DNA of 62,605 nucleotides from an uncultured Bacteroidales bacterium (lineage in GTDB: Bacteria > Bacteroidota > Bacteroidia > Bacteroidales > Muribaculaceae), in NCBI GenBank assembly GCA_945829225.1, contig CALZTY010000009.1, positions 1 to 62,605 on the forward strand. Reading direction: 5' to 3'. Position numbers and translations under genes: made by a program. Shown here in pieces: positions 1 to 62,605 of this stretch. Under the pieces are notes generated by a model. That model worked only from the letters and a program-made list of their open reading frames with translations, did no database searches and had not been told where the DNA came from. Every line of letters starts with the position of its first letter. Within the stretch, counting starts at the first letter, position 1.

Positions 1-1
1 G

Positions 2-1972
2 CTCGAGTACTTCATCTCGACCCACGGTGCCCGCAAGGGTCTTGCCGATACCGCGCTCAAGACTGCCGACGCCGGTTACCTCACCCGCCGCCTCGTCGAC
101 GTCGCACACGACGTCATCATCAACGAGGAGGACTGTGGTACCCTCCGTGGTCTCGTTTGCCGCGAAATCAAGAACAACGACGAGGTAGTTGCCTCACTGG
201 GCGAGCGCATCCTCGGACGTGTGTCGGTACACGATATTATTGACCCTCGCACCGGCGAAATCATTGTTGCCGCCGGCGAGGAAATCAACGATGCCGCCGC
301 CGACCTCATCGATGCATCACCCATCGAGAGCGTCGAAATCCGCTCGGTACTCACCTGCGAGAGCAAACGTGGCGTGTGTGCCAAGTGCTACGGTCGCGAC
401 CTCTCCAAGAGCCGCCTGGTGCAGAAGGGCGAGGCAGTCGGTGTTATCGCTGCGCAGTCAATCGGCGAGCCGGGTACTCAGCTGACCCTGCGTACATTCC
501 ACGTCGGTGGTGTCGCCTCCAACGTTGCCGCCATCTCGTCAATCAAGTCGCGCTACGAGGGTACCCTCGAAATCGAGGAACTCCGCACCGTCGACACCGA
601 TGATACTGCTGCCAACGGCAAGCCCGTCAAGGTGGTTATCGGTCGATTGGCAGAGATGCGCATCATCGACGACAAGACCGGCATGATGCTCACCTCGGCA
701 GCCATCCCCTACGGTTCAAAACTCTACTTTGAGAGCGGCGACAAGGTTGCCGTCGGCGATATAATCTGCGAATGGGACCCCTTCAACTCAGTGATTATCA
801 CCGAGAAGGGTGGTACAATCAAGTATCGCAACCTCTTGGAAAATATCAACTTCCGCACCGACCTCGACGAGCAATCAGGTCTCGAAGATAAGGTCATCAT
901 CGAGTCGCGCGAACGCGCCAAGGTGCCCGAAGTCGACATCGTCGACGGCAACGGCGAGGTGCTCATCACCTATGCCCTCCCCGTGGGTGCACACCTTATC
1001 TACAACGACGGCGACGAGGTCAAGCCCGGTGCCGACATCGTCAAGACTCCGCGTGCCTCGGGTGGCGCCGGCGATATCACCGGTGGTCTGCCTCGTGTCA
1101 CCGAGCTCTTCGAGGCTCGCAACCCCTCCAACCCCGCTATCGTTTCCGAAATCGACGGCGAAGTCCACTTCGGTAAGGTTAAGCGTGGCAACCGCGAAAT
1201 CTCTGTCACCAGCAAGCTCGGTGAAGTCAAGAAATACCTCGTGCCTCTGTCCAAGCAAATCCTGGTACAAGAGAACGATGTGGTGCGTGCCGGCACTCCC
1301 CTGTCCGACGGCGCTATCACTCCTGCCGACATCCTCAATATCATGGGTCCGACTGCCGTTCAGGAGTACATCGTCAACGAGGTGCAAGACGTCTACCGAA
1401 TGCAGGGCGTGAAAATCAACGACAAGCACTTTGAGGTTATCGTTCGTCAGATGATGCGCAAAGTCACCATCCTCGACCCGGGCGACACCAACTTCCTCGA
1501 GCAGCAAATCGTAGACAAGCGCGACTTCATGGACGAGAACGACCGCATCTGGGGCAAGAAGGTGGTCACCGACGCCGGCGACAGCGAGGAGCTCAAGCCC
1601 GGTCAGATCATCACCGCTCGTCGCCTCCGCGATGAGAACTCTGCCCTCAAGCGTCGCGACCTTCGCATTGTCACCGTGCGCGATGCAATCCCCGCTACTT
1701 CCGAGCAAATCCTCCAAGGTATCACCCGCGCTGCCCTCCAGACATCAAGCTTCATGTCGGCTGCTTCATTCCAGGAGACCACCAAGGTCCTCAACGAGGC
1801 TGCTATCCAGGGCAAGACCGACTACCTCCAGGGCATGAAGGAGAACGTTATCTGCGGTCACCTCATCCCCGCCGGTACCGGACTCCGCGAGTACGAGAAC
1901 CTCGTTGTCGGCTCTTATGACGACGTAGAGACCGAGGAAGAAGACGAGGAAGTAGAAGTTCTCAACGACTGA
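2..1972 (+). CDS. rpoC: DNA-directed RNA polymerase subunit beta' (3' part)
   Basis: C-terminal about 657 residues of the RNA polymerase beta' subunit; the reading frame is open from base 2, so the gene starts outside the window. The first residues visible include [19 protein letters not shown], the invariant segment near the trigger loop. The four cysteines of the second zinc site are present: one encoded at 134-136 and three in a [11 protein letters not shown] cluster encoded at 356-388. The C-terminus ends in a run of Glu and Asp, common in Bacteroidetes. A strong terminator follows directly, so this is the end of the rpoBC transcription unit. Identification is certain. Confidence 0.98.
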
Positions 1973-2005
1973 TTTTGTTCTCAGATTTTATATTTTAAGT
2001 TTGAA

Positions 2006-2037
2006 GCGCGGCGCCATCCCGGTGCCGCGCTTTTTTT
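2006..2037 (+). terminator. Intrinsic terminator of rpoC
   Basis: Stem gcgcggcgcc / ggtgccgcgc (10 pairs, one G-T) with loop atccc, followed by seven T. It sits 33 bases after the rpoC stop. An almost identical hairpin occurs at 7305-7333. Confidence 0.93.
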
Positions 2038-2042
2038 GCCTA

Positions 2043-2777
2043 TTACATTGGTTTGATCACTTCCCAATATCCACCTTTGTCAGCACCTATCCGTTTAATA
2101 TATCCATCTGCAACCAAACTTTCCAAACGCCTTTTAATGGTACTGTCGTGCAGTCCCAATCGCTTGGCTAATTCTAAGCGTGTGATGCTCGGATTATCCA
2201 AAATCAAATCTAAAATTTGTTTTTTCTGGTCGTTTTTTGCGTTTTCTGGTCGGTTTTCACCTGTTTTCTGGTCGTTTTTTGCGTTTTCTGGTCGGTATCC
2301 ACCTATTTTCTGGTCGTTTTTCTTAATCATGCCTTCGTATAGGTCAAGCATGGCATTTATATCTTGCTCGTTGCCGCCGGTAGAAAGGGTTAAACCAGTC
2401 CTATCCACTCCATTATTGTTAGTTTCCTCGAGCATTATTGGAGTATGGTAAACCTTATTCCAAATCGTACTAATACCACACAAACCACTTCCGGCTCTTT
2501 CTCCAAAATCAATTAGTGAAAACATTTTCAGCATAATGCCATTGCGTGGGTCCGAAATCCCTCCGGTAATAGCCTCGGAAATAGAGATACGCACGCACCC
2601 CGGATTTGAAAACTTAAAGCCTTCCTTCGACTTCTGAATTACAATACCCTGTCTGCCATAAAAATCAGCATGAACTACTGTATTGGTAATGGCTTCGCGT
2701 AGAAGTTTGTGTATAGGTGTATCATCAACTCGTTGATTGCCCTTGAGGACAAAAGGCACTTTGAGTCCTTGTTGCAT
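2043..2777 (-). pseudogene. AlbA_2/HATPase-type transcriptional regulator, C-terminal fragment
   Basis: This 244-residue frame carries the C-terminal half of the protein begun by the fragment immediately upstream (2675-3505). It starts abruptly at LKVPFVLKGNQRVDDTP, a conserved stretch in the middle of the family, and continues through the HATPase_c_4-like region (HADFYGRQGIVI, ISDPRNGIMLKMF, GERAGSGLCGI). A repetitive hydrophilic linker and a C-terminal winged helix (LELAKRLGLHDSTIKRRLES) follow. Intact relatives have about 40 residues between FLDYQE and the LKVPF segment; here these are absent and the frame changes near 2778-2784. I infer an internal deletion with frameshift. A separately translated C-terminal protein cannot be excluded, because an ATG lies at the junction. 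Confidence 0.75.
2226..2324 (-). repeat. 42-bp tandem repeat in linker of the AlbA-family gene
   Basis: Two full 42-bp copies (2226-2267, 2268-2309) and a 15-bp partial copy encode a 14-residue unit of the form NDQKTGENRPENAK. The unit length is a multiple of three, so copy number can vary without changing frame. Such hydrophilic linkers lie between the ATPase-like and winged-helix domains. Confidence 0.85.
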
Positions 2778-3505
2778 TCTTCTTGATAGTCCAAGAAATA
2801 ATTCGGGAACTCCCGCGTGATTTCATATTCATATCCAAACATCAGTAATCCGGCTGCGGTAGGGTGATAAAGTCCATCCGCACCTATCGACATTGCTCCA
2901 ATTTTTCTCAAGAACAACTCATCATCTTCATTGTTCCACAAATGATTACTGTGACAAGACCTGAAGAAGTTTCTATATCCCTTGACAGAGTCCTTGCAAA
3001 ATACCGAGCTATCCATATTCTCTAATACCTTGGCATCTTGCGTAACAGCAGAAGCATCACGAAACATCAGTGATACTTCATCTATTGAGCAATGATAATC
3101 CCCATCATGGTTACGGCGATATGTCCCAGATTTAGGGTCCAAACCTACATACACAGGGCGTGCGCTCCTTTCTGCACGTGGAACATTAATTACTAACACC
3201 TCGTTGCCGTTGACATTCTCAACTGTTACCATTCGGTCCGTAACAATATTTGCACTGACTTTTTGGCGATTATTGACCATATTCCAGAAATCCTTTCGTA
3301 ACTTCTCCGCATCGATACCCGATTCCGGTTGAAGGGTTCCATCGCCGGTCTCTTTTACGCCAAGAATAATCACACCTCCATTAGTATTGGCAAACGCAGA
3401 ATAAGTCTCCCATAAAGAATTTGGGAAACCACCTTTAGCCGACTTCGCTTCAAGGCGACTATTCTCTCTATAGGTGTCCAGTGCTTTTATGTCGAACGTA
3501 TCCAT
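2675..3505 (-). pseudogene. AlbA_2-domain (Schlafen-like) transcriptional regulator, N-terminal fragment
   Basis: N-terminal half of an AlbA_2/HATPase_c_4 regulator of the kind annotated as divergent AAA-4 or RecG-like proteins. The opening ESRLEAKSAKGGFPNSLWET with ANTNGGVIILGVKE is the AlbA_2 nucleic-acid-binding domain (about residues 5-120). The frame follows the family to REFPNYFLDYQEE (around residue 240), then runs about 35 unrelated residues into a stop at 2675. The remainder continues in another frame (2043-2777) after a loss of roughly 40 codons. Base composition is AT-richer than rpoC, consistent with an accessory gene. A promoter and normal start are present, so truncation looks recent or the fragment is still expressed. 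Confidence 0.78.
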
Positions 3506-3521
3506 AGTAGTATTCTTTGTG

Positions 3522-3529
3522 CAAAAATA
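3522..3529 (-). promoter_or_regulatory. Promoter -7 element of the AlbA-family gene
   Basis: On the minus strand this reads TATTTTTG, matching TAnnTTTG, 17 bases upstream of the ATG at 3505. No clear -33 TTTG is seen at the usual spacing. Confidence 0.5.
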
Positions 3530-3567
3530 CTAATTTTTATTGATATAGAGGACCCGTCCCATTTTAA

Positions 3568-6500
3568 TTATCTTACGGTACTTCATATTATGGCTCGGGC
3601 ACACAAACCGACCCCTATCGCATCTCCACAGAGCAGGATTTGGTCAACTTTGTGTATATTTGCAAAAAATCTAAAACGAGCGATACTCGTGGTAAGTACT
3701 ATGTCCTCACCAATGACATCAAACTTAATAGCGTCTACACGAAGGAAGGCTTGCGCTCTTCTTCTTGCCAAACGTTAGGAATTAATAACAGCGAAGGTCC
3801 ATTCGCCGGCAACTTTGACGGTCGTGGTCACACCATCACCGGCGTTGTGTTTGATCGTAATAGATCCAATGGCTTTTTCGGTGATTTAGAAGATGCCAAA
3901 ATCAGCAATGTCACATTTGATTATGTCGGACTTGTTGCTCCTTATGATAGTTTTGATTACAAGTATCTGTATACATTGGCATGTAACGTAAAAAATACAG
4001 TTATCAATAACGTCCATGTAAGAAACGCCTATTGTTTTGTTGCAGAATATTCAACGACTGTTAAAGCGGCTCAATTCGTTGGCGGTGTTGTATATAAAAC
4101 ACTTGGAAATGTGATATTTAATGACTGTACGAGCCAAATTGATATTGATAAGTATGTCAGAAGTAAAGGTGTAGGCGGCTTAGTGTTTTATAATGAAGGT
4201 GATTTATATATCAATAGGTGTAAAGTGAGTGGCAGCTGGAATGGCTATATGCAGAATGCTCTCGGATATGATGAGTATGATTTTGGTGGCTTTGTCGCTT
4301 ATAATTATAAAGGTAAAACCACTATAAACCAATGCCTATCATCTATTGAAATCAATTATAAAAATGGCTGTAATTCTAATGAAGATGCCATATTTGGCGG
4401 ATTAGTAGGACTACATCACAGTAAGGCTGACTTATTGACCATTAAAGAATCGGCTTTTATGGGAACCCTCAACTTCGAAATTTATAAAGATCCCGACGAA
4501 CTTAATGACCCTGATATGGAAGATGGCATGATCGGAGGTTTCATCGGATATTGCAATGAAGAGGCACAGATTTCAGATTGCGCATTTATTGGCGATATCA
4601 ACTTCAATAATACTTTTGATGAAGAGTCGCACTACATCGGATGCCTGATCGGTGATGTAAATGATAATGTCCAAATCAACAGATGCTCTATCGTATCGTT
4701 TAACTCTTCCTACTCAAGTATATCATCCGAGGTTGACGGTAGAGACCCTGTGGCGTATTACGGTAGTGATGTAACACTTGACAACTCAGGCCGCATCTAC
4801 TATTACGTGAAGTCTAACGGCAATATGGTATCAAGCAGTTGTGTTCAGAATGCCGCGAATGTTCCTACACTGCTCACAAGTGATACTTACCTGTCTTACC
4901 TTAATGCTTCAACTCGCACCGTCTGGGGTCGCTATTACAACGAGGAGAGCGTTTACAATGGCGCTCCGCTACCCTTGGCTTGCGGCGGCTCAATGAATGA
5001 CCACAAAGGTTCCGGTACCTCAGAAGATCCGTATCTGATTGAAACAGAGGATGATTTGCGCTCCCTCTCGACAGAATCAAATAGCTCTTCATTAGAGGGT
5101 AAGTATTTCCGCCTGAATGCCGACATCATTATGAGCTCCGAGCCTTTCCCGGCAATCGGACGCGATAGAGAAAAACCCTTCCGCGGGCACTTCAATGGTA
5201 ACGGTCATTGTATCAGCAGAATGGTGGCTAAAAACGGCTCGATGTTTGCCTATATGTGCGGCGTTGTTGAGAACTTGGCATTGTTGGATTTTAGCGCAGC
5301 CGAAGGATGTACGTCCGTGATGCCTATCGCAATGGCTGTAGGCGGTAACATCCCCGAATCCACTGACTATTATACCGGTGTGGTGACCAACTGCTATGTC
5401 AGCGGTGACTTGTGGTCGTTTACTGATAGAACATACAGTGACATTGTCAACGTAAAGTCGACATGTGCCGGTCTCTGTGGTACAGTCTACGACGGGTCAA
5501 CATTAGCCAACAGTTACTTTATCGGCTCGCTCAATACCTACATCAACGCAGATAGCGAAAAACCTTTTATAGTTCACAACGGCATATGTAACTACAACAA
5601 TGGCAATGTAAATCACTGCTACGCCATTCTATCCTTCAACACACTCGGCGCCACACCCGATTTCTATCGTCCCGGTCTCAGCTATTACACCTCTACATCC
5701 GGCTCTTTCACCGACAACTGGTTTATCGAGTTGGGCGAAAAAAAGGGCTATGACAGTAGTATGCGCGTGGAAACATACGCGGACTTGCGTTCTAAATTCA
5801 GCGGGTATGGCGCATATAGTTCGGGCGCTTTCAATCCTGTAAATAGGAGCGCAAAATACTACTCTGTCGAGGAACCCATAAACGGATGGGCATATATAGA
5901 TGCCACTCGCCCGTTGTTCTACGACAATATGAACACGGTAGTGTATATAGACAAAGATAAGGCGGACGCTCGCTTTTGGGAACTGCCCAATGTGGGAATC
6001 CATGACCACGATACACAAATCTCCACAGTGCCGAATTACATCATTGACCCGAACTATGATTACTTCTTCTGGCGCGGAGTCAGCTCAAAGTATGATGTCA
6101 TTCACTATGCGAAGGAGGGTAATGTGACCTTCCCGCTGACGCTCAACGAGAGCGGCTGGTACTCACTGTGCTTGCCCTGCGACTTGTATCTCGACGACCT
6201 GCCCGAGGGTAGCAAGATGCGCGCCGTGGGTCAGGTGTCTGCCAATACGGTGCGCCTGATCGAAGTGATGTATGTGCCTGCCGGCTCTCCCTGTGTGGTA
6301 TATATTCCTACCGAAAATACCGGCACTTATACCCTCAACCTCAGCGGCACCTTGGCGCTCGAGCCAAAGAAGATCAGCGAATACAGCAGCATGGTCGGTG
6401 TGCTCCAAGCCGCCACAGTGAGCGATGTGGCTGTGCTGGCTCTTGACGGCGAGGGCAATCCCTACTTCCAATATCAACCGAGCGCGACACTCAGCCCCTT

Positions 6501-7284
6501 CAGCGGATACATCGCCGGTGCCACCGGCGACATCGCCATCACCGAAGTGACGGGTGCCTTCCTCGACCGCAGCTATCGGTCCAACACCTACACAGTGGAA
6601 ATGTATGATGGTCAGGCTCCTACCATTGCCGTGATTGGCTCGTATCCGGTAGGACAGTGGAGCACATTATGCTTGCCGTTTGACCTCAGTGTGGAACAGG
6701 CACAGGTGCTCTTCGGCGCCGGCTACGAAGTTGAGGACTTCAAATACGCCATTTATGGCGAGGGCGCCGACGAGCTGACCATGTATTACGGTCGACTGGA
6801 TATGGCAAACAAGCAGTGCCCCCTCGAGGCTGGCAAGCCCTACTTGATCAAGCCGTCGCAAGAGTATGACTCGTCGCAGCCCTTGAGCGGCTTGACCCTC
6901 AGCGCAGCCACTACTCGGTTGCGATACGACTTGGAGACCGAGAAATACGGAACTATGAAAATATTCATTGAGCCTACCTTTGATTACTTCGATAATCCCA
7001 AGTGGTATATGACCTACAACGGCGAAGATGATAATATCAAGTGGAGTAGCGCCATCAATGGTCTTGGCTTCTATGTGAACATCGAGACCGATAAGAGTGG
7101 GTATTACGATACGATTAGCATCTGCCACGAGACAGTCTCCGGCGTGGAGTCGGTGACAGAGGAGCCGGCAGAGGTCGTGGGCATCTATGACCTGAGCGGT
7201 CGCCGCCTGAGCGCTCCGCAGCGTGGTGTCAACATCCTGCGCATGAGCGACGGCACAGCCCGCAAAGTAATTATAAATCAATAA
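3568..7284 (+). CDS. Surface beta-repeat (GLUG-like) protein, 5' truncated
   Basis: Large exported-type protein whose 5' end is missing. The frame is open only from 3568 and has no ATG there; the first possible start is TTG at 3640. The first readable residues, YGSGTQTDPYRISTEQDLVNF, already form a mid-protein GSGT-DPY-I motif typical of Bacteroidales beta-helix proteins. A second copy (GSGTSEDPYLIETEDDL) occurs around residue 450, each followed by repeats such as GNFDGRGHTITG. Two WSTLCLPFD-type modules lie at about residues 840-1120. The tail (GIYDLSGRRL then GVNILR..G.ARKVII) resembles a type IX secretion sorting domain. There is no signal peptide, so the product could not be exported as it stands; probably a remnant, or a recombination or assembly junction. 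Confidence 0.75.
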   Translation, partial: LSYGTSYYGSGTQTDPYRISTEQDLVNFVYICKKSKTSDTRGKYYVLTNDIKLNSVYTKEGLRSSSCQTLGINNSEGPFAGNFDGRGHTITGVVFDRNRSNGFFGDLEDAKISNVTFDYVGLVAPYDSFDYKYLYTLACNVKNTVINNVHVRNAYCFVAEYSTTVKAAQFVGGVVYKTLGNVIFNDCTSQIDIDKYVRSKGVGGLVFYNEGDLYINRCKVSGSWNGYMQNALGYDEYDFGGFVAYNYKGKTTINQCLSSIEINYKNGCNSNEDAIFGGLVGLHHSKADLLTIKESAFMGTLNFEIYKDPDELNDPDMEDGMIGGFIGYCNEEAQISDCAFIGDINFNNTFDEESHYIGCLIGDVNDNVQINRCSIVSFNSSYSSISSEVDGRDPVAYYGSDVTLDNSGRIYYYVKSNGNMVSSSCVQNAANVPTLLTSDTYLSYLNASTRTVWGRYYNEESVYNGAPLPLACGGSMNDHKGSGTSEDPYLIETEDDLRSLSTESNSSSLEGKYFRLNADIIMSSEPFPAIGRDREKPFRGHFNGNGHCISRMVAKNGSMFAYMCGVVENLALLDFSAAEGCTSVMPIAMAVGGNIPESTDYYTGVVTNCYVSGDLWSFTDRTYSDIVNVKSTCAGLCGTVYDGSTLANSYFIGSLNTYINADSEKPFIVHNGICNYNNGNVNHCYAILSFNTLGATPDFYRPGLSYYTSTSGSFTDNWFIELGEKKGYDSSMRVETYADLRSKFSGYGAYSSGAFNPVNRSAKYYSVEEPINGWAYIDATRPLFYDNMNTVVYIDKDKADARFWELPNVGIHDHDTQISTVPNYIIDPNYDYFFWRGVSSKYDVIHYAKEGNVTFPLTLNESGWYSLCLPCDLYLDDLPEGSKMRAVGQVSANTVRLIEVMYVPAGSPCVVYIPTENTGTYTLNLSGTLALEPKKISEYSSMVGVLQAATVSDVAVLALDGEGNPYFQYQPSATLSPFSGYIAGATGDIAITEVTGAFLDRSYRSNTYTVEMYDGQAPTIAVIGSYPVGQWSTLCLPFDLSVEQAQVLFGAGYEVEDFKYAIYGEGADELTMYYGRLDMANKQCPLEAGKPYLIKPSQEYDSSQPLSGLTLSAATTRLRYDLETEKYGTMKIFIEPTFDYFDNPKWYMTYNGEDDNIKWSSAINGLGFYVNIETDKSGYYDTISICHETVSGVESVTEEPAEVVGIYDLSGRRLSAPQRGVNILRMSDGTARKVIINQ

Positions 7285-7304
7285 ATTACCACACTAAATA
7301 AAAG

Positions 7305-7333
7305 GCGCGGCGCCACCCGGTGCCGCGCTTTTT
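7305..7333 (+). terminator. Intrinsic terminator after the surface protein gene
   Basis: Stem gcgcggcgcc / ggtgccgcgc with loop of a few bases, then TTTTT. It is nearly the same sequence as the rpoC terminator at 2006-2037. Confidence 0.88.
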
Positions 7334-7378
7334 AATTGTCAAGTGTTGTCATGCGGGGTGGGGTGTTGGAATTATTTG

Positions 7379-7386
7379 TAAATTTG
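7379..7386 (+). promoter_or_regulatory. Promoter -7 element
   Basis: TAAATTTG fits TAnnTTTG, 16 bases before the ATG at 7402. No convincing -33 element. Confidence 0.45.
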
Positions 7387-7401
7387 TGAGTCGAACTAAA
7401 A

Positions 7402-7854
7402 ATGATGACTATGAGACGATTAATATTTGTGGCAATTGTGATGCTGTGCGCCGGAGTGGCAGGTGCTCAGACGTATACACAGAGGTGGAATGATATCTAT
7501 AGGCGCACCGAGTACTATGACTCCAACGGGCGCATGATAGGCTATGCCAAGTATAATGATGTGTATGACCGCATGGAGTATTTCGACGCCAACGGCAACC
7601 TGCAACGCTATGAGCGCTATGATGATATCTACGACCGCAATGAGACGCGCGACCGCAACGGGAATGTGCAGAGCACGCGCCGGTACGATGATATCTACGA
7701 GCGCACCGAGGTGCGCGACTCGTCGGGGCGTGTGATAGGCTACAAGAAGTGGAATGATGTGTACAAGCGCTATGATGTCTACGACCCCAATGGGCGGCTC
7801 ATCGGCTATTATAAGTGGAATGATATCTACAATCGCTGGGAGTATTTCTTTTGA
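7402..7854 (+). CDS. Secreted 22-residue tandem-repeat protein
   Basis: 150-residue protein with a signal peptide (MRRLIFVAIVMLCAGVAGA, cleavage near residue 22-23; the ATG at 7411 is an equally good start). The mature part is almost entirely five and a half copies of a 22-residue repeat starting at residue 29. Each copy has the pattern (W/Y)(N/D)D(I/V)Y.R.E.(Y/R)D..G....... and is encoded by a 66-bp unit. The charged/aromatic spacing and the recurring D-NG turn recall YD or MORN-like beta repeats, but I do not recognise the family. Repeats differ at the DNA level, so the array is not a recent expansion. Probable periplasmic or surface protein; function unknown. Confidence 0.82.
   Translation: MMTMRRLIFVAIVMLCAGVAGAQTYTQRWNDIYRRTEYYDSNGRMIGYAKYNDVYDRMEYFDANGNLQRYERYDDIYDRNETRDRNGNVQSTRRYDDIYERTEVRDSSGRVIGYKKWNDVYKRYDVYDPNGRLIGYYKWNDIYNRWEYFF
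7486..7851 (+). repeat. 66-bp coding tandem repeats (5.5 copies)
   Basis: Units begin at 7486, 7552, 7618, 7684, 7750 and 7816 (last partial). Each encodes a 22-residue repeat starting with W/Y-N/D-D-I/V-Y. Confidence 0.85.
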
Positions 7855-7881
7855 AGGTTTATTGGTTAGGGGTTACAAAAT

Positions 7882-7915
7882 AAGGGAGGCATGTCGATGG
7901 AGGCATGCCTCCCTT
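7882..7915 (-). terminator. Terminator hairpin of the capsid/portal operon
   Basis: Perfect 12-bp stem (aagggaggcatg / catgcctccctt) with a 10-base loop. On the minus strand it is followed by TTATTTTG, and it lies just after the stop of the leftward portal-like gene. It could also limit rightward transcription from 7402-7854. Confidence 0.7.
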
Positions 7916-7919
7916 GATG

Positions 7920-9233
7920 TTAAGCGATTGCGGCTACCTTGGCGTTGCGGTCAGTGGTGAACGAGGCGAAGGTGTCGAGGAGGTCGGTGAGCGCAATGGC
8001 AGCATTGCGGACCTGAGCGTCGTATAGCGAGGCGCCGGTGGCGGCGGAGATGTTGCGCCCCATGAGGGCATCGCTGATGCCGGAGACGTCTTCGAAGAGT
8101 TTCATCTGCAACTCGAGGAGTCGGTAAGCGCCGGACTCGGCAGAGTTGGTAATCACTTGGCGGGGGATGTCATTCTGGTTACCGCCACGGATAGGGATGA
8201 GGCCTTCGGGTTTAGCCCATTGGCGAGCGATGTCGCTGATAGAAACGCCCTCGGGGAGTTGGCTGAGGGGGAAAAGGAGAGCGCCCTTAGCCGAAGCCGC
8301 GAGGATGGTGTCGACGAGCACGACGAGCCGGTTGATGGTCTTCTGCTGGTCGATGACATCCTCGACGAAGGAGTGGACTTCGCCGTCGGTGAGGGGATAG
8401 AATTTGACGGCAAAGGGGTGCGAGGCGTGCTTGTAAGGCGAGTTGTAGGTAGCGAGGACGGTGCCATCGGGGGCGAGCCAAGTGCAGTGCCAGCGCATAT
8501 CGACCCAACGATGCGAATATGGGTCGGAAGTCTCGATGCCACGGAGGCGCCACAACTCGATGACGCGGCAGCGCCCATTGCGAGCGGTGAAGAAGTCGAC
8601 GGCGGCAGGCGTGGAGCCGATGGCATCGTCGGGGATGCCGAAGTCGGCGTGTAGTGGGGCCATGAATAGCGCCTTGAGGGCATCGCAGCGACGCTTGGAG
8701 CCGTTGCCGAATCGGTTGAGGATTTCGCCGAGGGTCATGTCGTGGAGCATGCCGATGAAGTCGATGTCGAAGCCGCGTGGGTCGCGGAAGTCGTTGACAA
8801 AGAAGTTGTCGGGCGAGATATTGTCGACCCAGACGCCGGCGCCGGCGGGGCGCCGCTCGGAGCAAACGCGCTGGATAGCGCAGCCCGAGATTACAAACTC
8901 CTCGAGGAGACGGCAGTCGAGTTCGGCGAGATGATTGCGCGCATCGATGCTGCCGGGGTCGCCGGAGTAAGTATTGTTCTCGACGGCGGAGTTGCGATAA
9001 CGCCCGACGATGGTCTTGACGAGTTGTCGGATGAGGTTGTTGGTGAGGGGACGTCGCCCCGAGTCGATGAGGAGATGGCGTTCCTCGCAGCAACCGCCGG
9101 CGTTGTCGGCGACGATGTCGCTCCATTGGTCGCCGTAGGTGAAACGCTTGTAGCGTAGACGGCGGCAGCGCAGGGTATCGGCGGCGAGCCAAGTGTCGTA
9201 GGCAGATTTGAGAAGGTTTAAGTCTTTGTTCAT
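7920..9233 (-). CDS. Phage portal-like protein
   Basis: 437 residues with the hallmarks of a phage portal protein. Near the N-terminus there is YKRFTYGDQWSDIV (the aromatic-GDQW motif of portals). It is followed by a central ISPDNFFVNDFRDPRG segment, VEDVIDQQKTINRLVVLVD (the long helix before the stem), and near the C-terminus SDALMGRNISAATGASLYDAQ, the usual portal ending. Portals form the dodecameric DNA channel at one capsid vertex. It is at the short end for portals. It is the last gene of a four-gene operon, overlapping its upstream neighbour by 4 bases. No terminase, protease or tail gene is adjacent. The assignment is by motif recognition; a structure search would settle it. Confidence 0.72.
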   Translation of the reverse strand: MNKDLNLLKSAYDTWLAADTLRCRRLRYKRFTYGDQWSDIVADNAGGCCEERHLLIDSGRRPLTNNLIRQLVKTIVGRYRNSAVENNTYSGDPGSIDARNHLAELDCRLLEEFVISGCAIQRVCSERRPAGAGVWVDNISPDNFFVNDFRDPRGFDIDFIGMLHDMTLGEILNRFGNGSKRRCDALKALFMAPLHADFGIPDDAIGSTPAAVDFFTARNGRCRVIELWRLRGIETSDPYSHRWVDMRWHCTWLAPDGTVLATYNSPYKHASHPFAVKFYPLTDGEVHSFVEDVIDQQKTINRLVVLVDTILAASAKGALLFPLSQLPEGVSISDIARQWAKPEGLIPIRGGNQNDIPRQVITNSAESGAYRLLELQMKLFEDVSGISDALMGRNISAATGASLYDAQVRNAAIALTDLLDTFASFTTDRNAKVAAIA

Positions 9234-9769
9234 AGTAGTTTAAGCGAATTAGGGATGGTGTCGAGGAGAACTTCGTCGAGGATATAGCGGTCGTTGCCGG
9301 GGTCGGCGATGCCGTAGAGTGAGAATGCGTCGGAGAGTTGCAGGGGCGCGGCGAGGATATCGCGGTGCCCGGTGTCGACGGCGAGGGGAGCATATGCAGA
9401 AGGCGCGCCGAAGGGACCTTTGAGCAAATTAAGAGCATCTGTGGCATCTTGATAAGGGATAGGAGTAACAGGGTGGTCCCAGCGAGGAGCCTCGACTGCG
9501 ATGACGCGGCGGACATTGGCAGCGGGAACAATGCGGAGGAGATTGCGCCCGGCAGAGAGGCAGTCGGTGTAAGAGACGATGCCCACTGGAAGGAGGCGCG
9601 TGTCGGCGGAATCGAGGAGTCGGAGGTACCACGAGCGCATAGCAGTGGCGATGAGGTCGTTGACCTGCCGACCCTCGAAGACCTCGACGGAACAATCGTC
9701 ACGGATTTCGTCAAAGCCCAAACGGCGGCGCCATAGCGCGAGCATCTGTTGGTGAGATAGTTCCATCAT
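9230..9769 (-). CDS. Small protein between capsid-like and portal-like genes (adaptor-like)
   Basis: 179 residues, mostly predicted alpha/beta. Notable segments are HQQMLALWRRRLGFDEIRDD at the start, then LIATAMRSWYLRLLDSADTR and LLPVGIVS, and later NVRRVIAVEAPRWDHPVTPI. No enzyme motif or membrane segment is visible. Its fixed place between the capsid-like and portal-like genes, with a 12-base gap upstream and a 4-base overlap downstream, suggests it works with them, for example as a head-completion or adaptor protein. That role is inferred from position only. Confidence 0.6.
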   Translation of the reverse strand: MMELSHQQMLALWRRRLGFDEIRDDCSVEVFEGRQVNDLIATAMRSWYLRLLDSADTRLLPVGIVSYTDCLSAGRNLLRIVPAANVRRVIAVEAPRWDHPVTPIPYQDATDALNLLKGPFGAPSAYAPLAVDTGHRDILAAPLQLSDAFSLYGIADPGNDRYILDEVLLDTIPNSLKLL

Positions 9770-9781
9770 ATAGCATAGGGA

Positions 9782-11086
9782 TTAGATCGGTGCGTCGGTC
9801 GAAGAATCGTTGCCGGTATCGGGTGTGTCAACGGCGGTGTCGTCGAGAGAGCCGATGAGTCGGAAGTGAACATCGGGGTGACGCAGGACGATGCACGAAG
9901 CCTCGGTGAGGACGATGGCGTCGGTATTGCGGTCGCCGGCACGACGCAGGTCGATGCGCTCCTTGGAGAACGGGATGTGGCAGTACTTGGTGACATAGTC
10001 GGGGTCGAGGATGAAACCGTCGTTGTAGTGTCCACACATGTCGAAGATTTCGGAGTGAACGACGTAGAGAGTGCCGAAGTTGGAGACAATCTCGCGGAAA
10101 CGAATACCCCAACGGGTGAGTGATTGGTCGCCGAGGACGGCTCGACTGAATTGCAACTTATTGAGGGCGAGAATCAGTCCGGTGCCACCCATGAGGATGC
10201 GCTTCTTGGAGCCATTGTTGCCGGTGAAAACGCGGGCGCAGAGGTCGAGGAGCGAGTTCTCGTTGAGCGAGTTGATGTTGACGTCGATGCTCTGCTTGGT
10301 TTGATTCCAGATGCCGCCGGTGAGGTAAACATGCTCGTTGCCCGAGAGCGAAGTGATGCGAGCGCGAGTGCCGAAGAGGAAGTTCTTCTCCATGCCGAGA
10401 CGCATATCGATGATAGCGGCTTCCTCCTGGTCGGAGAAGTTCCAGTCGACTTCCTTGCCGGCAATCTTTTGGAGAGTGGATTGCTCGACTTGGACCTTGA
10501 AAATCTGGCAGTTGTTGCTGCGCTTGTGAGGCAAAGCCTGGTATTGCCCGGTCTGTACGTCAAGTTCGGTAGCGGCACGCCCCATGCGGACAATCTTGGT
10601 ACCCTTGTCCATTTGAGGCAGCGACAGAGAGTCGCCGGTAGGCTCGTTGAGGACATAGACGGTGAGGATATCTCCCGAGATATAGGCGACGTAGGCAGTG
10701 AGGGGAGTACCGTCGACGAGCACGTCGGGGAGCATGATGGTGTCGGTAGGAGCGAAGATGCGGCTGTTGGTCACTTCAAGTTCGATTGTAAAGTTGCCGA
10801 TGTCGCTGCGCGTGATGGTGCCCGGGAGGCGCTTCCTGTCGAGGGTATCGCAAGCCTCGCGAGCATCGACCGAGTAGTATTCGACGGTCATAGACGAGCA
10901 GGAGCGAGAGCCGAGGCATCGCGAAATTTGGTCGACGGGAGTCGAGGTTGGGCGCACACGGACGATGCGGTCGTCGATAGCGTTGCGCAACAGAGAGGGT
11001 ACAATTTCCTCAGTAACTTTGGTGGTGAGAGGAGCGCCGGCTACATGAGTGCCGCCGGCGGTTCCGGGTACAGTGTTGGTTGACAT
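9782..11086 (-). CDS. Major-capsid-like protein (SU10/DUF5309 type)
   Basis: 434 residues resembling SU10-type (formerly DUF5309) capsid proteins of the HK97 fold. Signals are LTTKVTEEIVPSLLRNAIDD at the N-terminus, and the mid-protein segment SDQEEAAIIDMRLGMEKNFL, where family members have the conserved KR..E..K..E.AFLFG-type helix. LFGTRARITS and GGIWNQ follow, then the strand pattern GTLYVVHSEIFD before DPDYV..Y. The C-terminus is acidic and probably disordered. There is no adjacent protease or scaffold gene of usual size. First large gene of the operon; the 60-residue acidic gene precedes it by 115 bases. A shell-forming protein is the best guess; assembly into particles is untested. Confidence 0.68.
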   Translation of the reverse strand: MSTNTVPGTAGGTHVAGAPLTTKVTEEIVPSLLRNAIDDRIVRVRPTSTPVDQISRCLGSRSCSSMTVEYYSVDAREACDTLDRKRLPGTITRSDIGNFTIELEVTNSRIFAPTDTIMLPDVLVDGTPLTAYVAYISGDILTVYVLNEPTGDSLSLPQMDKGTKIVRMGRAATELDVQTGQYQALPHKRSNNCQIFKVQVEQSTLQKIAGKEVDWNFSDQEEAAIIDMRLGMEKNFLFGTRARITSLSGNEHVYLTGGIWNQTKQSIDVNINSLNENSLLDLCARVFTGNNGSKKRILMGGTGLILALNKLQFSRAVLGDQSLTRWGIRFREIVSNFGTLYVVHSEIFDMCGHYNDGFILDPDYVTKYCHIPFSKERIDLRRAGDRNTDAIVLTEASCIVLRHPDVHFRLIGSLDDTAVDTPDTGNDSSTDAPI

Positions 11087-11201
11087 AATAAAATTAGATT
11101 TTGTAAAGGTTTGTAAATGAGTTAATTAATAAATGTGTGTTAAGATTAAGATAAATGAATAAAGGATGAGAAAAAATTAAGATAAAGGGTTAATAAATCG
11201 C

Positions 11202-11384
11202 TTAGTCCCAGATGGAGAGGTCGAGAAACGAGAAGGGAAAGTCGTCATCGTCATCATCGTCGGCGGGGACGTCGGGAGCGGAGTCGTCGGTAGGGCAGAA
11301 GAGCGCCTGGTCCGACGTGGTAGAGGATTGGAGGGTCGAGTCGTTGACGGCATCGTCAAGGGGTTGGTTGTTGATGTTTTCCAT
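11202..11384 (-). CDS. Small acidic protein heading the capsid/portal operon
   Basis: 60 residues, very acidic, with a run of seven Asp followed by a short hydrophobic end FPFSFLDLSIWD. It starts about 50 bases downstream of the operon promoter and has the operon's only other ATG-led frame in this stretch; a competing frame (11177-11359) is low-complexity and looks like a shadow. A disordered acidic body with a hydrophobic C-terminal tag is what one expects of a scaffold or a shell-cargo tag, but this is inference. Composition supports coding only moderately. Confidence 0.55.
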   Translation of the reverse strand: MENINNQPLDDAVNDSTLQSSTTSDQALFCPTDDSAPDVPADDDDDDDFPFSFLDLSIWD

Positions 11385-11440
11385 AAGATAAAATAAGGTT
11401 TAAAAGATTAATAAAAAAGGTTTGTTTCAGAATGACGATG

Positions 11441-11472
11441 CAAAGTTACAACACAAATTGCAATTATGCAAA
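11441..11472 (-). promoter_or_regulatory. Promoter of the capsid/portal operon
   Basis: On the minus strand: TTTG (11469-11472), exactly 20 bases, TAACTTTG (11441-11448). This is a full match to the Bacteroidetes housekeeping promoter and lies about 57 bases before the ATG at 11384. Confidence 0.85.
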
Positions 11473-11564
11473 TATTTTAGCAACTTTTTTTGAAAAAATT
11501 TTTTTAGGCGGTGTTGTTTATGGTTTATTGTTTATTGTTTAGGGTTGAGGGATTTTGTGGTTTG

Positions 11565-11587
11565 CAACCCTTCCAGGGTTGTTTTTT
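11565..11587 (+). terminator. Terminator-like hairpin in the palindrome cluster
   Basis: Stem caaccct / agggttg, loop tcc, then TTTTTT. It has the form of an intrinsic terminator on the plus strand but no plus-strand gene ends nearby; probably a repeat element. Confidence 0.45.
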
Positions 11588-11711
11588 CGTTTTGTTGGGA
11601 GCCCCGGGGAGGGCTGCGCCCACCCCGGGGTTAGTGATGTTGAGACCCTTCCAGGGTCTTATCAGTGGTTTGAGCAACCCGCGCTGCGGGTTCTTGCGGC
11701 ATCGGCTGGTC

Positions 11712-11783
11712 GATAGGGCTGATAGGGCGAATATGCCCAATAAGGCGAATTAGACTAATTGGTCTAATTGGTCTAATTAGTAC
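11712..11783 (+). repeat. Degenerate 9-bp minisatellite, eight units
   Basis: Eight consecutive 9-mers of the type (g/a)at.gg.c. : two gatagggc-type units, then aatatgccc, aataaggcg, aattagact, two identical aattggtct, and aattagtac. The 9-bp period is exact throughout. Confidence 0.8.
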
Positions 11784-11831
11784 CCCGGAAGTGGAGTTTG
11801 AGCAACCTGCTCCGTTGGTTCTTTTTGGGGT

Positions 11832-12308
11832 TTAGAGGAGGGGAGGGGTGTCTTTGATGGTGTCCATGACGAAGACGCTCTGGACGGAGTCGAGCATGGG
11901 GAGGTGTCCTAATTTGTCGGTGACAAATCGGCGGTATGATTTCATGTCGGAGACTTGTACCTTGAGCATGTAGTCGTAGTCGCCGGAGACGTTGTAGCAC
12001 TCGGTGACCTCGGACATGTTGTTGACGGCGTCGGCAAATGCCATGTGTATCTCGGTGTTGATGTGTCGGAGTTTGACCTTGCAAAATACGGTGAAGTTGC
12101 GTCCGATGTTTTCGAGGTTAAGCCTGACGGTGTAGGCGCTGATGACGCCTGATTGCTCGAGGCGGCGCATGCGCTCGAATACCGGGGTGGGCGAGCGATG
12201 GACCTTGGCAGCGAGTTCGCGCACCGACTGTCGGGAGTCCTTCTGCAGTTCCTGAAGTATGCGGATGTCGACATCGTCGACGGTGTAGTTGGCGGGGTCT
12301 TGTTCCAT
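11832..12308 (-). CDS. Lrp/AsnC-family transcriptional regulator
   Basis: 158 residues from the ATG at 12308 (MEQDPANYTVDDVDIRIL); the frame is open 16 codons further up but those lie over the promoter. N-terminal helix-turn-helix (DVDIRILQELQKDSRQSV then ELAAKVHRSPTPVFERMRRL) and a C-terminal RAM/ligand-binding domain (ECYNVSGDYDYMLKVQVSD). These proteins form octamers and sense amino acids. The gene diverges from metY-metF-metH, so regulation of that operon is likely but not shown by sequence. Confidence 0.93.
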   Translation of the reverse strand: MEQDPANYTVDDVDIRILQELQKDSRQSVRELAAKVHRSPTPVFERMRRLEQSGVISAYTVRLNLENIGRNFTVFCKVKLRHINTEIHMAFADAVNNMSEVTECYNVSGDYDYMLKVQVSDMKSYRRFVTDKLGHLPMLDSVQSVFVMDTIKDTPPLL

Positions 12309-12327
12309 GTTGTTCTGTTTTGGTTGC

Positions 12328-12335
12328 AAAGATAG
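12328..12335 (-). promoter_or_regulatory. Promoter -7 element of the Lrp-family gene
   Basis: On the minus strand TATCTTTG, about 20 bases upstream of the ATG at 12308, which decides against the longer upstream start. Confidence 0.65.
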
Positions 12336-12429
12336 CGATAAAACGGAATATATCAACTATAAAATTTGATAAATATGGTTGAATGTTCTATAATTATGGT
12401 TCTTCTTGGAATATATGCGCAATTAGGGC

Positions 12430-12437
12430 TAACTTTG
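12430..12437 (+). promoter_or_regulatory. Promoter -7 element of metY-metF-metH
   Basis: TAACTTTG, with a weak TTG about 21 bases upstream; the leader to the ATG at 12474 is about 30 bases and holds no leader peptide. Divergent from the Lrp promoter, leaving about 95 bases for shared operators. Confidence 0.7.
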
Positions 12438-12473
12438 CAGTGAATTAAAAAACAACATTTAAACGATACAGAC

Positions 12474-13793
12474 ATGAAACAAAATACATTGAGCGGATAC
12501 CGATTTGACACACTGCAGGTGCATGCAGGACAAGAGAATGATGCAGACCCATCGTTGAACCCCACCGGAGCGCGTGCCGTACCAATCTATCAGACAGCGG
12601 CTTACCTCTTTAAGAACGCTGCGCATGCCGCGGCTCGTTTCGATCTTGCCGACCCCGGAAATATCTACGGACGCTTGACCAATCCCACACAAGATGTGCT
12701 GGAGCAGCGCATCGCAGCCCTCGAGGGCGGCACAGCGGCTCTGGCGCTTGCCTCGGGAGCGGCAGCCGTGACATATGTTCTGGAGAATGTGCTGCGCCCG
12801 GGCGACCATATTGTGGCAGCCGACAACCTCTATGGCGGCTCGTACAACCTCATTGTGAACAACTTCAGCGAGCGCGGAGTGAGCCATACCATTGTGGACC
12901 TCAATGACTTGGAGATGCTCGAGAAGGCAATCCAGCCCAATACCAAGATAGTGTACGGCGAGACCTTCGGCAACCCCAACAGCGATGTCACCGACCTGGA
13001 GAAGGTAGCCGAGATAGCCCACCGCCACGGCGTGTTGTTTGTGGTGGACAACACCTTCGGCACACCCTATCTGATACGCCCTATCGAGCATGGCGCCGAT
13101 ATCGTGGTGCACTCGGCGACCAAGTTTTTGGGCGGACATGGCGCCGGACTTGGTGGCGTGATCGTCGATGGGGGAAAGTTTGACTTCAAGAGCAAGGCAG
13201 ACAAATATCCGACCATCACCAAGCCCGACCCCAACTACCACGGGACCATCTTTGCCGATGCCGCTCCGGCAGCGCCGTTTGTCACCCGCATTCGCGCCGT
13301 GGTGCTCCGCGACGAGGGCGCAGTGATTTCGCCCTTCAATGCCTTCCTTTTTATCCAGGGGCTCGAGACCCTGTCGTTGCGCGTGAGCCGCCATGTCGAG
13401 AACGCGCTCAAGGTGGTAGACTTCCTGAAAAATCACCCCAAGGTGGCATCGGTGAGTCATCCCTCACTGCCCGAGCACAAGGACCACGAACTCTACCAAA
13501 AATACTACCCCAATGGCGGTGGCAGCATCTTCACCTTTGAGATAAAGGGCGGCAAAGAAGAAGCATGGCAATTCATTGATGGCTTGCACCTGTTCTCGTT
13601 GCTGGCAAATGTGGCAGATGCCAAGAGCCTGGTGATACATCCGGCGAGCACCACCCACTCACAGATGAACGAGGAAGAACTTGCCCAGGCGCATATCACG
13701 CCCTCGACCATCCGTCTGAGCATAGGTATCGAGCACCCCGACGACCTCCTTGCCGACCTCGCGCAAGCATTTGACAATATTACCACCCATTGA
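12474..13793 (+). CDS. metY: O-acetylhomoserine sulfhydrylase (aminocarboxypropyltransferase)
   Basis: 439-residue PLP enzyme of the Cys/Met metabolism family that makes homocysteine from O-acetylhomoserine and sulfide. The long form with LQVHAGQENDADP at the start and the PIYQTAAYLF motif is characteristic of MetY. The PLP lysine is K217 in HSATKFLGGHG; other family motifs are YGRLTNPTQDVLE and DNTFGTPYLIRP. It opens the metY-metF-metH operon: its product is the substrate of MetH, and the acetylhomoserine comes from MetX encoded at 23951. Cytosolic. Very secure. Confidence 0.96.
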   Translation: MKQNTLSGYRFDTLQVHAGQENDADPSLNPTGARAVPIYQTAAYLFKNAAHAAARFDLADPGNIYGRLTNPTQDVLEQRIAALEGGTAALALASGAAAVTYVLENVLRPGDHIVAADNLYGGSYNLIVNNFSERGVSHTIVDLNDLEMLEKAIQPNTKIVYGETFGNPNSDVTDLEKVAEIAHRHGVLFVVDNTFGTPYLIRPIEHGADIVVHSATKFLGGHGAGLGGVIVDGGKFDFKSKADKYPTITKPDPNYHGTIFADAAPAAPFVTRIRAVVLRDEGAVISPFNAFLFIQGLETLSLRVSRHVENALKVVDFLKNHPKVASVSHPSLPEHKDHELYQKYYPNGGGSIFTFEIKGGKEEAWQFIDGLHLFSLLANVADAKSLVIHPASTTHSQMNEEELAQAHITPSTIRLSIGIEHPDDLLADLAQAFDNITTH

Positions 13794-13807
13794 GCCGTTA
13801 TAAAGAT

Positions 13808-14761
13808 ATGTCAGTAACAGAGTTTCTTGCGTCAGCGCACCCCACGGCATTCTCATTTGAAATCTTGCCTCCGATTCGAGGCAAGAGCATCGAAGGCATC
13901 TACAACGAGGTTGAAAAGTTGATGGAATTTGCGCCGGCATATGTCAACATCACGACCCACCGCACCGAGAAGACCTATCAACAGGTGGGCGAGGGGACCT
14001 ATCGGCGCATCTCGTCGCGCCGTCGTCCCGGCACGGTGGCGATAGCCGCTGCCATCCGCGAGCGCTTTGGCGTGAGACCTGTTCCGCATATCATCTGCGG
14101 CGAGTACAGCCGTCGCGATATCGAGGACCAGTTGATAGACCTCTCGTACCTGGGGATTACCGATATCCTGGTGTTGCGCGGCGACCGCGAGCGCAACGAG
14201 AGCATGTTCAGCACCTCCCCCGACGGGCACGAGCATGCCGTGTCGTTGGCGCGTCAGGTGTCGGATTTCAACCAAGGCATCATGGTCGACGGAGCGCAGA
14301 GCGAGCCGATCTTTCCGCCCTTCACATTCGGCGTCGCGGGGTATCCCGAGAAGCACGAGGAGGCGATGAACCTGTCGACAGATATCATGCGCCTCAAGGA
14401 GAAAGTCGATGCCGGAGCGTCGTATGTGGTCACGCAGATGTTCTATGACAATAGTCGCTACTTCGACTTCGTAGCCCGGGCGCGCGAGGCAGGCATCACC
14501 GTGCCAATCGTGCCGGGAGTGAAGCCGCTGACCTCGCTGAGGCAGTTGACCCTGCTCCCCAGGATATTCCATATCGATTTTCCGCAAGAACTATCCGACC
14601 AACTGTTGCGCTGCACCAGCGACGAAGATGTGCGACGCGTGGGTGTGGAGTGGGGCGTGGCTCAGGCGCGCGAACTCAAGGAGGCGGCTGTGCCCAGCAT
14701 TCATTTTTATGCGCAACACTCGGTGGCAAGTGTCGCCGAGATTGCTCGCAGAGTTTATTGA
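13808..14761 (+). CDS. metF: Methylenetetrahydrofolate reductase
   Basis: 317 residues from the ATG at 13808; an upstream TTG at 13790 overlapping the metY stop is less likely. FAD enzyme reducing 5,10-methylene-THF to 5-methyl-THF, the methyl donor for MetH. Landmarks are FSFEILPPIRGKSIEGIY (catalytic Glu region), YVNITTHR, HIICGEYSRRDIEDQL, ITDILVLRGDR and VTQMFYDNSRYFDFV. It lies 14 bases after metY and 3 bases before metH, so the three genes are one operon. Confidence 0.95.
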   Translation: MSVTEFLASAHPTAFSFEILPPIRGKSIEGIYNEVEKLMEFAPAYVNITTHRTEKTYQQVGEGTYRRISSRRRPGTVAIAAAIRERFGVRPVPHIICGEYSRRDIEDQLIDLSYLGITDILVLRGDRERNESMFSTSPDGHEHAVSLARQVSDFNQGIMVDGAQSEPIFPPFTFGVAGYPEKHEEAMNLSTDIMRLKEKVDAGASYVVTQMFYDNSRYFDFVARAREAGITVPIVPGVKPLTSLRQLTLLPRIFHIDFPQELSDQLLRCTSDEDVRRVGVEWGVAQARELKEAAVPSIHFYAQHSVASVAEIARRVY

Positions 14762-14764
14762 TAT

Positions 14765-17700
14765 ATGAATTTTAAAGAAATACTTGGCAAGAAAATATTG
14801 TTGCTTGACGGCTCCATGGGCGTCGAACTGCGCAAACTTGCTCCCGATGAGAGCGCGGTGCGCGGGCGACGCTTCATGACCCATAGCCGATCGTTAGTGT
14901 CAAATCTGGATATACTCAATCTGTCGCGCCCCGAGGTGGTGGAGCAAGTGCACGATGCCTATCTGGAGGCAGGCGCAGATATAATAGAGACTAATACCTT
15001 CAATTCCAATGCCTTGTCACAGCGAGAATACGCCACCGAGACGTTGGTGCGATCGCTGAATCTCGCCGGCGCACGCATCGCGGTAGGGCGAGCGAGGCAT
15101 TATACGAGCCTCACACCCGAGCGACGGCGCTATGTAGCAGGGTCGATGGGACCGACAGCGATGTCGGCATCGTTGCCCTCAGACGCATCCTCGCCGTGGC
15201 TGAGGTCGATAGATTTTGACACTCTTGCCGAGGCGTATACCGAGCAGGCATCAGCCCTCATTGAGGGTGAGGTGGATATACTCCTGGTAGAGACCGCGTT
15301 TGACTTGCTCAATGCCCGAGCCGCCCTGGAGGGTGCTCAGCGGGCTATGGAGCAAGCCGGCAAGCACCTGCCGGTGATAGTGTCGATGACCGTCTCGGAT
15401 AATTCGGGCAGAATCCTCTCGGGGCACACTCCCGAGGCGTTTTTGTCGGCGATAGCGCCATATGAGCCTGCTGCTGTGGGTTTTAACTGCTCGGCGGGGC
15501 CCGATAGCCTCGGTGGCGCGTTGCGACGCCTCGCTGCCGTGTCGCCGTTTCCTATCATCTTTTATCCCAATGCCGGGCTGCCCGACCGCGCCGGCAATTA
15601 CTCGCTCGACCCGGCGAAATTTGTCGCCGCTCTCAAGCCCCTATTGGATGATGGACTAATCAACATCGTTGGAGGGTGCTGTGGTACTACAGCGCAGCAT
15701 ATCAAGCAGTTAGATGAATATCTGTCGCAAGTCGAGCTTCGCAAAGCAGACGCCGGCAAGCCGACGGCATGGCTCTCGGGGCTGGATGCGTTTGACGATA
15801 CGCGAGGCTTCATCAACGTGGGCGAACGATGCAACGTAGCCGGGAGCCGCAAATTTTTGCGCTTGGTCAAGGAAGGCGACACCGCCGGCATCCTCGAGAT
15901 AGCGCGCAAGCAGGTGGCTGCCGGGGCGATGATGCTCGATATAAATATGGACGACCCCATGCTCGATGCGCCCCACGAGATGGAGCGCTTTCTGCGTCTC
16001 ATAGGTTCAGACCCCGAGACGGCATCCGTGCCATGGATGATCGACTCGTCGAACTTCGACGTCGTTGAGACGGCGCTGAAGAATATGGCAGGCAAGGGCG
16101 TTGTCAACTCGATATCTCTCAAACATGGCGAGGAGGATTTTGTAGCAAAGGCTTCGCTGATAAGGCGTTATGGCGCTGCAGTGGTGGTGATGCTCTTTGA
16201 CGAGCAAGGTCAAGCGGCTGATTACGAGCGCAAGATAGAGGTGGTGCAGCGAGCGGTGAAGATACTGACCGAGCGCTGTGGCTACAACAGGCGCGATATC
16301 ATCATTGATGCGAATATCCTGACCATAGCCACGGGTATGCCCGAGCACGACCGCTATGCTCTCGACTTCCTGAGGGCGGTGGAGTGGATACGCGACAACC
16401 TGCCCGGCGTGAAGACCTCGGGCGGATTGAGCAACCTGTCCTTTGCCTTCCGCGGCAACAATTATTTGCGCCAGGCGATGCATGCCGTGTTCCTCTACCA
16501 CGCTGTCAAGGCGGGCTTGAGCATGGCAATTATGGACCCCGGGGCAAAGGTGACCTATGCCGATATAGAGCCGCGACTGCTCGAGCGCCTCGAGGACGTA
16601 ATCTTGTGTCGCCGCGCCGATGCAGCCGCGCGACTGATCGAGATAGCCTCGGAGTATTCAGCCAAGGAAGTGACGGCCGAGGTGCCGCAAGCCGCCTATG
16701 AGCCCGATGTGCTCAAGCGATTGTCGGCGGCATTGATATCAGGCGACTCCGTTGCCCTGCAACGCGATATAGATGAAGCCGTGGGTGTGCTGGGAAGCGC
16801 GACCGCCGTGGTCGAGCAGCCGCTGATGTCGGCGATGGAGGAGGTCGGACGCCGATTTGAAGCCGGCAAGATGTTCCTGCCACAGGTGGTCAAGAGCGCC
16901 GGAGCCATGCATGCGGCGGTTGAGTATCTGCGCCCGCTGCTCGAGGAGGGCAAGGCGAGCGGTGCTACCGCCGGCACATTCTTGATTGCCACGGTGCGCG
17001 GCGATGTGCACGATATCGGCAAAAATATCGCTGCTGTGGTGCTCAGATGCAACAACTTCGAGGTCGTGGACCTCGGGGTGCAAGTCGAGGCGGAGAAGAT
17101 TGTGGAGGCGGCACTGAAGTTGCGCCCCGACTTCATAGGGCTCAGCGGACTGATTACCCCCTCGCTCGAGGAGATGGCAGTCGTGGCGCGCGCACTCAGG
17201 CGCTCCGGTATCGGGGTGCCGCTCTTTGTCGGCGGTGCCGCCACGAGCGAATTGCACACCGCGCTGCGCATCGCTCCCGAATATGACGGCGTGGTGGTGC
17301 GAGTCAAGGATGCCGCCGCCAATCCGGTGCTCGCCATGCGTCTGATGCAAGATGCCGCGGGCGAGGAGCAGCGGATACGCGAGCGCCAGCGTCAACTCGT
17401 TGATGACTATAATAAGAAGGTAGAAGATGCTGATAACCAACGAGATGGGGCTGAAAGGGTGGATTTGCTCTACGACGAAGAGCAAATCGTGAAGCCCTCA
17501 TTCTTAGGCGTTAAGACCCTGCCGGAGGTGTCAATTGCCACAGTGCGTCCGTATATCAACTACACATTCTTTTATAAGTGCTGGCAGGTGGCGCCCGGCT
17601 CGCCGGAGGCTGAGAAGATGCGCCTGGATGCTGAGGAGTTGCTCGACTCGTTTGAGCGCCAAGGGGCTACGATGTGTGCTCAAGTTGCTTTCCATGAGGC

Positions 17701-18214
17701 TTTTGCTGATGGCGATGCCATCGTTGTCGGTGATGTGACCGTGCCTACACCGCGCCAAAAACGAGGTAAAGCCCTCAGCGACTACATAGCGCCACAAGGC
17801 GACTATATAGGTTGCTTCCTCGTCACGGTCGGCGAGCGGATACGCAAGAGTATCAGTGAGGCAGCCGACTCCTATTCGCATCTGCTGAGGCAGTCGATAG
17901 CCGATAGGCTTGCCGAGGCAACGTCGGAGTGGCTACACCGACAGGTGAGGGTGAATTTGTGGGGCTACAGTCCCGATGAACCCCTTGATTATGAGGCTAT
18001 TCGCCGAGGAAGTTACCGAGGCATTCGTCCGGCGGTGGGATATCCGTCGCTGCCCGATCAGCGGCTGATGCACACCCTGCTCAAGTTGCTCGCTCCCGAC
18101 GAGGTCAAGGTGCAAGCGACGGTCAATGGAGCGCTCGAGCCGGCATCGAGTGTCGCCGGCTTCTATTTCGCCTCTCCTCATGCCCGCTACTTCACCGTTA
18201 ACGCTGATTTTTAA
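14765..18214 (+). CDS. metH: Cobalamin-dependent methionine synthase
   Basis: 1149 residues, near full length for MetH. Domain order: homocysteine-binding domain with the zinc cysteines in GFNCSAGP and VGGCCGTT (residues 1 to about 315); pterin-binding domain (FINVGERCNVAGSRKF onward, to about 610); B12 cap and B12-binding domain with DVHDIGKN (His749 is the cobalt ligand); and a C-terminal AdoMet activation domain ending with RPAVGYPSLPD. It transfers the methyl group of methyl-THF to homocysteine. No cobalamin riboswitch is visible upstream of the operon. Final gene of metY-metF-metH. Confidence 0.97.
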   Translation: MNFKEILGKKILLLDGSMGVELRKLAPDESAVRGRRFMTHSRSLVSNLDILNLSRPEVVEQVHDAYLEAGADIIETNTFNSNALSQREYATETLVRSLNLAGARIAVGRARHYTSLTPERRRYVAGSMGPTAMSASLPSDASSPWLRSIDFDTLAEAYTEQASALIEGEVDILLVETAFDLLNARAALEGAQRAMEQAGKHLPVIVSMTVSDNSGRILSGHTPEAFLSAIAPYEPAAVGFNCSAGPDSLGGALRRLAAVSPFPIIFYPNAGLPDRAGNYSLDPAKFVAALKPLLDDGLINIVGGCCGTTAQHIKQLDEYLSQVELRKADAGKPTAWLSGLDAFDDTRGFINVGERCNVAGSRKFLRLVKEGDTAGILEIARKQVAAGAMMLDINMDDPMLDAPHEMERFLRLIGSDPETASVPWMIDSSNFDVVETALKNMAGKGVVNSISLKHGEEDFVAKASLIRRYGAAVVVMLFDEQGQAADYERKIEVVQRAVKILTERCGYNRRDIIIDANILTIATGMPEHDRYALDFLRAVEWIRDNLPGVKTSGGLSNLSFAFRGNNYLRQAMHAVFLYHAVKAGLSMAIMDPGAKVTYADIEPRLLERLEDVILCRRADAAARLIEIASEYSAKEVTAEVPQAAYEPDVLKRLSAALISGDSVALQRDIDEAVGVLGSATAVVEQPLMSAMEEVGRRFEAGKMFLPQVVKSAGAMHAAVEYLRPLLEEGKASGATAGTFLIATVRGDVHDIGKNIAAVVLRCNNFEVVDLGVQVEAEKIVEAALKLRPDFIGLSGLITPSLEEMAVVARALRRSGIGVPLFVGGAATSELHTALRIAPEYDGVVVRVKDAAANPVLAMRLMQDAAGEEQRIRERQRQLVDDYNKKVEDADNQRDGAERVDLLYDEEQIVKPSFLGVKTLPEVSIATVRPYINYTFFYKCWQVAPGSPEAEKMRLDAEELLDSFERQGATMCAQVAFHEAFADGDAIVVGDVTVPTPRQKRGKALSDYIAPQGDYIGCFLVTVGERIRKSISEAADSYSHLLRQSIADRLAEATSEWLHRQVRVNLWGYSPDEPLDYEAIRRGSYRGIRPAVGYPSLPDQRLMHTLLKLLAPDEVKVQATVNGALEPASSVAGFYFASPHARYFTVNADF

Positions 18215-18277
18215 AAAATCCGTCAGTATACTGACCGATTTTTATATAAAATTCCGTCAGTATGTTGACCGAATTTT
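18214..18277 (+). repeat. Two palindromes spaced 34 bp apart, upstream of a DUF4143 ATPase
   Basis: First copy 18214-18243: AAAAATC, C, GTCAGTATACTGAC, C, GATTTTT, symmetric except for one C/C pair. Second copy 18248-18277 has the same design with arms aaaattc/gaatttt and core gtcagtatgttgac. Centres are 34 bp apart. They sit between the metH stop and the -7 element at 18311, so they could be operators or RNA hairpins. Confidence 0.85.
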
Positions 18278-18310
18278 TAAAAAATCCTTTTTTGTTCCAA
18301 AAAAACTCGC

Positions 18311-18318
18311 TAACTTTG
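18311..18318 (+). promoter_or_regulatory. Promoter -7 element of ATPase gene 1
   Basis: TAACTTTG, 21 bases before the ATG at 18340; no TTTG at the usual spacing. Confidence 0.6.
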
Positions 18319-18339
18319 CGGCAATAAAAGACAGCAGAA

Positions 18340-19494
18340 ATGGGAACAATAGAGAGAAATATAAACGCGCGGATAGTTGAGCGCATCAAGCCGGGAAGGG
18401 CTGTATTGATTTTTGGCGCTCGCCGTGTGGGGAAGACGGTGCTTCTGCGACAGATTTTTGATGCCTGGGTAGGCAAAAAGTTATTGCTCAATGGTGAAGA
18501 TTCGACAGTCGGAGAATTGTTGTCGAATCGCAGTGTTGCCAACTATCGCAACCTTTTTGGGGCGTATAGTTTGTTGGCAATAGATGAGGCTCAGACCATA
18601 CCCGAGGTAGGGAAGGTGTTGAAGTTGATAGTCGATGAGGTTCCGGGCTTGGCAGTGATAGCAACCGGCTCGTCGTCGTTTGACCTCAAGCAGCAAGCCG
18701 GCGAGCCTTTGGTGGGAAGAGCGACACAATTCATGCTATTGCCTATATCGCAGATTGAAATTTCGCAGATTGAGAACCCCTTTGAGACACGCAGTGCTCT
18801 CGAAACAAGACTTATATATGGCTCATATCCCGATGTGGTATTGATGGAGACATATGGCGAACGGGCTGATTATCTGAGCGATATGGTGACTTCGTACCTT
18901 TTGAAGGATATCTTGGCAGTAGACGGAGTCCGCGACTCGGAAAAAATGAGACGCTTGCTTAAATTGATAGCGCTGCAAATCGGGTCGGAAGTGTCGGTCG
19001 ATGAGTTGGCTCGAACACTGGGAATGAGTAAAAATACCATTGAGCGTTATTTGGACTTGTTGTCCAAGGTCTTTGTGATTTTCCGTATGGGCAGTTATTC
19101 ACGCAACATGCGCAATGAGGTAGCCAAGGGCGGCAAGTGGTATTTCTATGATGTGGGGCTGAGAAATGCCATTGTGGGCAATTTTTCACCCATTGCATCG
19201 CGCACCGATATCGGTTCTTTGTGGGAGAATTATTTGATATCCGAGCGTATCAAGTGGAGCAACAACAGTGGAGCCAAATGTAACTATTACTTTTGGCGAA
19301 CCTATGCACAAAAAGAGATAGACTTGATAGAGGAACGCTTGGACGGCTCAATAGGGGCATATGAGTTCAAGTGGGGCGACAAGCACCCCAAGGCACCGCT
19401 TGCCTTCACCAAGGCATATCCCGAGGCGAGTTTCACGGTCGTATCGCGAGATAATTACCTCGACGGCTTTATTTGTGGCGATAGCGACGAGTAA
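18340..19494 (+). CDS. AAA-type ATPase with DUF4143 domain (copy 1)
   Basis: 384 residues. The Walker A loop is GARRVGKT (residues 27-34), Walker B LLAIDEAQTIP, and sensor region VIATGSSSFDLK. A helical/winged segment (SEVSVDELARTLGMSKNTIE) leads to the C-terminal DUF4143 domain with nuclease-like pattern (YFWRTYAQKEIDLIEE, YEFKWGDK). Members are common, multi-copy accessory genes in Bacteroidetes; their function is unknown. Its composition is more AT-rich than metH. It stands alone behind the paired palindromes; a promoter for the next gene lies 17 bases after its stop. A second, diverged copy lies at 29546. Confidence 0.9.
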   Translation: MGTIERNINARIVERIKPGRAVLIFGARRVGKTVLLRQIFDAWVGKKLLLNGEDSTVGELLSNRSVANYRNLFGAYSLLAIDEAQTIPEVGKVLKLIVDEVPGLAVIATGSSSFDLKQQAGEPLVGRATQFMLLPISQIEISQIENPFETRSALETRLIYGSYPDVVLMETYGERADYLSDMVTSYLLKDILAVDGVRDSEKMRRLLKLIALQIGSEVSVDELARTLGMSKNTIERYLDLLSKVFVIFRMGSYSRNMRNEVAKGGKWYFYDVGLRNAIVGNFSPIASRTDIGSLWENYLISERIKWSNNSGAKCNYYFWRTYAQKEIDLIEERLDGSIGAYEFKWGDKHPKAPLAFTKAYPEASFTVVSRDNYLDGFICGDSDE

Positions 19495-19510
19495 AAATTA
19501 CAAAAAACTC

Positions 19511-19518
19511 TATCTTTG
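19511..19518 (+). promoter_or_regulatory. Promoter -7 element of the GH13-like gene
   Basis: TATCTTTG, 18 bases before the ATG at 19536. Confidence 0.6.
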
Positions 19519-19535
19519 CACAAAAATCAGAGTAT

Positions 19536-21221
19536 ATGAAGAGACTGACATTCACACTAATGATGGCGCTTGTCGCTATGGCGGCAATCGCCGGAGACTT
19601 TGCCTGGGGCAACGCCACGGTATATTTTGTAATTACCGACCGCTTTAACAATGGCGATACGAGCAATGATATCAACTATGGCAGGCGCATCGACTATGGC
19701 AGCGAGCAACTCAACGCGGCGACTTTCCATGGCGGCGATTTCGCCGGCATGCTTGCCAAGGCTCGCGAGGGCTACTTCACCGACCTGGGTGTCGATGTGG
19801 TGTGGATGACCGATGTATATGAGCAAATTCACGGCTGGATGAGCGGCAGTGGTGCCATCAATGACTTCCCCCACTATGGCTATCATGGCTATTATCCCCT
19901 CGATTTCACACAGACCGACAAGAACTATGGCACCATCGCCGAGTTGCGCGAATTGGTTAACACCCTGCATAGCCAGGGCATCCGCGTGATGCTTGGTGCC
20001 AATCTCAACGACCCGGGATACCCCACGCTGCTCGATGCAGTGCAGTTAGGCTTTGCCGACACCGGCTTGACAGCCGCCGAGGCTGTCGAGCACCGCAAGG
20101 ATTGGTCGTATGATACCTTCTACGGCAATCGCCTCAACTGGAATGGCTGGTACGGGCGCGATTGGCTGCGCATGCCCGACGAAGGCTGGGATGAGAGCGA
20201 CCCATTGCAGGCGACCCTCTTCGGCTTGCCCGACTTCAAGGACGAGAGCGATGAGCCCACAACGATACCGGCTTTTCTGCATCGCAAGTGGGATGCTGAG
20301 GGCACCGCCAACGACCCGTGGGTCAACCCCTCGGCACGCGCCTTGCGTGTCGATCGCTCGTGGAGCCCCATGCAATATGTCGTCGCGTGGATAGCCTCGT
20401 GGGTCGAGGAATTTGGTATCGACGGCTTCCGCTGCGACATCGTCGAGAATGTACACCTGTGGCGCTGGCACGACCTCAATGTGGCATGCAACGCGGCGCT
20501 CAAGCGCTGGCGTGCCGCCCATCCCGACGACCCCGCCGCCGCGTGGACCGATGACTTCTACATGACCGGCGACTTTGACTGCGCCGATATCGACTACAAG
20601 CCCGACTATGCAGCCGCCGGATTCTCGAGCATGGTGAATTTCTATTTTCCCAAGCAAGGCGACCTCGATGGCATCGTCCACACCTGGCAGGCTTATAGCG
20701 ACAGCGTCGCCGCTCATCCCGACTGGCATCCGTTCAGTTATCTCAATAATTCCTATCACCGCGATGCCAATATGGAACGCATGGAGGATTGCGCCATTGC
20801 CTTGTTGATGGCTCCCGGGGTGGCACAAGTGTTCTATGGCGATGAGACGCGTCGCCCGCTCAGTGACGCTCGCTTCAATGTCGACAGCGACCAAGCATTC
20901 CGCTCGGACATGAATTGGGAGAGTGCCGACACGGCGCTCACGGCACACTTCAGCCGCCTGTGCCACATACGTCGCGCCCATCCGGCAATCGGCATGGGAC
21001 GCCAGACCACCATCGATGTGCACACCTGTGTGCGCACTCTCGGCGATGATACAGTGGTGATTGCCGTGGCAGTCGAGCCGTGGCGTCGTGTGCCCGTGGC
21101 AGACACATTTGCCGACGGCACCGTGGTGACCGAGTTGTACACCGGCAAGCAATTCACCGTAGCCGACGGACACGTCGCCTTGAGCGACCATCCTGCCCGC
21201 GTCGCCGTCTTCACCCGCTAA
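19536..21221 (+). CDS. GH13 alpha-amylase-like protein (MalS-like), probably inactive
   Basis: 561 residues with a signal peptide (MKRLTFTLMMALVAMAAIAG), so periplasmic or secreted. The fold is clearly GH13 of the MalS type: VYFVITDRFNNGD, EQIHGWMSG, DFPHYGYHGYYPLDFT, and QVFYGDETRRP near the end. Of the four family motifs only part survives. Region II keeps Arg and the nucleophile Asp301 (GFRCDIVEN). Region I reads GANLND (154-159) instead of DxxxNH, the acid/base Glu in MTGE is Asp346 (MTGDFD), and region IV has HRD instead of HD. I infer a binding protein or altered enzyme rather than an amylase. It stands alone with its own promoter, not in a starch-utilisation cluster. Confidence 0.85.
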   Translation: MKRLTFTLMMALVAMAAIAGDFAWGNATVYFVITDRFNNGDTSNDINYGRRIDYGSEQLNAATFHGGDFAGMLAKAREGYFTDLGVDVVWMTDVYEQIHGWMSGSGAINDFPHYGYHGYYPLDFTQTDKNYGTIAELRELVNTLHSQGIRVMLGANLNDPGYPTLLDAVQLGFADTGLTAAEAVEHRKDWSYDTFYGNRLNWNGWYGRDWLRMPDEGWDESDPLQATLFGLPDFKDESDEPTTIPAFLHRKWDAEGTANDPWVNPSARALRVDRSWSPMQYVVAWIASWVEEFGIDGFRCDIVENVHLWRWHDLNVACNAALKRWRAAHPDDPAAAWTDDFYMTGDFDCADIDYKPDYAAAGFSSMVNFYFPKQGDLDGIVHTWQAYSDSVAAHPDWHPFSYLNNSYHRDANMERMEDCAIALLMAPGVAQVFYGDETRRPLSDARFNVDSDQAFRSDMNWESADTALTAHFSRLCHIRRAHPAIGMGRQTTIDVHTCVRTLGDDTVVIAVAVEPWRRVPVADTFADGTVVTELYTGKQFTVADGHVALSDHPARVAVFTR

Positions 21222-21263
21222 GGTATAAAATCATGCTGTTATAATAGCTTGATATACAAGCAC

Positions 21264-21290
21264 TTTGAGTGAATCTCAAAATCTTTTTTG
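21264..21290 (+). terminator. Weak terminator after the GH13-like gene
   Basis: Six-pair stem tttgag / ctcaaa followed by atcTTTTTT. Short stem, so low confidence. Confidence 0.4.
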
Positions 21291-21305
21291 GCGAAAATGG
21301 GGGTA

Positions 21306-21326
21306 AATCTCAAAATGTTTGAGATT
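21306..21326. repeat. AT-rich inverted repeat
   Basis: Nine-base arms aatctcaaa / tttgagatt around atg. The left arm also occurs at the preceding terminator, so the sequence is locally duplicated. Confidence 0.6.
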
Positions 21327-21369
21327 GTGGAGTGTATTATGTTGATAATCAATATGATATGATATGGGG

Positions 21370-21591
21370 CTATAGCGAGATGATGGTGATGAAAAACACC
21401 ATGCCGATGAGTTGAGCCGCCTCGGTACTGTCGAAGCGGATACCGAAGCCATCGACCCCGGCAACCATTCCCACGCCGAGGAACAACAACAATGCCGGCA
21501 CACCGAAACGGCAGCCGGCTCGTCCGATTAAAACGCTGAATGCCAGGAGTATGGCGCTTATAAGCATAATGTTGCTGTCGGTGATTTCCAT
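21370..21591 (-). pseudogene. Relic of a K+/H+ antiporter (NhaP2/CvrA type), 3' truncated
   Basis: Only the first about 70 residues of a CPA1 antiporter remain. They start MEITDSNIMLISAILLAFSV and continue through RFGVPALLLFLGVGMVAG and AAQLIGMVF, which match the first two membrane helices of NhaP2-type proteins (whole protein about 480 residues or more). The frame then stops. No further antiporter sequence is visible up to the GH13-like gene at 21221, so about 85 percent of the gene is gone. No promoter is evident. A genuine 73-residue membrane peptide is possible but less likely. Confidence 0.75.
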
Positions 21592-21722
21592 AGGGCGAGT
21601 AGGGGATTGGATTGCAATTGGTTATTGTACAACAATTGAGGAGTCCAAAAGGTTGAAAGGGGGTAAAAATTAATTTTTAAGAAAGTTTAACACAAGGTCA
21701 ATTGCCTTGCTTCATATAAATA

Positions 21723-21754
21723 GTTGTGAAAGAGCAGAAAAAGTGCTAACTTTG
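21723..21754 (+). promoter_or_regulatory. Promoter of rpsA
   Basis: GTTG (21723-21726), 20 bases, TAACTTTG (21747-21754). Transcription should start near 21760, giving a leader of about 80 bases. Confidence 0.8.
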
Positions 21755-21764
21755 CGGCGCAAAA

Positions 21765-21811
21765 GTGGGCACCCGCCCACCGATGTGTGGCGGCGAGTGT
21801 GTCGTTGCCAC
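21765..21811 (+). promoter_or_regulatory. Structured rpsA leader (two hairpins)
   Basis: Hairpin 1: gtgggc / gcccac with loop accc (21765-21780). Hairpin 2: gtggcggcga / tcgttgccac, 10 pairs with two G-U, loop gtgtg (21787-21811). They precede an A/U-rich start region. S1 is known to control its own translation in E. coli; whether these hairpins do this here is unknown. Confidence 0.5.
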
Positions 21812-21841
21812 TATTAATTAACCTATTTATTAACTTTTTAA

Positions 21842-23629
21842 ATGTCAGAAGAAATTAAAACCGCTATCGAAGACTTCGATTGGGAAGCCTACGAGAAAGG
21901 CGAAACTCTCGGTGAGAAATCTCGCGAAGAACTCACCCGCACCTATGATGAGTCGCTTAACACCGTCAAGGACAAGGATGTAATTGAAGGTACCATCATC
22001 GCCCTCAACAAGCGTGAGGCTGTGGTTAACATCGGTTACAAGAGCGATGGCATCATCCCTATGAGCGAATTCCGCTACAACCCCGACATCAAGGTCGGCG
22101 ACGTTGTTGAGGTATTCATTGAAAACCAAGAAGACAAGAAAGGTCAGCTGATTTTGTCACACAAGAAGGCTCGCGCATCTCGCTCATGGGATCGCATCAA
22201 CGAAGCCCTCAACAACGACGAAATCATCAAGGGCTACATCAAGTGCCGCACCAAGGGTGGTATGATTGTCGATGTATTCGGTCTCGAGGCATTCCTCCCC
22301 GGCTCGCAAATTGACGTTAAGCCCATCCGCGACTACGACGTATACGTTGGCAAGACCATGGAATTCAAGGTTGTTAAGATCAACGAAGAATTCAAGAACG
22401 TGGTTATCTCGCACAAGGCTCTCATCGAGGCTGAACTCGAGCAACAGAAGCGCGAAATCATCGCCAAGCTCGAGAAGGGTCAAGTTCTCGAGGGTACCGT
22501 CAAGAACATCACCTCCTATGGCGTATTCATCGACCTCGGCGGTGTTGACGGTCTCATCCACATCACCGACCTCAGCTGGGGCCGCGTGACCAAGCCCAGC
22601 GAAGTCGTTGAACTCGACCAGAAGATCAACGTCGTTATCCTCGACTTCGACGACGAGAAGAAGCGTATCGCCCTCGGTCTCAAGCAACTCCAGCCCCATC
22701 CATGGGACGCTCTCGATGCCAACCTCAAGGTGGGTGACCACGTTAAGGGCAAAGTTGTCGTTATGGCTGACTACGGCGCATTCCTCGAAATCGCTCCCGG
22801 CGTAGAAGGTCTCATCCACGTCAGCGAGATGTCCTGGAGCCAGCACCTCCGCTCCGCTCAGGACTTCATGAAGGTTGGCGACGAGGTTGAAGCCGTTATC
22901 CTCACCCTCGACCGCGAAGAGCGCAAGATGAGCCTCGGTATCAAGCAACTCAAGAACGACCCCTGGGAGAATATCGAAGAGAAGTATCCCGTTGGTAGCC
23001 GCCACACCGCTCGCGTGCGCAACTTCACCAACTTCGGCGTATTCGTTGAAATCGAAGAAGGCGTTGACGGCCTCATCCACATCAGCGACCTCAGCTGGAC
23101 CAAGAAGATCAAGCACCCCAGCGAGTTCACCCAAGTGGGCAACGACATCGAGGTAGAAGTCCTCGCTATCGACAAGGAGAACCGTCGTCTCAGCCTCGGT
23201 CACAAGCAACTCGAGGAGAATCCTTGGGATGTATTCGAGACCATCTTCACTGTTGGCTCGGTTCACGAAGGCAAGATTATCGAGCTGCTCGACAAGGGCG
23301 CCGTTATTGCTCTGCCCCAGGGCGTTGAAGGCTTCGCTACTCCCAAGCACCTCGTTAAGGAAGACGGCACCTCTGCTCAAGTAGAGGAGACCCTCCCCTT
23401 CAAGGTTATCGAATTCAACAAGGAAGGCAAGCGCATCATCCTCTCGCACAGCCGCATCTTCGAGGATGAGGCTCGCGCCGAGAAGCGTGCCGAGAACAAG
23501 GCTAAGCGCGTTGCTGCTCGTCAGCCCCGCGAAGAGGCTCCCGCCAATGCTGCTCCCGCTATCGAGAAGACCACCCTCGGTGACCTCGAGGCTCTCGCAG
23601 CACTCAAGGAGAAACTCTCCGGCAAGTAA
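21842..23629 (+). CDS. rpsA: 30S ribosomal protein S1
   Basis: 595 residues with six S1/OB-fold repeats after an N-terminal MSEEIKTAIEDFDWEAYEKG segment. Repeat signatures are seen as GTVKNITSYGVFIDLGGVDG, GLIHITDLSW, ALGLKQLQPHPW, GLIHVSEMSW and SLGIKQLKNDPW. The tail is rich in Lys, Arg and Ala, as in Bacteroidetes S1. S1 binds mRNA on the small subunit and promotes initiation. It matters in a group with little Shine-Dalgarno use. Monocistronic, with its own promoter and terminator. Confidence 0.97.
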   Translation: MSEEIKTAIEDFDWEAYEKGETLGEKSREELTRTYDESLNTVKDKDVIEGTIIALNKREAVVNIGYKSDGIIPMSEFRYNPDIKVGDVVEVFIENQEDKKGQLILSHKKARASRSWDRINEALNNDEIIKGYIKCRTKGGMIVDVFGLEAFLPGSQIDVKPIRDYDVYVGKTMEFKVVKINEEFKNVVISHKALIEAELEQQKREIIAKLEKGQVLEGTVKNITSYGVFIDLGGVDGLIHITDLSWGRVTKPSEVVELDQKINVVILDFDDEKKRIALGLKQLQPHPWDALDANLKVGDHVKGKVVVMADYGAFLEIAPGVEGLIHVSEMSWSQHLRSAQDFMKVGDEVEAVILTLDREERKMSLGIKQLKNDPWENIEEKYPVGSRHTARVRNFTNFGVFVEIEEGVDGLIHISDLSWTKKIKHPSEFTQVGNDIEVEVLAIDKENRRLSLGHKQLEENPWDVFETIFTVGSVHEGKIIELLDKGAVIALPQGVEGFATPKHLVKEDGTSAQVEETLPFKVIEFNKEGKRIILSHSRIFEDEARAEKRAENKAKRVAARQPREEAPANAAPAIEKTTLGDLEALAALKEKLSGK

Positions 23630-23654
23630 GAAATTATTACTATGCAATAAAATT

Positions 23655-23687
23655 GAGGCGATCGGTCGACCGGTCGCCTCTTTTTTT
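23655..23687 (+). terminator. Intrinsic terminator of rpsA
   Basis: Eleven-pair stem gaggcgatcgg / ccggtcgcctc (one T-G), loop tcga, then TTTTTTT. Confidence 0.93.
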
Positions 23688-23706
23688 AATAAAAACGCCG
23701 CGAATG

Positions 23707-23738
23707 CTTGCAGATGTTAATTATAATGCTTACCTTTG
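23707..23738 (+). promoter_or_regulatory. Promoter of the metX-hom operon
   Basis: CTTG (23707-23710), 20 bases, TACCTTTG (23731-23738). Predicted start near 23744 gives a leader of about 205 bases before metX. Confidence 0.78.
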
Positions 23739-23765
23739 TAGCGAAAAATAAAACAAATAGCGGCT

Positions 23766-23861
23766 ATGATTAACAATCACAACATTTTCAACCCTTTAGG
23801 CTCTGTGGCTATGGCTATGGGGATGATGATGTGCATGATGACAATCACTGCGCCGCGTTGA
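23766..23861 (+). CDS. Methionine-rich leader peptide of metX-hom
   Basis: 31-codon frame starting ATG about 22 bases after the predicted transcript start. Codons 16-25 read M A M G M M M C M M, seven Met in ten, a composition expected only of an attenuator leader. The last codons (gcgccg at 23850-23855) are complementary to cggcgc at 23902-23907 in the left arm of the terminator that follows. Stalling at Met codons would leave this stretch free to form an antiterminator (7 pairs); reaching the stop at 23859 would cover it and allow termination. This geometry matches classical amino-acid attenuators, here for methionine. Confidence 0.85.
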   Translation: MINNHNIFNPLGSVAMAMGMMMCMMTITAPR

Positions 23862-23896
23862 CCATGACTTTTAGCCAATAGATAATAATAAATACG

Positions 23897-23936
23897 GTGA
23901 CCGGCGCAATTCAAGCAATTGAGCCGGTCGCTTTTT
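23897..23936 (+). terminator. Attenuator terminator upstream of metX
   Basis: Stem gaccggc / gccggtc (extended by two pairs outward), a G/A mismatch, then caatt / aattg around loop caagc, followed by TTTTT. It lies between the Met-rich leader peptide and metX, which starts 14 bases later. Confidence 0.88.
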
Positions 23937-23950
23937 GATGAATAACCATT

Positions 23951-24979
23951 ATGAATTACAAGACATATCGCTTCGACAAGCCGTTTGTGACCGAGCAAGA
24001 CGGTGTGATTGAGGATCTTACCATCGCCTATCACACTTGGGGGCGCCTCAATGCCGCCGGCGACAATGTGGTGTGGGTGTGCCATGCCCTCACTGCCAAT
24101 AGCGATGTCGCCGACTGGTGGCAGGGCACGATAGAGCCGGGCAAGTTTCTCGATCCCGAGCGCTGGTATGTGGTGTGTGCCAATATTACCGGCTCGTGCT
24201 ACGGGTCGACAGGTCCGCTGAGCATCAATCCGGCGACCGGCGAGCCATATTACGGCGACTTCCCGGCGCTGACCATGCGCGACATCGCGCGAGTGCTCGA
24301 TGCCTTTGCCACAGCCATCGGTGTGGGGCGTATCAATACTATTGTGGGCAGTTCGGTGGGCGGCTTCCAAGCCCTGGAATGGGCGGCGGCTGCACCCGAG
24401 CGCTTTGAGCGCATGGTGCTGATAGCCACGGCGGCATATGCCACGCCATGGGCAATCGCCCTCGATGAGACCCAGCGCATGGCTATCCGTGCCGACGGCT
24501 CCTGGGGCGAGCGCCGCGCCGATGCCGCCGCTGCCGGATTAGCGGCGGCACGCGCTATCGGCTTGCTGAGTTACCGCGGCGGTCCGGCTTACAATCGCAC
24601 TCAAGCCGATCCCCCGAGCACCGAGCCGGCTCCTCAGCGGCGCGCCTGCTCATACCAGCGCCACCAGGGCGACAAATTGGTGCGTCGCTTCAATGCCTAC
24701 TCGTATATGTCGATACTCGATGCCTTTGACACCCACGATATCGGGCGCGACCGCGGTGGCGTTGATGCCGCTTTGGCTACTATCGCCGCCGAGACCATCG
24801 TCATCGGAATCACCACCGACATTATATTTCCGCCCGATGAGATGCGCGCCCTTGCCGAGGCGCTTCCTCATGCCCGTTATGCCGAGATTTACTCGGATAT
24901 GGGGCACGACGGCTTCTTGGTCGAGAACCGACAACTCAACGATATACTTATCCCATTTATGAACGAAATATCACGATAA
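23951..24979 (+). CDS. metX: Homoserine O-acetyltransferase
   Basis: 342-residue alpha/beta-hydrolase-fold enzyme that acetylates homoserine with acetyl-CoA, committing it to methionine synthesis. Seen: LTIAYHTWGRLNAAGDNV, HALTANSDVADWW, the oxyanion segment NITGSCYGSTGP, the nucleophile elbow VGSSVGG (Ser135), the Asp in ITTDIIFPPDEM and the His in SDMGHDGFL. The elbow has GSSVGG where many relatives have GGSMGG. First gene of metX-hom, directly behind a Met-codon attenuator. Its product feeds MetY (12474). Identification secure. Confidence 0.95.
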   Translation: MNYKTYRFDKPFVTEQDGVIEDLTIAYHTWGRLNAAGDNVVWVCHALTANSDVADWWQGTIEPGKFLDPERWYVVCANITGSCYGSTGPLSINPATGEPYYGDFPALTMRDIARVLDAFATAIGVGRINTIVGSSVGGFQALEWAAAAPERFERMVLIATAAYATPWAIALDETQRMAIRADGSWGERRADAAAAGLAAARAIGLLSYRGGPAYNRTQADPPSTEPAPQRRACSYQRHQGDKLVRRFNAYSYMSILDAFDTHDIGRDRGGVDAALATIAAETIVIGITTDIIFPPDEMRALAEALPHARYAEIYSDMGHDGFLVENRQLNDILIPFMNEISR

Positions 24980-24983
24980 TACT

Positions 24984-26198
24984 ATGAGCGACAATAAATT
25001 ACGTATAGGACTTTTTGGCTTGGGTACCGTCGGGCAGGGCTTCCTGCGCGTCATCTCCATCGCGCGTAACGCCCATGCCGAGATAGCGCGCATCTGTGTG
25101 CGCAACATCACCAAGCGCCGCGATATCTATGTCGACCCGCAACTGCTCACCACCAATGCCGACGATATCCTCAACGACCCCTCCATCAACCTCATTGTCG
25201 AGGTCGTCGATGATGCCGAGGCTTCATATCGCATCGTCACCGGGGCGCTACGCCGCGGCATTCCGGTGGTGTCGGGCAACAAGGCAATGATTGCGCGTCA
25301 TTTGCCCGAACTCATTGAATTGCAGCACTCTACCGGCGCGGCTCTGCTCTACGATGCCTCGTCGTGTGGCTCCATCCCGGTAATTCGCAACCTCGAGGAA
25401 TACTACGACAACGACTTGTTGCTCGAGGTGAAGGGCATCCTCAACGGCTCGAGCAATTACATCCTCTCGCGCGTCTTCGACCACGGGCAGGACTATGCCT
25501 CGGCGCTCGCCTCAGCCCAGGCTCTTGGCTTCGCCGAGGCTGACCCCTCATTCGACATCCTCGGCTTCGACTCGCTGTTCAAGTTGGTGATTATCACCGT
25601 GCATGCCCTCGGCGTGTATGTGTCGCCCGACGAGGTTCTGTGCCATGGTATCGCCGCCATCAGCGACTTCGACATCGCCTATGCGCGCGAGAAAGGCTGG
25701 AAAATCAAGTTGGTGGCTCAGGTGGTCAAGGTGTCCGACGACCGCTTCACCCTCTTCGTGATGCCCGAATTTGTGTCGCCCTCCAAGTACATCTACAGCG
25801 TCGACGACGAATACAACGGCGTGGTGGTGCGCGGTGAGTGCTACGACCGTCAATTTATGTTCGGCAAGGGCGCCGGCTCGCTGCCCACGGCATCGTCGAT
25901 ACTGAGCGACGTGATGGCTCGCCGCCACGACTATCGCTACGAGTACAAGAAGATGTCCTACATCGGGCGTCCTACCTATACGCGTGATGTGGAATTGCAA
26001 GTATATCTGCGATTTAGCGACCCGGCAGTGGTCGATGCCATAGGCTTCAGCGCCATCGACGAGCGCTACACCTCGCGCGACAATTCCTATGTGATAGGGC
26101 GCGTGAGCATCGAGCGCCTGCGTGCCGCCGCCGACATCCTCGCCCGCCGCGACGTATTCCTTTGCAACATCCCCCGCTTCTTCCTCGACCGCGACTAA
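24984..26198 (+). CDS. hom: Homoserine dehydrogenase
   Basis: 404 residues. N-terminal Rossmann domain (IGLFGLGTVGQGFLRVI), cofactor/substrate region VVSGNKAMIARHLPEL, and the catalytic domain with LLYDASSCGSIPVIRNLEE, VKGILNGSSNYILSR and AEADPSFDILGFDSLFKL. It reduces aspartate semialdehyde to homoserine. It is a stand-alone enzyme, not fused to aspartokinase, and starts 4 bases after metX, so it shares the Met attenuator and is dedicated to methionine supply. The C-terminal extension after residue 330 is longer than in minimal forms. Confidence 0.95.
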   Translation: MSDNKLRIGLFGLGTVGQGFLRVISIARNAHAEIARICVRNITKRRDIYVDPQLLTTNADDILNDPSINLIVEVVDDAEASYRIVTGALRRGIPVVSGNKAMIARHLPELIELQHSTGAALLYDASSCGSIPVIRNLEEYYDNDLLLEVKGILNGSSNYILSRVFDHGQDYASALASAQALGFAEADPSFDILGFDSLFKLVIITVHALGVYVSPDEVLCHGIAAISDFDIAYAREKGWKIKLVAQVVKVSDDRFTLFVMPEFVSPSKYIYSVDDEYNGVVVRGECYDRQFMFGKGAGSLPTASSILSDVMARRHDYRYEYKKMSYIGRPTYTRDVELQVYLRFSDPAVVDAIGFSAIDERYTSRDNSYVIGRVSIERLRAAADILARRDVFLCNIPRFFLDRD

Positions 26199-26219
26199 CC
26201 CCGACTATAACATTTATTA

Positions 26220-26252
26220 AGCACGTCAACTCACCGGATTGACGTGCTTTTT
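26220..26252 (+). terminator. Intrinsic terminator of metX-hom
   Basis: Ten-pair stem agcacgtcaa / ttgacgtgct with loop ctcaccgga, then T-rich sequence. Confidence 0.9.
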
Positions 26253-26339
26253 GTCGGTAAAATGGGGCGGAGAGGATTAAAAATCGGGGGTGAGAGCACT
26301 TTTTTGGGCGGTTATGCCCTTTGTTTGCAAAAAAATGGC

Positions 26340-26347
26340 TATATTTG
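26340..26347 (+). promoter_or_regulatory. Promoter -7 element of secDF
   Basis: TATATTTG, 52 bases before the ATG at 26400. TTTG upstream is at 16 rather than about 20 bases, so only the -7 element is firm. Confidence 0.6.
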
Positions 26348-26399
26348 CAAGCTGAAAAATTATGAATATTAATTAACAACTTAAACTATACAATTATTC

Positions 26400-29306
26400 A
26401 TGCAAAGCAAAGGAAATTTGGGCAGCATCGTTGCCGGAGTAATCGCTGTTTTCTTGGTGATTGTGTGCGTATTCTACCTGTCGTTCTCGTTCGTGTCCAA
26501 CAAGCACGAGAATGCCGCCAAGGAGTATGCGCTCTCACTGTCGGGCGATAACGACGATGAAGCCTACAATCAAGCCTACAAGCACTACATGGACTCGCTG
26601 AGCGAGAAACCTGTGTATCTGGGCTACACTCTCAATGATGTACGTAAATGGAGCGTCGGGCTCGGTCTCGACCTCAAGGGTGGTATGAACGTTATCCTCC
26701 AGGTGGATATCCCCTCGATGTTGCGTTCGATGAAGACCGGCGCCACCGACTCGATCTTTGAGTCGTCTATCGCCACCGCCCAGGCTCAAATTGATAATCA
26801 CCAAACTGATGACTTCGTCGGCGCATTCGTGCAGGCATATCGTGCCAAAGCCACCGAGAGTGGCATCGCCGCCGATTTCAGCGTTATTTTCCAGGGCCTT
26901 GTTCAGCCCGGTAGCGACGACGCTGCCGTTCGCAACAAACTCAAGGCTGAGGTTAAGGACCGTGTGAACAACTCGGCTACCAACGTGTTGCGCAACCGTA
27001 TCGACCAATTCGGCGTCGTTTCGCCCAACATCCAGGTGCTCCAAGGCAAGGATGGTCAAATCCTCCTCGAGCTCCCCGGTGTTAAGGATCACGAGCGCGT
27101 GCGCGACCTGCTCCAGCGCTCCGCCAACCTCGAGTTCTACGAGACATACACCTCGGCTGAGGTTGCCGGCAAGCTCCAGGGCTTCGTTAACGCATTGAGC
27201 AACGACTCGACAGTCAATGTGGCTCCCCTCGCTGCACTGCTGTCGCAGGGTGCCGGATACGGGGCTACCCTCGGCTACGCTCCCGATGCTATGGCAATGT
27301 CGCAGATCGACGCCTTGCTGGCTTCGCCCGCCGGTGTCGCTGCCGCCAAAGAATATATCCCAGCCGACCTGCGCCTGCGCTGGGCTGTTAAGCCTACCAT
27401 CCGCACCGACAATGCCGGCAAGGAAATCAACTACGGCTATGCCCTCTATGCCCTCAAGGCTACCACCAGCGCCGGTCCTGCCCTCGACGGCAAGGCTGTC
27501 AGCGATGCTTCGAGCAACTACGACAACTTCCGCGGCAATGAGGTGTCGATGCGCATGAACCCCGATGGCGCTCGCCTTTGGGCTACCATCACTCGCAACA
27601 ACGTGGGCAAGCAAGTGGCTATCGTCCTCGACGACAAGGTTTACTCTGCTCCTAACGTCAACCAGGCTATCGAGGGTGGTCAGTCCTCGATTACCGGCGA
27701 CTTCGACATCGATGAGGCTAAGGACCTTGCCAACGTGCTCAAGTCGGGTAAGATGGATGCCAAGGTTACCATCATCAGCGATATGGTTATCGGTCCGTCA
27801 CTCGGTGCTCAAGCCATCCAGGCAGGCTTCGTCTCCTTCGTTGTGGCTCTGGTATTGCTCATGATTTTCATGTGCGTCTTCTACGGCTTCGTTCCCGGTC
27901 TCGTTGCCAACATTTGCTTGATTTGCAACCTGTTCTTCACCATGGGTATTCTTGCCTCCTTCCAGGCTGTGCTCACCCTCTCGGGTATCGCCGGTATCGT
28001 GCTCTCGCTCGGTATGGCTGTCGATGCCAACGTGCTTATCTTCGAGCGCACCAAGGAAGAACTTCGCGCCGGCAAGAATGTGCGCACCGCCTTGGCTGAC
28101 GGTTACAGCAACGCATTCTCGGCTATCTTTGACTCCAACCTCACTTCTATCATTACAGGTATCATCCTGATGCTCTTCGGTACCGGTCCTATCAAGGGCT
28201 TCGCCACCACACTTATCATCGGTCTCGTTTGCTCGTTCTTCACCGCAGTATATCTGAGCCGTCTCTTCTTCTTGTGGTTTGCCAAGAGCAAGAGCTTCCA
28301 GCAGCAGTCGTTCTCGACCTCACTGTCGCGCAAGATGTTTGTTAACAGCAACTTCGACTTCCTCGCCAAGCGCAAAGTCTCCTTCGTTGTTGTAGCACTC
28401 TTCGTAGTTGCTGCCGTAGCATCGTTGTTCGGTCGCGGCCTCAACCAGGGTATTGACTTCTCGGGTGGTCGCAACTATGTTGTTCGCTTCGAGCAACCCG
28501 TCAACACCGCCGAGTTGCAGGATAAAGTTCAAGAAGTGTTCCCCGGCTCGTCTGTATCGGTTATCACCATCGAGAGCAGCAACCAAGTGCGCGTGTCGAC
28601 CAACTACAAGATCAACGACGAGCAAGCTGATACCGAGAAGGAAATCACCGGCAAGCTCTTCGAGGCTCTCAAACCCTTCCTCCGCGAGGGTATGACCGCC
28701 GCCGAGTTCTCCACAACCGACGCTTCGCAGGGTATCGTTTCATCGCAGAAGGTTGGTCCTTCGGTGGCTGACGATATGCGCACCGATGCTTACATCGCCG
28801 TGACAATCGCCCTCATCGCTATGTTCTTGTACATCCTCTTGCGTTTCCGCAACGTGGCTTTCTCCGTGGGCGCTCTCGCCGCTGTGGCTTTCACCGCCTT
28901 CTCGATTATCGGCATCTACTCCTTCTTCTGGGGTGTACTGCCCTTCGCTATGGAAATCGACCAGACGTTTATCGCCGCCATCCTTACCGTTATCGGTTAC
29001 CAGATTAACGATACCGTGGTGGTATTCGACCGCGTGCGTGAGAACGTCGGTCTCTATCCCAAGCAGGCATTCTTCGTCACCATTAACAAGAGTATCAACT
29101 CGACCTTGGGCCGTACCATCATGACCTCATGTTCGACATTGCTCGTGCTCTTGGTAATCTTCATCCTTGGTGGCGACTCCATCCGCTCGTTCATCTTCGC
29201 AATGTTGCTCGGCGTCATCATCGGCACATTGGCAACCATCTTCGTGGCTGCTCCTGTTGCCTACCTCACCGACGCTCGCCGCAACAAAGCCGTCAAGCAA
29301 GCATAA
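26400..29306 (+). CDS. secDF: Protein translocase subunit SecDF (fusion)
   Basis: 968 residues joining SecD and SecF, as is usual in Bacteroidetes. The SecD half has a first membrane helix, the motif VGLGLDLKGGMNVILQVD (about residue 85), a large periplasmic P1 domain, GPSLGAQAIQAG and five more helices with GMAVDANVLIFERTKEEL. The SecF half starts near residue 650 with FDFLAKRKVSF, then GLNQGIDFSGGRNY, and ends with its own six-helix set including VIGYQINDTVVVFDRVREN. It uses proton motive force to help SecYEG release exported proteins. Monocistronic. Confidence 0.97.
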   Translation: MQSKGNLGSIVAGVIAVFLVIVCVFYLSFSFVSNKHENAAKEYALSLSGDNDDEAYNQAYKHYMDSLSEKPVYLGYTLNDVRKWSVGLGLDLKGGMNVILQVDIPSMLRSMKTGATDSIFESSIATAQAQIDNHQTDDFVGAFVQAYRAKATESGIAADFSVIFQGLVQPGSDDAAVRNKLKAEVKDRVNNSATNVLRNRIDQFGVVSPNIQVLQGKDGQILLELPGVKDHERVRDLLQRSANLEFYETYTSAEVAGKLQGFVNALSNDSTVNVAPLAALLSQGAGYGATLGYAPDAMAMSQIDALLASPAGVAAAKEYIPADLRLRWAVKPTIRTDNAGKEINYGYALYALKATTSAGPALDGKAVSDASSNYDNFRGNEVSMRMNPDGARLWATITRNNVGKQVAIVLDDKVYSAPNVNQAIEGGQSSITGDFDIDEAKDLANVLKSGKMDAKVTIISDMVIGPSLGAQAIQAGFVSFVVALVLLMIFMCVFYGFVPGLVANICLICNLFFTMGILASFQAVLTLSGIAGIVLSLGMAVDANVLIFERTKEELRAGKNVRTALADGYSNAFSAIFDSNLTSIITGIILMLFGTGPIKGFATTLIIGLVCSFFTAVYLSRLFFLWFAKSKSFQQQSFSTSLSRKMFVNSNFDFLAKRKVSFVVVALFVVAAVASLFGRGLNQGIDFSGGRNYVVRFEQPVNTAELQDKVQEVFPGSSVSVITIESSNQVRVSTNYKINDEQADTEKEITGKLFEALKPFLREGMTAAEFSTTDASQGIVSSQKVGPSVADDMRTDAYIAVTIALIAMFLYILLRFRNVAFSVGALAAVAFTAFSIIGIYSFFWGVLPFAMEIDQTFIAAILTVIGYQINDTVVVFDRVRENVGLYPKQAFFVTINKSINSTLGRTIMTSCSTLLVLLVIFILGGDSIRSFIFAMLLGVIIGTLATIFVAAPVAYLTDARRNKAVKQA

Positions 29307-29327
29307 TCCAACCCTCCCATAAACCCG

Positions 29328-29360
29328 GCGAGGCGACCCATCCGGGTCGCCTCGCTTCTT
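29328..29360 (+). terminator. Terminator of secDF
   Basis: Perfect 12-pair stem gcgaggcgaccc / gggtcgcctcgc, loop atcc, followed by ttctta. Strong stem, poor T-run. Confidence 0.75.
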
Positions 29361-29415
29361 ATGTCGTTATTCCGCTCGAGGTGTACGACCGTTACCAATG
29401 GATATTTTTGAGGTA

Positions 29416-29447
29416 TTTGTTTTTCTCGCAAAAATGCAGTAACTTTG
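29416..29447 (+). promoter_or_regulatory. Promoter of ATPase gene 2
   Basis: TTTG (29416-29419), 20 bases, TAACTTTG (29440-29447). The transcript would carry the 34-bp repeats in its leader. Confidence 0.82.
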
Positions 29448-29450
29448 CCA

Positions 29451-29533
29451 AAAATCCCCGAAATGTAGTGCGAAGCACCTCCGGAAAATCCCCGAAATGT
29501 AGTGCGAAGCGCCTTTGAAAATCCTTGAAAAGT
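29451..29533 (+). repeat. 34-bp direct repeats in the leader of ATPase gene 2
   Basis: Copies at 29451-29480 and 29485-29514 share 29 of 30 bases (aaaatccccgaaatgtagtg plus cgaagc(a/g)cct) with a 34-bp period. A third, degenerate copy starts near 29518 (aaaatccttgaaaagtg). They lie between the promoter and the ATG at 29546. Confidence 0.9.
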
Positions 29534-29545
29534 GTATATTTCACA

Positions 29546-30898
29546 ATGAAACGCAAGATTTACAGCCAGTTACAACAATGGAAGAACCAATGGCACGGCA
29601 AGGCGGCTCTAATGATAGATGGCGCTCGGCGTGTCGGTAAGAGTTGGATTGCCGAGGAATTTGCTCGCAACGAGTATAAGTCTTTCATTATGATTGACTT
29701 CAATAACCCTCAAGAGGGTGTCGTTGAATTGTTTGAGTTATACCTTTCCGACTTGGATACATTTTTCAATCGATTGTCGATTTACACCAACACTCCACTG
29801 TATGAGCGCGAATCCGTTATCGTTTTTGATGAGGTGCAGATGTATCCTAAAGCTCGCGCTGCTATAAAATATTTGGTGAAGGATGGTCGCTATGATTATA
29901 TCGAGACAGGTTCATTGGTGAGCATCAATCATAATGTGAGGGATATAGTCATTCCCAGTGAGGAAATTCGTCTTGATATGCATCCTATGGATTTGGAAGA
30001 GTTCGCATGGGCACTCGGCGAGGAAAAGTTATGGGATTTTGTCGTAACTCAATTCAAGTCGAGACAACCGATGGGTCAGGCACTGCACCGCAAGGCGATG
30101 GAGTTGTTGCGTACTTATATGATTGTCGGCGGTATGCCGCAGGCAGTTGATGCTTGGGTACGGAGTCATGACTTCGGCATGGTTGATGGTGTCAAGCGTA
30201 ATATTCTCTCACTATATCGCAACGATATATCGAAGTATGCTTATCGGCAAGCCTCAAATGTTACTCGAGTCTTTGATAATATTCCGGGCGCTTTGCAGCA
30301 GCACGAAAAGCGTTTCCGTCCGACTCAGGTGAAAAAAGGTGCAAGGATGAATAGTTTCACCGAGGCATTCTTCTGGCTCGACGAGAGCCGAGTTGCCAAT
30401 TTCTGCTATGCTGCAACTGAGCCAAATATTGCTCTGGCTCTTAGTCGCAATGACTCAAAGGTTAAAATCTATATGGCAGATACCGGGCTATTACTATCGA
30501 TGGCTTTTGATGTAGATATGTTGACTGCCAGTGGTATTTACCAAAAAATTCTGCGCGATAAATTGGAATTTAACAAGGGTATGCTTACTGAGAACCTTGT
30601 TGCACAGATGCTAAAGGCATCAAATCATCCTCTTTACTTCTTCTCAACTTATTCGAGAGATGATTCAACAGATTGTATGGAAATAGATTTTCTTATACGC
30701 AAGCCAAGCGTTACTTCTCGTCACAATATATGTCCCATTGAAGTGAAGTCTTCGGCAAATTATAAGTTGTCTTCACTCAATAAATTTTCCACTAAATATG
30801 GAGAGTATGTCGGAGATAAGTATGTGATACACTCAGCCGATTTGAGAGTCGAGGGAGACCTTATTTATTTGCCATTATATATGGCTCCTCTATTATAG
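29546..30898 (+). CDS. AAA-type ATPase with DUF4143 domain (copy 2)
   Basis: 450 residues from the ATG at 29546; an in-frame TTG at 29525 is unlikely to be used. Walker A is GARRVGKS (residues 26-33) and Walker B VIVFDEVQMYPKARA. The arginine-rich middle has RKAMELLRTYMIVGGMPQAV, typical of the family. The C-terminal DUF4143 part carries a nuclease-like CMEIDFLIRK and CPIEVKSSANY. It is larger than copy 1 at 18340 and only distantly similar, so not a recent duplication. AT-richer than neighbours, which points to an accessory origin. Function of the family is unknown. Confidence 0.9.
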   Translation: MKRKIYSQLQQWKNQWHGKAALMIDGARRVGKSWIAEEFARNEYKSFIMIDFNNPQEGVVELFELYLSDLDTFFNRLSIYTNTPLYERESVIVFDEVQMYPKARAAIKYLVKDGRYDYIETGSLVSINHNVRDIVIPSEEIRLDMHPMDLEEFAWALGEEKLWDFVVTQFKSRQPMGQALHRKAMELLRTYMIVGGMPQAVDAWVRSHDFGMVDGVKRNILSLYRNDISKYAYRQASNVTRVFDNIPGALQQHEKRFRPTQVKKGARMNSFTEAFFWLDESRVANFCYAATEPNIALALSRNDSKVKIYMADTGLLLSMAFDVDMLTASGIYQKILRDKLEFNKGMLTENLVAQMLKASNHPLYFFSTYSRDDSTDCMEIDFLIRKPSVTSRHNICPIEVKSSANYKLSSLNKFSTKYGEYVGDKYVIHSADLRVEGDLIYLPLYMAPLL

Positions 30899-30915
30899 CA
30901 GTTTGCATCGAGTTT

Positions 30916-31029
30916 TACGACTAAAAAATGGCATTTTTACCGTTTTTTAGTCGTAGAATTTAAATCATGGCTGATTATCAGTGGGTTATATGTGACTAAA
31001 AAATGGCATTTTTACCGGTTTTTAGTCGC
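30916..31029. repeat. Two near-identical 40-bp palindromes 75 bp apart
   Basis: Copy 1 (30916-30955) has 13-base arms tacgactaaaaaa / ttttttagtcgta around tggcatttttaccg. Copy 2 (30992-31029) has the same core and shorter arms. Copies are direct repeats of each other and each folds into a hairpin. They lie between ATPase gene 2 and the promoter at 31036. Confidence 0.9.
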
Positions 31030-31035
31030 AAACAT

Positions 31036-31066
31036 TTTGTTGGTTTAGAGAAAAGTGCTAACTTTG
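31036..31066 (+). promoter_or_regulatory. Promoter of the lipoprotein gene
   Basis: TTTG (31036-31039), 19 bases, TAACTTTG (31059-31066). The leader is about 78 bases. Confidence 0.8.
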
Positions 31067-31148
31067 CGACAACTCTAAACAGTTTTGGATTTCAAAAGCA
31101 AGAAACACTATCAAACCACTCCTTAACCTCCCAAAATCGCTCTGACAG

Positions 31149-31982
31149 ATGAAAAAATTACCGTTCTTTCTAACAATCGTTATGGTTTCCTTGATTAGTT
31201 GTTCACAATCAGAACAGACGGATTCAATTATTCCCCAAAAGGACACATTAATAGTCTCACATAATCCTTATCCTGATGGTTTTGAGATATTTGACGAAGG
31301 AGATAGAATTTGCTTCATCAAATACCGCAATAAGATTAATGGATATGATGTTAGGATTGCAGTACGTCCGTATGCATACTATGATTCTAAATTGGTAGGA
31401 AACGCTGAAATCGCTTTTTTTAGAAATGACACCTGTTTTATGTCTTTTCCCAATCCGTTTTTCCGAATAGATAGCCTTAATATAGATACTATTTGTAATT
31501 ACGATGTTGTGGAATTAGTTTATGAGCAACCTCACATTAATAAGTCAAAACCTATAGAGTTTAAAGAGTTCGTTTCGTTGCCTTTTTTCTTTCTTGATGT
31601 TAATTTTGATGAGAAAGATGAATTGATTATGAAATATGCGAGCCAAGGGCAACGATACATTAATGCCTATGTTGCTTATGGATTGCAATATCGGAATGGT
31701 AAAATCGGTTACGATTACCTTTATGATTCCACAAGAGGAATCGCTCCATTTTCCAATTTAGATGACTGGTCTGTAATAAACTATACAAAGAAGGAAATAT
31801 CTACATTTTGCAATGGCGGCTATTCTGATAACGAGAAACGAATATACAAGCTTATCAATGGGAAGATTAGTTTGCATAGGATTGAGGATTATGACTGTTT
31901 AGGAGAGGTTCTCGCGAGACGCCAAATTTTTCGTGTAGACACAACCTATCATAACGGAAGAGAATATCTTTTTAAGAAGTAA
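31149..31982 (+). CDS. Hypothetical lipoprotein
   Basis: 277 residues with a lipoprotein signal (MKKLPFFLTIVMVSLISCSQ; the lipidated Cys is residue 18). The body is mainly predicted beta strands with many Tyr and Asp. Segments such as LPFFFLDVNFDEKDELIMKY resemble the VNFDGYDDL-type stretch of beta-propeller-like or XAC2610-type bacterial proteins, but the match is too weak to name. Its base composition is clearly AT-rich compared with recO and lpxA. It stands alone behind the paired palindromes and has its own promoter. Function unknown. Confidence 0.8.
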   Translation: MKKLPFFLTIVMVSLISCSQSEQTDSIIPQKDTLIVSHNPYPDGFEIFDEGDRICFIKYRNKINGYDVRIAVRPYAYYDSKLVGNAEIAFFRNDTCFMSFPNPFFRIDSLNIDTICNYDVVELVYEQPHINKSKPIEFKEFVSLPFFFLDVNFDEKDELIMKYASQGQRYINAYVAYGLQYRNGKIGYDYLYDSTRGIAPFSNLDDWSVINYTKKEISTFCNGGYSDNEKRIYKLINGKISLHRIEDYDCLGEVLARRQIFRVDTTYHNGREYLFKK

Positions 31983-32028
31983 AATGAGACACTTCCATTA
32001 AGGGGAATGCGCTGGAGATGTAGGGCGC

Positions 32029-32757
32029 TCAGAATAGGCTGGAGATGATGGGGAGCGAGTGAAGGGCTCCGGTGGGTGTGTGGTGCAGGTTGTAGTATTG
32101 GATGAGGGTGTCGAGGGCTTGACGGCGCAGTGTCCGAGGCAGTGGCAGTCGACGGCAGTTGGTGTAGTTGAGCCGGTCGAGAATGTTGATGAAGGCTGTC
32201 GCATCGGGCGCCAGATGCTGTGGGTGTGTCGGGCGCGAGTGGCGGAAGATGCCGTCGCGCAAGTCGAGATAATCGCCGAGCTGCCACGAGTGGGTGTCGG
32301 GTTGGATGCCCAGGAAGTGGCTCAGTCGCCACATAAATAATATAGGGAAATTAGCCACCCCGATGGGGGTGTCGATGTCGTTGAGCGCCGCGATAGCCTC
32401 GATGAGGAATGTCGACAGGGCTGTGTCGGGCATATCCTCGCGCAGCACGGCGGTGAGTAGTTCGCTGATGAATGTAGCAACGACAATCTTGGCGGGGTCG
32501 GTGGCAGTCGATGAGGCGACTACCACGGGGCGCATATCGCGTATGGAGTGGATAGAGCGTCCCGGGCGGATATCGACCTCGCCGGCAAAGACGCTCAGGG
32601 GCATGGTGAGCGCCCGCATACGCGACGCCCCTCGACCGGCACCCGCAGGTATCCGGAGCGAGAGGCGTCCGTGACAATCACTCCAAGCGGTGACGATGGA
32701 GTGGCTGTCGTCGTATTTGGTAGTGCGCAGGGCTATGCAGGTCAGTGACTCATACAT
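32029..32757 (-). CDS. recO: DNA repair protein RecO
   Basis: 242 residues. N-terminal OB-fold start MYESLTCIALRTTKYDDSHS with VTAWSDCHGRLSLRIPAGAG, then the helical domain including ATFISELLTAVLREDMPDTA and FPILFMWRLSHFLGIQP. RecO helps load RecA on SSB-coated single-stranded DNA with RecR. The zinc-finger cysteines of some RecO proteins are absent, as in other Bacteroidetes. It follows lpxA by 12 bases and is the last gene of the leftward run that begins with the efflux genes at 39537. Confidence 0.92.
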   Translation of the reverse strand: MYESLTCIALRTTKYDDSHSIVTAWSDCHGRLSLRIPAGAGRGASRMRALTMPLSVFAGEVDIRPGRSIHSIRDMRPVVVASSTATDPAKIVVATFISELLTAVLREDMPDTALSTFLIEAIAALNDIDTPIGVANFPILFMWRLSHFLGIQPDTHSWQLGDYLDLRDGIFRHSRPTHPQHLAPDATAFINILDRLNYTNCRRLPLPRTLRRQALDTLIQYYNLHHTPTGALHSLPIISSLF

Positions 32758-32769
32758 GTGCCCACAGGG

Positions 32770-33558
32770 TCAATCGACAGCGGTGGAGATACCCACGATG
32801 CGACTGTCGTTGTCGCGGATGAACGTGAGGATTTCGTCGCGTTGTTTGCAAGGCTCGATGTCAGCCTCGATGCGGCGCATGGCGTTGAACAGCGAGGTGC
32901 CCGATTGATAGATATGGCGGTAAGCCTTGGCGATGTCGTCGATGACTTCTTCGCTGAAGTGGGCATGCTTGCCCAGGATTACATGGTTGACGCCATAGTA
33001 TGTTGCGGGGTTGTGGGCGATGATGGTGTATGGGGGTACATTGGAGGAGATGCGGCAGCCGCCCTTAACGAGAGCCAATTTACCCACATTGACACCCTCG
33101 TGGAGGATGACATTCGACGAGAGGATGGTGCCCATATCGACGGTGACGCCACCGGCACAGGTGACGCCGTTGCCCAGGACGCATCGGTTGTTGATGTGAG
33201 AGTCGTGACCGATGTGAGACTTCGCCATGACGAATACATTGTCGTCGATGCGAGTTGCGCCGTCGTCGTAGATGCTGCGGTTGATGATTACCTGCTCGCG
33301 GATGACGGTGTTGTCACCGATGACGCAGTAGGTCTGCTGACCCTTCCAGCGGAAGTCCTGGGGGTCGGCGCCCACGATGGCTCCTTGGTACACCTTGCAG
33401 TCGTTGCCCATGCGTGTGCCATGGATGATGCTGGCATAGGGGAAAATCTCGCAACGGTCGCCGATAACGACGTCCTTGTCGATGCAAGCAAAGGGGTGAA
33501 CGATGACGTCCTTGCCCAATTGGGCTGAAGGATCGACGTATGCTAATGGACTAATCAT
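32770..33558 (-). CDS. lpxA: Acyl-ACP-UDP-N-acetylglucosamine O-acyltransferase
   Basis: 262 residues, mostly left-handed beta-helix hexapeptide repeats, then the C-terminal helical domain (GTSLFNAMRRIEADIEPCKQ). The catalytic His of LpxA is H118 in SHIGHDSHINN; other family marks are ADPQDFRWKGQQT and VIREQVIINRS. It acylates UDP-GlcNAc at O3, first step of lipid A synthesis. Bacteroidetes often keep an lpxA next to lpxC-fabZ; here the neighbours are efflux genes and recO, so this may be a second LpxA-family copy. Starts 28 bases after the outer-membrane factor gene. Confidence 0.88.
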   Translation of the reverse strand: MISPLAYVDPSAQLGKDVIVHPFACIDKDVVIGDRCEIFPYASIIHGTRMGNDCKVYQGAIVGADPQDFRWKGQQTYCVIGDNTVIREQVIINRSIYDDGATRIDDNVFVMAKSHIGHDSHINNRCVLGNGVTCAGGVTVDMGTILSSNVILHEGVNVGKLALVKGGCRISSNVPPYTIIAHNPATYYGVNHVILGKHAHFSEEVIDDIAKAYRHIYQSGTSLFNAMRRIEADIEPCKQRDEILTFIRDNDSRIVGISTAVD

Positions 33559-33586
33559 AATATGATAGATTTAAGTCGTTGAGGTA

Positions 33587-34966
33587 TTATCGACCGCCGC
33601 CGAGGGCTTGGTAGAGGTTGATGACAGCCAAGTCGCGGGCGCGGTTGCAGTCGATGAGCGAAATCTGGGCACCGAGGAGGCTCTGCTGTGCGGTGATTAC
33701 TTGCAGGTAGTCGACGCTACCGGTAGAGTAAGTGAAGAGGTCCTGAACCATGTCGACAGCCTGGGTGAGGTCCTGTACCTGCAGGGTGAGATACTCAGCC
33801 TTGGCGATGCTCTTGTCGTAGACGGTGAGGGCGTTGCTTACCTCGGCGGCAGCGTTGAGCAGGGTGTACTCAAAGGTGTTGAGGGCAGTCTGTTGCTGTG
33901 CCTTGGCGACGCGCAGGTTAGCCAAGTTCTGTCCGCGCGAGAACAGCGGAGCGACCAATGAGCCGGCGAGTTGTACAAACCAATCGCCGGGGTTGGAAAT
34001 CATCGAGCCGAGGACGTTGGTGAAGCCACCGTTGGCGGTGATGGTGAGCGAGGGATAGAAGGCGGCGCGGGCGCTGTTGGTGGCATAGTAGGCGCTTGCC
34101 AGCGACATCTCGGCGGCATAAACGTCGGGACGAGCGGCGAGCATCGACATCTGTACACCGGCGGCAGCCGATGCGGGCACCTCGAGGTCGCGATAGGCAT
34201 TCACCTCCCACTGCTGGGGCATCACGTTGAGCAACAGCGACATAGTGTTGTTGAGTTGGACAACGGTAGCCTCGAGGTCGGTGATTGAGGCAAGGATGTT
34301 GTGATAGTTAGCCTCGGCTTGCTTGACACCGAGCTCGGTGGTGCGACCAGCCTCCTTGAGGTTGCGCATAGTGTTGACGGTCTCCAGCCACAGCGCTGAG
34401 GTGTTGCGCGAGAGCTCGAGTTGACGATTGACGGCGCCGAGGGTGTAGTAGGTCGAAGCCACGGCAGCGATAATCTGCGAGCGAGCGGCTTGGGCATAAG
34501 CCTCGGTGCGCAGGAGGTTGACTTGAGCCGAACGCTTGTTGTTGAGCAACTTGCCGAAGAGGTCCACCTCCCAGGATACCTGGGCGGGGAGTTGGTAGGA
34601 CCAACTCATATCGTAGGAGCCATACTTGGCGCCGGCACCGTTGGGGATAAGTGCCACCGAGGGGAGGTAAGCCAACTTGGCGCCCATGACGCGAGCCTGA
34701 GCCGCCTCGACGTTGAGGCAAGCATTGGCAAGGTCGACGTTGTTCTCAAGTGCCTGATTGATATATGATACCAACAGGGGGTCGGTGAACACCTCTTGCC
34801 ATGAGAGGTTGCCCAGGGCGGTGGAGTCGACCTCAGCCTCCCGAGCCTCGGCATATTCCGAGGTCAGGGGAGTGGTTGTGGGGGTCTCGTATTTTTGATA
34901 AATGTGACAACTCGACATCGTGGCGACCATCACCACGGCGAGTGAGCCTTTAATTACTTTATTCAT
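33587..34966 (-). CDS. RND efflux outer-membrane lipoprotein (NodT/OprM family)
   Basis: 459 residues from the ATG at 34966 (MNKVIKGSLAVVM), favoured because it leaves the upstream pump gene intact; the frame is open 11 codons further up. Signal with lipobox MSSC (Cys about residue 19). Two repeats of the TolC fold are visible, with NLSWQEVFTDPLLVSYINQA and SWEVDLFGKLLNNKRSAQ, then GLTEQ-like PDVYAAEMSLASAYYATNSA. It forms the trimeric exit duct of the efflux pump encoded by the two preceding genes. Confidence 0.93.
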   Translation of the reverse strand: MNKVIKGSLAVVMVATMSSCHIYQKYETPTTTPLTSEYAEAREAEVDSTALGNLSWQEVFTDPLLVSYINQALENNVDLANACLNVEAAQARVMGAKLAYLPSVALIPNGAGAKYGSYDMSWSYQLPAQVSWEVDLFGKLLNNKRSAQVNLLRTEAYAQAARSQIIAAVASTYYTLGAVNRQLELSRNTSALWLETVNTMRNLKEAGRTTELGVKQAEANYHNILASITDLEATVVQLNNTMSLLLNVMPQQWEVNAYRDLEVPASAAAGVQMSMLAARPDVYAAEMSLASAYYATNSARAAFYPSLTITANGGFTNVLGSMISNPGDWFVQLAGSLVAPLFSRGQNLANLRVAKAQQQTALNTFEYTLLNAAAEVSNALTVYDKSIAKAEYLTLQVQDLTQAVDMVQDLFTYSTGSVDYLQVITAQQSLLGAQISLIDCNRARDLAVINLYQALGGGR

Positions 34967-34979
34967 AGTGGTGAGTGCT

Positions 34980-37900
34980 TTAACGTGCATATTGTTCAAT
35001 TTCGCTCTCGATGGTGCCGCCTTCTTCCTGGTCTTGCCACTTGATAGGCTTGATCTTCTCTTGGATGAGCTGGAATACGCAGAACAGAGCGGGAACGATG
35101 AAGATTTGGAGAATCATACCGATGAGCATACCGCCGACCGAGCCGGTACCCAGGGCGCGGTTGCCGTTAGCGCCAACGCCCGACGACAACATCATAGGCA
35201 ACAGACCGATAACCATGGCTAGCGAGGTCATCAAGATAGGACGGAGACGAGCGGCGGCGCCGGCGATGGCGGCGTTGATGACGCTCATACCCGAGTTGCG
35301 ACGCTCGAGGGCAAACTCGACGATAAGGATGGCATTCTTAGCCAACAGACCGATAAGCATAATCAAGGCGATCTGCAGATAGATATTGTTGGAGATGTCA
35401 AAGATATTGGCGAAGATGAACGAGCCCATCAGACCGAAGGGGATAGAGAGGATAACAGCCAACGGGAGGATGTAACTCTCGTACTGGGCAGAGAGCAGCA
35501 GGTAGACAAAGAGGAGACAGAGACCGAAGATGGTGGCGGTGGCATTGCCGGCGCCGCTGCCTGCTTCCTCGCGGGTCATACCGGCATACTCAAAGCCGTA
35601 GCCCTGGGGCAGAGTTTCCTTGGCGACACGCTCGATGGCGGCGATAGCGTCGCCCGAGGAGTAACCGTCCTTGGGGTTACCCGACACGGCGATAGAGTTG
35701 AACAGGTTGAAGCGGTTCAACAAGTCGGGACCATATACGCGGGTAAGTTTCACAAAGTTGGAGATGGGCGCCATGGAGTTGCCACTGCGAATCTTGATGT
35801 TATTGAGCGATTCGATAGAAGTGCGGCTCTCGGGGTTGGACTGCATCATCACACGGTAAATCTTACCGAAGCGGTTGAAGTTGGACACGTACATACCACC
35901 GATGTAGCCCTGGAGAGTAGAGATAATGGTCGAGGGGGAGACGCCGGCTTGCTTACACTTGGCGGCATCGATGTCGAGCATATATTGGGGGAATGTGGGG
36001 TTGAAGGTGGTGTATGCGGTGAGGATTTCGGGTTGTTGGTTGAGTTTGGCGATGAAGTTCTGTACCACGCTGTAGAATTGTTCGATGCTACCGCCGGTCT
36101 TGTCCTGCATCATGATTTCGAAGCCGTTGGTAATGGAGTAGCCGGTAATCATAGGCGGCTGGACGAAGATGACGCGAGCATCCTTCATGTTGCGAGTGGC
36201 GCCGTAGAGTTGCTTGATGACGTTGGCGGCGCTTTGCTCCTTGGAGCGTTCGCTCCAATTTTTGAGTTTGATGAGCAATGTGCCATACGATGCGCCTTCA
36301 CCGGCGATGAACGAGTAGCCGTTAATGGTCTCGACGAGTTTGACGGCGGGGTTCTGCATAACGGTCTTCTCGAGTTGGTCGAGGACCTCTGTTGTGCGCT
36401 CCTGTGAAGCGCCGGCGGGGAGGTCGACCATGGCAAACATGAAGCCGGTGTCCTCATCGGGAATCATAGCCGAGGGGGTGCGCATCATCAGCCACGACAG
36501 CAGGGCGATGGATGCCAGCACGGTGGCAAATGAAGTAATCTTGTGGTTGGCACACCAGCGCACACACTTCTTGTAGAAGTCGAGGAGTTTGTTGTAACCA
36601 CTCTCAAATGCGGTGTGGAAGCGCGAGCCGAAGAGTCCGAGGACGGTGAGCAAGGCAACCAGCACGGCAAATGAACTCTCGAGCACGTTCTCAAACGAGA
36701 ACCAGTCATCGACAAGGAAGAAGATAGTAGCGGCGAGAAGCAGCACGGTCACCAACGGCGGGAAGTTGACGCCAAAGCCACCGCTGAAGCGCTTCTTGGC
36801 AACCTCGCCGGCTGCCTTGTAGGCGTCGCCGAGGCGTTCCTTGAGGGTGGAGTCGCTATTGTGAGGCTTGAGGAACACGGCGCACAATGCCGGCGACAGG
36901 GTCAAGGCGTTGATAGCCGAGAAGAAGATGGCGATAGCCATGGTGAGACCAAACTGCTGGTAGAAGATACCTGAGGTGCCGGGCATGAACGACACGGGGA
37001 TGAACACCAGCATCATGACCAAGGTGATGGATACCAGCGCACCGGCGATTTCGCCCATGGCATCGATAGATGCACGACGAGCCGACTTGTAGCCCTGGTC
37101 GAGCTTGGCATGGACCGCCTCGACCACCACAATGGCATCATCGACCACAATGGCGATGGCGAGTACCAATGCCGATAGGGTGATAAGGTTGATGGAGAAG
37201 CCGATGAGCTTGAGCACGAAGAATGTACCAATCAACGCCACCGGGATGGCGATGGCAGGAATGATAGTCGAGCGGAAGTCTTGCAGGAAGATATATGTCA
37301 CGAAGAACACCAGCACGAATGCCTCAATAAGGGTGCGAATCACATTGTTGATTGACGCGTAGAGGAAGTCGTTGTTGTTCATCGGGATATCAAATTCGAG
37401 ACCCCTGGGGAGGTCGGCTTTGAGGTTCTCGACCTCGGCGAGCACGTCATTGATAATCTGAGTAGCGTTGGAGCCGGCGGTCTGGAACACCATAGCCATC
37501 GACGAGGCGTGACCGTTGGCTTTGTTGTGGAAGCCGTAGGTTATACGACCCAACTCGAGGTCGGCGACGTCCTTGAGACGCAGGATTTCGCCGGTAGGCT
37601 TGGCGCTGATGACGATGTCGCCAAATTCCTCGGTGGTGGTGAGGCGGCCACGATAGCGGATGGCATACTGGAAGGATTGATTGCCTTGCTCGCCGAAGGC
37701 GCCCGGGGCAGCCTCGACGTTCTGCTCCTTGAGGGCTGCAGCCACGTCAGATGGCATCAAGCCATATTGAGCCATTACGTCGGGCTTGAGCCACACACGC
37801 ATAGAGTAGTCGGCACCGAAGCACATCACATCACCTACGCCCTGCACACGCTGGAGCACGGGGATGACGTTGATTTTCATGTAGTTGTCGAGAAACTCCT

Positions 37901-38354
37901 CGTTGTATGAGTCGGAGGTGTCGACCAGCGCGACGCCCACGAGCATTGACGACTGGCGCTTGGCGGTCTGTACGCCCACTTGGTTTACCTCGGAGGGGAG
38001 GAGGTTTGAAGCCTTAGCGACGCGGTTCTGCACGTCGACGGCAGCCATATCGGGGTTGAAGCCCTGGCGGAAGGTTACCTCAATGCTGGCGTCACCGGTG
38101 TTGGTGGCGGTAGAGGTGATGTATTGCATACCCTCGGCACCGTTGATAGACTCCTCGAGAGGAGCAATCACCGAGTTGAGGACAGCCTGGGCATTGGCAC
38201 CGGTGTATGAGGTGCTCACGTTGATAGTAGGAGGTGCGATGTCGGGGTATTGAGTAATTGGCAGAGAAGTCAATCCGATGATACCCAGCAGGACGATGAA
38301 GATAGAAATCACCGTCGAGAGCACCGGCCTGTTAATAAAATTATCGAGTTTCAT
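34980..38354 (-). CDS. RND multidrug efflux pump, inner-membrane transporter (AcrB type)
   Basis: 1124 residues, somewhat longer than the usual 1050. Starts MKLDNFINRPVLSTVISIFI, with GLTSLPITQYPDIAPPTINV of the HAE-1 class. Transmembrane helix 4 carries the paired Asp of the proton relay (IAIVVDDAIVVVEAV). FSAINALTLSPALCA follows, and near the C-terminus PFGLMGSFIFANIFDISNNI. A 75-residue extra stretch with two hydrophobic segments (about residues 515-590) accounts for the extra length. Exports hydrophobic or amphipathic compounds. Partner genes flank it on both sides. Confidence 0.95.
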   Translation of the reverse strand: MKLDNFINRPVLSTVISIFIVLLGIIGLTSLPITQYPDIAPPTINVSTSYTGANAQAVLNSVIAPLEESINGAEGMQYITSTATNTGDASIEVTFRQGFNPDMAAVDVQNRVAKASNLLPSEVNQVGVQTAKRQSSMLVGVALVDTSDSYNEEFLDNYMKINVIPVLQRVQGVGDVMCFGADYSMRVWLKPDVMAQYGLMPSDVAAALKEQNVEAAPGAFGEQGNQSFQYAIRYRGRLTTTEEFGDIVISAKPTGEILRLKDVADLELGRITYGFHNKANGHASSMAMVFQTAGSNATQIINDVLAEVENLKADLPRGLEFDIPMNNNDFLYASINNVIRTLIEAFVLVFFVTYIFLQDFRSTIIPAIAIPVALIGTFFVLKLIGFSINLITLSALVLAIAIVVDDAIVVVEAVHAKLDQGYKSARRASIDAMGEIAGALVSITLVMMLVFIPVSFMPGTSGIFYQQFGLTMAIAIFFSAINALTLSPALCAVFLKPHNSDSTLKERLGDAYKAAGEVAKKRFSGGFGVNFPPLVTVLLLAATIFFLVDDWFSFENVLESSFAVLVALLTVLGLFGSRFHTAFESGYNKLLDFYKKCVRWCANHKITSFATVLASIALLSWLMMRTPSAMIPDEDTGFMFAMVDLPAGASQERTTEVLDQLEKTVMQNPAVKLVETINGYSFIAGEGASYGTLLIKLKNWSERSKEQSAANVIKQLYGATRNMKDARVIFVQPPMITGYSITNGFEIMMQDKTGGSIEQFYSVVQNFIAKLNQQPEILTAYTTFNPTFPQYMLDIDAAKCKQAGVSPSTIISTLQGYIGGMYVSNFNRFGKIYRVMMQSNPESRTSIESLNNIKIRSGNSMAPISNFVKLTRVYGPDLLNRFNLFNSIAVSGNPKDGYSSGDAIAAIERVAKETLPQGYGFEYAGMTREEAGSGAGNATATIFGLCLLFVYLLLSAQYESYILPLAVILSIPFGLMGSFIFANIFDISNNIYLQIALIMLIGLLAKNAILIVEFALERRNSGMSVINAAIAGAAARLRPILMTSLAMVIGLLPMMLSSGVGANGNRALGTGSVGGMLIGMILQIFIVPALFCVFQLIQEKIKPIKWQDQEEGGTIESEIEQYAR

Positions 38355-38391
38355 TTTAAAATGTCTATAGTATTGACGCTAAGATGGTTAA

Positions 38392-39537
38392 TTATTCGGC
38401 GTCAGCATTGACGGGTTCGATAGCCATGCCGGCGCGGACGCTGGTGCCGATGCCTTCGATGACGATGCGGTCGCCAGCGTTAAGACCCGAAGTAACGACA
38501 AAGTTCTTGCCGTCGTTGAGGGTTTGAACGGTAATCTGAGTGGCGACGGTTTTGTTCTCGCTGTCGAGAGTGAAAACGTAGCGGAGGTCCTGAGTTTCGA
38601 ATGTAGCCTTTTGGGGGATAAGGATAGCATTTTCGACGGTCACGGGGAGGAGAACCTTGCCGGTGTAACCGCTGTGGAGGAAGCCGTTGGGGTTGTTGAA
38701 GAGGACGCGGACACTTGCCGAGCCGGTGGCGTTGTCAACGACACCCGAGATGGTGTGCACTTTGCCGGTGTAGGGGTATTCCGAGCCATCGGAGAGTTGG
38801 AGTTTCACCTCGGGGAGAGCGTCGAGAGCAGCCTGGAGCGAGCGGCTGCCGCCGTCGGTCATGCGGAGCATATCTTCCTGAGTGAGAGAAATATAAGCGT
38901 AAACTTGGGAGTTGTCGCTGACAGTTGTGAGCGGAGTAACCATCGAGGGCGAAGCGAGGGAGCCTACGCGGAAGGGGATAGTGCCCACGACGCCGCTTGA
39001 GGGAGCCTTAACGATAGTGTAAGAGAGGGAGTTGAGAGCCGATGTGAGGTTGGCGCGGCATTGGGCGAGCGAAGCCTCGGCTTGGCGGAGGCTGTTATCG
39101 GCGGTCTGCCAGGCATTTTGGCTGATTATGTTACGCTCGTAGAGAGCACGTTGGTTGTCGGCATTGATTTTGGCGTTAGCGACAGCGGTCTCGGCTGAAG
39201 CAACGGCGGCTTGCGCCTGGTCAACGGCGGCTTGGAAGGGGACTTGGTCGATGGTAAAGAGGGTCTGACCTTGGCTTACGTGTTGACCTTCTTCGACGTG
39301 AACGGCGGTGATGTTACCTGAAACCTGTGGGCGCACCTCGATATCGGTTTTACCCTTGATGGTAGCGGGATAAGACTGGTACAAGGTAGAAGAACCTTGA
39401 GCGACGGTCATCACTTTGAGCGCGGGAGCCTGTTGCTCACCGGCTGCATCCTGCCCATTGGAGCACGAGGCGGTGAACACACCGGCTGCGGCTACTACTG
39501 CTGCGAGGCAGGAGATGGAAAATTTGTTACACTTCAT
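38392..39537 (-). CDS. RND efflux periplasmic adaptor lipoprotein (AcrA type)
   Basis: 381 residues. Lipoprotein signal with TASC lipobox (Cys25). The order is beta-barrel strand, lipoyl half (KTDIEVRPQVSGNITAVHVE, EGQHVSQGQTLFTID), alpha-hairpin with QAAVASAETAVANAKINADN, second lipoyl half (APSSGVVGTIPFRVGSL), then the beta-barrel and membrane-proximal domains. It links the inner-membrane pump to the outer-membrane factor. First gene of the adaptor-pump-duct-lpxA-recO run; 37 bases separate it from the pump gene. Confidence 0.94.
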   Translation of the reverse strand: MKCNKFSISCLAAVVAAAGVFTASCSNGQDAAGEQQAPALKVMTVAQGSSTLYQSYPATIKGKTDIEVRPQVSGNITAVHVEEGQHVSQGQTLFTIDQVPFQAAVDQAQAAVASAETAVANAKINADNQRALYERNIISQNAWQTADNSLRQAEASLAQCRANLTSALNSLSYTIVKAPSSGVVGTIPFRVGSLASPSMVTPLTTVSDNSQVYAYISLTQEDMLRMTDGGSRSLQAALDALPEVKLQLSDGSEYPYTGKVHTISGVVDNATGSASVRVLFNNPNGFLHSGYTGKVLLPVTVENAILIPQKATFETQDLRYVFTLDSENKTVATQITVQTLNDGKNFVVTSGLNAGDRIVIEGIGTSVRAGMAIEPVNADAE

Positions 39538-39599
39538 GTTTTTATTATGTTTGTTGCTATTTTTATCTTAATGCTCTGTACCTACATAAAATAACGATG

Positions 39600-39607
39600 C
39601 AAAGGTA
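39600..39607 (-). promoter_or_regulatory. Promoter -7 element of the efflux operon
   Basis: Minus strand TACCTTTG, about 63 bases before the ATG at 39537. Confidence 0.62.
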
Positions 39608-39613
39608 CAAATT

Positions 39614-39636
39614 TTTTGCCCATTTTATTGGCAAAA
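39614..39636. promoter_or_regulatory. Inverted repeat at the efflux promoter, possible operator
   Basis: Seven-base arms ttttgcc / ggcaaaa separated by nine bases, immediately upstream of the -7 element at 39600. The position suits a repressor site; no regulator gene is adjacent. Confidence 0.4.
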
Positions 39637-39734
39637 TACTCAAATATGTTGGTATTTTTCTCCACACCTCGGGTTAAGTTTTATTAAAAAGGCATATTTT
39701 CTGTGATTTTAGTGAAAAGATGAAAAAAAAGTTG

Positions 39735-39742
39735 TACCTTTG
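39735..39742 (+). promoter_or_regulatory. ffs: Promoter -7 element of the SRP RNA
   Basis: TACCTTTG ending 5 bases before the first paired base of the RNA (39748), the right distance for a start at the RNA 5' end. Confidence 0.75.
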
Positions 39743-39747
39743 CAGTC

Positions 39748-39849
39748 GGGTAAGTCCTACACGGCCAGCTCCCCGAAAATCCCCCAGGTCTTGACCGAAG
39801 CAAGGGTATTGGGTTGTAGCGGCGCGATGTAGATAGCTTACCCTTTTTT
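39748..39849 (+). ncRNA. ffs: Signal recognition particle RNA (small bacterial type, 4.5S)
   Basis: A stable RNA of about 100 bases. The ends pair (gggtaag 39748-39754 with cttaccc 39837-39843), then further short helices lead to an apex. The apex reads ccaggt-cttg-accgaagcaagg, matching the SRP Alu-less core CAGG...GAAGCA that binds Ffh, here with a CUUG apical loop instead of GGAA. The 3' strand gatgtag also matches SRP RNA. A promoter precedes it and a T-run follows the closing stem, so it is its own terminator. I considered a preQ1 riboswitch because queF follows, but the core fits SRP RNA better. Confidence 0.83.
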
Positions 39850-39865
39850 TATTAACACTCAAATA

Positions 39866-40345
39866 ATGACGGCAACCATGCGTACATCAGATGAATTGAA
39901 AGGCTGCACTCTATTAGGCGAGCATGCAGTCGCTTATCCCACAGATTATTGCCCCGACATGCTCGAGACTTTCCCTAACAAGCACACCGACAATGAGTAT
40001 ATCGTCACCTTCAATTGTCCTGAATTTACTACCCTGTGTCCCAAGACCGGGCAACCCGACTTTGCCGAAATCGTTATTTCCTATATACCTCGCGAACGTA
40101 TGGTCGAGAGCAAGAGCCTCAAACTATATCTGTTCAGTTTCCGCAACCACGGCGACTTCCATGAGGATTGTGTCAACATCATCATGAAAGACTTGGTGAA
40201 GTTGATGGACCCGCGCTACCTCGAGGTACGCGGCATATTCACCCCGCGTGGCGGCATATCGATCTATCCCTTTGCAAACTACGGCGATGCCGAGCACCAA
40301 GACTTGGTGAAGGCACGTCGCTTGGCAATGTTTCCCAATCGTTGA
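39866..40345 (+). CDS. queF: NADPH-dependent 7-cyano-7-deazaguanine reductase
   Basis: 159 residues, short (type I) QueF. The active Cys is C58 in [13 protein letters not shown]; the substrate-binding Glu lies in [17 protein letters not shown], and [13 protein letters not shown] and [12 protein letters not shown] follow. It reduces preQ0 to preQ1 in queuosine synthesis for tRNA. An ATG four codons downstream is an equally possible start. It starts about 16 bases after the SRP RNA terminator and 3 bases before queC, so queF-queC is an operon. Confidence 0.95.
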
Positions 40346-40348
40346 GCC

Positions 40349-41011
40349 ATGACACGCGATACATTGCTCATCGCCAGCGGAGGCATGGATTCCACCACCA
40401 TGCTCTATGAGTATGCCGAGCGCATCGCTCTTGCCGTTACATTTAATTATGGCAGCAACCACAATGCCCGCGAGATAGAGTGCGCGCGATACAACTGCGA
40501 GCGCCTGGGTATCAAGTTGTTGGTGATAGACTTGCCTTTTATCGGTAAATTGTTCAACAGTTCGCTGCTCAGCGGCGCCGATGCTATCCCCGACGGGCGC
40601 TATGACGATGAAAATATGCGCTCGACAGTGGTGCCCTTCCGCAACGGCATTATGCTCGCCATTGCCGCCGGCATCGCCGAGAGCGAGGGGCTGACGCGCC
40701 TGATGATGGCAAACCACAGCGGCGACCATGCCATATATCCCGATTGCCGCCCCGAGTTTGTGGCTGCTATGGGCGGAGCCATCGCCGCGGGCACCTATGA
40801 GCACATCGTGCTTGATACGCCCTACACCAATATCAGCAAGACCGATATCGCGCGTCGAGGCGCCGCGCTGGGCATCGACTACAGCCACACTTACTCCTGT
40901 TACCGCGGCGGCGCCCGGCACTGTGGCACCTGTGGTACCTGTACCGAGCGCCGTCAGGCGTTCGCCGAGGCGGGTATTCCCGACCCCACCGAGTATATCA
41001 GCGAGCAGTAG
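40349..41011 (+). CDS. queC: 7-cyano-7-deazaguanine synthase
   Basis: 220 residues. PP-loop ATP site ASGGMDST (residues 9-16), then FNYGSNHNAREIE, VPFRNGIMLAIAAGIAES and the zinc cysteines in SCYRGGARHCGTCGTCTERR near the C-terminus. It makes preQ0 from carboxydeazaguanine, ATP and ammonia; QueF uses the product. Its last 14 bases overlap the end of the convergent Ca-ATPase gene. Confidence 0.95.
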   Translation: MTRDTLLIASGGMDSTTMLYEYAERIALAVTFNYGSNHNAREIECARYNCERLGIKLLVIDLPFIGKLFNSSLLSGADAIPDGRYDDENMRSTVVPFRNGIMLAIAAGIAESEGLTRLMMANHSGDHAIYPDCRPEFVAAMGGAIAAGTYEHIVLDTPYTNISKTDIARRGAALGIDYSHTYSCYRGGARHCGTCGTCTERRQAFAEAGIPDPTEYISEQ

Positions 41012-43661
41012 ACTTGGCTACGGCATGCCGGATTAAGTCCCATGCCAGCGGCAGGAGCATTATCAACGAGGTAATTCCCAGTACTTTGAGCATATCCGTG
41101 AATGCCACGGGTACCACATTGAACATCTCGCCACCGCAGTAGACGATGATGAATTGCCCGATGAATATCACCGCCATCACCGCGAAGAATACGCGCGAGT
41201 GAGCGGCATCGTGGAATGCCGAGTGTCCCGACATAAAGGCGCGGGAGTTGAACAGGTTCCACGCTTGCATGAAGACAAATACGCTGAAGAATATCGTCAA
41301 TTCATAGGGCGACAAGCCGTCGGCTCCGGTTTTGTCGCGCAGGTATAGGAGAAATCCTGTGAGTAATGCCGTAAACAATACACCCACACCGATGATATTC
41401 CATGCCATGGGACGTGTGATGATGAATGCATCGCTGTGTCGCGGCGGCTTGTTCATCACCTCGGGTGTCGGGGGCAGCGAGGCGAGTGCCAGGGCGGCAA
41501 AGGTGTCCATGATGAGGTTGACCCACAGCATTTGAGTTACCGATAGGGGCGACTCTTCGCCGGTGAATGCGCCAATCATCACGATGAGGCAAGCCACGAT
41601 ATTGACGGTGAGTTGGAAGAGTACAAATCGCTGAATATTAAGGTAAAGCGAGCGTCCCCACATCACAGCCTTGGATATTGAGGTAAAACTGTTGTCGAGG
41701 ATGATGATATCGCCGGCTTCCTTGGCTACAGAGGTGCCGTCGCCCATGGCGAGTCCCACTTGCGCGGCATTGAGGGCCGGGGCATCGTTGGTGCCGTCGC
41801 CGGTGACTGCCACCACCTCGCCGAGTTGTTGCAACAGGTTGACCAATCGTGACTTATCGGTGGGACGGGCGCGTGACATAATCTTGATTTTGCGGGCGCG
41901 TTGCAGGGCTTCTTCGTCGCTGAGGGCAGCCCAATCGGGACCGCTGATGTGGGCCTCGTCGGTGTCGGCATCGGTCCATAAGCCCACTTGGCGGGCGATT
42001 TCGCGAGCGGTGCCGGGGGTATCGCCGGTGACCACCTTGATGTTGATGCCGGCGCGGAGGCTCTCGCCGATGGCGTCGGGCACGTCGAGGCGCACGGGGT
42101 CGGCGATGGCACAGATGCCTATGAATTGGAGGGGTAGGCCCTCGCGGATGCCCTCGGGAGTGATAACACCCTCGATATCATCGATATAGCAGTATGCAAA
42201 GCCCAGGGTGCGATAGGCGTGGCTCTGATACTCAAGGAGTTGTGCCATGATATCCTCGCGAGCGATATCGCCGGCGACGGTGGCGCTCATGCCCAGGACA
42301 ATCTCGGGAGCGCCCTTGACATAGAGGATGTGGCGTCCGTTGAGAGCCGAGACGGCAAGGGTCGCCATGTACTTGCGCTTGGTCGAGAATGCCAATTGGT
42401 CGATGATCCGGGCGCTCTCGCGCAGGGTGTTGTAGTCCTTGCCTTGACTGTGAAGCCATAGCAACAGGGCACCCTCGGTGGGGTTGCCCACGGCAGTGGC
42501 TTTGTCGGCGTTGCTGAAGTCGAGGAAGGCGGTGGAGTTGACAGCAATGCCCTCGGCGATGATGTGCGAGGCATCGTTGTCGCTTAATGCTTGATTATCA
42601 AGGGTAAAGAAGTTGGTGTCGGCGACGCTCATGCGGTTCTGGGTGAGTGTGCCGGTCTTGTCGGTGCAGATGACAGTGGTGGCGCCCATAGTCTCGCAGG
42701 CGTGCATTTTGCGCACCAAGTTGTTGGTGGCGAGCATGCGACGCATGCTCAGCGCGAGGCTCAGGGTGATGCTCATGGGCAAGCCCTCGGGCACGGAGCA
42801 CACAATGAGGGTGACTGCCAGCATGATGGTCTCCAAGGCATATTGGATGGCGTCGACGGGCGCGGCACCGCCCCAATCGAAGACGAGGGAGCGTCCGAGG
42901 ATGATGACGGCACCCACGCCATAGGCAGCCAGCGAAATGAGGCGCCCGAGGCGCTCGAATTGCAGGGTCAGAGGGGTCTTGACACCGGTGTCGATAGTCG
43001 ACGCCTTGTAGACGTGTCCTTGCTCGGTGGCATCGCCCACGGCGGTGACCTCCATGATGCCACGTCCCTCGACCACGGTGGTGCCACGCATGACCATATT
43101 GACGGGGTAGGTGGCTTCCTTGCCTTCGCCGGCTTCGAGGTGGTGGGACTTGTGCGCCAGGGGCTCGCCGGTGAGCGAACTCTCGTTGACGCCCATCGAC
43201 AGCGAGTCGAGCAAGCGCCCGTCGGCGGGGACCTCGTCGCCGGTGTCCAAGATGACGATGTCGCCAACGACTACGTCGCGACGGGGTATCTCATGCACCG
43301 AGCCGCTGCGGCGCACCTTCACGGCGAGGTCGTCGGTGGTGCGATTGAGGATTTCAAATTTGCGGTTGGCATTAACCTCGAGCCAAAAGCCTATCAGCGT
43401 GGCTAATAGGATAGCCATGAGGATACCCAGCGGTTCCAAGAATACTTTGAAGCCGCCGCCATTGAAATACTCGTAGCAGGCGATACCTATGGATAGCGCG
43501 AGGGCTACCAATAATATGCGGATAAGGGGATTTTTGAAATTTTCAAAAAACTTCACCCATAATGATTCGCGTGGGGGTGGGGTGATTACGTTGGTGCCGT
43601 GCAGACGGATGCTCTCGGCGACCTGTTCGGGGCTAAGGCCCTCTAAATGCTTATTTTCCAT
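40998..43661 (-). CDS. P-type Ca2+-transporting ATPase
   Basis: 887 residues of the P2 class. Motifs: phosphatase TGE loop in NESSLTGEPLAHKSH, membrane-helix 4 motif VCSVPEGLP, phosphorylated Asp334 in CTDKTGTLTQNRM, nucleotide-binding KGAPEIVL and hinge VTGDGTNDAPALNAAQVGLA. Ten helices are expected, six after the hinge, including NLIMDTFAALALA. The PEGLP motif and overall order fit PMCA-like calcium pumps, though cation specificity cannot be proved here. Last gene of the greA-HIT-TlpA-like-ATPase operon. Confidence 0.93.
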   Translation of the reverse strand: MENKHLEGLSPEQVAESIRLHGTNVITPPPRESLWVKFFENFKNPLIRILLVALALSIGIACYEYFNGGGFKVFLEPLGILMAILLATLIGFWLEVNANRKFEILNRTTDDLAVKVRRSGSVHEIPRRDVVVGDIVILDTGDEVPADGRLLDSLSMGVNESSLTGEPLAHKSHHLEAGEGKEATYPVNMVMRGTTVVEGRGIMEVTAVGDATEQGHVYKASTIDTGVKTPLTLQFERLGRLISLAAYGVGAVIILGRSLVFDWGGAAPVDAIQYALETIMLAVTLIVCSVPEGLPMSITLSLALSMRRMLATNNLVRKMHACETMGATTVICTDKTGTLTQNRMSVADTNFFTLDNQALSDNDASHIIAEGIAVNSTAFLDFSNADKATAVGNPTEGALLLWLHSQGKDYNTLRESARIIDQLAFSTKRKYMATLAVSALNGRHILYVKGAPEIVLGMSATVAGDIAREDIMAQLLEYQSHAYRTLGFAYCYIDDIEGVITPEGIREGLPLQFIGICAIADPVRLDVPDAIGESLRAGINIKVVTGDTPGTAREIARQVGLWTDADTDEAHISGPDWAALSDEEALQRARKIKIMSRARPTDKSRLVNLLQQLGEVVAVTGDGTNDAPALNAAQVGLAMGDGTSVAKEAGDIIILDNSFTSISKAVMWGRSLYLNIQRFVLFQLTVNIVACLIVMIGAFTGEESPLSVTQMLWVNLIMDTFAALALASLPPTPEVMNKPPRHSDAFIITRPMAWNIIGVGVLFTALLTGFLLYLRDKTGADGLSPYELTIFFSVFVFMQAWNLFNSRAFMSGHSAFHDAAHSRVFFAVMAVIFIGQFIIVYCGGEMFNVVPVAFTDMLKVLGITSLIMLLPLAWDLIRHAVAKSTAR

Positions 43662-43669
43662 TAATAATA

Positions 43670-44752
43670 TCAGAGGTACTTCTTGAGGCTGTCGCCGAGT
43701 GTGGTGGGGTCGGCTACGCGCTCAACGAGTTGACCGTTGCGGTCGATGATGAAGGTCATGGGCAGCATACCTACATTGTACTGCACGAGGATGTCGGTGC
43801 CATCGGCATTGGCATTCCACACGGCGGTCCAGGGGAGGTTGGCAGCGCGTACACGCCACATGGTCTCGTCGGCATCAAAGGCGACTTGGAAGATTTCCAA
43901 TCCGGCGGCGTGGTGCTTCTCCCATTGCTCGTTGAGGAGCACGTTGTAAGCCGCCGAAGCCTCGAGTTCGTAGGAGGTGAAACTGAGGACAGTCACCTTG
44001 CCCTCGACGCTCTCGGCGAGGGAGTGGCGCCCACCATTGACGTCGTAGCGCACGATGTCAAAGAGCCCGGTCTCGGGGACGGTGATGGTGGTCGTGGTGC
44101 CGGCAGCGGCGAGTGAAGCCACTTTTTGAGCCATATAGGTGGTGCGGGGGTCGTCGGGATGCTCGGTGCTGAAGCGCTGTGCCACAGCGCGATACAGTCG
44201 ACGGTCGAAGTTGTTGGCGATGTTGTACAGCGGCAGCCCACCCACCGATTTGTTGATTACGTAGTAGAGGGTGATGACCGAGGGCTCGTCGAAGGCGTGC
44301 TGGAAGAGTTGGCGCTTGAACAGCGAGTCTTGCACCAACTCGGCAGCTGGGCGAGTTGCCAGCGCGGCATTGATGATGCTGTCGACGGCACGCACCGCAG
44401 TGGCTTGTGCGGTGCCCTCAAGGGTGTAATTGCCGGCAAAATCGCCACGCGAGGTGGTCACATGGAGGCAATCGACCGAGTCGACAGGGAAATATATCGA
44501 TGAGCCGTCGAGCGACAGGCGCATGATTTCGGGGTAGGGAGCCGGCGCGGGAGCGTTGTAGCAGAAGTCGCCGTGGGCATCGGTGGCTACGGAGTCAACG
44601 ACCACCCAGCGACCGTTGGAGAAAGTCTCCACTGCCAGTGTGGCGCCGTCGGCATCTGCGATATTGCCGTCGATGCTCCAGCCGGTGTGGTTGTCGCCGC
44701 AGGCGCTGAGCATCGTGGCTGCGATGGCTGCGGCAAGGATGAGTTTCTTCAT
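43670..44752 (-). CDS. Thioredoxin-like lipoprotein without CxxC (DUF4369 type)
   Basis: 360 residues. Lipoprotein signal (AAIAATMLSACG, Cys18), an N-terminal DUF4369-like beta domain (about residues 25-110), helical linker, then a TlpA/thioredoxin-like domain ending MLPMTFIIDRNGQLVERV with the cis-Pro (LP-MTF). Where TlpA proteins have W-C-x-x-C this one reads SFTSYELEASAAYN, with no cysteine, so it cannot do thiol-disulfide exchange. Possibly a binding or structural role at the cell envelope. It sits between the HIT gene and the Ca-ATPase gene with short gaps. Confidence 0.85.
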   Translation of the reverse strand: MKKLILAAAIAATMLSACGDNHTGWSIDGNIADADGATLAVETFSNGRWVVVDSVATDAHGDFCYNAPAPAPYPEIMRLSLDGSSIYFPVDSVDCLHVTTSRGDFAGNYTLEGTAQATAVRAVDSIINAALATRPAAELVQDSLFKRQLFQHAFDEPSVITLYYVINKSVGGLPLYNIANNFDRRLYRAVAQRFSTEHPDDPRTTYMAQKVASLAAAGTTTTITVPETGLFDIVRYDVNGGRHSLAESVEGKVTVLSFTSYELEASAAYNVLLNEQWEKHHAAGLEIFQVAFDADETMWRVRAANLPWTAVWNANADGTDILVQYNVGMLPMTFIIDRNGQLVERVADPTTLGDSLKKYL

Positions 44753-44766
44753 ATTATATATATATG

Positions 44767-45159
44767 TTAGAAGTTGCTTGCAATGTCGGCGGCAATTTGT
44801 GCCATGCGCTCGGGGCTTACGTGCTTCTTGGGAGCGCGGAAGTCCATGTCTGCCTCGCTGTTGAGCGGGATGAGGTGGATATGGGCATGCGGCACCTCAA
44901 GCCCGAGGACGGCAACGCCCACCTTGACGCAGCCGAAGGTGCGACGCACTGCCGAGGCTACGCGCTTGGTAAATAGTTGCAGCGATACATAATCCTCATC
45001 GCTGAGGTCAAAGAGGTAATCGACCTCCTTCTTGGGAATTACCAACACGTGACCCTCGGCTACGGGATTGATGTCGAGGAAAGCATAGTTGTGCTCGTCT
45101 TCGGCTACCTTGTACGAGGGGATTTCGCCGGCAACGATGCGTGAAAATATTGATGCCAT
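44767..45159 (-). CDS. HIT-family hydrolase
   Basis: 130 residues. The histidine triad is HAHIHLIP (His91, 93 and 95), with SIFSRIVAGEIPSYKVAED and GHVLVIPKKEVDYLFDL earlier. Members hydrolyse nucleoside phosphoramidates or similar; the exact substrate is not known. It starts 6 bases after greA and belongs to the same transcript. Confidence 0.94.
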   Translation of the reverse strand: MASIFSRIVAGEIPSYKVAEDEHNYAFLDINPVAEGHVLVIPKKEVDYLFDLSDEDYVSLQLFTKRVASAVRRTFGCVKVGVAVLGLEVPHAHIHLIPLNSEADMDFRAPKKHVSPERMAQIAADIASNF

Positions 45160-45165
45160 AGTGTC

Positions 45166-45636
45166 TTAGAGTGAAATTTCGACGATTTCAAATTTCATCA
45201 TGCCGGCGGGAGCCTTGATTTCGACCACCTCGCCTACCTTGTGACCGAGGAGCCCCTGGGCGATAGGAGTCGACGAGGCGATTTTCTTCTCGCGGAGGTT
45301 TGCCTCCGAGTCGGCAACGATGGTGTATTCCATCACCATGTTATTGGCTATATTCTTGATTTTGACGCGGTTGAGGATTTGTACCTCGTCGGTATTGAGC
45401 TTGGTCTCGTCGAGGATGCGAGCGTTGGCGACCAAGTCCTTGAGTTGCGAAATCTTCATTTCGAGCATGCCTTGGGCTTCCTTGGCAGCATCGTATTCGG
45501 CATTCTCGGAGAGGTCACCCTTGTCGCGTGCTTCAGCGATGGCGCGCGAGATTTCGGGACGCTTTACGTTCTCGAGATAGGCGATTTCGTCCATTTTCTT
45601 TTTATAACCTTCTTTGGTCATATAAGTGATTGCCAT
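45166..45636 (-). CDS. greA: Transcription elongation factor GreA
   Basis: 156 residues. N-terminal coiled coil (MTKEGYKKKMDEIAYLENVK, then RDKGDLSENAEYDAAKEAQG with the acidic tip that enters the polymerase secondary channel) and the C-terminal FKBP-like domain (SSTPIAQGLLGHKVGEVVEI). GreA stimulates transcript cleavage by backtracked RNA polymerase. It opens the operon and has an unusual leader with a terminator-like hairpin. Confidence 0.97.
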   Translation of the reverse strand: MAITYMTKEGYKKKMDEIAYLENVKRPEISRAIAEARDKGDLSENAEYDAAKEAQGMLEMKISQLKDLVANARILDETKLNTDEVQILNRVKIKNIANNMVMEYTIVADSEANLREKKIASSTPIAQGLLGHKVGEVVEIKAPAGMMKFEIVEISL

Positions 45637-45689
45637 GTCATTTAGTGTTTTATGGGTTAATATTTGGTAGTCATAAAAAAGCGAAAAAA

Positions 45690-45730
45690 CAAAAAAGAAA
45701 AGAAACTCAAGTCGCTTGACACGACTGAGT
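45690..45730 (-). terminator. Terminator-like hairpin in the greA leader
   Basis: On the minus strand a 9-pair stem (actcagtcg / cgacttgagt with one bulged base; arms 45722-45730 and 45705-45714) is followed by ttTCTTTTCTTTTTTG. It lies about 25 bases after the predicted transcript start and about 55 bases before the greA ATG, so it would release a leader RNA of roughly 60 bases. Confidence 0.68.
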
Positions 45731-45758
45731 CCCTAACAATTTGGCTTTTTCACGAGGG

Positions 45759-45766
45759 CAAAGTTA
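45759..45766 (-). promoter_or_regulatory. Promoter -7 element of the greA operon
   Basis: Minus strand TAACTTTG, 123 bases upstream of the greA start. Confidence 0.68.
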
Positions 45767-45810
45767 GCCAAAAAAAACGAGTAGGGGTCCTCTTTGACCC
45801 TTAAATTTTG

Positions 45811-46092
45811 TTAATTAGAAACAGCCTCGTTTACTGAAATGATAGGCTCACCAAAGAATGAAGATAACATGGCGAGTGTGGAAATGGTGAAGTTGTGTTC
45901 ACCGCTCAGCCATCTTGTGATTTCATTGGGACGTTTACCGATTGCTTCGGCAAACTTTTTTTTGTTTAGTCCATTTTTACGCATAAGCGTATCCAATCTG
46001 TTGGAGATGGCAAAGGAGAGCCGAGCCTCCTCCCGTTTCTCGCGAGGTATCTCGTTAAATAGTTCTTTTAAAGAGATATTTGCGGTTCTCAT
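45811..46092 (-). CDS. XRE-family helix-turn-helix protein (antitoxin-like)
   Basis: 93 residues. HTH at about 32-80: RLDTLMRKNGLNKKKFAEAI then GKRPNEITRWLSGEHNFTIS, very like HigA/XRE antitoxins. No toxin gene is next to it: upstream is a divergent B3/4 gene and downstream lies the greA promoter, so it is an orphan. Its own promoter (TACCTTTG at 46119-46126 on this strand) is close to the start, allowing autorepression. Lower GC than its neighbours. Confidence 0.82.
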   Translation of the reverse strand: MRTANISLKELFNEIPREKREEARLSFAISNRLDTLMRKNGLNKKKFAEAIGKRPNEITRWLSGEHNFTISTLAMLSSFFGEPIISVNEAVSN

Positions 46093-46118
46093 ATATCAAA
46101 TGTTTGTATATCGTAACG

Positions 46119-46126
46119 CAAAGGTA
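46119..46126 (-). promoter_or_regulatory. Promoter -7 element of the XRE gene
   Basis: Minus strand TACCTTTG, 27 bases before the start at 46092. Confidence 0.6.
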
Positions 46127-46201
46127 TAAAAAAAGTTTTACATAAATGTAAATTTCTGTGCTTTTTTTATTGTAGTTGGTTATAAAAACAGAAAATATAA
46201 T

Positions 46202-46209
46202 TACCTTTG
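46202..46209 (+). promoter_or_regulatory. Promoter -7 element that implies a leaderless transcript
   Basis: TACCTTTG ends only 4 bases before the ATG at 46214, so transcription would begin at or next to the start codon. Confidence 0.6.
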
Positions 46210-46213
46210 TGAT

Positions 46214-46894
46214 ATGGGAAAGACAATAGACTTTGAGATCGAGGAGGCGGTGCGCATTGCCGCGCCGCAATTGGCTGTTGATGTGGTGGAAGCGAGCGTC
46301 GTCAACGCCCCTACTACCGACGAGTTGTGGGCTGAAATCACTCGTGCGGCAGCCGACTTGCATGCCTGCATGCCCATGGAGCAGGTCAACAAGCGCCCTG
46401 CCATCGCCGCTACTCGCGCTGCCTACAAGGCGCTGGGCAAAGAGCCCAATCGCTATCGTCCCTCGGCTGAGGCGCTCTGCCGCCGTTGTGTCAAGGGCTT
46501 GGAGTTGTATCGCTCGCTGTCGATAGTCGACCTTATCAACTTGCTGAGCATCCTCACCGGGCACTCCATCGGCGGCTTTGACCGCGACAAGTTGCAAGGC
46601 GAGGTGTTGTGCCTGGGCGTCGGTGCCGAGGGAGAGCCCTACGATGCCATCGGGCGCGGTCCGCTCAACATCCATTGCCTCCCGGTGATACGCGATGCCG
46701 TGGGTGGCATCGGCACCCCCACCAGCGACAACGAGCGCACCAAGCTCGAGCCATCCACTACTCGCTTGCTCATGACCATCAACTTGTACTCGGGCGCGGC
46801 TGATATCGATGCCGTCGAGGCGCTCACGCGTCGCCTCCTGGAGCAATATGCCGCTGCCACTGACATTTCATTCACTAGATATGGAAATACTTGA
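46214..46894 (+). CDS. B3/B4 tRNA-binding-domain protein
   Basis: 226 residues. The B3/4 domain known from the phenylalanyl-tRNA synthetase beta chain covers most of the protein: RPAIAATRAAYKALGKEPNR, then PSAEALCRRCVKGLELYRSL and IVDLINLLSILTGHSIGGFD, and DAIGRGPLNIHCLPVIRDAV. Stand-alone versions may edit or check aminoacyl substrates; none of this is proven here. The next gene starts inside its 3' end (14-base overlap), so both are co-expressed, and YciO-type proteins also concern nucleotide/RNA binding. Confidence 0.86.
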   Translation: MGKTIDFEIEEAVRIAAPQLAVDVVEASVVNAPTTDELWAEITRAAADLHACMPMEQVNKRPAIAATRAAYKALGKEPNRYRPSAEALCRRCVKGLELYRSLSIVDLINLLSILTGHSIGGFDRDKLQGEVLCLGVGAEGEPYDAIGRGPLNIHCLPVIRDAVGGIGTPTSDNERTKLEPSTTRLLMTINLYSGAADIDAVEALTRRLLEQYAAATDISFTRYGNT

Positions 46895-47483
46895 ATTTTA
46901 CGGAGGTACGGTCAACGACCGCCACATCGCCCGCGCGGTAGCAGCCTTGGAGCGCGGCGACATTATCATATATCCCACCGACAGCCTCTATGCTTTGGGC
47001 TGCGATGCCCTCAGCAACCGCGCCATCGAGCGTTTGTGCGATATCAAGGGCATCAATCCCGACAAGCAGTTGCTGTCGATAGTGTGCGACGGGCTGTCGA
47101 TGGCTTCGGAATACGCTCGCATCGACAATCGTGCCTTCAAGGTGCTCAAGGAGTACCTCCCCGGGGCTTATACCTTCATCTTGCCCGGCACCACGCGACT
47201 GCCGCGAGTGTTCAAGGGGCGTCGCAGCGTGGGTATCCGTGTGCCCGACAACGACATCGCTCGCGCCCTGTGCACGGCTCTCGGGCGCCCCATCCTATCC
47301 ACGTCGGTCGAAATTGACGATGCCGACGAGGTGGTGTCGCCGGCATCTATTGCCATGCACTATGAGGACCGTGCCGACCTCATCCTCGACGGCGGCGACG
47401 GCGCAGTCGAGCCTTCGACCGTGGTCGACATCACCGACCCCGATGCACCCGAGCTCATCCGCCAAGGCATCGCCCCCTTCTGA
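46881..47483 (+). CDS. YciO/YrdC-family protein (Sua5-like)
   Basis: 201 residues from the ATG at 46881 (MEILEFYGG). YrdC fold with DIIIYPTDSLYALGCDA, GAYTFILPGTTRLPR, GRRSVGIRVPDN and ILSTSVEIDDADE. The KGRP-type motif of the true threonylcarbamoyl-AMP synthase (TsaC/Sua5) is replaced by KGINPDKQ, and the whole pattern is closer to E. coli YciO. So a role in t6A tRNA modification is uncertain; RNA binding is likely. Overlaps the upstream B3/4 gene. Confidence 0.88.
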   Translation: MEILEFYGGTVNDRHIARAVAALERGDIIIYPTDSLYALGCDALSNRAIERLCDIKGINPDKQLLSIVCDGLSMASEYARIDNRAFKVLKEYLPGAYTFILPGTTRLPRVFKGRRSVGIRVPDNDIARALCTALGRPILSTSVEIDDADEVVSPASIAMHYEDRADLILDGGDGAVEPSTVVDITDPDAPELIRQGIAPF

Positions 47484-47689
47484 TGTTGTTAACAATGTTT
47501 AACGCCATTTCGGGGGGGTAATAACTGGCAAGTGCAAAATTAGTGGTTTGATTGAAGAAAACGATCAAAGGGCATTGAAAATTTAGTTTTTTACGAGGTA
47601 TTCGGTTATTTTTATAAAAGTACCCACAGGTAGGGCGATCTCTTTTATAGCGAATTTGTTGAAAGGTTTCTCATTTCCTTTTTTTTTCG

Positions 47690-47697
47690 TAATTTTG
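47690..47697 (+). promoter_or_regulatory. Promoter -7 element of the LytM-dxr-rseP operon
   Basis: TAATTTTG, ending 2 bases before the GTG at 47700 and 5 before the TTG at 47703. No ATG is available in frame, so translation probably begins at or near the 5' end. Confidence 0.6.
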
Positions 47698-47699
47698 CA

Positions 47700-48542
47700 G
47701 TGTTGAAAAAGGATGAGAAAATAAAGGAGCAGGCTGCCGCGCCCGAGGAGGCACAGCAGACTGTTGCGACGGTGCGACGTGGCTTGGCGTCGGCGCCCCG
47801 GCGTTATCGTGTCGAGATTATCAATCTCAACACCTTGTCGCGTGTGTGGTCCATCGGCTTCAAGGGTCTGTGGGCTATCCTCGCCGCCATTGGTGCCGTT
47901 GCCGCCTTGGTGTCGCTTATCGCTATGATTTTCATGTTCACCCCCTTGGGCAAATTGCTCCCGGGGCAGTTGCGTGGCGATGTCCGAGCCCAGTATATCA
48001 ACACCGCCCTCACCATCGACTCGCTCGAGCAGGTGACGCGCACTCACAATGCCTACACAGCCAATATCATAGCCATATTGAGTGATAGCCTTCCCGATGA
48101 CAACTCCCAGGAGGTGCGCCAACCCTCGTCTGCTGCGGTCATCGACACCCTCATTGTCGCCGGCGAAGCCGAGCGCCGCTTTGCTCGCCAATTTGACGAG
48201 GAGCAACGCTTCAACCTCTCGGTGCTCTCGCCCATCGCCGCCGAGGGCATGATTTTTGAGACCCCCTGCGACAGTGAGGCGGGTGTCGGCTCCGTCACCG
48301 CCGTGTATCGCGGCTCGGTGATTGCCATTTATCGCGATGTAGATGGCTACGCCTCGATTGTGGTGCAGCATCCGGGCGACTTCATCTCCATTTATGGCGA
48401 TATGGAGCAGATCTATATCGAGCGCGGCGACAAAGTGAGCGCAGGACAGCGCATCGGTTATTGTGTGGCGGCTCGCCCGTTGCAGTTTGAACTGTGGCAC
48501 GGCGGCGCTCGCCTCAATCCTCATGATTATATATCGTACTGA
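47700..48542 (+). CDS. LytM/M23-like membrane protein with degenerate active site
   Basis: About 280 residues; start GTG (47700) or TTG (47703). A cytoplasmic N-tail, one membrane helix (LWAILAAIGAVAALVSLIAM, residues about 60-80), a periplasmic linker and a C-terminal LytM fold. The fold is recognisable (SIVVQHPGDFISIYGDMEQI, ERGDKVSAGQRIGY, PLQFELWHGGARLNPHDYI). All zinc ligands are changed: YxHL is YGDM and HLHFE is PLQFE. Probably an activator of a hydrolase or a structural factor, as for E. coli EnvC or NlpD. First gene of a five-gene operon. Confidence 0.85.
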   Translation: MLKKDEKIKEQAAAPEEAQQTVATVRRGLASAPRRYRVEIINLNTLSRVWSIGFKGLWAILAAIGAVAALVSLIAMIFMFTPLGKLLPGQLRGDVRAQYINTALTIDSLEQVTRTHNAYTANIIAILSDSLPDDNSQEVRQPSSAAVIDTLIVAGEAERRFARQFDEEQRFNLSVLSPIAAEGMIFETPCDSEAGVGSVTAVYRGSVIAIYRDVDGYASIVVQHPGDFISIYGDMEQIYIERGDKVSAGQRIGYCVAARPLQFELWHGGARLNPHDYISY

Positions 48543-48544
48543 CA

Positions 48545-49732
48545 ATGAAACAACAATATAACGGACCAAAGCGCATCGCCGTGTTGGGCTCCACCGGCTC
48601 GATAGGCACGCAGACTCTCGACATCATCAGTCGGCACAGCGACCGCTATGCCGCCACGGTGTTGGCTGCCGGCACACGCGTCGACGACCTAATCGCCCAA
48701 GCCCTCCGCCATCGCCCCGCCATAGCGATTATCGGCGACGAGACTTTGCTGCCACGCCTGCGCGAAGCCCTCGCGCCCCTGGGTATAGCCACTGCCGCCG
48801 GTGCCGATGCCCTCGCCGAGGCAACCACTCGCGACGATGTCGATATGGTGGTCACCGCCACGGTGGGCTACAGCGGATTGCTCCCCACCATCGCCGCTAT
48901 CCGCGCCGGCAAGGACATCGCCCTTGCCAACAAGGAAACCATGGTAGTCGCCGGCGCCCTCATCACCGGCATGCTTGCCGAGTCATCGACACGCATCTTC
49001 CCCGTCGACTCGGAACACTCGGCTATCTACCAATGCCTCCAAGGCGAGGACCGCGACGCTGTCAGCCGCCTCATCATCACCGCCTCGGGCGGTCCGTTCC
49101 GCACCTGGGAGCGCGAGCGCATCGCCGCAGCCCGCGCCGCCGATGCCCTCAACCATCCCAATTGGTCGATGGGTGCCAAAATCACCATCGACTCGGCGAC
49201 GATGCTCAACAAGGCATTTGAAATCATCGAGGCTCGATGGCTCTTCGATATCGCTCCCGAGCGCATAGAGGCTATCGTCCACCCACAGTCTATCATCCAC
49301 TCGATGGTCGAATTTCGCGACGGAGCCCTCAAGGCACAGATGGGCGTGCCCGATATGGAGTTGCCCATCGCATATGCCCTCGGCGAGACAACTCGCCTCG
49401 CCGATGTCAGCGCTCCATGTGACTTGCTCGCCGCTCACTCGCTCACCTTCGAGCAGCCCGACGTGCACAAATTCCCTTGCCTGGGGCTCGCTCACTATGC
49501 CCTCGACCGTGCCGGCAACACTGCCTGCGTCATCAATGCCGCCAACGAGGTGGCTGTCGCCGCCTTCCTCCGCGACACCATCGGCTTCAACGACATTTAT
49601 CGCACCATCACCACCTCGCTTGAGCGTGTCGAATTCATTGCCGACCCATCTCTTGACGACCTCGTGGCAACCAATGCCCTTGCGCGCACTCGCGCCGCCG
49701 AGTTTATTAACACCCTCTCCCACTCCCGTTGA
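48545..49732 (+). CDS. dxr: 1-deoxy-D-xylulose 5-phosphate reductoisomerase
   Basis: 395 residues. NADPH loop IAVLGSTGSIGTQTLDII, then VTATVGYSGLLPTIAAIRAG, LANKETMVVAG, IFPVDSEHSAIYQCLQG with the metal Asp and Glu, TASGGPFR, and HPNWSMGAKITIDSATMLNK. Second step of the methylerythritol phosphate route to isoprenoids. It starts 2 bases after the LytM-like gene; rseP follows after 2 bases. The dxr-rseP pairing is widespread in bacteria. Confidence 0.97.
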   Translation: MKQQYNGPKRIAVLGSTGSIGTQTLDIISRHSDRYAATVLAAGTRVDDLIAQALRHRPAIAIIGDETLLPRLREALAPLGIATAAGADALAEATTRDDVDMVVTATVGYSGLLPTIAAIRAGKDIALANKETMVVAGALITGMLAESSTRIFPVDSEHSAIYQCLQGEDRDAVSRLIITASGGPFRTWERERIAAARAADALNHPNWSMGAKITIDSATMLNKAFEIIEARWLFDIAPERIEAIVHPQSIIHSMVEFRDGALKAQMGVPDMELPIAYALGETTRLADVSAPCDLLAAHSLTFEQPDVHKFPCLGLAHYALDRAGNTACVINAANEVAVAAFLRDTIGFNDIYRTITTSLERVEFIADPSLDDLVATNALARTRAAEFINTLSHSR

Positions 49733-49734
49733 TT

Positions 49735-51162
49735 ATGGAAACATTCCTCATAAAAGCCCTGCAACTCATTGTTGCTCTGATTATTCTGGTCACTGTCCAC
49801 GAGTTTGGACACTACCTGTTTGCCCGACTCTTCGGCATCCGTGTCAATCGTTTTTACCTCTTTTTTAACCCCGGCTTCTCGTTGCTGAAGTACGACCCCA
49901 TGAAGGGTGTCATCATGCTGTGTAGCCGCGACGAAAATCACGCATGGAAGACCATCCGCGTGGGCAAGGCTCACACCCCGCGTCCCGACGGCAAGCCCAC
50001 CTGGCGCGATACCCTCTACGGCATCGGCTGGCTCCCCCTGGGCGGCTACTGCGACATCGCCGGCATGGTCGACGAGACCAAGGATGCCTCTCAATTGGCT
50101 GCCGAGCCCCAGCCCTGGGAGTTCCGCACCAAGGCGGCATGGAAGCGCCTGCTCGTCATGGCTGCAGGTGTGATGTTCAACTTCCTCCTCGCCGTGCTTA
50201 TCTACATCGGCATCGCCTTCCATTGGGGCGAGCGCGTGGTGCCCTATGAGGACATCACCGAGGGTATGACCTTCAGCGAGGCCATGCACGACGCCGGCTT
50301 CTGCGACGGCGATATCCTCCTGGCTCTCAACGGCAAGCCCATCGACCCGCGCGACAGCAACGACAATTGGGGTCTCACACAGCCCGGCGCCGTGGTCACC
50401 CTCCTGCGCAATCACACCGACACCATCTCCATCACTGTCGGCGACCAACTCATCAAGCAACTCGTCGCCGCCAACGAGCCTTATATGGCGATGCGCGTCC
50501 CCGTATACGTCGATGACATCATTGCCGGCGAAAATGCCGAGCGCGCCGGCATCCTTGCCGACGACCGCATCGTCTCTGTGGGCAATGATACTACCCCGGC
50601 GCTCGACGAGTTCTTCCCGGCGCTTCAGGCTCATGCCGGCACCGCCGTGCCCATGGCTATCGTCCGTGGTGACAGCCTCATCAGCCGCGATGTCGAGGTC
50701 AGCGACGCCGGCAAGATTGGCATCATGCTGCGTCAACCAGCCAAGATATACAATGTCCTCGATGTCCAATATGGCTTCTTCGAGTCTATCCCTCGCGGCT
50801 GGCACAACGGTGTCGACCGCCTCACTACATATGTGTCCTCCCTGGGTATGGTATTCACCAAGGAAGGCGCCAAGAGCATCGGTGGCTTCGGTGCCCTCGG
50901 CAGCCTCTTCCCCACATCGTGGAATTGGCGCTCTTTCTGGGAGATTACCGCATTCCTGTCGGTCATCCTCGCCTTCATGAACATCATCCCCATCCCGGCG
51001 CTCGATGGCGGTTACATCCTCTTCCTCATCATCGAAATGATCACGCGCCGCCGCCCGGGCGAGAAGTTTCTCGAGCGTGCCAATACCGTCGGCATGATTT
51101 TGCTCTTCGCCCTGCTTATCTATGCCAATTTCAATGATATTTATCGTCTCTTGATCAAATGA
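49735..51162 (+). CDS. rseP: Site-2 intramembrane protease
   Basis: 475 residues. The zinc motif HEFGH is at residues 22-26 in the first helix. The PDZ domain (about residues 185-300) includes YVDDIIAGENAERAGILADD. The second metal motif, NIIPIPALDGGYI, lies in the third helix near residue 420. RseP-type proteases cut anti-sigma factors and signal peptides in the inner membrane. Start chosen at ATG 49735 rather than an in-frame TTG six bases earlier. It overlaps the next gene by 4 bases (ATGA). Confidence 0.95.
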   Translation: METFLIKALQLIVALIILVTVHEFGHYLFARLFGIRVNRFYLFFNPGFSLLKYDPMKGVIMLCSRDENHAWKTIRVGKAHTPRPDGKPTWRDTLYGIGWLPLGGYCDIAGMVDETKDASQLAAEPQPWEFRTKAAWKRLLVMAAGVMFNFLLAVLIYIGIAFHWGERVVPYEDITEGMTFSEAMHDAGFCDGDILLALNGKPIDPRDSNDNWGLTQPGAVVTLLRNHTDTISITVGDQLIKQLVAANEPYMAMRVPVYVDDIIAGENAERAGILADDRIVSVGNDTTPALDEFFPALQAHAGTAVPMAIVRGDSLISRDVEVSDAGKIGIMLRQPAKIYNVLDVQYGFFESIPRGWHNGVDRLTTYVSSLGMVFTKEGAKSIGGFGALGSLFPTSWNWRSFWEITAFLSVILAFMNIIPIPALDGGYILFLIIEMITRRRPGEKFLERANTVGMILLFALLIYANFNDIYRLLIK

Positions 51163-52355
51163 GTACCTATCCCGTCATACGCCTGCGTCGCGGCAAGGAG
51201 GAGTCTCTCGACCGCTTCCACCCCTGGGTATTCTCCGGTGCCATTGCCTCGTTGCCCGAGGGCATCGAGGAGGGCGACTTGGTGAGTGTCCTCACTCACG
51301 ACGGCAAGATCGCCGGTGTGGGGCATTACCAGATAGGCTCCATCGCCGTGCGCATCCTCGCCTTCGGCGATCGTGTCATCGATGCAGCCTTCTATGCCGA
51401 GGCTCTCGAGCAAGCCGCCCGGATGCGCCTCGCAATTGGATTGCAACGCCCCGACAACACGGCATTCCGCCTCGTTCACGGCGAGGGTGACTTCCTCCCC
51501 GGATTGGTAGTCGACATCTATGGCGACACTGCTGTGGTGCAAGCCCACTCCCCCGGCATGCACTTCGCTCGCGAGGTTATCGCTGATGCCCTCGTCTCGC
51601 TCAAGGCTATACATATTAATAATGTGTATTACAAGAGCGACACCACTCTGCCATTCAAGGCGCGCCTCGACCCCGTCAACGACTACCTGCGTGGCGGCAA
51701 CGCCGATGCCGTTGCCTTGGAGAACGGCTTGCGCTTCAATATCGACTGGCTGCGCGGACAGAAGACAGGCTTCTTTGTCGACCAGCGCGACAATCGCTCA
51801 CTGCTCGAGCATTACAGCCGCGGACGTCGCGTGCTCAATATGTTCTGCTACACCGGAGGCTTCTCGGTCTATGCCCTGCGTGGCGGTGCCGAGCGTGTGG
51901 TGAGCGTCGACTCCTCTGCCAAGGCGATCGCCCTCACCAATGCCAATGTGGCTCTCAACTTCGACACACCCGATGCTGCCGGGCGCCACGATGCTGTTGC
52001 CATCGATGCCTTCAAGTTCCTTGACGGTGTCAATACCGGCGACTACGACCTCATCGTCCTCGACCCGCCGGCATTTGCCAAGCATCGCAATGCCCTGGCG
52101 AATGCCCTGCGCGGTTACCGCCGCCTCAATGCCGCCGGTATCGCCAAGGTCGCTCCGGGTGGCTTGGTATTCACCTTCTCCTGCTCACAAGCCGTATCGC
52201 GCGAGCAGTTCCGCCTCGCCGTGTTCTCCGCCGCCGCCTCCACCGGGCGACGTGTCCGCATCCTCCACCAACTCACTCAGCCCGCCGACCACCCCGTCAA
52301 CATTTATCACCCCGAGGGTGAGTATCTAAAGGGCTTGATTCTTTATGTCGAATAA
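51159..52355 (+). CDS. Class I SAM-dependent rRNA methyltransferase (RlmI type)
   Basis: 398 residues. N-terminal PUA domain (IRLRRGKEESLDRFHPWVFS), then EGDFLPGLVVDIYGDTAVVQ, the fold's cofactor motif NMFCYTGGFSVYALRGGAER and the catalytic-loop motif LDPPAFAKH. The C-terminal SCSQAVSREQF holds the Cys used by m5C enzymes of this group. RlmI in E. coli methylates C1962 of 23S rRNA. Substrate here is inferred. It overlaps rseP by 4 bases, so both are translated coupled. Confidence 0.9.
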   Translation: MSTYPVIRLRRGKEESLDRFHPWVFSGAIASLPEGIEEGDLVSVLTHDGKIAGVGHYQIGSIAVRILAFGDRVIDAAFYAEALEQAARMRLAIGLQRPDNTAFRLVHGEGDFLPGLVVDIYGDTAVVQAHSPGMHFAREVIADALVSLKAIHINNVYYKSDTTLPFKARLDPVNDYLRGGNADAVALENGLRFNIDWLRGQKTGFFVDQRDNRSLLEHYSRGRRVLNMFCYTGGFSVYALRGGAERVVSVDSSAKAIALTNANVALNFDTPDAAGRHDAVAIDAFKFLDGVNTGDYDLIVLDPPAFAKHRNALANALRGYRRLNAAGIAKVAPGGLVFTFSCSQAVSREQFRLAVFSAAASTGRRVRILHQLTQPADHPVNIYHPEGEYLKGLILYVE

Positions 52356-52374
52356 CTACCTATTATCCAACGCT

Positions 52375-54381
52375 ATGTCAACCTTCAAAAATTTATTGTC
52401 CGCCGCCGTGCTGACTCTATCTATTTCTCCTGTCATGGCTCAGTCCAATCAACCTTTCAACTACGTAGTCGACCGATTTGCCGACATCGAGGTGTTGCGC
52501 TATCAGGTCACCGGATTTGAGGACCTCACCCTCAACCAAAAACGCCTTGTCTACTACCTCACCGAGGCTGCTCTGTGGGGGCGCGACATCATGTGGGATC
52601 AAAATTACAAATACAACCTGCCCCTGCGTGATATGCTCGAGGCTGTATACGTCTCCTACTCGGGCGACCGCACTACCGATGAGTATCAGGCTTTTGAGCG
52701 CTACGTCAAGCAGGTGGAATTTGCCAACGGCATCCACCACCACTATTCCACCGACAAGTTTGTCCCCGGCTTCAGCGCCGAGTGGCTCACTGCTGCTGTG
52801 GCGCAGTTACCCGCCGGCTCGTGGACTCCCGTCCAAGCCGAAATTTTTGCCGCCATTTTCGACCCGGCAGTGGCTGCCAAGCGCGTCAACCAAGTCGATG
52901 GCGAGGACCTCATCGTCACCTCGGCAAACAACCTCTACGATGGTGTCACACAGCAAGAGGTTGAGGACTTCTATGCCGCTCTCAAGGACCCCAACGACCC
53001 CACTCCCATTTCCTATGGCCTCAACACTCGCGTCACCAAGGTCGACGGTGCCGTTGTCGAGCAGATTTACAAACTCGACGGCTTGTACTCGGGTGCCATC
53101 GCCCACATCGTCGACAACCTCACCCGCGCAATGGCGTATGCCGAGAACGACGCCCAGCGCATGGTCATCGCTCGTCTCATCGACTACTACACCACCGGCG
53201 ACCTCGCCACATTCGACGACTACTCGATTCGCTGGGCTGAGGATACTGCCTCGCAAGTCGACTTCATCAACGGTTTCATCGAGTCCTACGGCGACCCGCT
53301 GGGAATGACCGGCGCTTGGGAGTCCATCGTCAACTTCAAGGACCTCGCCGCCAGCCACCGCACCGAGGTGCTCTCTGCCAACGCTCAGTGGTTTGAGGAC
53401 CACTCGCCCATCGATGCCCGCTTCCGCAAGCCTACCGTCAAGGGCGTATCCGCCAAGGTAATCACCGCCGCAATCCTCGCCGGCGATGCTTATCCAGCCA
53501 CCCCTATCGGCATCAACCTCCCCAATGCCAACTGGATACGCGCCGCTCACGGCTCCAAGTCGGTGACCATCGAGAATATCACTCGCGCCTACGATGAGGC
53601 TTCGCACGGCAACGGCTTCGCCGAGGAATTTGTCATCGACGATGCTACCCGCGCCCTCATGCAGCAATATCTGTTCATCACCGACAACCTCCACACCGAC
53701 CTCCACGAGTGCCTCGGTCACGGCTCGGGTCAATTGCTCCCCGGTGTCGACCCCGATGCCCTCAAGGAGCACGGCTCGACCCTCGAGGAGACTCGCGCCG
53801 ACCTCTTTGCCCTCTACTACCTCGCCGACCCCAAACTCATCGAACTGGGCTTGCTCGACAACCCCGACGCCTACAAGGCTGAGTACTACAAGTATATCCT
53901 CAACGGCTTGATGACCCAATTGATGCGCATCGAGCCCGGCAAGGACATCGAGGAGGCTCACATGCGCAATCGCCAACTCATCGCTGCATGGTGCTATGAG
54001 CACGGACGCAAGGACAAGGTCATCGAATTGGTGCGCCGCAAGGGCAAGACTTTCATCAAAATCAATGATTACGACGCTCTGCGCCGCCTCTTCGGCGAGT
54101 TATTGGCTGAGATTCAGCGTATTCGCTCCGAGGGCGACTATGCCGCCGGCAAGGCTCTCGTAGAGCGTTATGCCGTCAAAGTCGACCGCAAACTCCATCA
54201 GGAGGTGCTCCGCCGCTATGCCACCCTCGACATCGCTCCCTATCGTGGATTTGTCAACCCCATTTACACTCCGGTAGTTGACGCCAACGGCATCATCACC
54301 GATGTCAAGGTGACCTACACCGAGGGATACATGGAGCAAATGCTCCGCTACAGCAGCCGCTACGCCGGTCTGCGCGACTAA
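52375..54381 (+). CDS. Dipeptidyl-peptidase III (M49 family)
   Basis: 668 residues from the ATG at 52375, which gives a signal peptide (MSTFKNLLSAAVLTLSISPV, cleavage after MAQ), unlike the longer start overlapping the preceding gene. The zinc motif is HECLGH (residues 444-449), the HEXXGH signature of M49, followed by EETRADLFALYYLADPKLIE with the third ligand Glu. It removes N-terminal dipeptides; the signal puts it in the periplasm. Last gene of the run from 47700, though the 20-base gap would permit separate control. Confidence 0.94.
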   Translation: MSTFKNLLSAAVLTLSISPVMAQSNQPFNYVVDRFADIEVLRYQVTGFEDLTLNQKRLVYYLTEAALWGRDIMWDQNYKYNLPLRDMLEAVYVSYSGDRTTDEYQAFERYVKQVEFANGIHHHYSTDKFVPGFSAEWLTAAVAQLPAGSWTPVQAEIFAAIFDPAVAAKRVNQVDGEDLIVTSANNLYDGVTQQEVEDFYAALKDPNDPTPISYGLNTRVTKVDGAVVEQIYKLDGLYSGAIAHIVDNLTRAMAYAENDAQRMVIARLIDYYTTGDLATFDDYSIRWAEDTASQVDFINGFIESYGDPLGMTGAWESIVNFKDLAASHRTEVLSANAQWFEDHSPIDARFRKPTVKGVSAKVITAAILAGDAYPATPIGINLPNANWIRAAHGSKSVTIENITRAYDEASHGNGFAEEFVIDDATRALMQQYLFITDNLHTDLHECLGHGSGQLLPGVDPDALKEHGSTLEETRADLFALYYLADPKLIELGLLDNPDAYKAEYYKYILNGLMTQLMRIEPGKDIEEAHMRNRQLIAAWCYEHGRKDKVIELVRRKGKTFIKINDYDALRRLFGELLAEIQRIRSEGDYAAGKALVERYAVKVDRKLHQEVLRRYATLDIAPYRGFVNPIYTPVVDANGIITDVKVTYTEGYMEQMLRYSSRYAGLRD

Positions 54382-55394
54382 ATCTGACTGAGAATCGTAT
54401 TGATAGCGACCTCGAGCATGGTGTCTACCCCCTGTAGCGCCTGCTCGGGGTCGAGATCTATGCGGATGTCCGGAGCGATGCCGCTCTCGGTCGACTGCAT
54501 ATTGGCATCGTACATCGGCGATGATGAGAAGCGCACCGTCCACCCGTAGGGGGTCTCTGACGAGAAGGGCAAGCCCGAGCCTCCGCCGGTGACATCACCC
54601 ACGATGGTGACCCCCTCGAGGTTGCGCATCACCGCCACAAAGTTGTTGGCGGCGCTATAGGTGCTGCGGTTGACCAACACCACGATGGGTTTGTGCCACT
54701 TTATGTGCTCTTTTTCGGCAGGCTCGTAATAGATGGGATAGGGTTTTGAGAAGTCGTTATGCCCCTTGCCGGTCTTGTGGCATATGTAGCCGGCGAGGGT
54801 GCGCTCCTTGATGAAGCGACGCACAAACAATTCCACATTGGTGAGGTCGCCGCCTCCGTTGTCGCGGATATCGATTATCAGTCCGGGGCACTTGGAGAGG
54901 ATGGCGAGTGCCCAATCGAGGGTGCCATTGCCCGGCGACACGGCAAAGGTCGGGTATCGCATATATGCCACCGAGTCGCGCAACATATAGTAGGTGAGCC
55001 CATTGCGCTGCAAGCCGTTGAAGTGCAGGTAGTGCTCGTCGACAAGGCGTTGGTCGTAGTTCTGCGGATAGTCGCTCCACCATTTCTTGTAGTAGGATAC
55101 CGAGTACCAGCCGATAAGGTTGACGTGCCCGTCGCGCAACTCGTTGAGCATCTCCGAGCATATCTTGAACAACTCGATGGAGTTGGTGCCGCCATCGACT
55201 CGCGGGCGATATTCGCGATACACCGAGTCCCAGTCGACGCCTTTCTCGTCAAAAAAGCAATAATGCTCGTCAATAATCGACCACAGAGCATCGAAGTTGC
55301 TCACGGGATTTCGCTCGTAGTCGTCGACACTGTGGCAAGCCATCGCCACCGGCATCAATAGCAGGGCTATGATATATAATCGGCTGTGTTTCAT
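54378..55394 (-). CDS. S41-family peptidase lipoprotein (tail-specific protease-like)
   Basis: 338 residues from the ATG at 55394. Signal with lipobox VAMAC. N-terminal helical part (FDALWSIIDEHYCFFDEKGV), then the S41 core: LRDGHVNLIG, CPGLIIDIRDNGGGDLTNVE and VVLVNRSTYSAANNFVAVMR with the nucleophile Ser, and GGGSGLPFSSETP. The family cleaves peptides at hydrophobic C-termini. No clear PDZ domain. Its stop overlaps the stop of the convergent dipeptidyl-peptidase gene by 4 bases. It belongs to the parC-DUF3316-S41 transcript. Confidence 0.9.
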   Translation of the reverse strand: MKHSRLYIIALLLMPVAMACHSVDDYERNPVSNFDALWSIIDEHYCFFDEKGVDWDSVYREYRPRVDGGTNSIELFKICSEMLNELRDGHVNLIGWYSVSYYKKWWSDYPQNYDQRLVDEHYLHFNGLQRNGLTYYMLRDSVAYMRYPTFAVSPGNGTLDWALAILSKCPGLIIDIRDNGGGDLTNVELFVRRFIKERTLAGYICHKTGKGHNDFSKPYPIYYEPAEKEHIKWHKPIVVLVNRSTYSAANNFVAVMRNLEGVTIVGDVTGGGSGLPFSSETPYGWTVRFSSSPMYDANMQSTESGIAPDIRIDLDPEQALQGVDTMLEVAINTILSQI

Positions 55395-55395
55395 A

Positions 55396-56250
55396 TTAAT
55401 AGAATGATGAAATGAGTCGAGCATCGGGAGTGCGACGGCTCCCGGCGCTGAGGCTTATCCACTCGGTGGTGATGCCGATGACCAAGGCGTGCTCGACGCG
55501 GCGGCTCACGATGTCGCATGCCTTGGTCGAGAACACGCGGTTGCGGTAGCCCACACGCAGATTGGTGTTGCCCAGCCTCAGGTCGGCGGTGAGCAGGTTC
55601 TCCAGGTCGCGATAATTGACCGGCGTTGCAAATCGACACACCCCGCCGCGGTTGCCGAGGTAGATTTCGTAATACAGTTGGTCGTATTCGGGTGCAAAGA
55701 AGGCGCCGATAAGCGACAGTGACGGCTGGTAGCGCAGGGTCACCGGCAGGCGCCCGAGGGTGAAGGAGTAGGTCGCCATGGCGGTGGCACCCACGGTGAG
55801 TGCCGCCTTTGCCGACACCGGATTATTGCTGTTATGGCTCAAGTAAAGCGCCCCGATATTGGCGCGAGCGATGCCGCCGACTGCCACGGTAAGCCCGGGC
55901 TGTGGTCGCCAGCGGCGCATCATTGCCCACGATGGCGAGAATTCGATATCCCACATGGTCGACGTGCGCGAGGGGTTCTCGGTGGCTCCGCCGCTCACCG
56001 AGGCTTGCAGGCGCATTATCCAGCGCTCGGGGTCGTGCTTCATGGCTTGGAAGCGCTCATAGTCGAGCCCCACGGTCCAGCCCGAGTAGGCGAGTGGCGT
56101 GAGGTAGGTGTCGCGCAGGTGGCTCGACCCGGCACGCAGGGTGTACGACGCCGTCACCGGGCGCAACACGAGGCTGTCGCCGACATTTTCGCCGGCTCTC
56201 GTCACAAAAGCGGTAGCGAGGCATATGATGCTGATGATGAGGGCTTTCAT
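55396..56250 (-). CDS. DUF3316-family outer-membrane-like protein
   Basis: 284 residues with a signal peptide (MKALIISIICLATAFVTRA). The remainder is a beta-rich barrel-like pattern ending in an aromatic residue (ISSFY). Segments such as LRDTYLTPLAYSGWTVGLDYER are typical of DUF3316, found in Bacteroidetes and of unknown function. The ATG overlaps the parC stop by one base, which makes translational coupling likely. A 1-base gap leads to the S41 gene. Confidence 0.85.
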   Translation of the reverse strand: MKALIISIICLATAFVTRAGENVGDSLVLRPVTASYTLRAGSSHLRDTYLTPLAYSGWTVGLDYERFQAMKHDPERWIMRLQASVSGGATENPSRTSTMWDIEFSPSWAMMRRWRPQPGLTVAVGGIARANIGALYLSHNSNNPVSAKAALTVGATAMATYSFTLGRLPVTLRYQPSLSLIGAFFAPEYDQLYYEIYLGNRGGVCRFATPVNYRDLENLLTADLRLGNTNLRVGYRNRVFSTKACDIVSRRVEHALVIGITTEWISLSAGSRRTPDARLISSFY

Positions 56251-58937
56251 CAGTCGAAGAGGCGTTGTTGCCCGGTGAGTTCATCGCGGATTTCGTCGTC
56301 GCTTTGCTCGACGAAGTCGCTTGCCGGCTCCTCGGCGATATTCTCCACTGCCGGAGTCTCCTCAACAGGCATTTCCTTGGGTTCTAATTCTTCAACCTCG
56401 CCTATGGTGTAGGTGGTGAGGCGCTTGCCGCGAGCCTTGAAGGATTTCAAGCCGATAAATTCCTCGGCATCGACTTCGAGGGGCTCGCGGAACTCGTCGC
56501 CACCGGCAAAGGTGACGCGGAAGCGCGCTCCGCGATTATCGCTCAGGGCGATGAGCGTCGAGCGCTCACTGTCGGTGAGGTAGCGCTGGCGCTTTGCCGA
56601 TGCTTCAAAGCGGAAGCGCTTGATATACGGGAAGCCCTGCTCGGCATCGTTGAGGATAGCGGTCCACTCCTTGGCGGGGTCAAACTTCTCGATGCGCAGG
56701 ATATTGTCGTCGTAGTGGTTGGTCAGGTCAAACGAGGTGGTGTAGAACTCGCCGGTGCGTGTGATGACCAATATCTGGTCGTCGCCGACAAATTCGCCGA
56801 TGAACTCGCCGCGCCCGTCGGTGTTGAGGCGGAGCACATCGGGGTCAAACCACACTTGCAAGCCTCCCAGGGTCGATACGCCGTGACCCTTGAGCGATAT
56901 GCGCTGCACATCGTTGCGAGTCACCAAGTTACCCTTGGAGCCACGACCCTTGATAGCGAGGTTGGCAAAGTCCACATCGATTTGCAATTTCTTGAGCCCG
57001 CGACGCGGCTTGAGCACCACTCGTACCATCTCGGCTTCGCCGTTGGGATTGGCGGTGAACCACATCACCTTGCTGCCCGGCTCGCCACCCGTGAGGTTGT
57101 ACTCGCGGTCGCGCGTCAAGCCCGTGGCATGGAAGCGCTTCATCATATATGCCCCGTCGCGCCCGTCGCGATAAATGACGTTGTAGGTGGTGCGTTCGTC
57201 CTTAGCCTTGAACACATTGAGGTAGATAACTCCCTTATCCACAAAGAGTTTATCCTGCACCTTCACTATCTTGTAGCGTCCGTCGCGGTAGAAGAGGATG
57301 ATATCGTCGATATCCGAGCAGTTGCACACAAACTCGTCCTTCTTGAGCCCGGTGCCGATGAAGCCCTCGGCGCGATTGATATATAATTTCTCATTCGCCT
57401 CGGCTACGGTGGCGGCGTGGATGCTGTCAAAGCCGCGCACCACGGTGTGGCGCGGGTAATTCTCGCCGTATTTCTCCTTGAGGCGCTTGAACCAGTCGAT
57501 GGTATACGGGATGATATTGTCGAGTTGCTGCTGGGTGTGGCTGATGTTCTCGTTGAGATTTGCGATGTGGCGGTCGGCATCGTCGCTGTTGAAGCGGAAG
57601 ATGCGCTTCATCTTGATCTCGAACAGGCGCACAATGTCGTCGCGAGTGAGGTCACGGATAAATGTGGGCTTGAACGGCTCGAGGCGGCTCTCCACATGGG
57701 CGATGGCGGCATCGAGGTTGGGAGCATTCTTGTATTCCTTGTCCTCGTAGATGCGCTCCTCGATGAATATACGCTCCAGGGAGGCGTAGAAGAGGTCCTC
57801 GCGCAACTCGTCGAGTTGTATCTGCAACTCGCGTCGCAGGATGTTGACAGTGCGGTCGGTGCTGCGGCGCAACACGTCGCTCACACCCAGGAACACAGGC
57901 TTGTCGCCGTCGATGACACAGCAGTTGGGCGAGATATTTATCTCGCAGTCGGTGAAGGCATACAGGGCATCGATTGCCTTATCTGACGAGGTGCCCGGCA
58001 GCAGGTGCACGATGATGCGTGCCTCGCGCGAGGTGTTGTCGTCGACGCGGCGTATCTTGATTTTGCCTTTCTCAAATGCCTTGATGATTGACTCAATGAC
58101 CGCCCCGGTGGTGCGCCCGAATGGTATCTGGGTGATTGCCAGGGTGCGCGAGTCCACTTTCTCAATCTTGGCGCGTACCTTGAGTACACCGCCGCGGCGT
58201 CCGTCGTTGTAGCGCGACACGTCGATGTAGCCGCCGGTCACAAAGTCGGGCAGCAGCGTGAATTCCTCACCGCGCAAGTGAGCGATACACCCGTCGATGA
58301 TTTCGTTGAAATTATGGGGCAAAATCTTTGACGACAAGCCCACAGCGATGCCCTCGGCGCCCTGTGCGAGCAGCAAGGGGAACTTCGACGGCAGGGTCAC
58401 CGGCTCCTTCTTGCGCCCGTCGTAACTCCAGGTCCAGTCGGTCACCTTGGGGTTATAGAGCGTATCCAGGGCAAACTGCGACAATCGCGCCTCGATGTAA
58501 CGCCCGGCGGCGGCTGATGCGCCGGTGAGGATATTACCCCAGTTACCCTGCGTCTCCACGAGCAATTCTTTCTGTCCCAACTGCACCAAGGCATCGTTGA
58601 TTGAGGCATCGCCGTGCGGGTGATACTGCATGGTGTTGCCCACGATGTTGGCGACCTTGTTGAAGCGGCGGTCGTCCAAGGTCTTCATCGAGTGGAGAAT
58701 ACGTCGCTGTACAGGCTTGAGACCATCCTCGATATTGGGGACGGCTCGCTCCAAAATTACATACGAGGCATAGTCGAGAAACCACGTCTGGAACATGCCG
58801 CGCAAGTGGTGCTTGACCACATCGTCGGCTGAGGTAAACGGCTTGATGCTGTGATGCGTAGTCGGCGCCTCGTCGGTGCTCTGCTCCTCGGGGATTTCTA
58901 CTTCTTCAGGGTCGTTGGGGGTATATTCGTCGCTCAT
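56250..58937 (-). CDS. parC: DNA topoisomerase IV subunit A / GyrA-like
   Basis: 895 residues. The catalytic Tyr is Y147 in SAAAGRYIEARLS; the winged-helix region has VPNIEDGLKPVQRRILHSMK and MQYHPHGDASINDALVQLGQ. GAEGIAVGLSSKILPHNF is another family stretch. The C-terminal domain has the beta-pinwheel pattern (KGHGVSTLGG, LVTRNDVQRI). The acidic N-terminal tail (about 35 residues) is a lineage extension. Bacteroidetes carry this ParC-type protein besides true GyrA; the short pinwheel and the AAGRYIEARL motif favour ParC. First gene of a three-gene operon. Confidence 0.93.
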   Translation of the reverse strand: MSDEYTPNDPEEVEIPEEQSTDEAPTTHHSIKPFTSADDVVKHHLRGMFQTWFLDYASYVILERAVPNIEDGLKPVQRRILHSMKTLDDRRFNKVANIVGNTMQYHPHGDASINDALVQLGQKELLVETQGNWGNILTGASAAAGRYIEARLSQFALDTLYNPKVTDWTWSYDGRKKEPVTLPSKFPLLLAQGAEGIAVGLSSKILPHNFNEIIDGCIAHLRGEEFTLLPDFVTGGYIDVSRYNDGRRGGVLKVRAKIEKVDSRTLAITQIPFGRTTGAVIESIIKAFEKGKIKIRRVDDNTSREARIIVHLLPGTSSDKAIDALYAFTDCEINISPNCCVIDGDKPVFLGVSDVLRRSTDRTVNILRRELQIQLDELREDLFYASLERIFIEERIYEDKEYKNAPNLDAAIAHVESRLEPFKPTFIRDLTRDDIVRLFEIKMKRIFRFNSDDADRHIANLNENISHTQQQLDNIIPYTIDWFKRLKEKYGENYPRHTVVRGFDSIHAATVAEANEKLYINRAEGFIGTGLKKDEFVCNCSDIDDIILFYRDGRYKIVKVQDKLFVDKGVIYLNVFKAKDERTTYNVIYRDGRDGAYMMKRFHATGLTRDREYNLTGGEPGSKVMWFTANPNGEAEMVRVVLKPRRGLKKLQIDVDFANLAIKGRGSKGNLVTRNDVQRISLKGHGVSTLGGLQVWFDPDVLRLNTDGRGEFIGEFVGDDQILVITRTGEFYTTSFDLTNHYDDNILRIEKFDPAKEWTAILNDAEQGFPYIKRFRFEASAKRQRYLTDSERSTLIALSDNRGARFRVTFAGGDEFREPLEVDAEEFIGLKSFKARGKRLTTYTIGEVEELEPKEMPVEETPAVENIAEEPASDFVEQSDDEIRDELTGQQRLFD

Positions 58938-58962
58938 GGATTTTCTTATTTAGGCTTAGTTG

Positions 58963-58994
58963 CAAAGGTACAAATTTTTTTGCAACACACCAAA
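58963..58994 (-). promoter_or_regulatory. Promoter of the parC operon
   Basis: Minus strand TTTG (58991-58994), 20 bases, TACCTTTG (58963-58970), 26 bases before the ATG at 58937. It faces the AbiE promoter. Confidence 0.85.
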
Positions 58995-59005
58995 TTTTCA
59001 AAAAT

Positions 59006-59041
59006 AAAATTCTTGTTTTTTGCGCAAAAAACAAGAATTTT
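59006..59041. promoter_or_regulatory. 36-bp perfect palindrome at the AbiE promoter (operator)
   Basis: Arms aaaattcttgtttttt / aaaaaacaagaatttt meet at gcgc, all 18 pairs complementary. It ends 4 bases before the -7 element at 59045 and covers the place of the -33 box, as expected for repression by the antitoxin (AbiEi proteins bind inverted repeats in their own promoter). Confidence 0.85.
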
Positions 59042-59044
59042 TAC

Positions 59045-59052
59045 TACCTTTG
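59045..59052 (+). promoter_or_regulatory. Promoter -7 element of the AbiE operon
   Basis: TACCTTTG, 20 bases before the ATG at 59073. The nearest TTTG (59019-59022) is 22 bases upstream, inside the palindrome. Confidence 0.7.
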
Positions 59053-59072
59053 CACATTAAATTAATTCAAAT

Positions 59073-59792
59073 ATGGTCATAAGAGAAAAGGTCAAAGAGG
59101 AAATCGATCGAATGCCGGAGAATGTTGTGTTTTCGGCATCGGATATTGATGTACCCCGACAATATCGCTCTGCACTTGTCAAAGCCCTTAATCAGTTTGA
59201 ATATGCAGGTATAATAAAGAGGGTATCAAAAGGGCGCTATTACAAACCTCGTACATCGCGATTTGGGGTACTTCCTCCATCGGAAAAGGAAATTGTTAAA
59301 GATTTCCTGGAAAAAGATGGTGAGACAATTGGTTATATTACCGGAACCCGGGCTTTCGCAGCAATGGCATTGACTACACAAGTGTCATCCGTCATTATGA
59401 TTGGCACTAATATATCACGTCGTCCGTTAGCAAGAGGTCAATACAAAATCATTTTCTTGCTTCAACCCAACCGAATAGCTAAAAAGGATATACCGCTGTT
59501 AGTTATTTTGGATGCATTACGATTGATAAAAGAGATTCCCGGCTCAACACCGCAAGAAGCGATTACGCAAATTTCTATATGGATAAAAGAGTTATCAGAT
59601 AAGGACTGTAAACGGTTATTAAAGCTTTGTATGGCTTATAAACCATATGTTAGGGCTCAACTGGGTGCCATATTTGAATATCTGAGTATCCCACACAAAG
59701 AGTTATTAGAGTCTCTTAACCCAATAAGCCATTACAAATTGGGTGTTTCCGAAACAATTCTGCCAACTATTAAAAACTGGAATATAATATGA
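59073..59792 (+). CDS. AbiEi-like antitoxin (DUF6088 family)
   Basis: 239 residues. N-terminal winged helix (FSASDIDVPRQYRSALVKAL and NQFEYAGIIKRVSKGRYYKP), followed by the AbiEi C-terminal domain (GYITGTRAFAAMALTTQVSS). It is the antitoxin and repressor of type IV systems of the AbiE kind. The ATG of the toxin gene lies inside its last codons (4-base overlap). Low GC compared with parC next door, consistent with horizontal acquisition. Promoter with a 36-bp palindrome directly upstream. Confidence 0.9.
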   Translation: MVIREKVKEEIDRMPENVVFSASDIDVPRQYRSALVKALNQFEYAGIIKRVSKGRYYKPRTSRFGVLPPSEKEIVKDFLEKDGETIGYITGTRAFAAMALTTQVSSVIMIGTNISRRPLARGQYKIIFLLQPNRIAKKDIPLLVILDALRLIKEIPGSTPQEAITQISIWIKELSDKDCKRLLKLCMAYKPYVRAQLGAIFEYLSIPHKELLESLNPISHYKLGVSETILPTIKNWNII

Positions 59793-60763
59793 ATCTCCAT
59801 ACAAATCCACAACTCTTCAAAGACGCCATTATTTCTGCTTCAAGACCTATCATCGAAGGAGGTCTGGGCATTAGCCCGCTGTTTATTGAAAAAGACTATT
59901 GGATCACCCGGACCTTAAAAAATATGGCTGAATACGATAATGAACAACGGGCTGTATTCAAGGGTGGAACCAGTTTATCCAAAGCTTATGGTATAGGAGC
60001 ACGTTTCTCTGAAGATATAGATGTCGCTATTTCCAATGCGTGGTCTTTTAGCGGTAATCAATTGAAAAACTTGATACATAGAACAGCTCATAATATGACA
60101 GAGGGCTTAGCAGAAATAGTGATACCCGGAAAGACAAGTAAGGGCTCTCGCTACTATAAAGCGTATTACCATTACCCTAAGAATATCGAATCATTGGCAG
60201 CTACTACAATAAACCCCGGTCAAATTCTTGTTGAAATCAATTCATTCGCAAATCCATATCCGTCAGAGCTACGAGAAATTAGAAGTTTCTTGACTTCATT
60301 TCTTTTACAAACTGACAATGAACAAATTGTTAAAGAGTATAAAATGTCACCGTTTACTTTACCTGTTTTAGATAAGCGTAGAACGCTTACTGAAAAAATG
60401 GTGTCCTTAATTCGATGCTCGCTTGCTAATGACTACAATACGGAGTTGTCGGCGAAAATTCGCCACTTCTATGACCTTTATTATCTGCTTAAAGATAAGG
60501 AAACCAGATCTTATCTTGATTCCGAAGTCTTCTTGAATGATTTTCATAGTTTATTCATGCATGACAAACAACAATTTGATAAACCCGAAGGGTGGCTACA
60601 ACGAAATATCAATGAATCTCCTTTGCTAATTTCATTGGAATATGTATGGGAAAAACTGGAACCGGTATATATGAGAGAATTACCGGAACTTGCGTATAAT
60701 ACAATACCCGATCCGGCTCAAATACTTGATAGCATCCGAGCGATATTGAACTACTTAAAATGA
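59789..60763 (+). CDS. AbiEii-like nucleotidyltransferase toxin
   Basis: 324 residues. The nucleotidyltransferase motif is complete: GGTSLSKAYG (residues 59-68) followed by FSEDIDVAI with D76 and D78. RHFYDLYYLL near residue 225 is the usual second signature of this family. Related toxins act on nucleic acids or tRNA and cause reversible growth arrest as phage defence. Translation coupled to the antitoxin by a 4-base overlap. No truncation seen, so the pair could be active. Confidence 0.92.
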   Translation: MNLHTNPQLFKDAIISASRPIIEGGLGISPLFIEKDYWITRTLKNMAEYDNEQRAVFKGGTSLSKAYGIGARFSEDIDVAISNAWSFSGNQLKNLIHRTAHNMTEGLAEIVIPGKTSKGSRYYKAYYHYPKNIESLAATTINPGQILVEINSFANPYPSELREIRSFLTSFLLQTDNEQIVKEYKMSPFTLPVLDKRRTLTEKMVSLIRCSLANDYNTELSAKIRHFYDLYYLLKDKETRSYLDSEVFLNDFHSLFMHDKQQFDKPEGWLQRNINESPLLISLEYVWEKLEPVYMRELPELAYNTIPDPAQILDSIRAILNYLK

Positions 60764-60874
60764 TTAATAATCCTTTGCTTCGAAGCCGGGGGCATCGGCG
60801 TGAGATTGATTCCCAGCCGTAAGGTTACATACGAGAGGTGTGTTTAGCAAGAATTTTAACTTTTTTTACTTTTT

Positions 60875-60910
60875 AACACATACTGCCTGGTGTGGCAGGC
60901 AGTATGTGTT
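60875..60910. repeat. 15-bp inverted repeat between AbiE and the MerR relic
   Basis: Arms aacacatactgcctg / caggcagtatgtgtt, perfect, with loop gtgtgg. There is no T-run after it on either strand (the T-rich stretch precedes it), so it is not a normal terminator for either neighbour. The remaining 100 bases of this gap hold nothing recognisable. Confidence 0.75.
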
Positions 60911-60926
60911 GGTTGGGTGCTTTAGG

Positions 60927-61227
60927 TTACTCAATCGGGATTTGGACCTCGGTGAGGTATTCGTCGGGGGATTGTTTGTTCCAGGGACCATCGATGTAAG
61001 ACATGCGCATGGGTCCGATGATGGTGAGATGGTGAGCGTTGACGTATTCGAGGACTTCCATTATCGCTATGCCAAACGAGGAGTAGGGTCCGGTGTAGCG
61101 GTAGCAGAGTGCGCGAGGGATGGCAGGCGCCTCGTAGAAATGGAGGATGGGTGTGTCGGGACGCACGGCGTCGACAGCCTCGCAGTATTCGATGTCGATG
61201 TCTTGGTCGTGGTGCTCATCGCCATGC
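60927..61227 (-). pseudogene. MerR-type regulator, GyrI-like effector-domain fragment
   Basis: The frame, open from about 61227, reads through DIDIEYCEAVDAVRPDT, then IPRALCYRYTGPYSSFGIAI and SYIDGPWNKQSPDEYLTEVQ. This is the C-terminal half of the GyrI-like effector-binding domain that follows a MerR HTH in multidrug-type regulators. The domain's first half and the coiled coil are missing, and the frame differs from the HTH fragment. An ATG at residue level MRPDTPILHFY (61166) could start a 79-residue protein but would not make a full domain. Part of the same broken gene as 61216-61431. Confidence 0.75.
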
Positions 61228-61431
61228 TCGATCCTCGAGCGACATGCCCAGGCGCTTGAGGTGGAGGATGCGTCCCAGATGGACGGCTTGACAGATGTCG
61301 TAGTAGCGGTAGCCGGTCCACGGGTCGATGTGTCGGGGCACGAGCAAGCCTATTTGCTCGTAGTGGCGCAGAGCCTTCACGGTGACTCGGCATAGCTTGG
61401 AGAACTCTCCGATTTTATACTTCGTTTCCAT
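61216..61431 (-). pseudogene. MerR-family regulator, N-terminal HTH fragment
   Basis: 71 residues: METKYKIGEFSKLCRVTVKA, then LRHYEQIGLLVPRHIDPWTG and YRYYDICQAVHLGRILHLKR, the complete MerR winged helix. It reaches LGMSLED, then diverges and stops (RAWR). Intact relatives continue with a coiled coil and a GyrI-like domain (total about 270 residues); the sequence here resumes in another frame in the middle of that domain. I infer loss of some 250-350 bases with frameshift. The promoter TTGAC-20-TAACTTTG at 61459-61491 is intact, so the truncated HTH may still be made. Confidence 0.8.
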
Positions 61432-61458
61432 TGATCGCGCAATCTTGGTTTACGACTG

Positions 61459-61491
61459 CAAAGTTACAGCCTGCCCTAAGGTACGAGTCAA
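61459..61491 (-). promoter_or_regulatory. Promoter of the MerR-type gene
   Basis: Minus strand TTGAC (61487-61491), 20 bases, TAACTTTG (61459-61466), 28 bases before the ATG. Confidence 0.72.
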
Positions 61492-61596
61492 TACCCCGGC
61501 GGTTAATAATTGTTAATTACTCGGTGTGGCGCGAAATCATTGCTTTATTAACGAAATTTTTCCATAATAATTTTTTCTTATCACGCAAAAAATGCG

Positions 61597-61604
61597 TACC
61601 TTTG
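61597..61604 (+). promoter_or_regulatory. Promoter -7 element of pckA
   Basis: TACCTTTG, giving a leader of about 115 bases with a small gtcgc/gcgac hairpin near 61654-61672. No -33 TTTG at the usual distance. Confidence 0.62.
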
Positions 61605-61727
61605 CACTTGAAAAACAAGACCCCCGCGGTGCTTGTTATATAGACAAATGTGTGTCGCTCACCAGTAGCGACTAATGTGTTGAAAATTAATAAATAAACA
61701 ATAACAATATTTTTTTCTACAAGCAAA

Positions 61728-62605
61728 ATGAGCAATTTGGAAGAAATCAAGAAAGCCCGTCTCGCCGGCGTAAAGTCCGACTTGGAGAAACTGGGCATTA
61801 AGAACGTAACCGAGGTTCTGTACAATCCCACCTACGAGGAATTGTTTGAGTTGGAGACCCTTCCCACCCTCGAGGGCTATGAGAAAGGTGTTAACTCAGA
61901 GCTCGGCGCCGTTGACGTGATGACCGGCGTTTACACCGGCCGCTCGCCCAAAGACAAATTCATCGTTATGGACGAGAAGTCAAAGGATACCGTGTGGTGG
62001 ACTACCGACGAATATAAGAATGACAACAAGCCCGCCAGCGCCGAGGCTTGGAAGGCTTGCAAGGAACTCGCCGTCAACGAGCTCTCAAATAAGAAACTCT
62101 TTGTTGTCGACGGCTTCTGCGGTGCCAACAAGGACACCCGCATGGCTGTGCGCTTCATCATGGAGGTTGCATGGCAGGCTCACTTCGTGACCAACATGTT
62201 CATCCGTCCTACCGCCGAGGACCTCGCCGACTTCACCCCCGACTTCATCGTTTACAACGCTTCGAAGGCTAAACTCACCAACTACAAGGAACTCGGTCTC
62301 AACAGCGAGACTGCCGTTGTCTTCAACATCACCTCGCGCGAGCAAGTGATCATCAACACCTGGTATGGCGGTGAGATGAAGAAGGGTATGTTCTCGATGA
62401 TGAACTACTACCTCCCCTTGCAGGGTATCGCCTCGATGCACTGCTCGGCTAACACCGACATGGAAGGCAAGAACACCGCTGTGTTCTTCGGCTTGAGCGG
62501 CACCGGCAAGACCACCCTCTCAACCGACCCCAAGCGTCTCCTCATCGGCGACGACGAGCACGGCTGGGACGACAACGGCGTCTTCAACTTCGAGGGCGGC
62601 TGCTA
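61728..62605 (+). CDS. pckA: Phosphoenolpyruvate carboxykinase (ATP), 5' part
   Basis: The first 292 residues of PckA; the gene runs past the window end. Start [20 protein letters not shown]; family motifs visible are [15 protein letters not shown] (substrate loop with the conserved Arg), [35 protein letters not shown] and the ATP P-loop [11 protein letters not shown]. The ADP/ATP-type enzyme converts oxaloacetate and PEP and in gut Bacteroidales runs toward CO2 fixation in succinate fermentation. The codon usage resembles rpoC and rpsA, as for a highly expressed gene. Confidence 0.97.

Follow-up and report, generated by a model that had tools for sequence, protein, structure and literature searches.

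The DNA analysed here, hereafter the window, is a stretch of 62,605 nucleotides (contig C9 of genome G000) from an uncultured Bacteroidales bacterium of the Muribaculaceae. ORF and profile analysis of this window identified within 7882..11472 a leftward operon of four intact genes that code for a small acidic protein, a major capsid protein, a head-to-tail adaptor and a portal (Table 1). From the acidic-protein gene on, the genes are separated by 115 bp and 12 bp and then share a 4-bp overlap. The initial annotation of this DNA had described four leftward genes with a promoter and a terminator hairpin, and all of these frames and signals were recovered.

Table 1. Coordinates of the features discussed (positions in the window unless a locus is named)
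Feature	Position	Strand	Profile match
Acidic protein, 60 aa, pI 4.05; probable shortened scaffold/capsid-binding protein	11202..11384	-	
Major capsid protein, 434 aa, SU10-type (HK97-fold)	9782..11086	-	Pfam SU10_MCP, phrog_26635
Head-to-tail adaptor, 179 aa (tail-tubular-A / crAss ring-protein type)	9230..9769	-	
Portal, 437 aa, P22-type	7920..9233	-	Pfam P22_portal, phrog_156
Head-operon promoter, TTTG-N20-TAACTTTG	11441..11472, start at 11472	-	
Intrinsic terminator hairpin, 10-bp GC-rich stem, then T-rich stretch	7884..7913	-	
Dispersed ~108-bp intergenic repeat, copy 5' of the head operon	11555..11662	-	
Overlapping ORFs	2043-2777 and 2675-3505	-	two halves of phrog_12156
HTH-like protein, ~135 aa	L031 5486-5887; L041 10866-11282; L042 10791-11192; L053 11033-11467		
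Rhomboid-type protease (annotation)	L055 13055-13522; L056 12942-13460	-	

The capsid matches Pfam SU10_MCP (E 6.3e-46) and phrog_26635 (7.8e-77), and its profile matches the major capsid of VP1 (PDB 9in6, 5.9e-14). In the same way, the portal matches Pfam P22_portal (3.3e-14) and phrog_156, a 'portal protein' family (6.6e-39), and its profile matches the portal of PDB 8jov (6.6e-7). The genes had earlier been called capsid-like and portal-like, with unrelated folds named as the outcome that would speak against this; the folds are indeed those of phages. The acidic protein ends in a SIWD motif. In 22 of 62 loci, the window included, an equivalent with a C-terminal S-[IV]-W-[DE]-like motif lies at this position 5' of the capsid gene, when counted by a strict pattern that the other 40 failed to match.

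The loose consensus TTTG-N18..22-TAnnTTTG occurs eight times on both strands of the 62.6-kb window and, because of this recurrence, the head-operon promoter looks like the usual Bacteroidales type. It is similar (76% over 42 bp) to the promoter of the tail/terminase operon on contig C2 described below. The ~108-bp repeat is present genome-wide in 10 near-full copies, in the window and on contigs C2, C5, C16, C22, C28, C48, C49 and C64, and the best match of the window copy is the one lying 5' of the tail/terminase operon. Nevertheless, the repeat is not specific to the operons for particle parts, since only two of the 10 copies precede them and the other eight lie in unrelated contexts. GC content of the head operon genes (57-61%, GC3 66-78%) resembles that of rpoC and of the ORF beginning at 14765 (58%, GC3 68-74%), in agreement with the host-core-like composition first noted.

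No phage structural, lysis or integrase family was detected with PHROGs (E<=0.001) or Pfam among ten neighbouring ORFs, scanned from the left end of the window (7.9 kb) to about 10 kb rightward of the operon with the exception of ORF 14765-18214 (metH-like by eye). Elsewhere in the window, two overlapping ORFs match the two halves of phrog_12156, with SLFN_AlbA in the first part, which suggests a single gene broken by a frameshift or an assembly error.

Terminase and a tail-hub-like protein on a second contig

Profiles of the terminase and of a ~690-aa protein from IMG/VR contigs led in the window's genome to a two-gene operon with its own promoter on contig C2 (about 89.8-93.9 kb), coding for a large terminase (582 aa) and a 795-aa protein. 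The initial annotation had reported a stand-alone operon with no packaging or tail genes. The absence holds locally, for the scanned neighbours, and fails genome-wide; the operon does not stand alone either, as genomes that have it also conserve, at other sites, the terminase and the tail-hub-like protein.

Residues K112, E218, D394, E451, D550 and D551 of the terminase are invariant in 19 of 19 aligned rows. We take K112 to belong to a lambda-like Walker A motif, E218 to Walker B, and D394, E451, D550 and D551 to the nuclease. At the level of sequence, DNA packaging by a putative particle is supported. In other families, relatives of the 795-aa protein hit phrog_32516 at 1e-70 or better, as well as phrog_3287, a virion structural family, and phrog_8094, annotated as tail appendage; the two tail hubs of the Muribaculaceae type that were scanned gave no PHROG or Pfam match beyond chance. 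A partial model of a Muribaculaceae member was a beta-propeller (pLDDT 60.5) whose top structural match was P22 gp10, tied with other propellers. Judged from this model, the 795-aa protein looks like a beta-propeller tail hub of the P22 gp10 kind.

Distribution and genomic setting in Bacteroidales

Of 397 Muribaculaceae genomes, 358 carry the portal and 357 the terminase (E<=1e-60); both genes are mostly single and intact, lie scattered and evolve under purifying selection. The terminase profile used for this count drew 18 of its 19 rows from Muribaculaceae genomes; a profile built solely from phage and IMG/VR rows detected the gene in 28/30 genomes. Among eight portal-negative genomes tested, seven had the terminase, so that some of the portal-negative calls reflect a gene that was missed or an assembly that is incomplete. 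With a profile in which 11 of 14 rows came from Muribaculaceae genomes, the capsid was found in 43/48 genomes of mixed choice, including four weak matches (genus g30) and one partial match (G262). At 80 loci, many of them on short contigs, capsid and adaptor were present in 64 and 70, respectively. Of note, Paramuribaculum intestinale DSM 100749 carries an intact capsid-adaptor-portal locus.

No terminase reached the cut-off (E<=1e-60) in 40 of the 397 genomes. Two nearly complete ones, G052 (C11) and G104 (C7), keep capsid and portal with the terminase not detected, and the portal frame of G052 is shortened. The genomes with no detected terminase, these two among them, may represent losses, and in G052 and G104 a loss in progress is possible. 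Genus g30 (e.g. L050-L052) has a diverged portal, only weak capsid matches and no match to the tail-hub profile, and in three of four genomes tested its terminase gets its best score from the phage-based profile; the genus perhaps carries a replaced or separate system.

Across the order, the portal was detected in 27 of 295 sampled genomes, of which five are Muribaculaceae, 19 belong to six other families (f18, f24, f54, f61, f80 and f99) and three are G411, G660 and G563, the last with a partial match. The six families carry scattered single-copy portal, capsid and terminase genes together with two ejection-type genes. Capsid and terminase were present in 10/10 and 15/15 tested portal-positive genomes, and the tail-hub gene lay inside the retrieved stretch of 9/13 other-family loci, in all families except f18. 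The two phage-type proteins, c49 (ejection-protein-like) and c7, were found in 7/7 other-family genomes, two of which had supplied profile rows; the match of c49 to P22_gp7 is not significant (E 0.25). In Muribaculaceae each matched in 3/24 genomes, weakly or in a prophage-like setting.

The Muribaculaceae portal also lacks 92-143 C-terminal residues and an internal segment of ~58 residues that are both present in the six other families. The window capsid is devoid of the N-terminal hydrophobic extension found in phage-like relatives; this extension is absent from 10 of 11 aligned chromosomal Muribaculaceae capsids and present in L046 and three IMG/VR rows. With these segments missing and c49 and c7 mostly undetected, the Muribaculaceae version of the gene set looks reduced by comparison of the proteins.

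In the window's genome the head operon and the terminase/tail-hub pair lie on contigs C9 and C2, and scattered copies were also observed in G130, G616, G644 and others. In G130, distances of 100-235 kb separate portal, capsid and terminase, and ~280 kb lies between portal and terminase in G644. In G003 and G020 the head and tail/terminase modules are near each other, as in IMG/VR contig L032. The inspected loci (20 + 20 + 15) are mostly surrounded by unrelated cellular genes, and two of the 15, those of G411 and G660, look like ordinary prophages. Occurrence only inside complete prophages, the other outcome named at the start as adverse, is thus not what was found. In five of 13 other-family loci, from three families, a SUF operon adjoins the portal/tail-hub pair (SUF genes confirmed in three of the five), and this SUF-adjacent site is a conserved cellular address.

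Selection, descent and phage relatives

The head genes are under purifying selection. NG86 estimates of dN/dS were 0.035-0.16 for the portal, 0.02-0.13 for the capsid and 0.085-0.26 for the adaptor over the 14 closest pairs listed per gene (12 for the adaptor); pairs that were identical or had saturated dS were left aside, as was the almost identical portal pair L032/L033 (0.000). Maximum-likelihood trees of portal, capsid and terminase follow the host groups closely: the numbers of host-group changes (least possible in brackets) were 9 (9) for portal, 7 (7) for capsid, 8 (7) for terminase and 9 (8) for rpoC, the host groups including one catch-all for the remaining Muribaculaceae members, and a count this low did not arise in 200 shuffles for any of the four trees. 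Some groups are broken up: f54, a family, does not form a single clade with rpoC, portal or capsid, g8 falls apart with rpoC and g1 with the terminase.

Within Muribaculaceae, partial correlations of distances with rpoC distance held constant were 0.49 for portal-capsid, 0.40 for portal-terminase and 0.58 for capsid-terminase, values reached by 2, 1 and 0 of 2000 permutations, respectively. Such co-variation beyond rpoC is as expected for parts of one particle. Portal and rpoC distances within Muribaculaceae alone were not significantly correlated (r 0.12, 442/2000 permutations). A bias towards lower carbon content is reported for known GTAs; this was seen for portal and terminase in Muribaculaceae and not in the other families, and it is confounded by GC.

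Homologues are found in the Bacteroides phages BF1-TP2, BKO1-TP3 and BS-TP4 (64-68 kb), with capsids 36% and portals 32-34% identical; the two examined, BF1-TP2 and BKO1-TP3, have terminase and adaptor homologues too. IMG/VR contigs L406, L408 and L417 (62-64 kb) and the shorter L407 and L422 cluster several of terminase, capsid, adaptor, tail hub, portal and c49, and L408 has all six in the stretch examined. In these phages and their IMG/VR relatives the genes are close together, whereas they are scattered in the cellular set; the phage relatives further differ by a longer portal C-terminus, the hydrophobic capsid segment, a rhomboid-like protease gene and very large ORFs. Because the homologues sit together there, the likeliest source of the cellular set is a short-tailed phage of this group, whose genes were acquired before the listed families diverged and scattered later. 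Between the terminase and capsid genes of BF1-TP2-like phages lies a gene annotated as a rhomboid-type protease, whose product may be an unusual prohead protease.

In the short IMG/VR contigs L031, L032 and L033 the genes run capsid, adaptor, portal and lie next to a terminase, which is partial in L031; L032 reads tail hub (~690 aa), terminase, acidic protein, capsid, adaptor, portal and small HTH-like protein. Since the portals of L031-L034 are devoid of the C-terminus, as in Muribaculaceae, these contigs may be cellular. With an 83% identical capsid at MAG locus L285 as a further reason, L031-L033 may be cellular fragments in which the ancestral order is kept. A ~135-aa HTH-like protein with phage homologues is encoded 3' of the portal in some genomes and is a candidate small terminase or regulator.

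Candidate function and known counterparts

The identities of the parts, their catalytic residues, dispersal, conservation, vertical descent and co-evolution were established by computation, and with them in hand we consider it probable that the operon encodes the head part of a domesticated short-tailed phage particle of the GTA type, whose genes are spread over the chromosome. The conserved parts (scaffold, capsid, portal, terminase, adaptor and hub) would amount to a near-complete minimal DNA-packing head with a gate. We infer the following course. The head operon would supply the scaffold-like protein, capsid, adaptor and portal, and the C2 operon the large terminase and tail hub. The capsid would assemble on the portal, where the terminase would dock and pack double-stranded DNA through ATP hydrolysis and headful cutting; adaptor and hub would shut the exit and open it later. 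The particle would hardly carry its own genome, since its genes are split over loci, with neither an integrase nor a replication gene noted next to them, and the cargo would therefore most likely be random host DNA, released on lysis and delivered to sister cells.

A scattered set, with no replication or integration genes seen next to the window operon, can hardly propagate itself, so that its conservation is most simply explained by a benefit to the host. Of such benefits gene transfer is the best known, a step that we take here by inference. Several observations weigh against the GTA reading. A lysis gene, a regulator, a small terminase and a tail fibre are absent among the identified parts, and the mostly undetected c49 and c7, the missing portal segments, the terminase-negative genomes, genus g30, the non-significant portal-rpoC correlation in Muribaculaceae, the carbon pattern limited to Muribaculaceae and the scanned Muribaculaceae tail hubs with no family match count on the same side. 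We lean slightly towards a broader proposal, namely that Muribaculaceae and at least six other Bacteroidales families have their own ancient P22-like short-tailed GTA, which predates the family split and moves random host DNA among gut bacteria.

A DNA-packing, phage-derived particle could also serve as a PBSX-like killer, a decoy or a stress particle and not as a gene-transfer vehicle. The mostly undetected ejection-type proteins and the shortened portal in Muribaculaceae fit such a role, and no receptor-binding tail fibre is among the identified parts. PBSX of Bacillus subtilis is one contiguous element. According to the excerpted text of PMC7667829, it is a defective phage whose particles pack random host DNA but do not pass it from cell to cell; its likeness to the proposed particle lies in the packing. 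Against this role, adaptor and tail hub are kept, and other families keep the ejection-type proteins, both as expected if the particle opens into a recipient. We regard this role as unlikely.

A prophage is one uninterrupted genome that carries genes for integration and replication, sits at an attachment site and varies in presence from strain to strain. The present set departs from this: the scanned neighbours of the window operon include no such genes, the parts are split over contigs and about nine tenths of Muribaculaceae genomes are positive. That the operon is a selectively retained or decaying remnant of one integrated phage is very improbable. All identified parts have phage homologues, G052 and G104 might be read as decay, and related genes occur in ordinary prophage-like form in G411, G660 and probably G054:C15; these sit against mostly intact, scattered genes in some nine tenths of the 397 Muribaculaceae genomes and six more families, dN/dS well under 1, congruence with host groups and no integrase gene beside the window operon.

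Little credence is likewise left for an encapsulin-like compartment, made of capsid alone or capsid plus channel and unconnected with DNA. An encapsulin consists of a shell protein and a dedicated cargo enzyme, with no portal or terminase; here portal, terminase and tail hub are conserved along with the capsid. The four-gene operon alone in the window, and the few genomes with capsid and portal and no detected terminase, would suit a compartment; against it stand the invariant catalytic residues of a terminase about as widespread as the portal and the co-variation of capsid and terminase distances beyond rpoC. Least probable of all is a satellite or helper role, in which the dispersed head genes would work for a co-resident phage or mobile element and not for the host: homologous phages of Bacteroides and of unstated hosts do exist, yet the genes co-diversify with the host and are mostly single copies, and the neighbours scanned around the window operon include none from a mobile element. 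Domestication and selective retention, as first suggested, are borne out by dN/dS of at most 0.16 for capsid and portal in the closest pairs listed and by the presence of portal and terminase in about nine of ten genomes; of the forms then offered, the gene-transfer particle is best supported, and the shell-only compartment and the prophage remnant are not.

If the GTA reading is right, a major family of gut bacteria has a built-in, vertically kept DNA-packaging particle. Standard tools for finding prophages would tend to overlook it, since each locus resembles a few stray phage genes. It would provide a general route of gene exchange in gut Bacteroidales beside conjugation, a hidden standing path in the mammalian gut, and would be an independently derived GTA lineage in the Bacteroidota, for which no GTA-like system of this kind was found in the literature searched. 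The particle is directly testable in cultured strains such as P. intestinale DSM 100749. It could help explain the 46 contigs with generalised-transduction- or GTA-type packaging in the virus fraction of mouse gut, whose hosts are not stated in the excerpted text (PMC7667829). In that text, 83 of 186 mobilised contigs and 805 of 2143 contigs overall are Bacteroidetes; phylum shares are described as similar with few exceptions, Bacteroidetes not being one, and no enrichment is reported there. As far as this text goes, these data are compatible with the particle and do not single out Muribaculaceae.

GTAs are classed as viriforms and defined by six features: proteins and particles derived from tailed phages, mostly random host DNA as cargo, endogenisation often at several loci, a genome that cannot be fully packaged, vertical inheritance with host co-diversification, and DNA delivery to other cells (PMC9662315). 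Three of the six were found here by computation, hence the label GTA-like. Tailed-phage derivation follows the sequence-similarity route of the definition and is known here from the genes alone; full endogenisation across several loci is seen in G000 (C9 and C2), G130, G616 and G644; vertical inheritance with co-diversification is observed, the conserved SUF-adjacent site included, with the caveat that portal distances do not follow rpoC inside Muribaculaceae. With the short-tail machinery of P22, SU10 and crAss001 the cellular set has portal, adaptor and gp10-like propeller hub in common, at very low sequence identity and as scattered cellular genes, not as a virus genome. As in RcGTA, BaGTA and BhGTA/VSH-1, its head and packaging genes are phage-derived, endogenised, multi-locus and vertically inherited, and the lack of an integrase or replication gene beside the window operon adds to this likeness.
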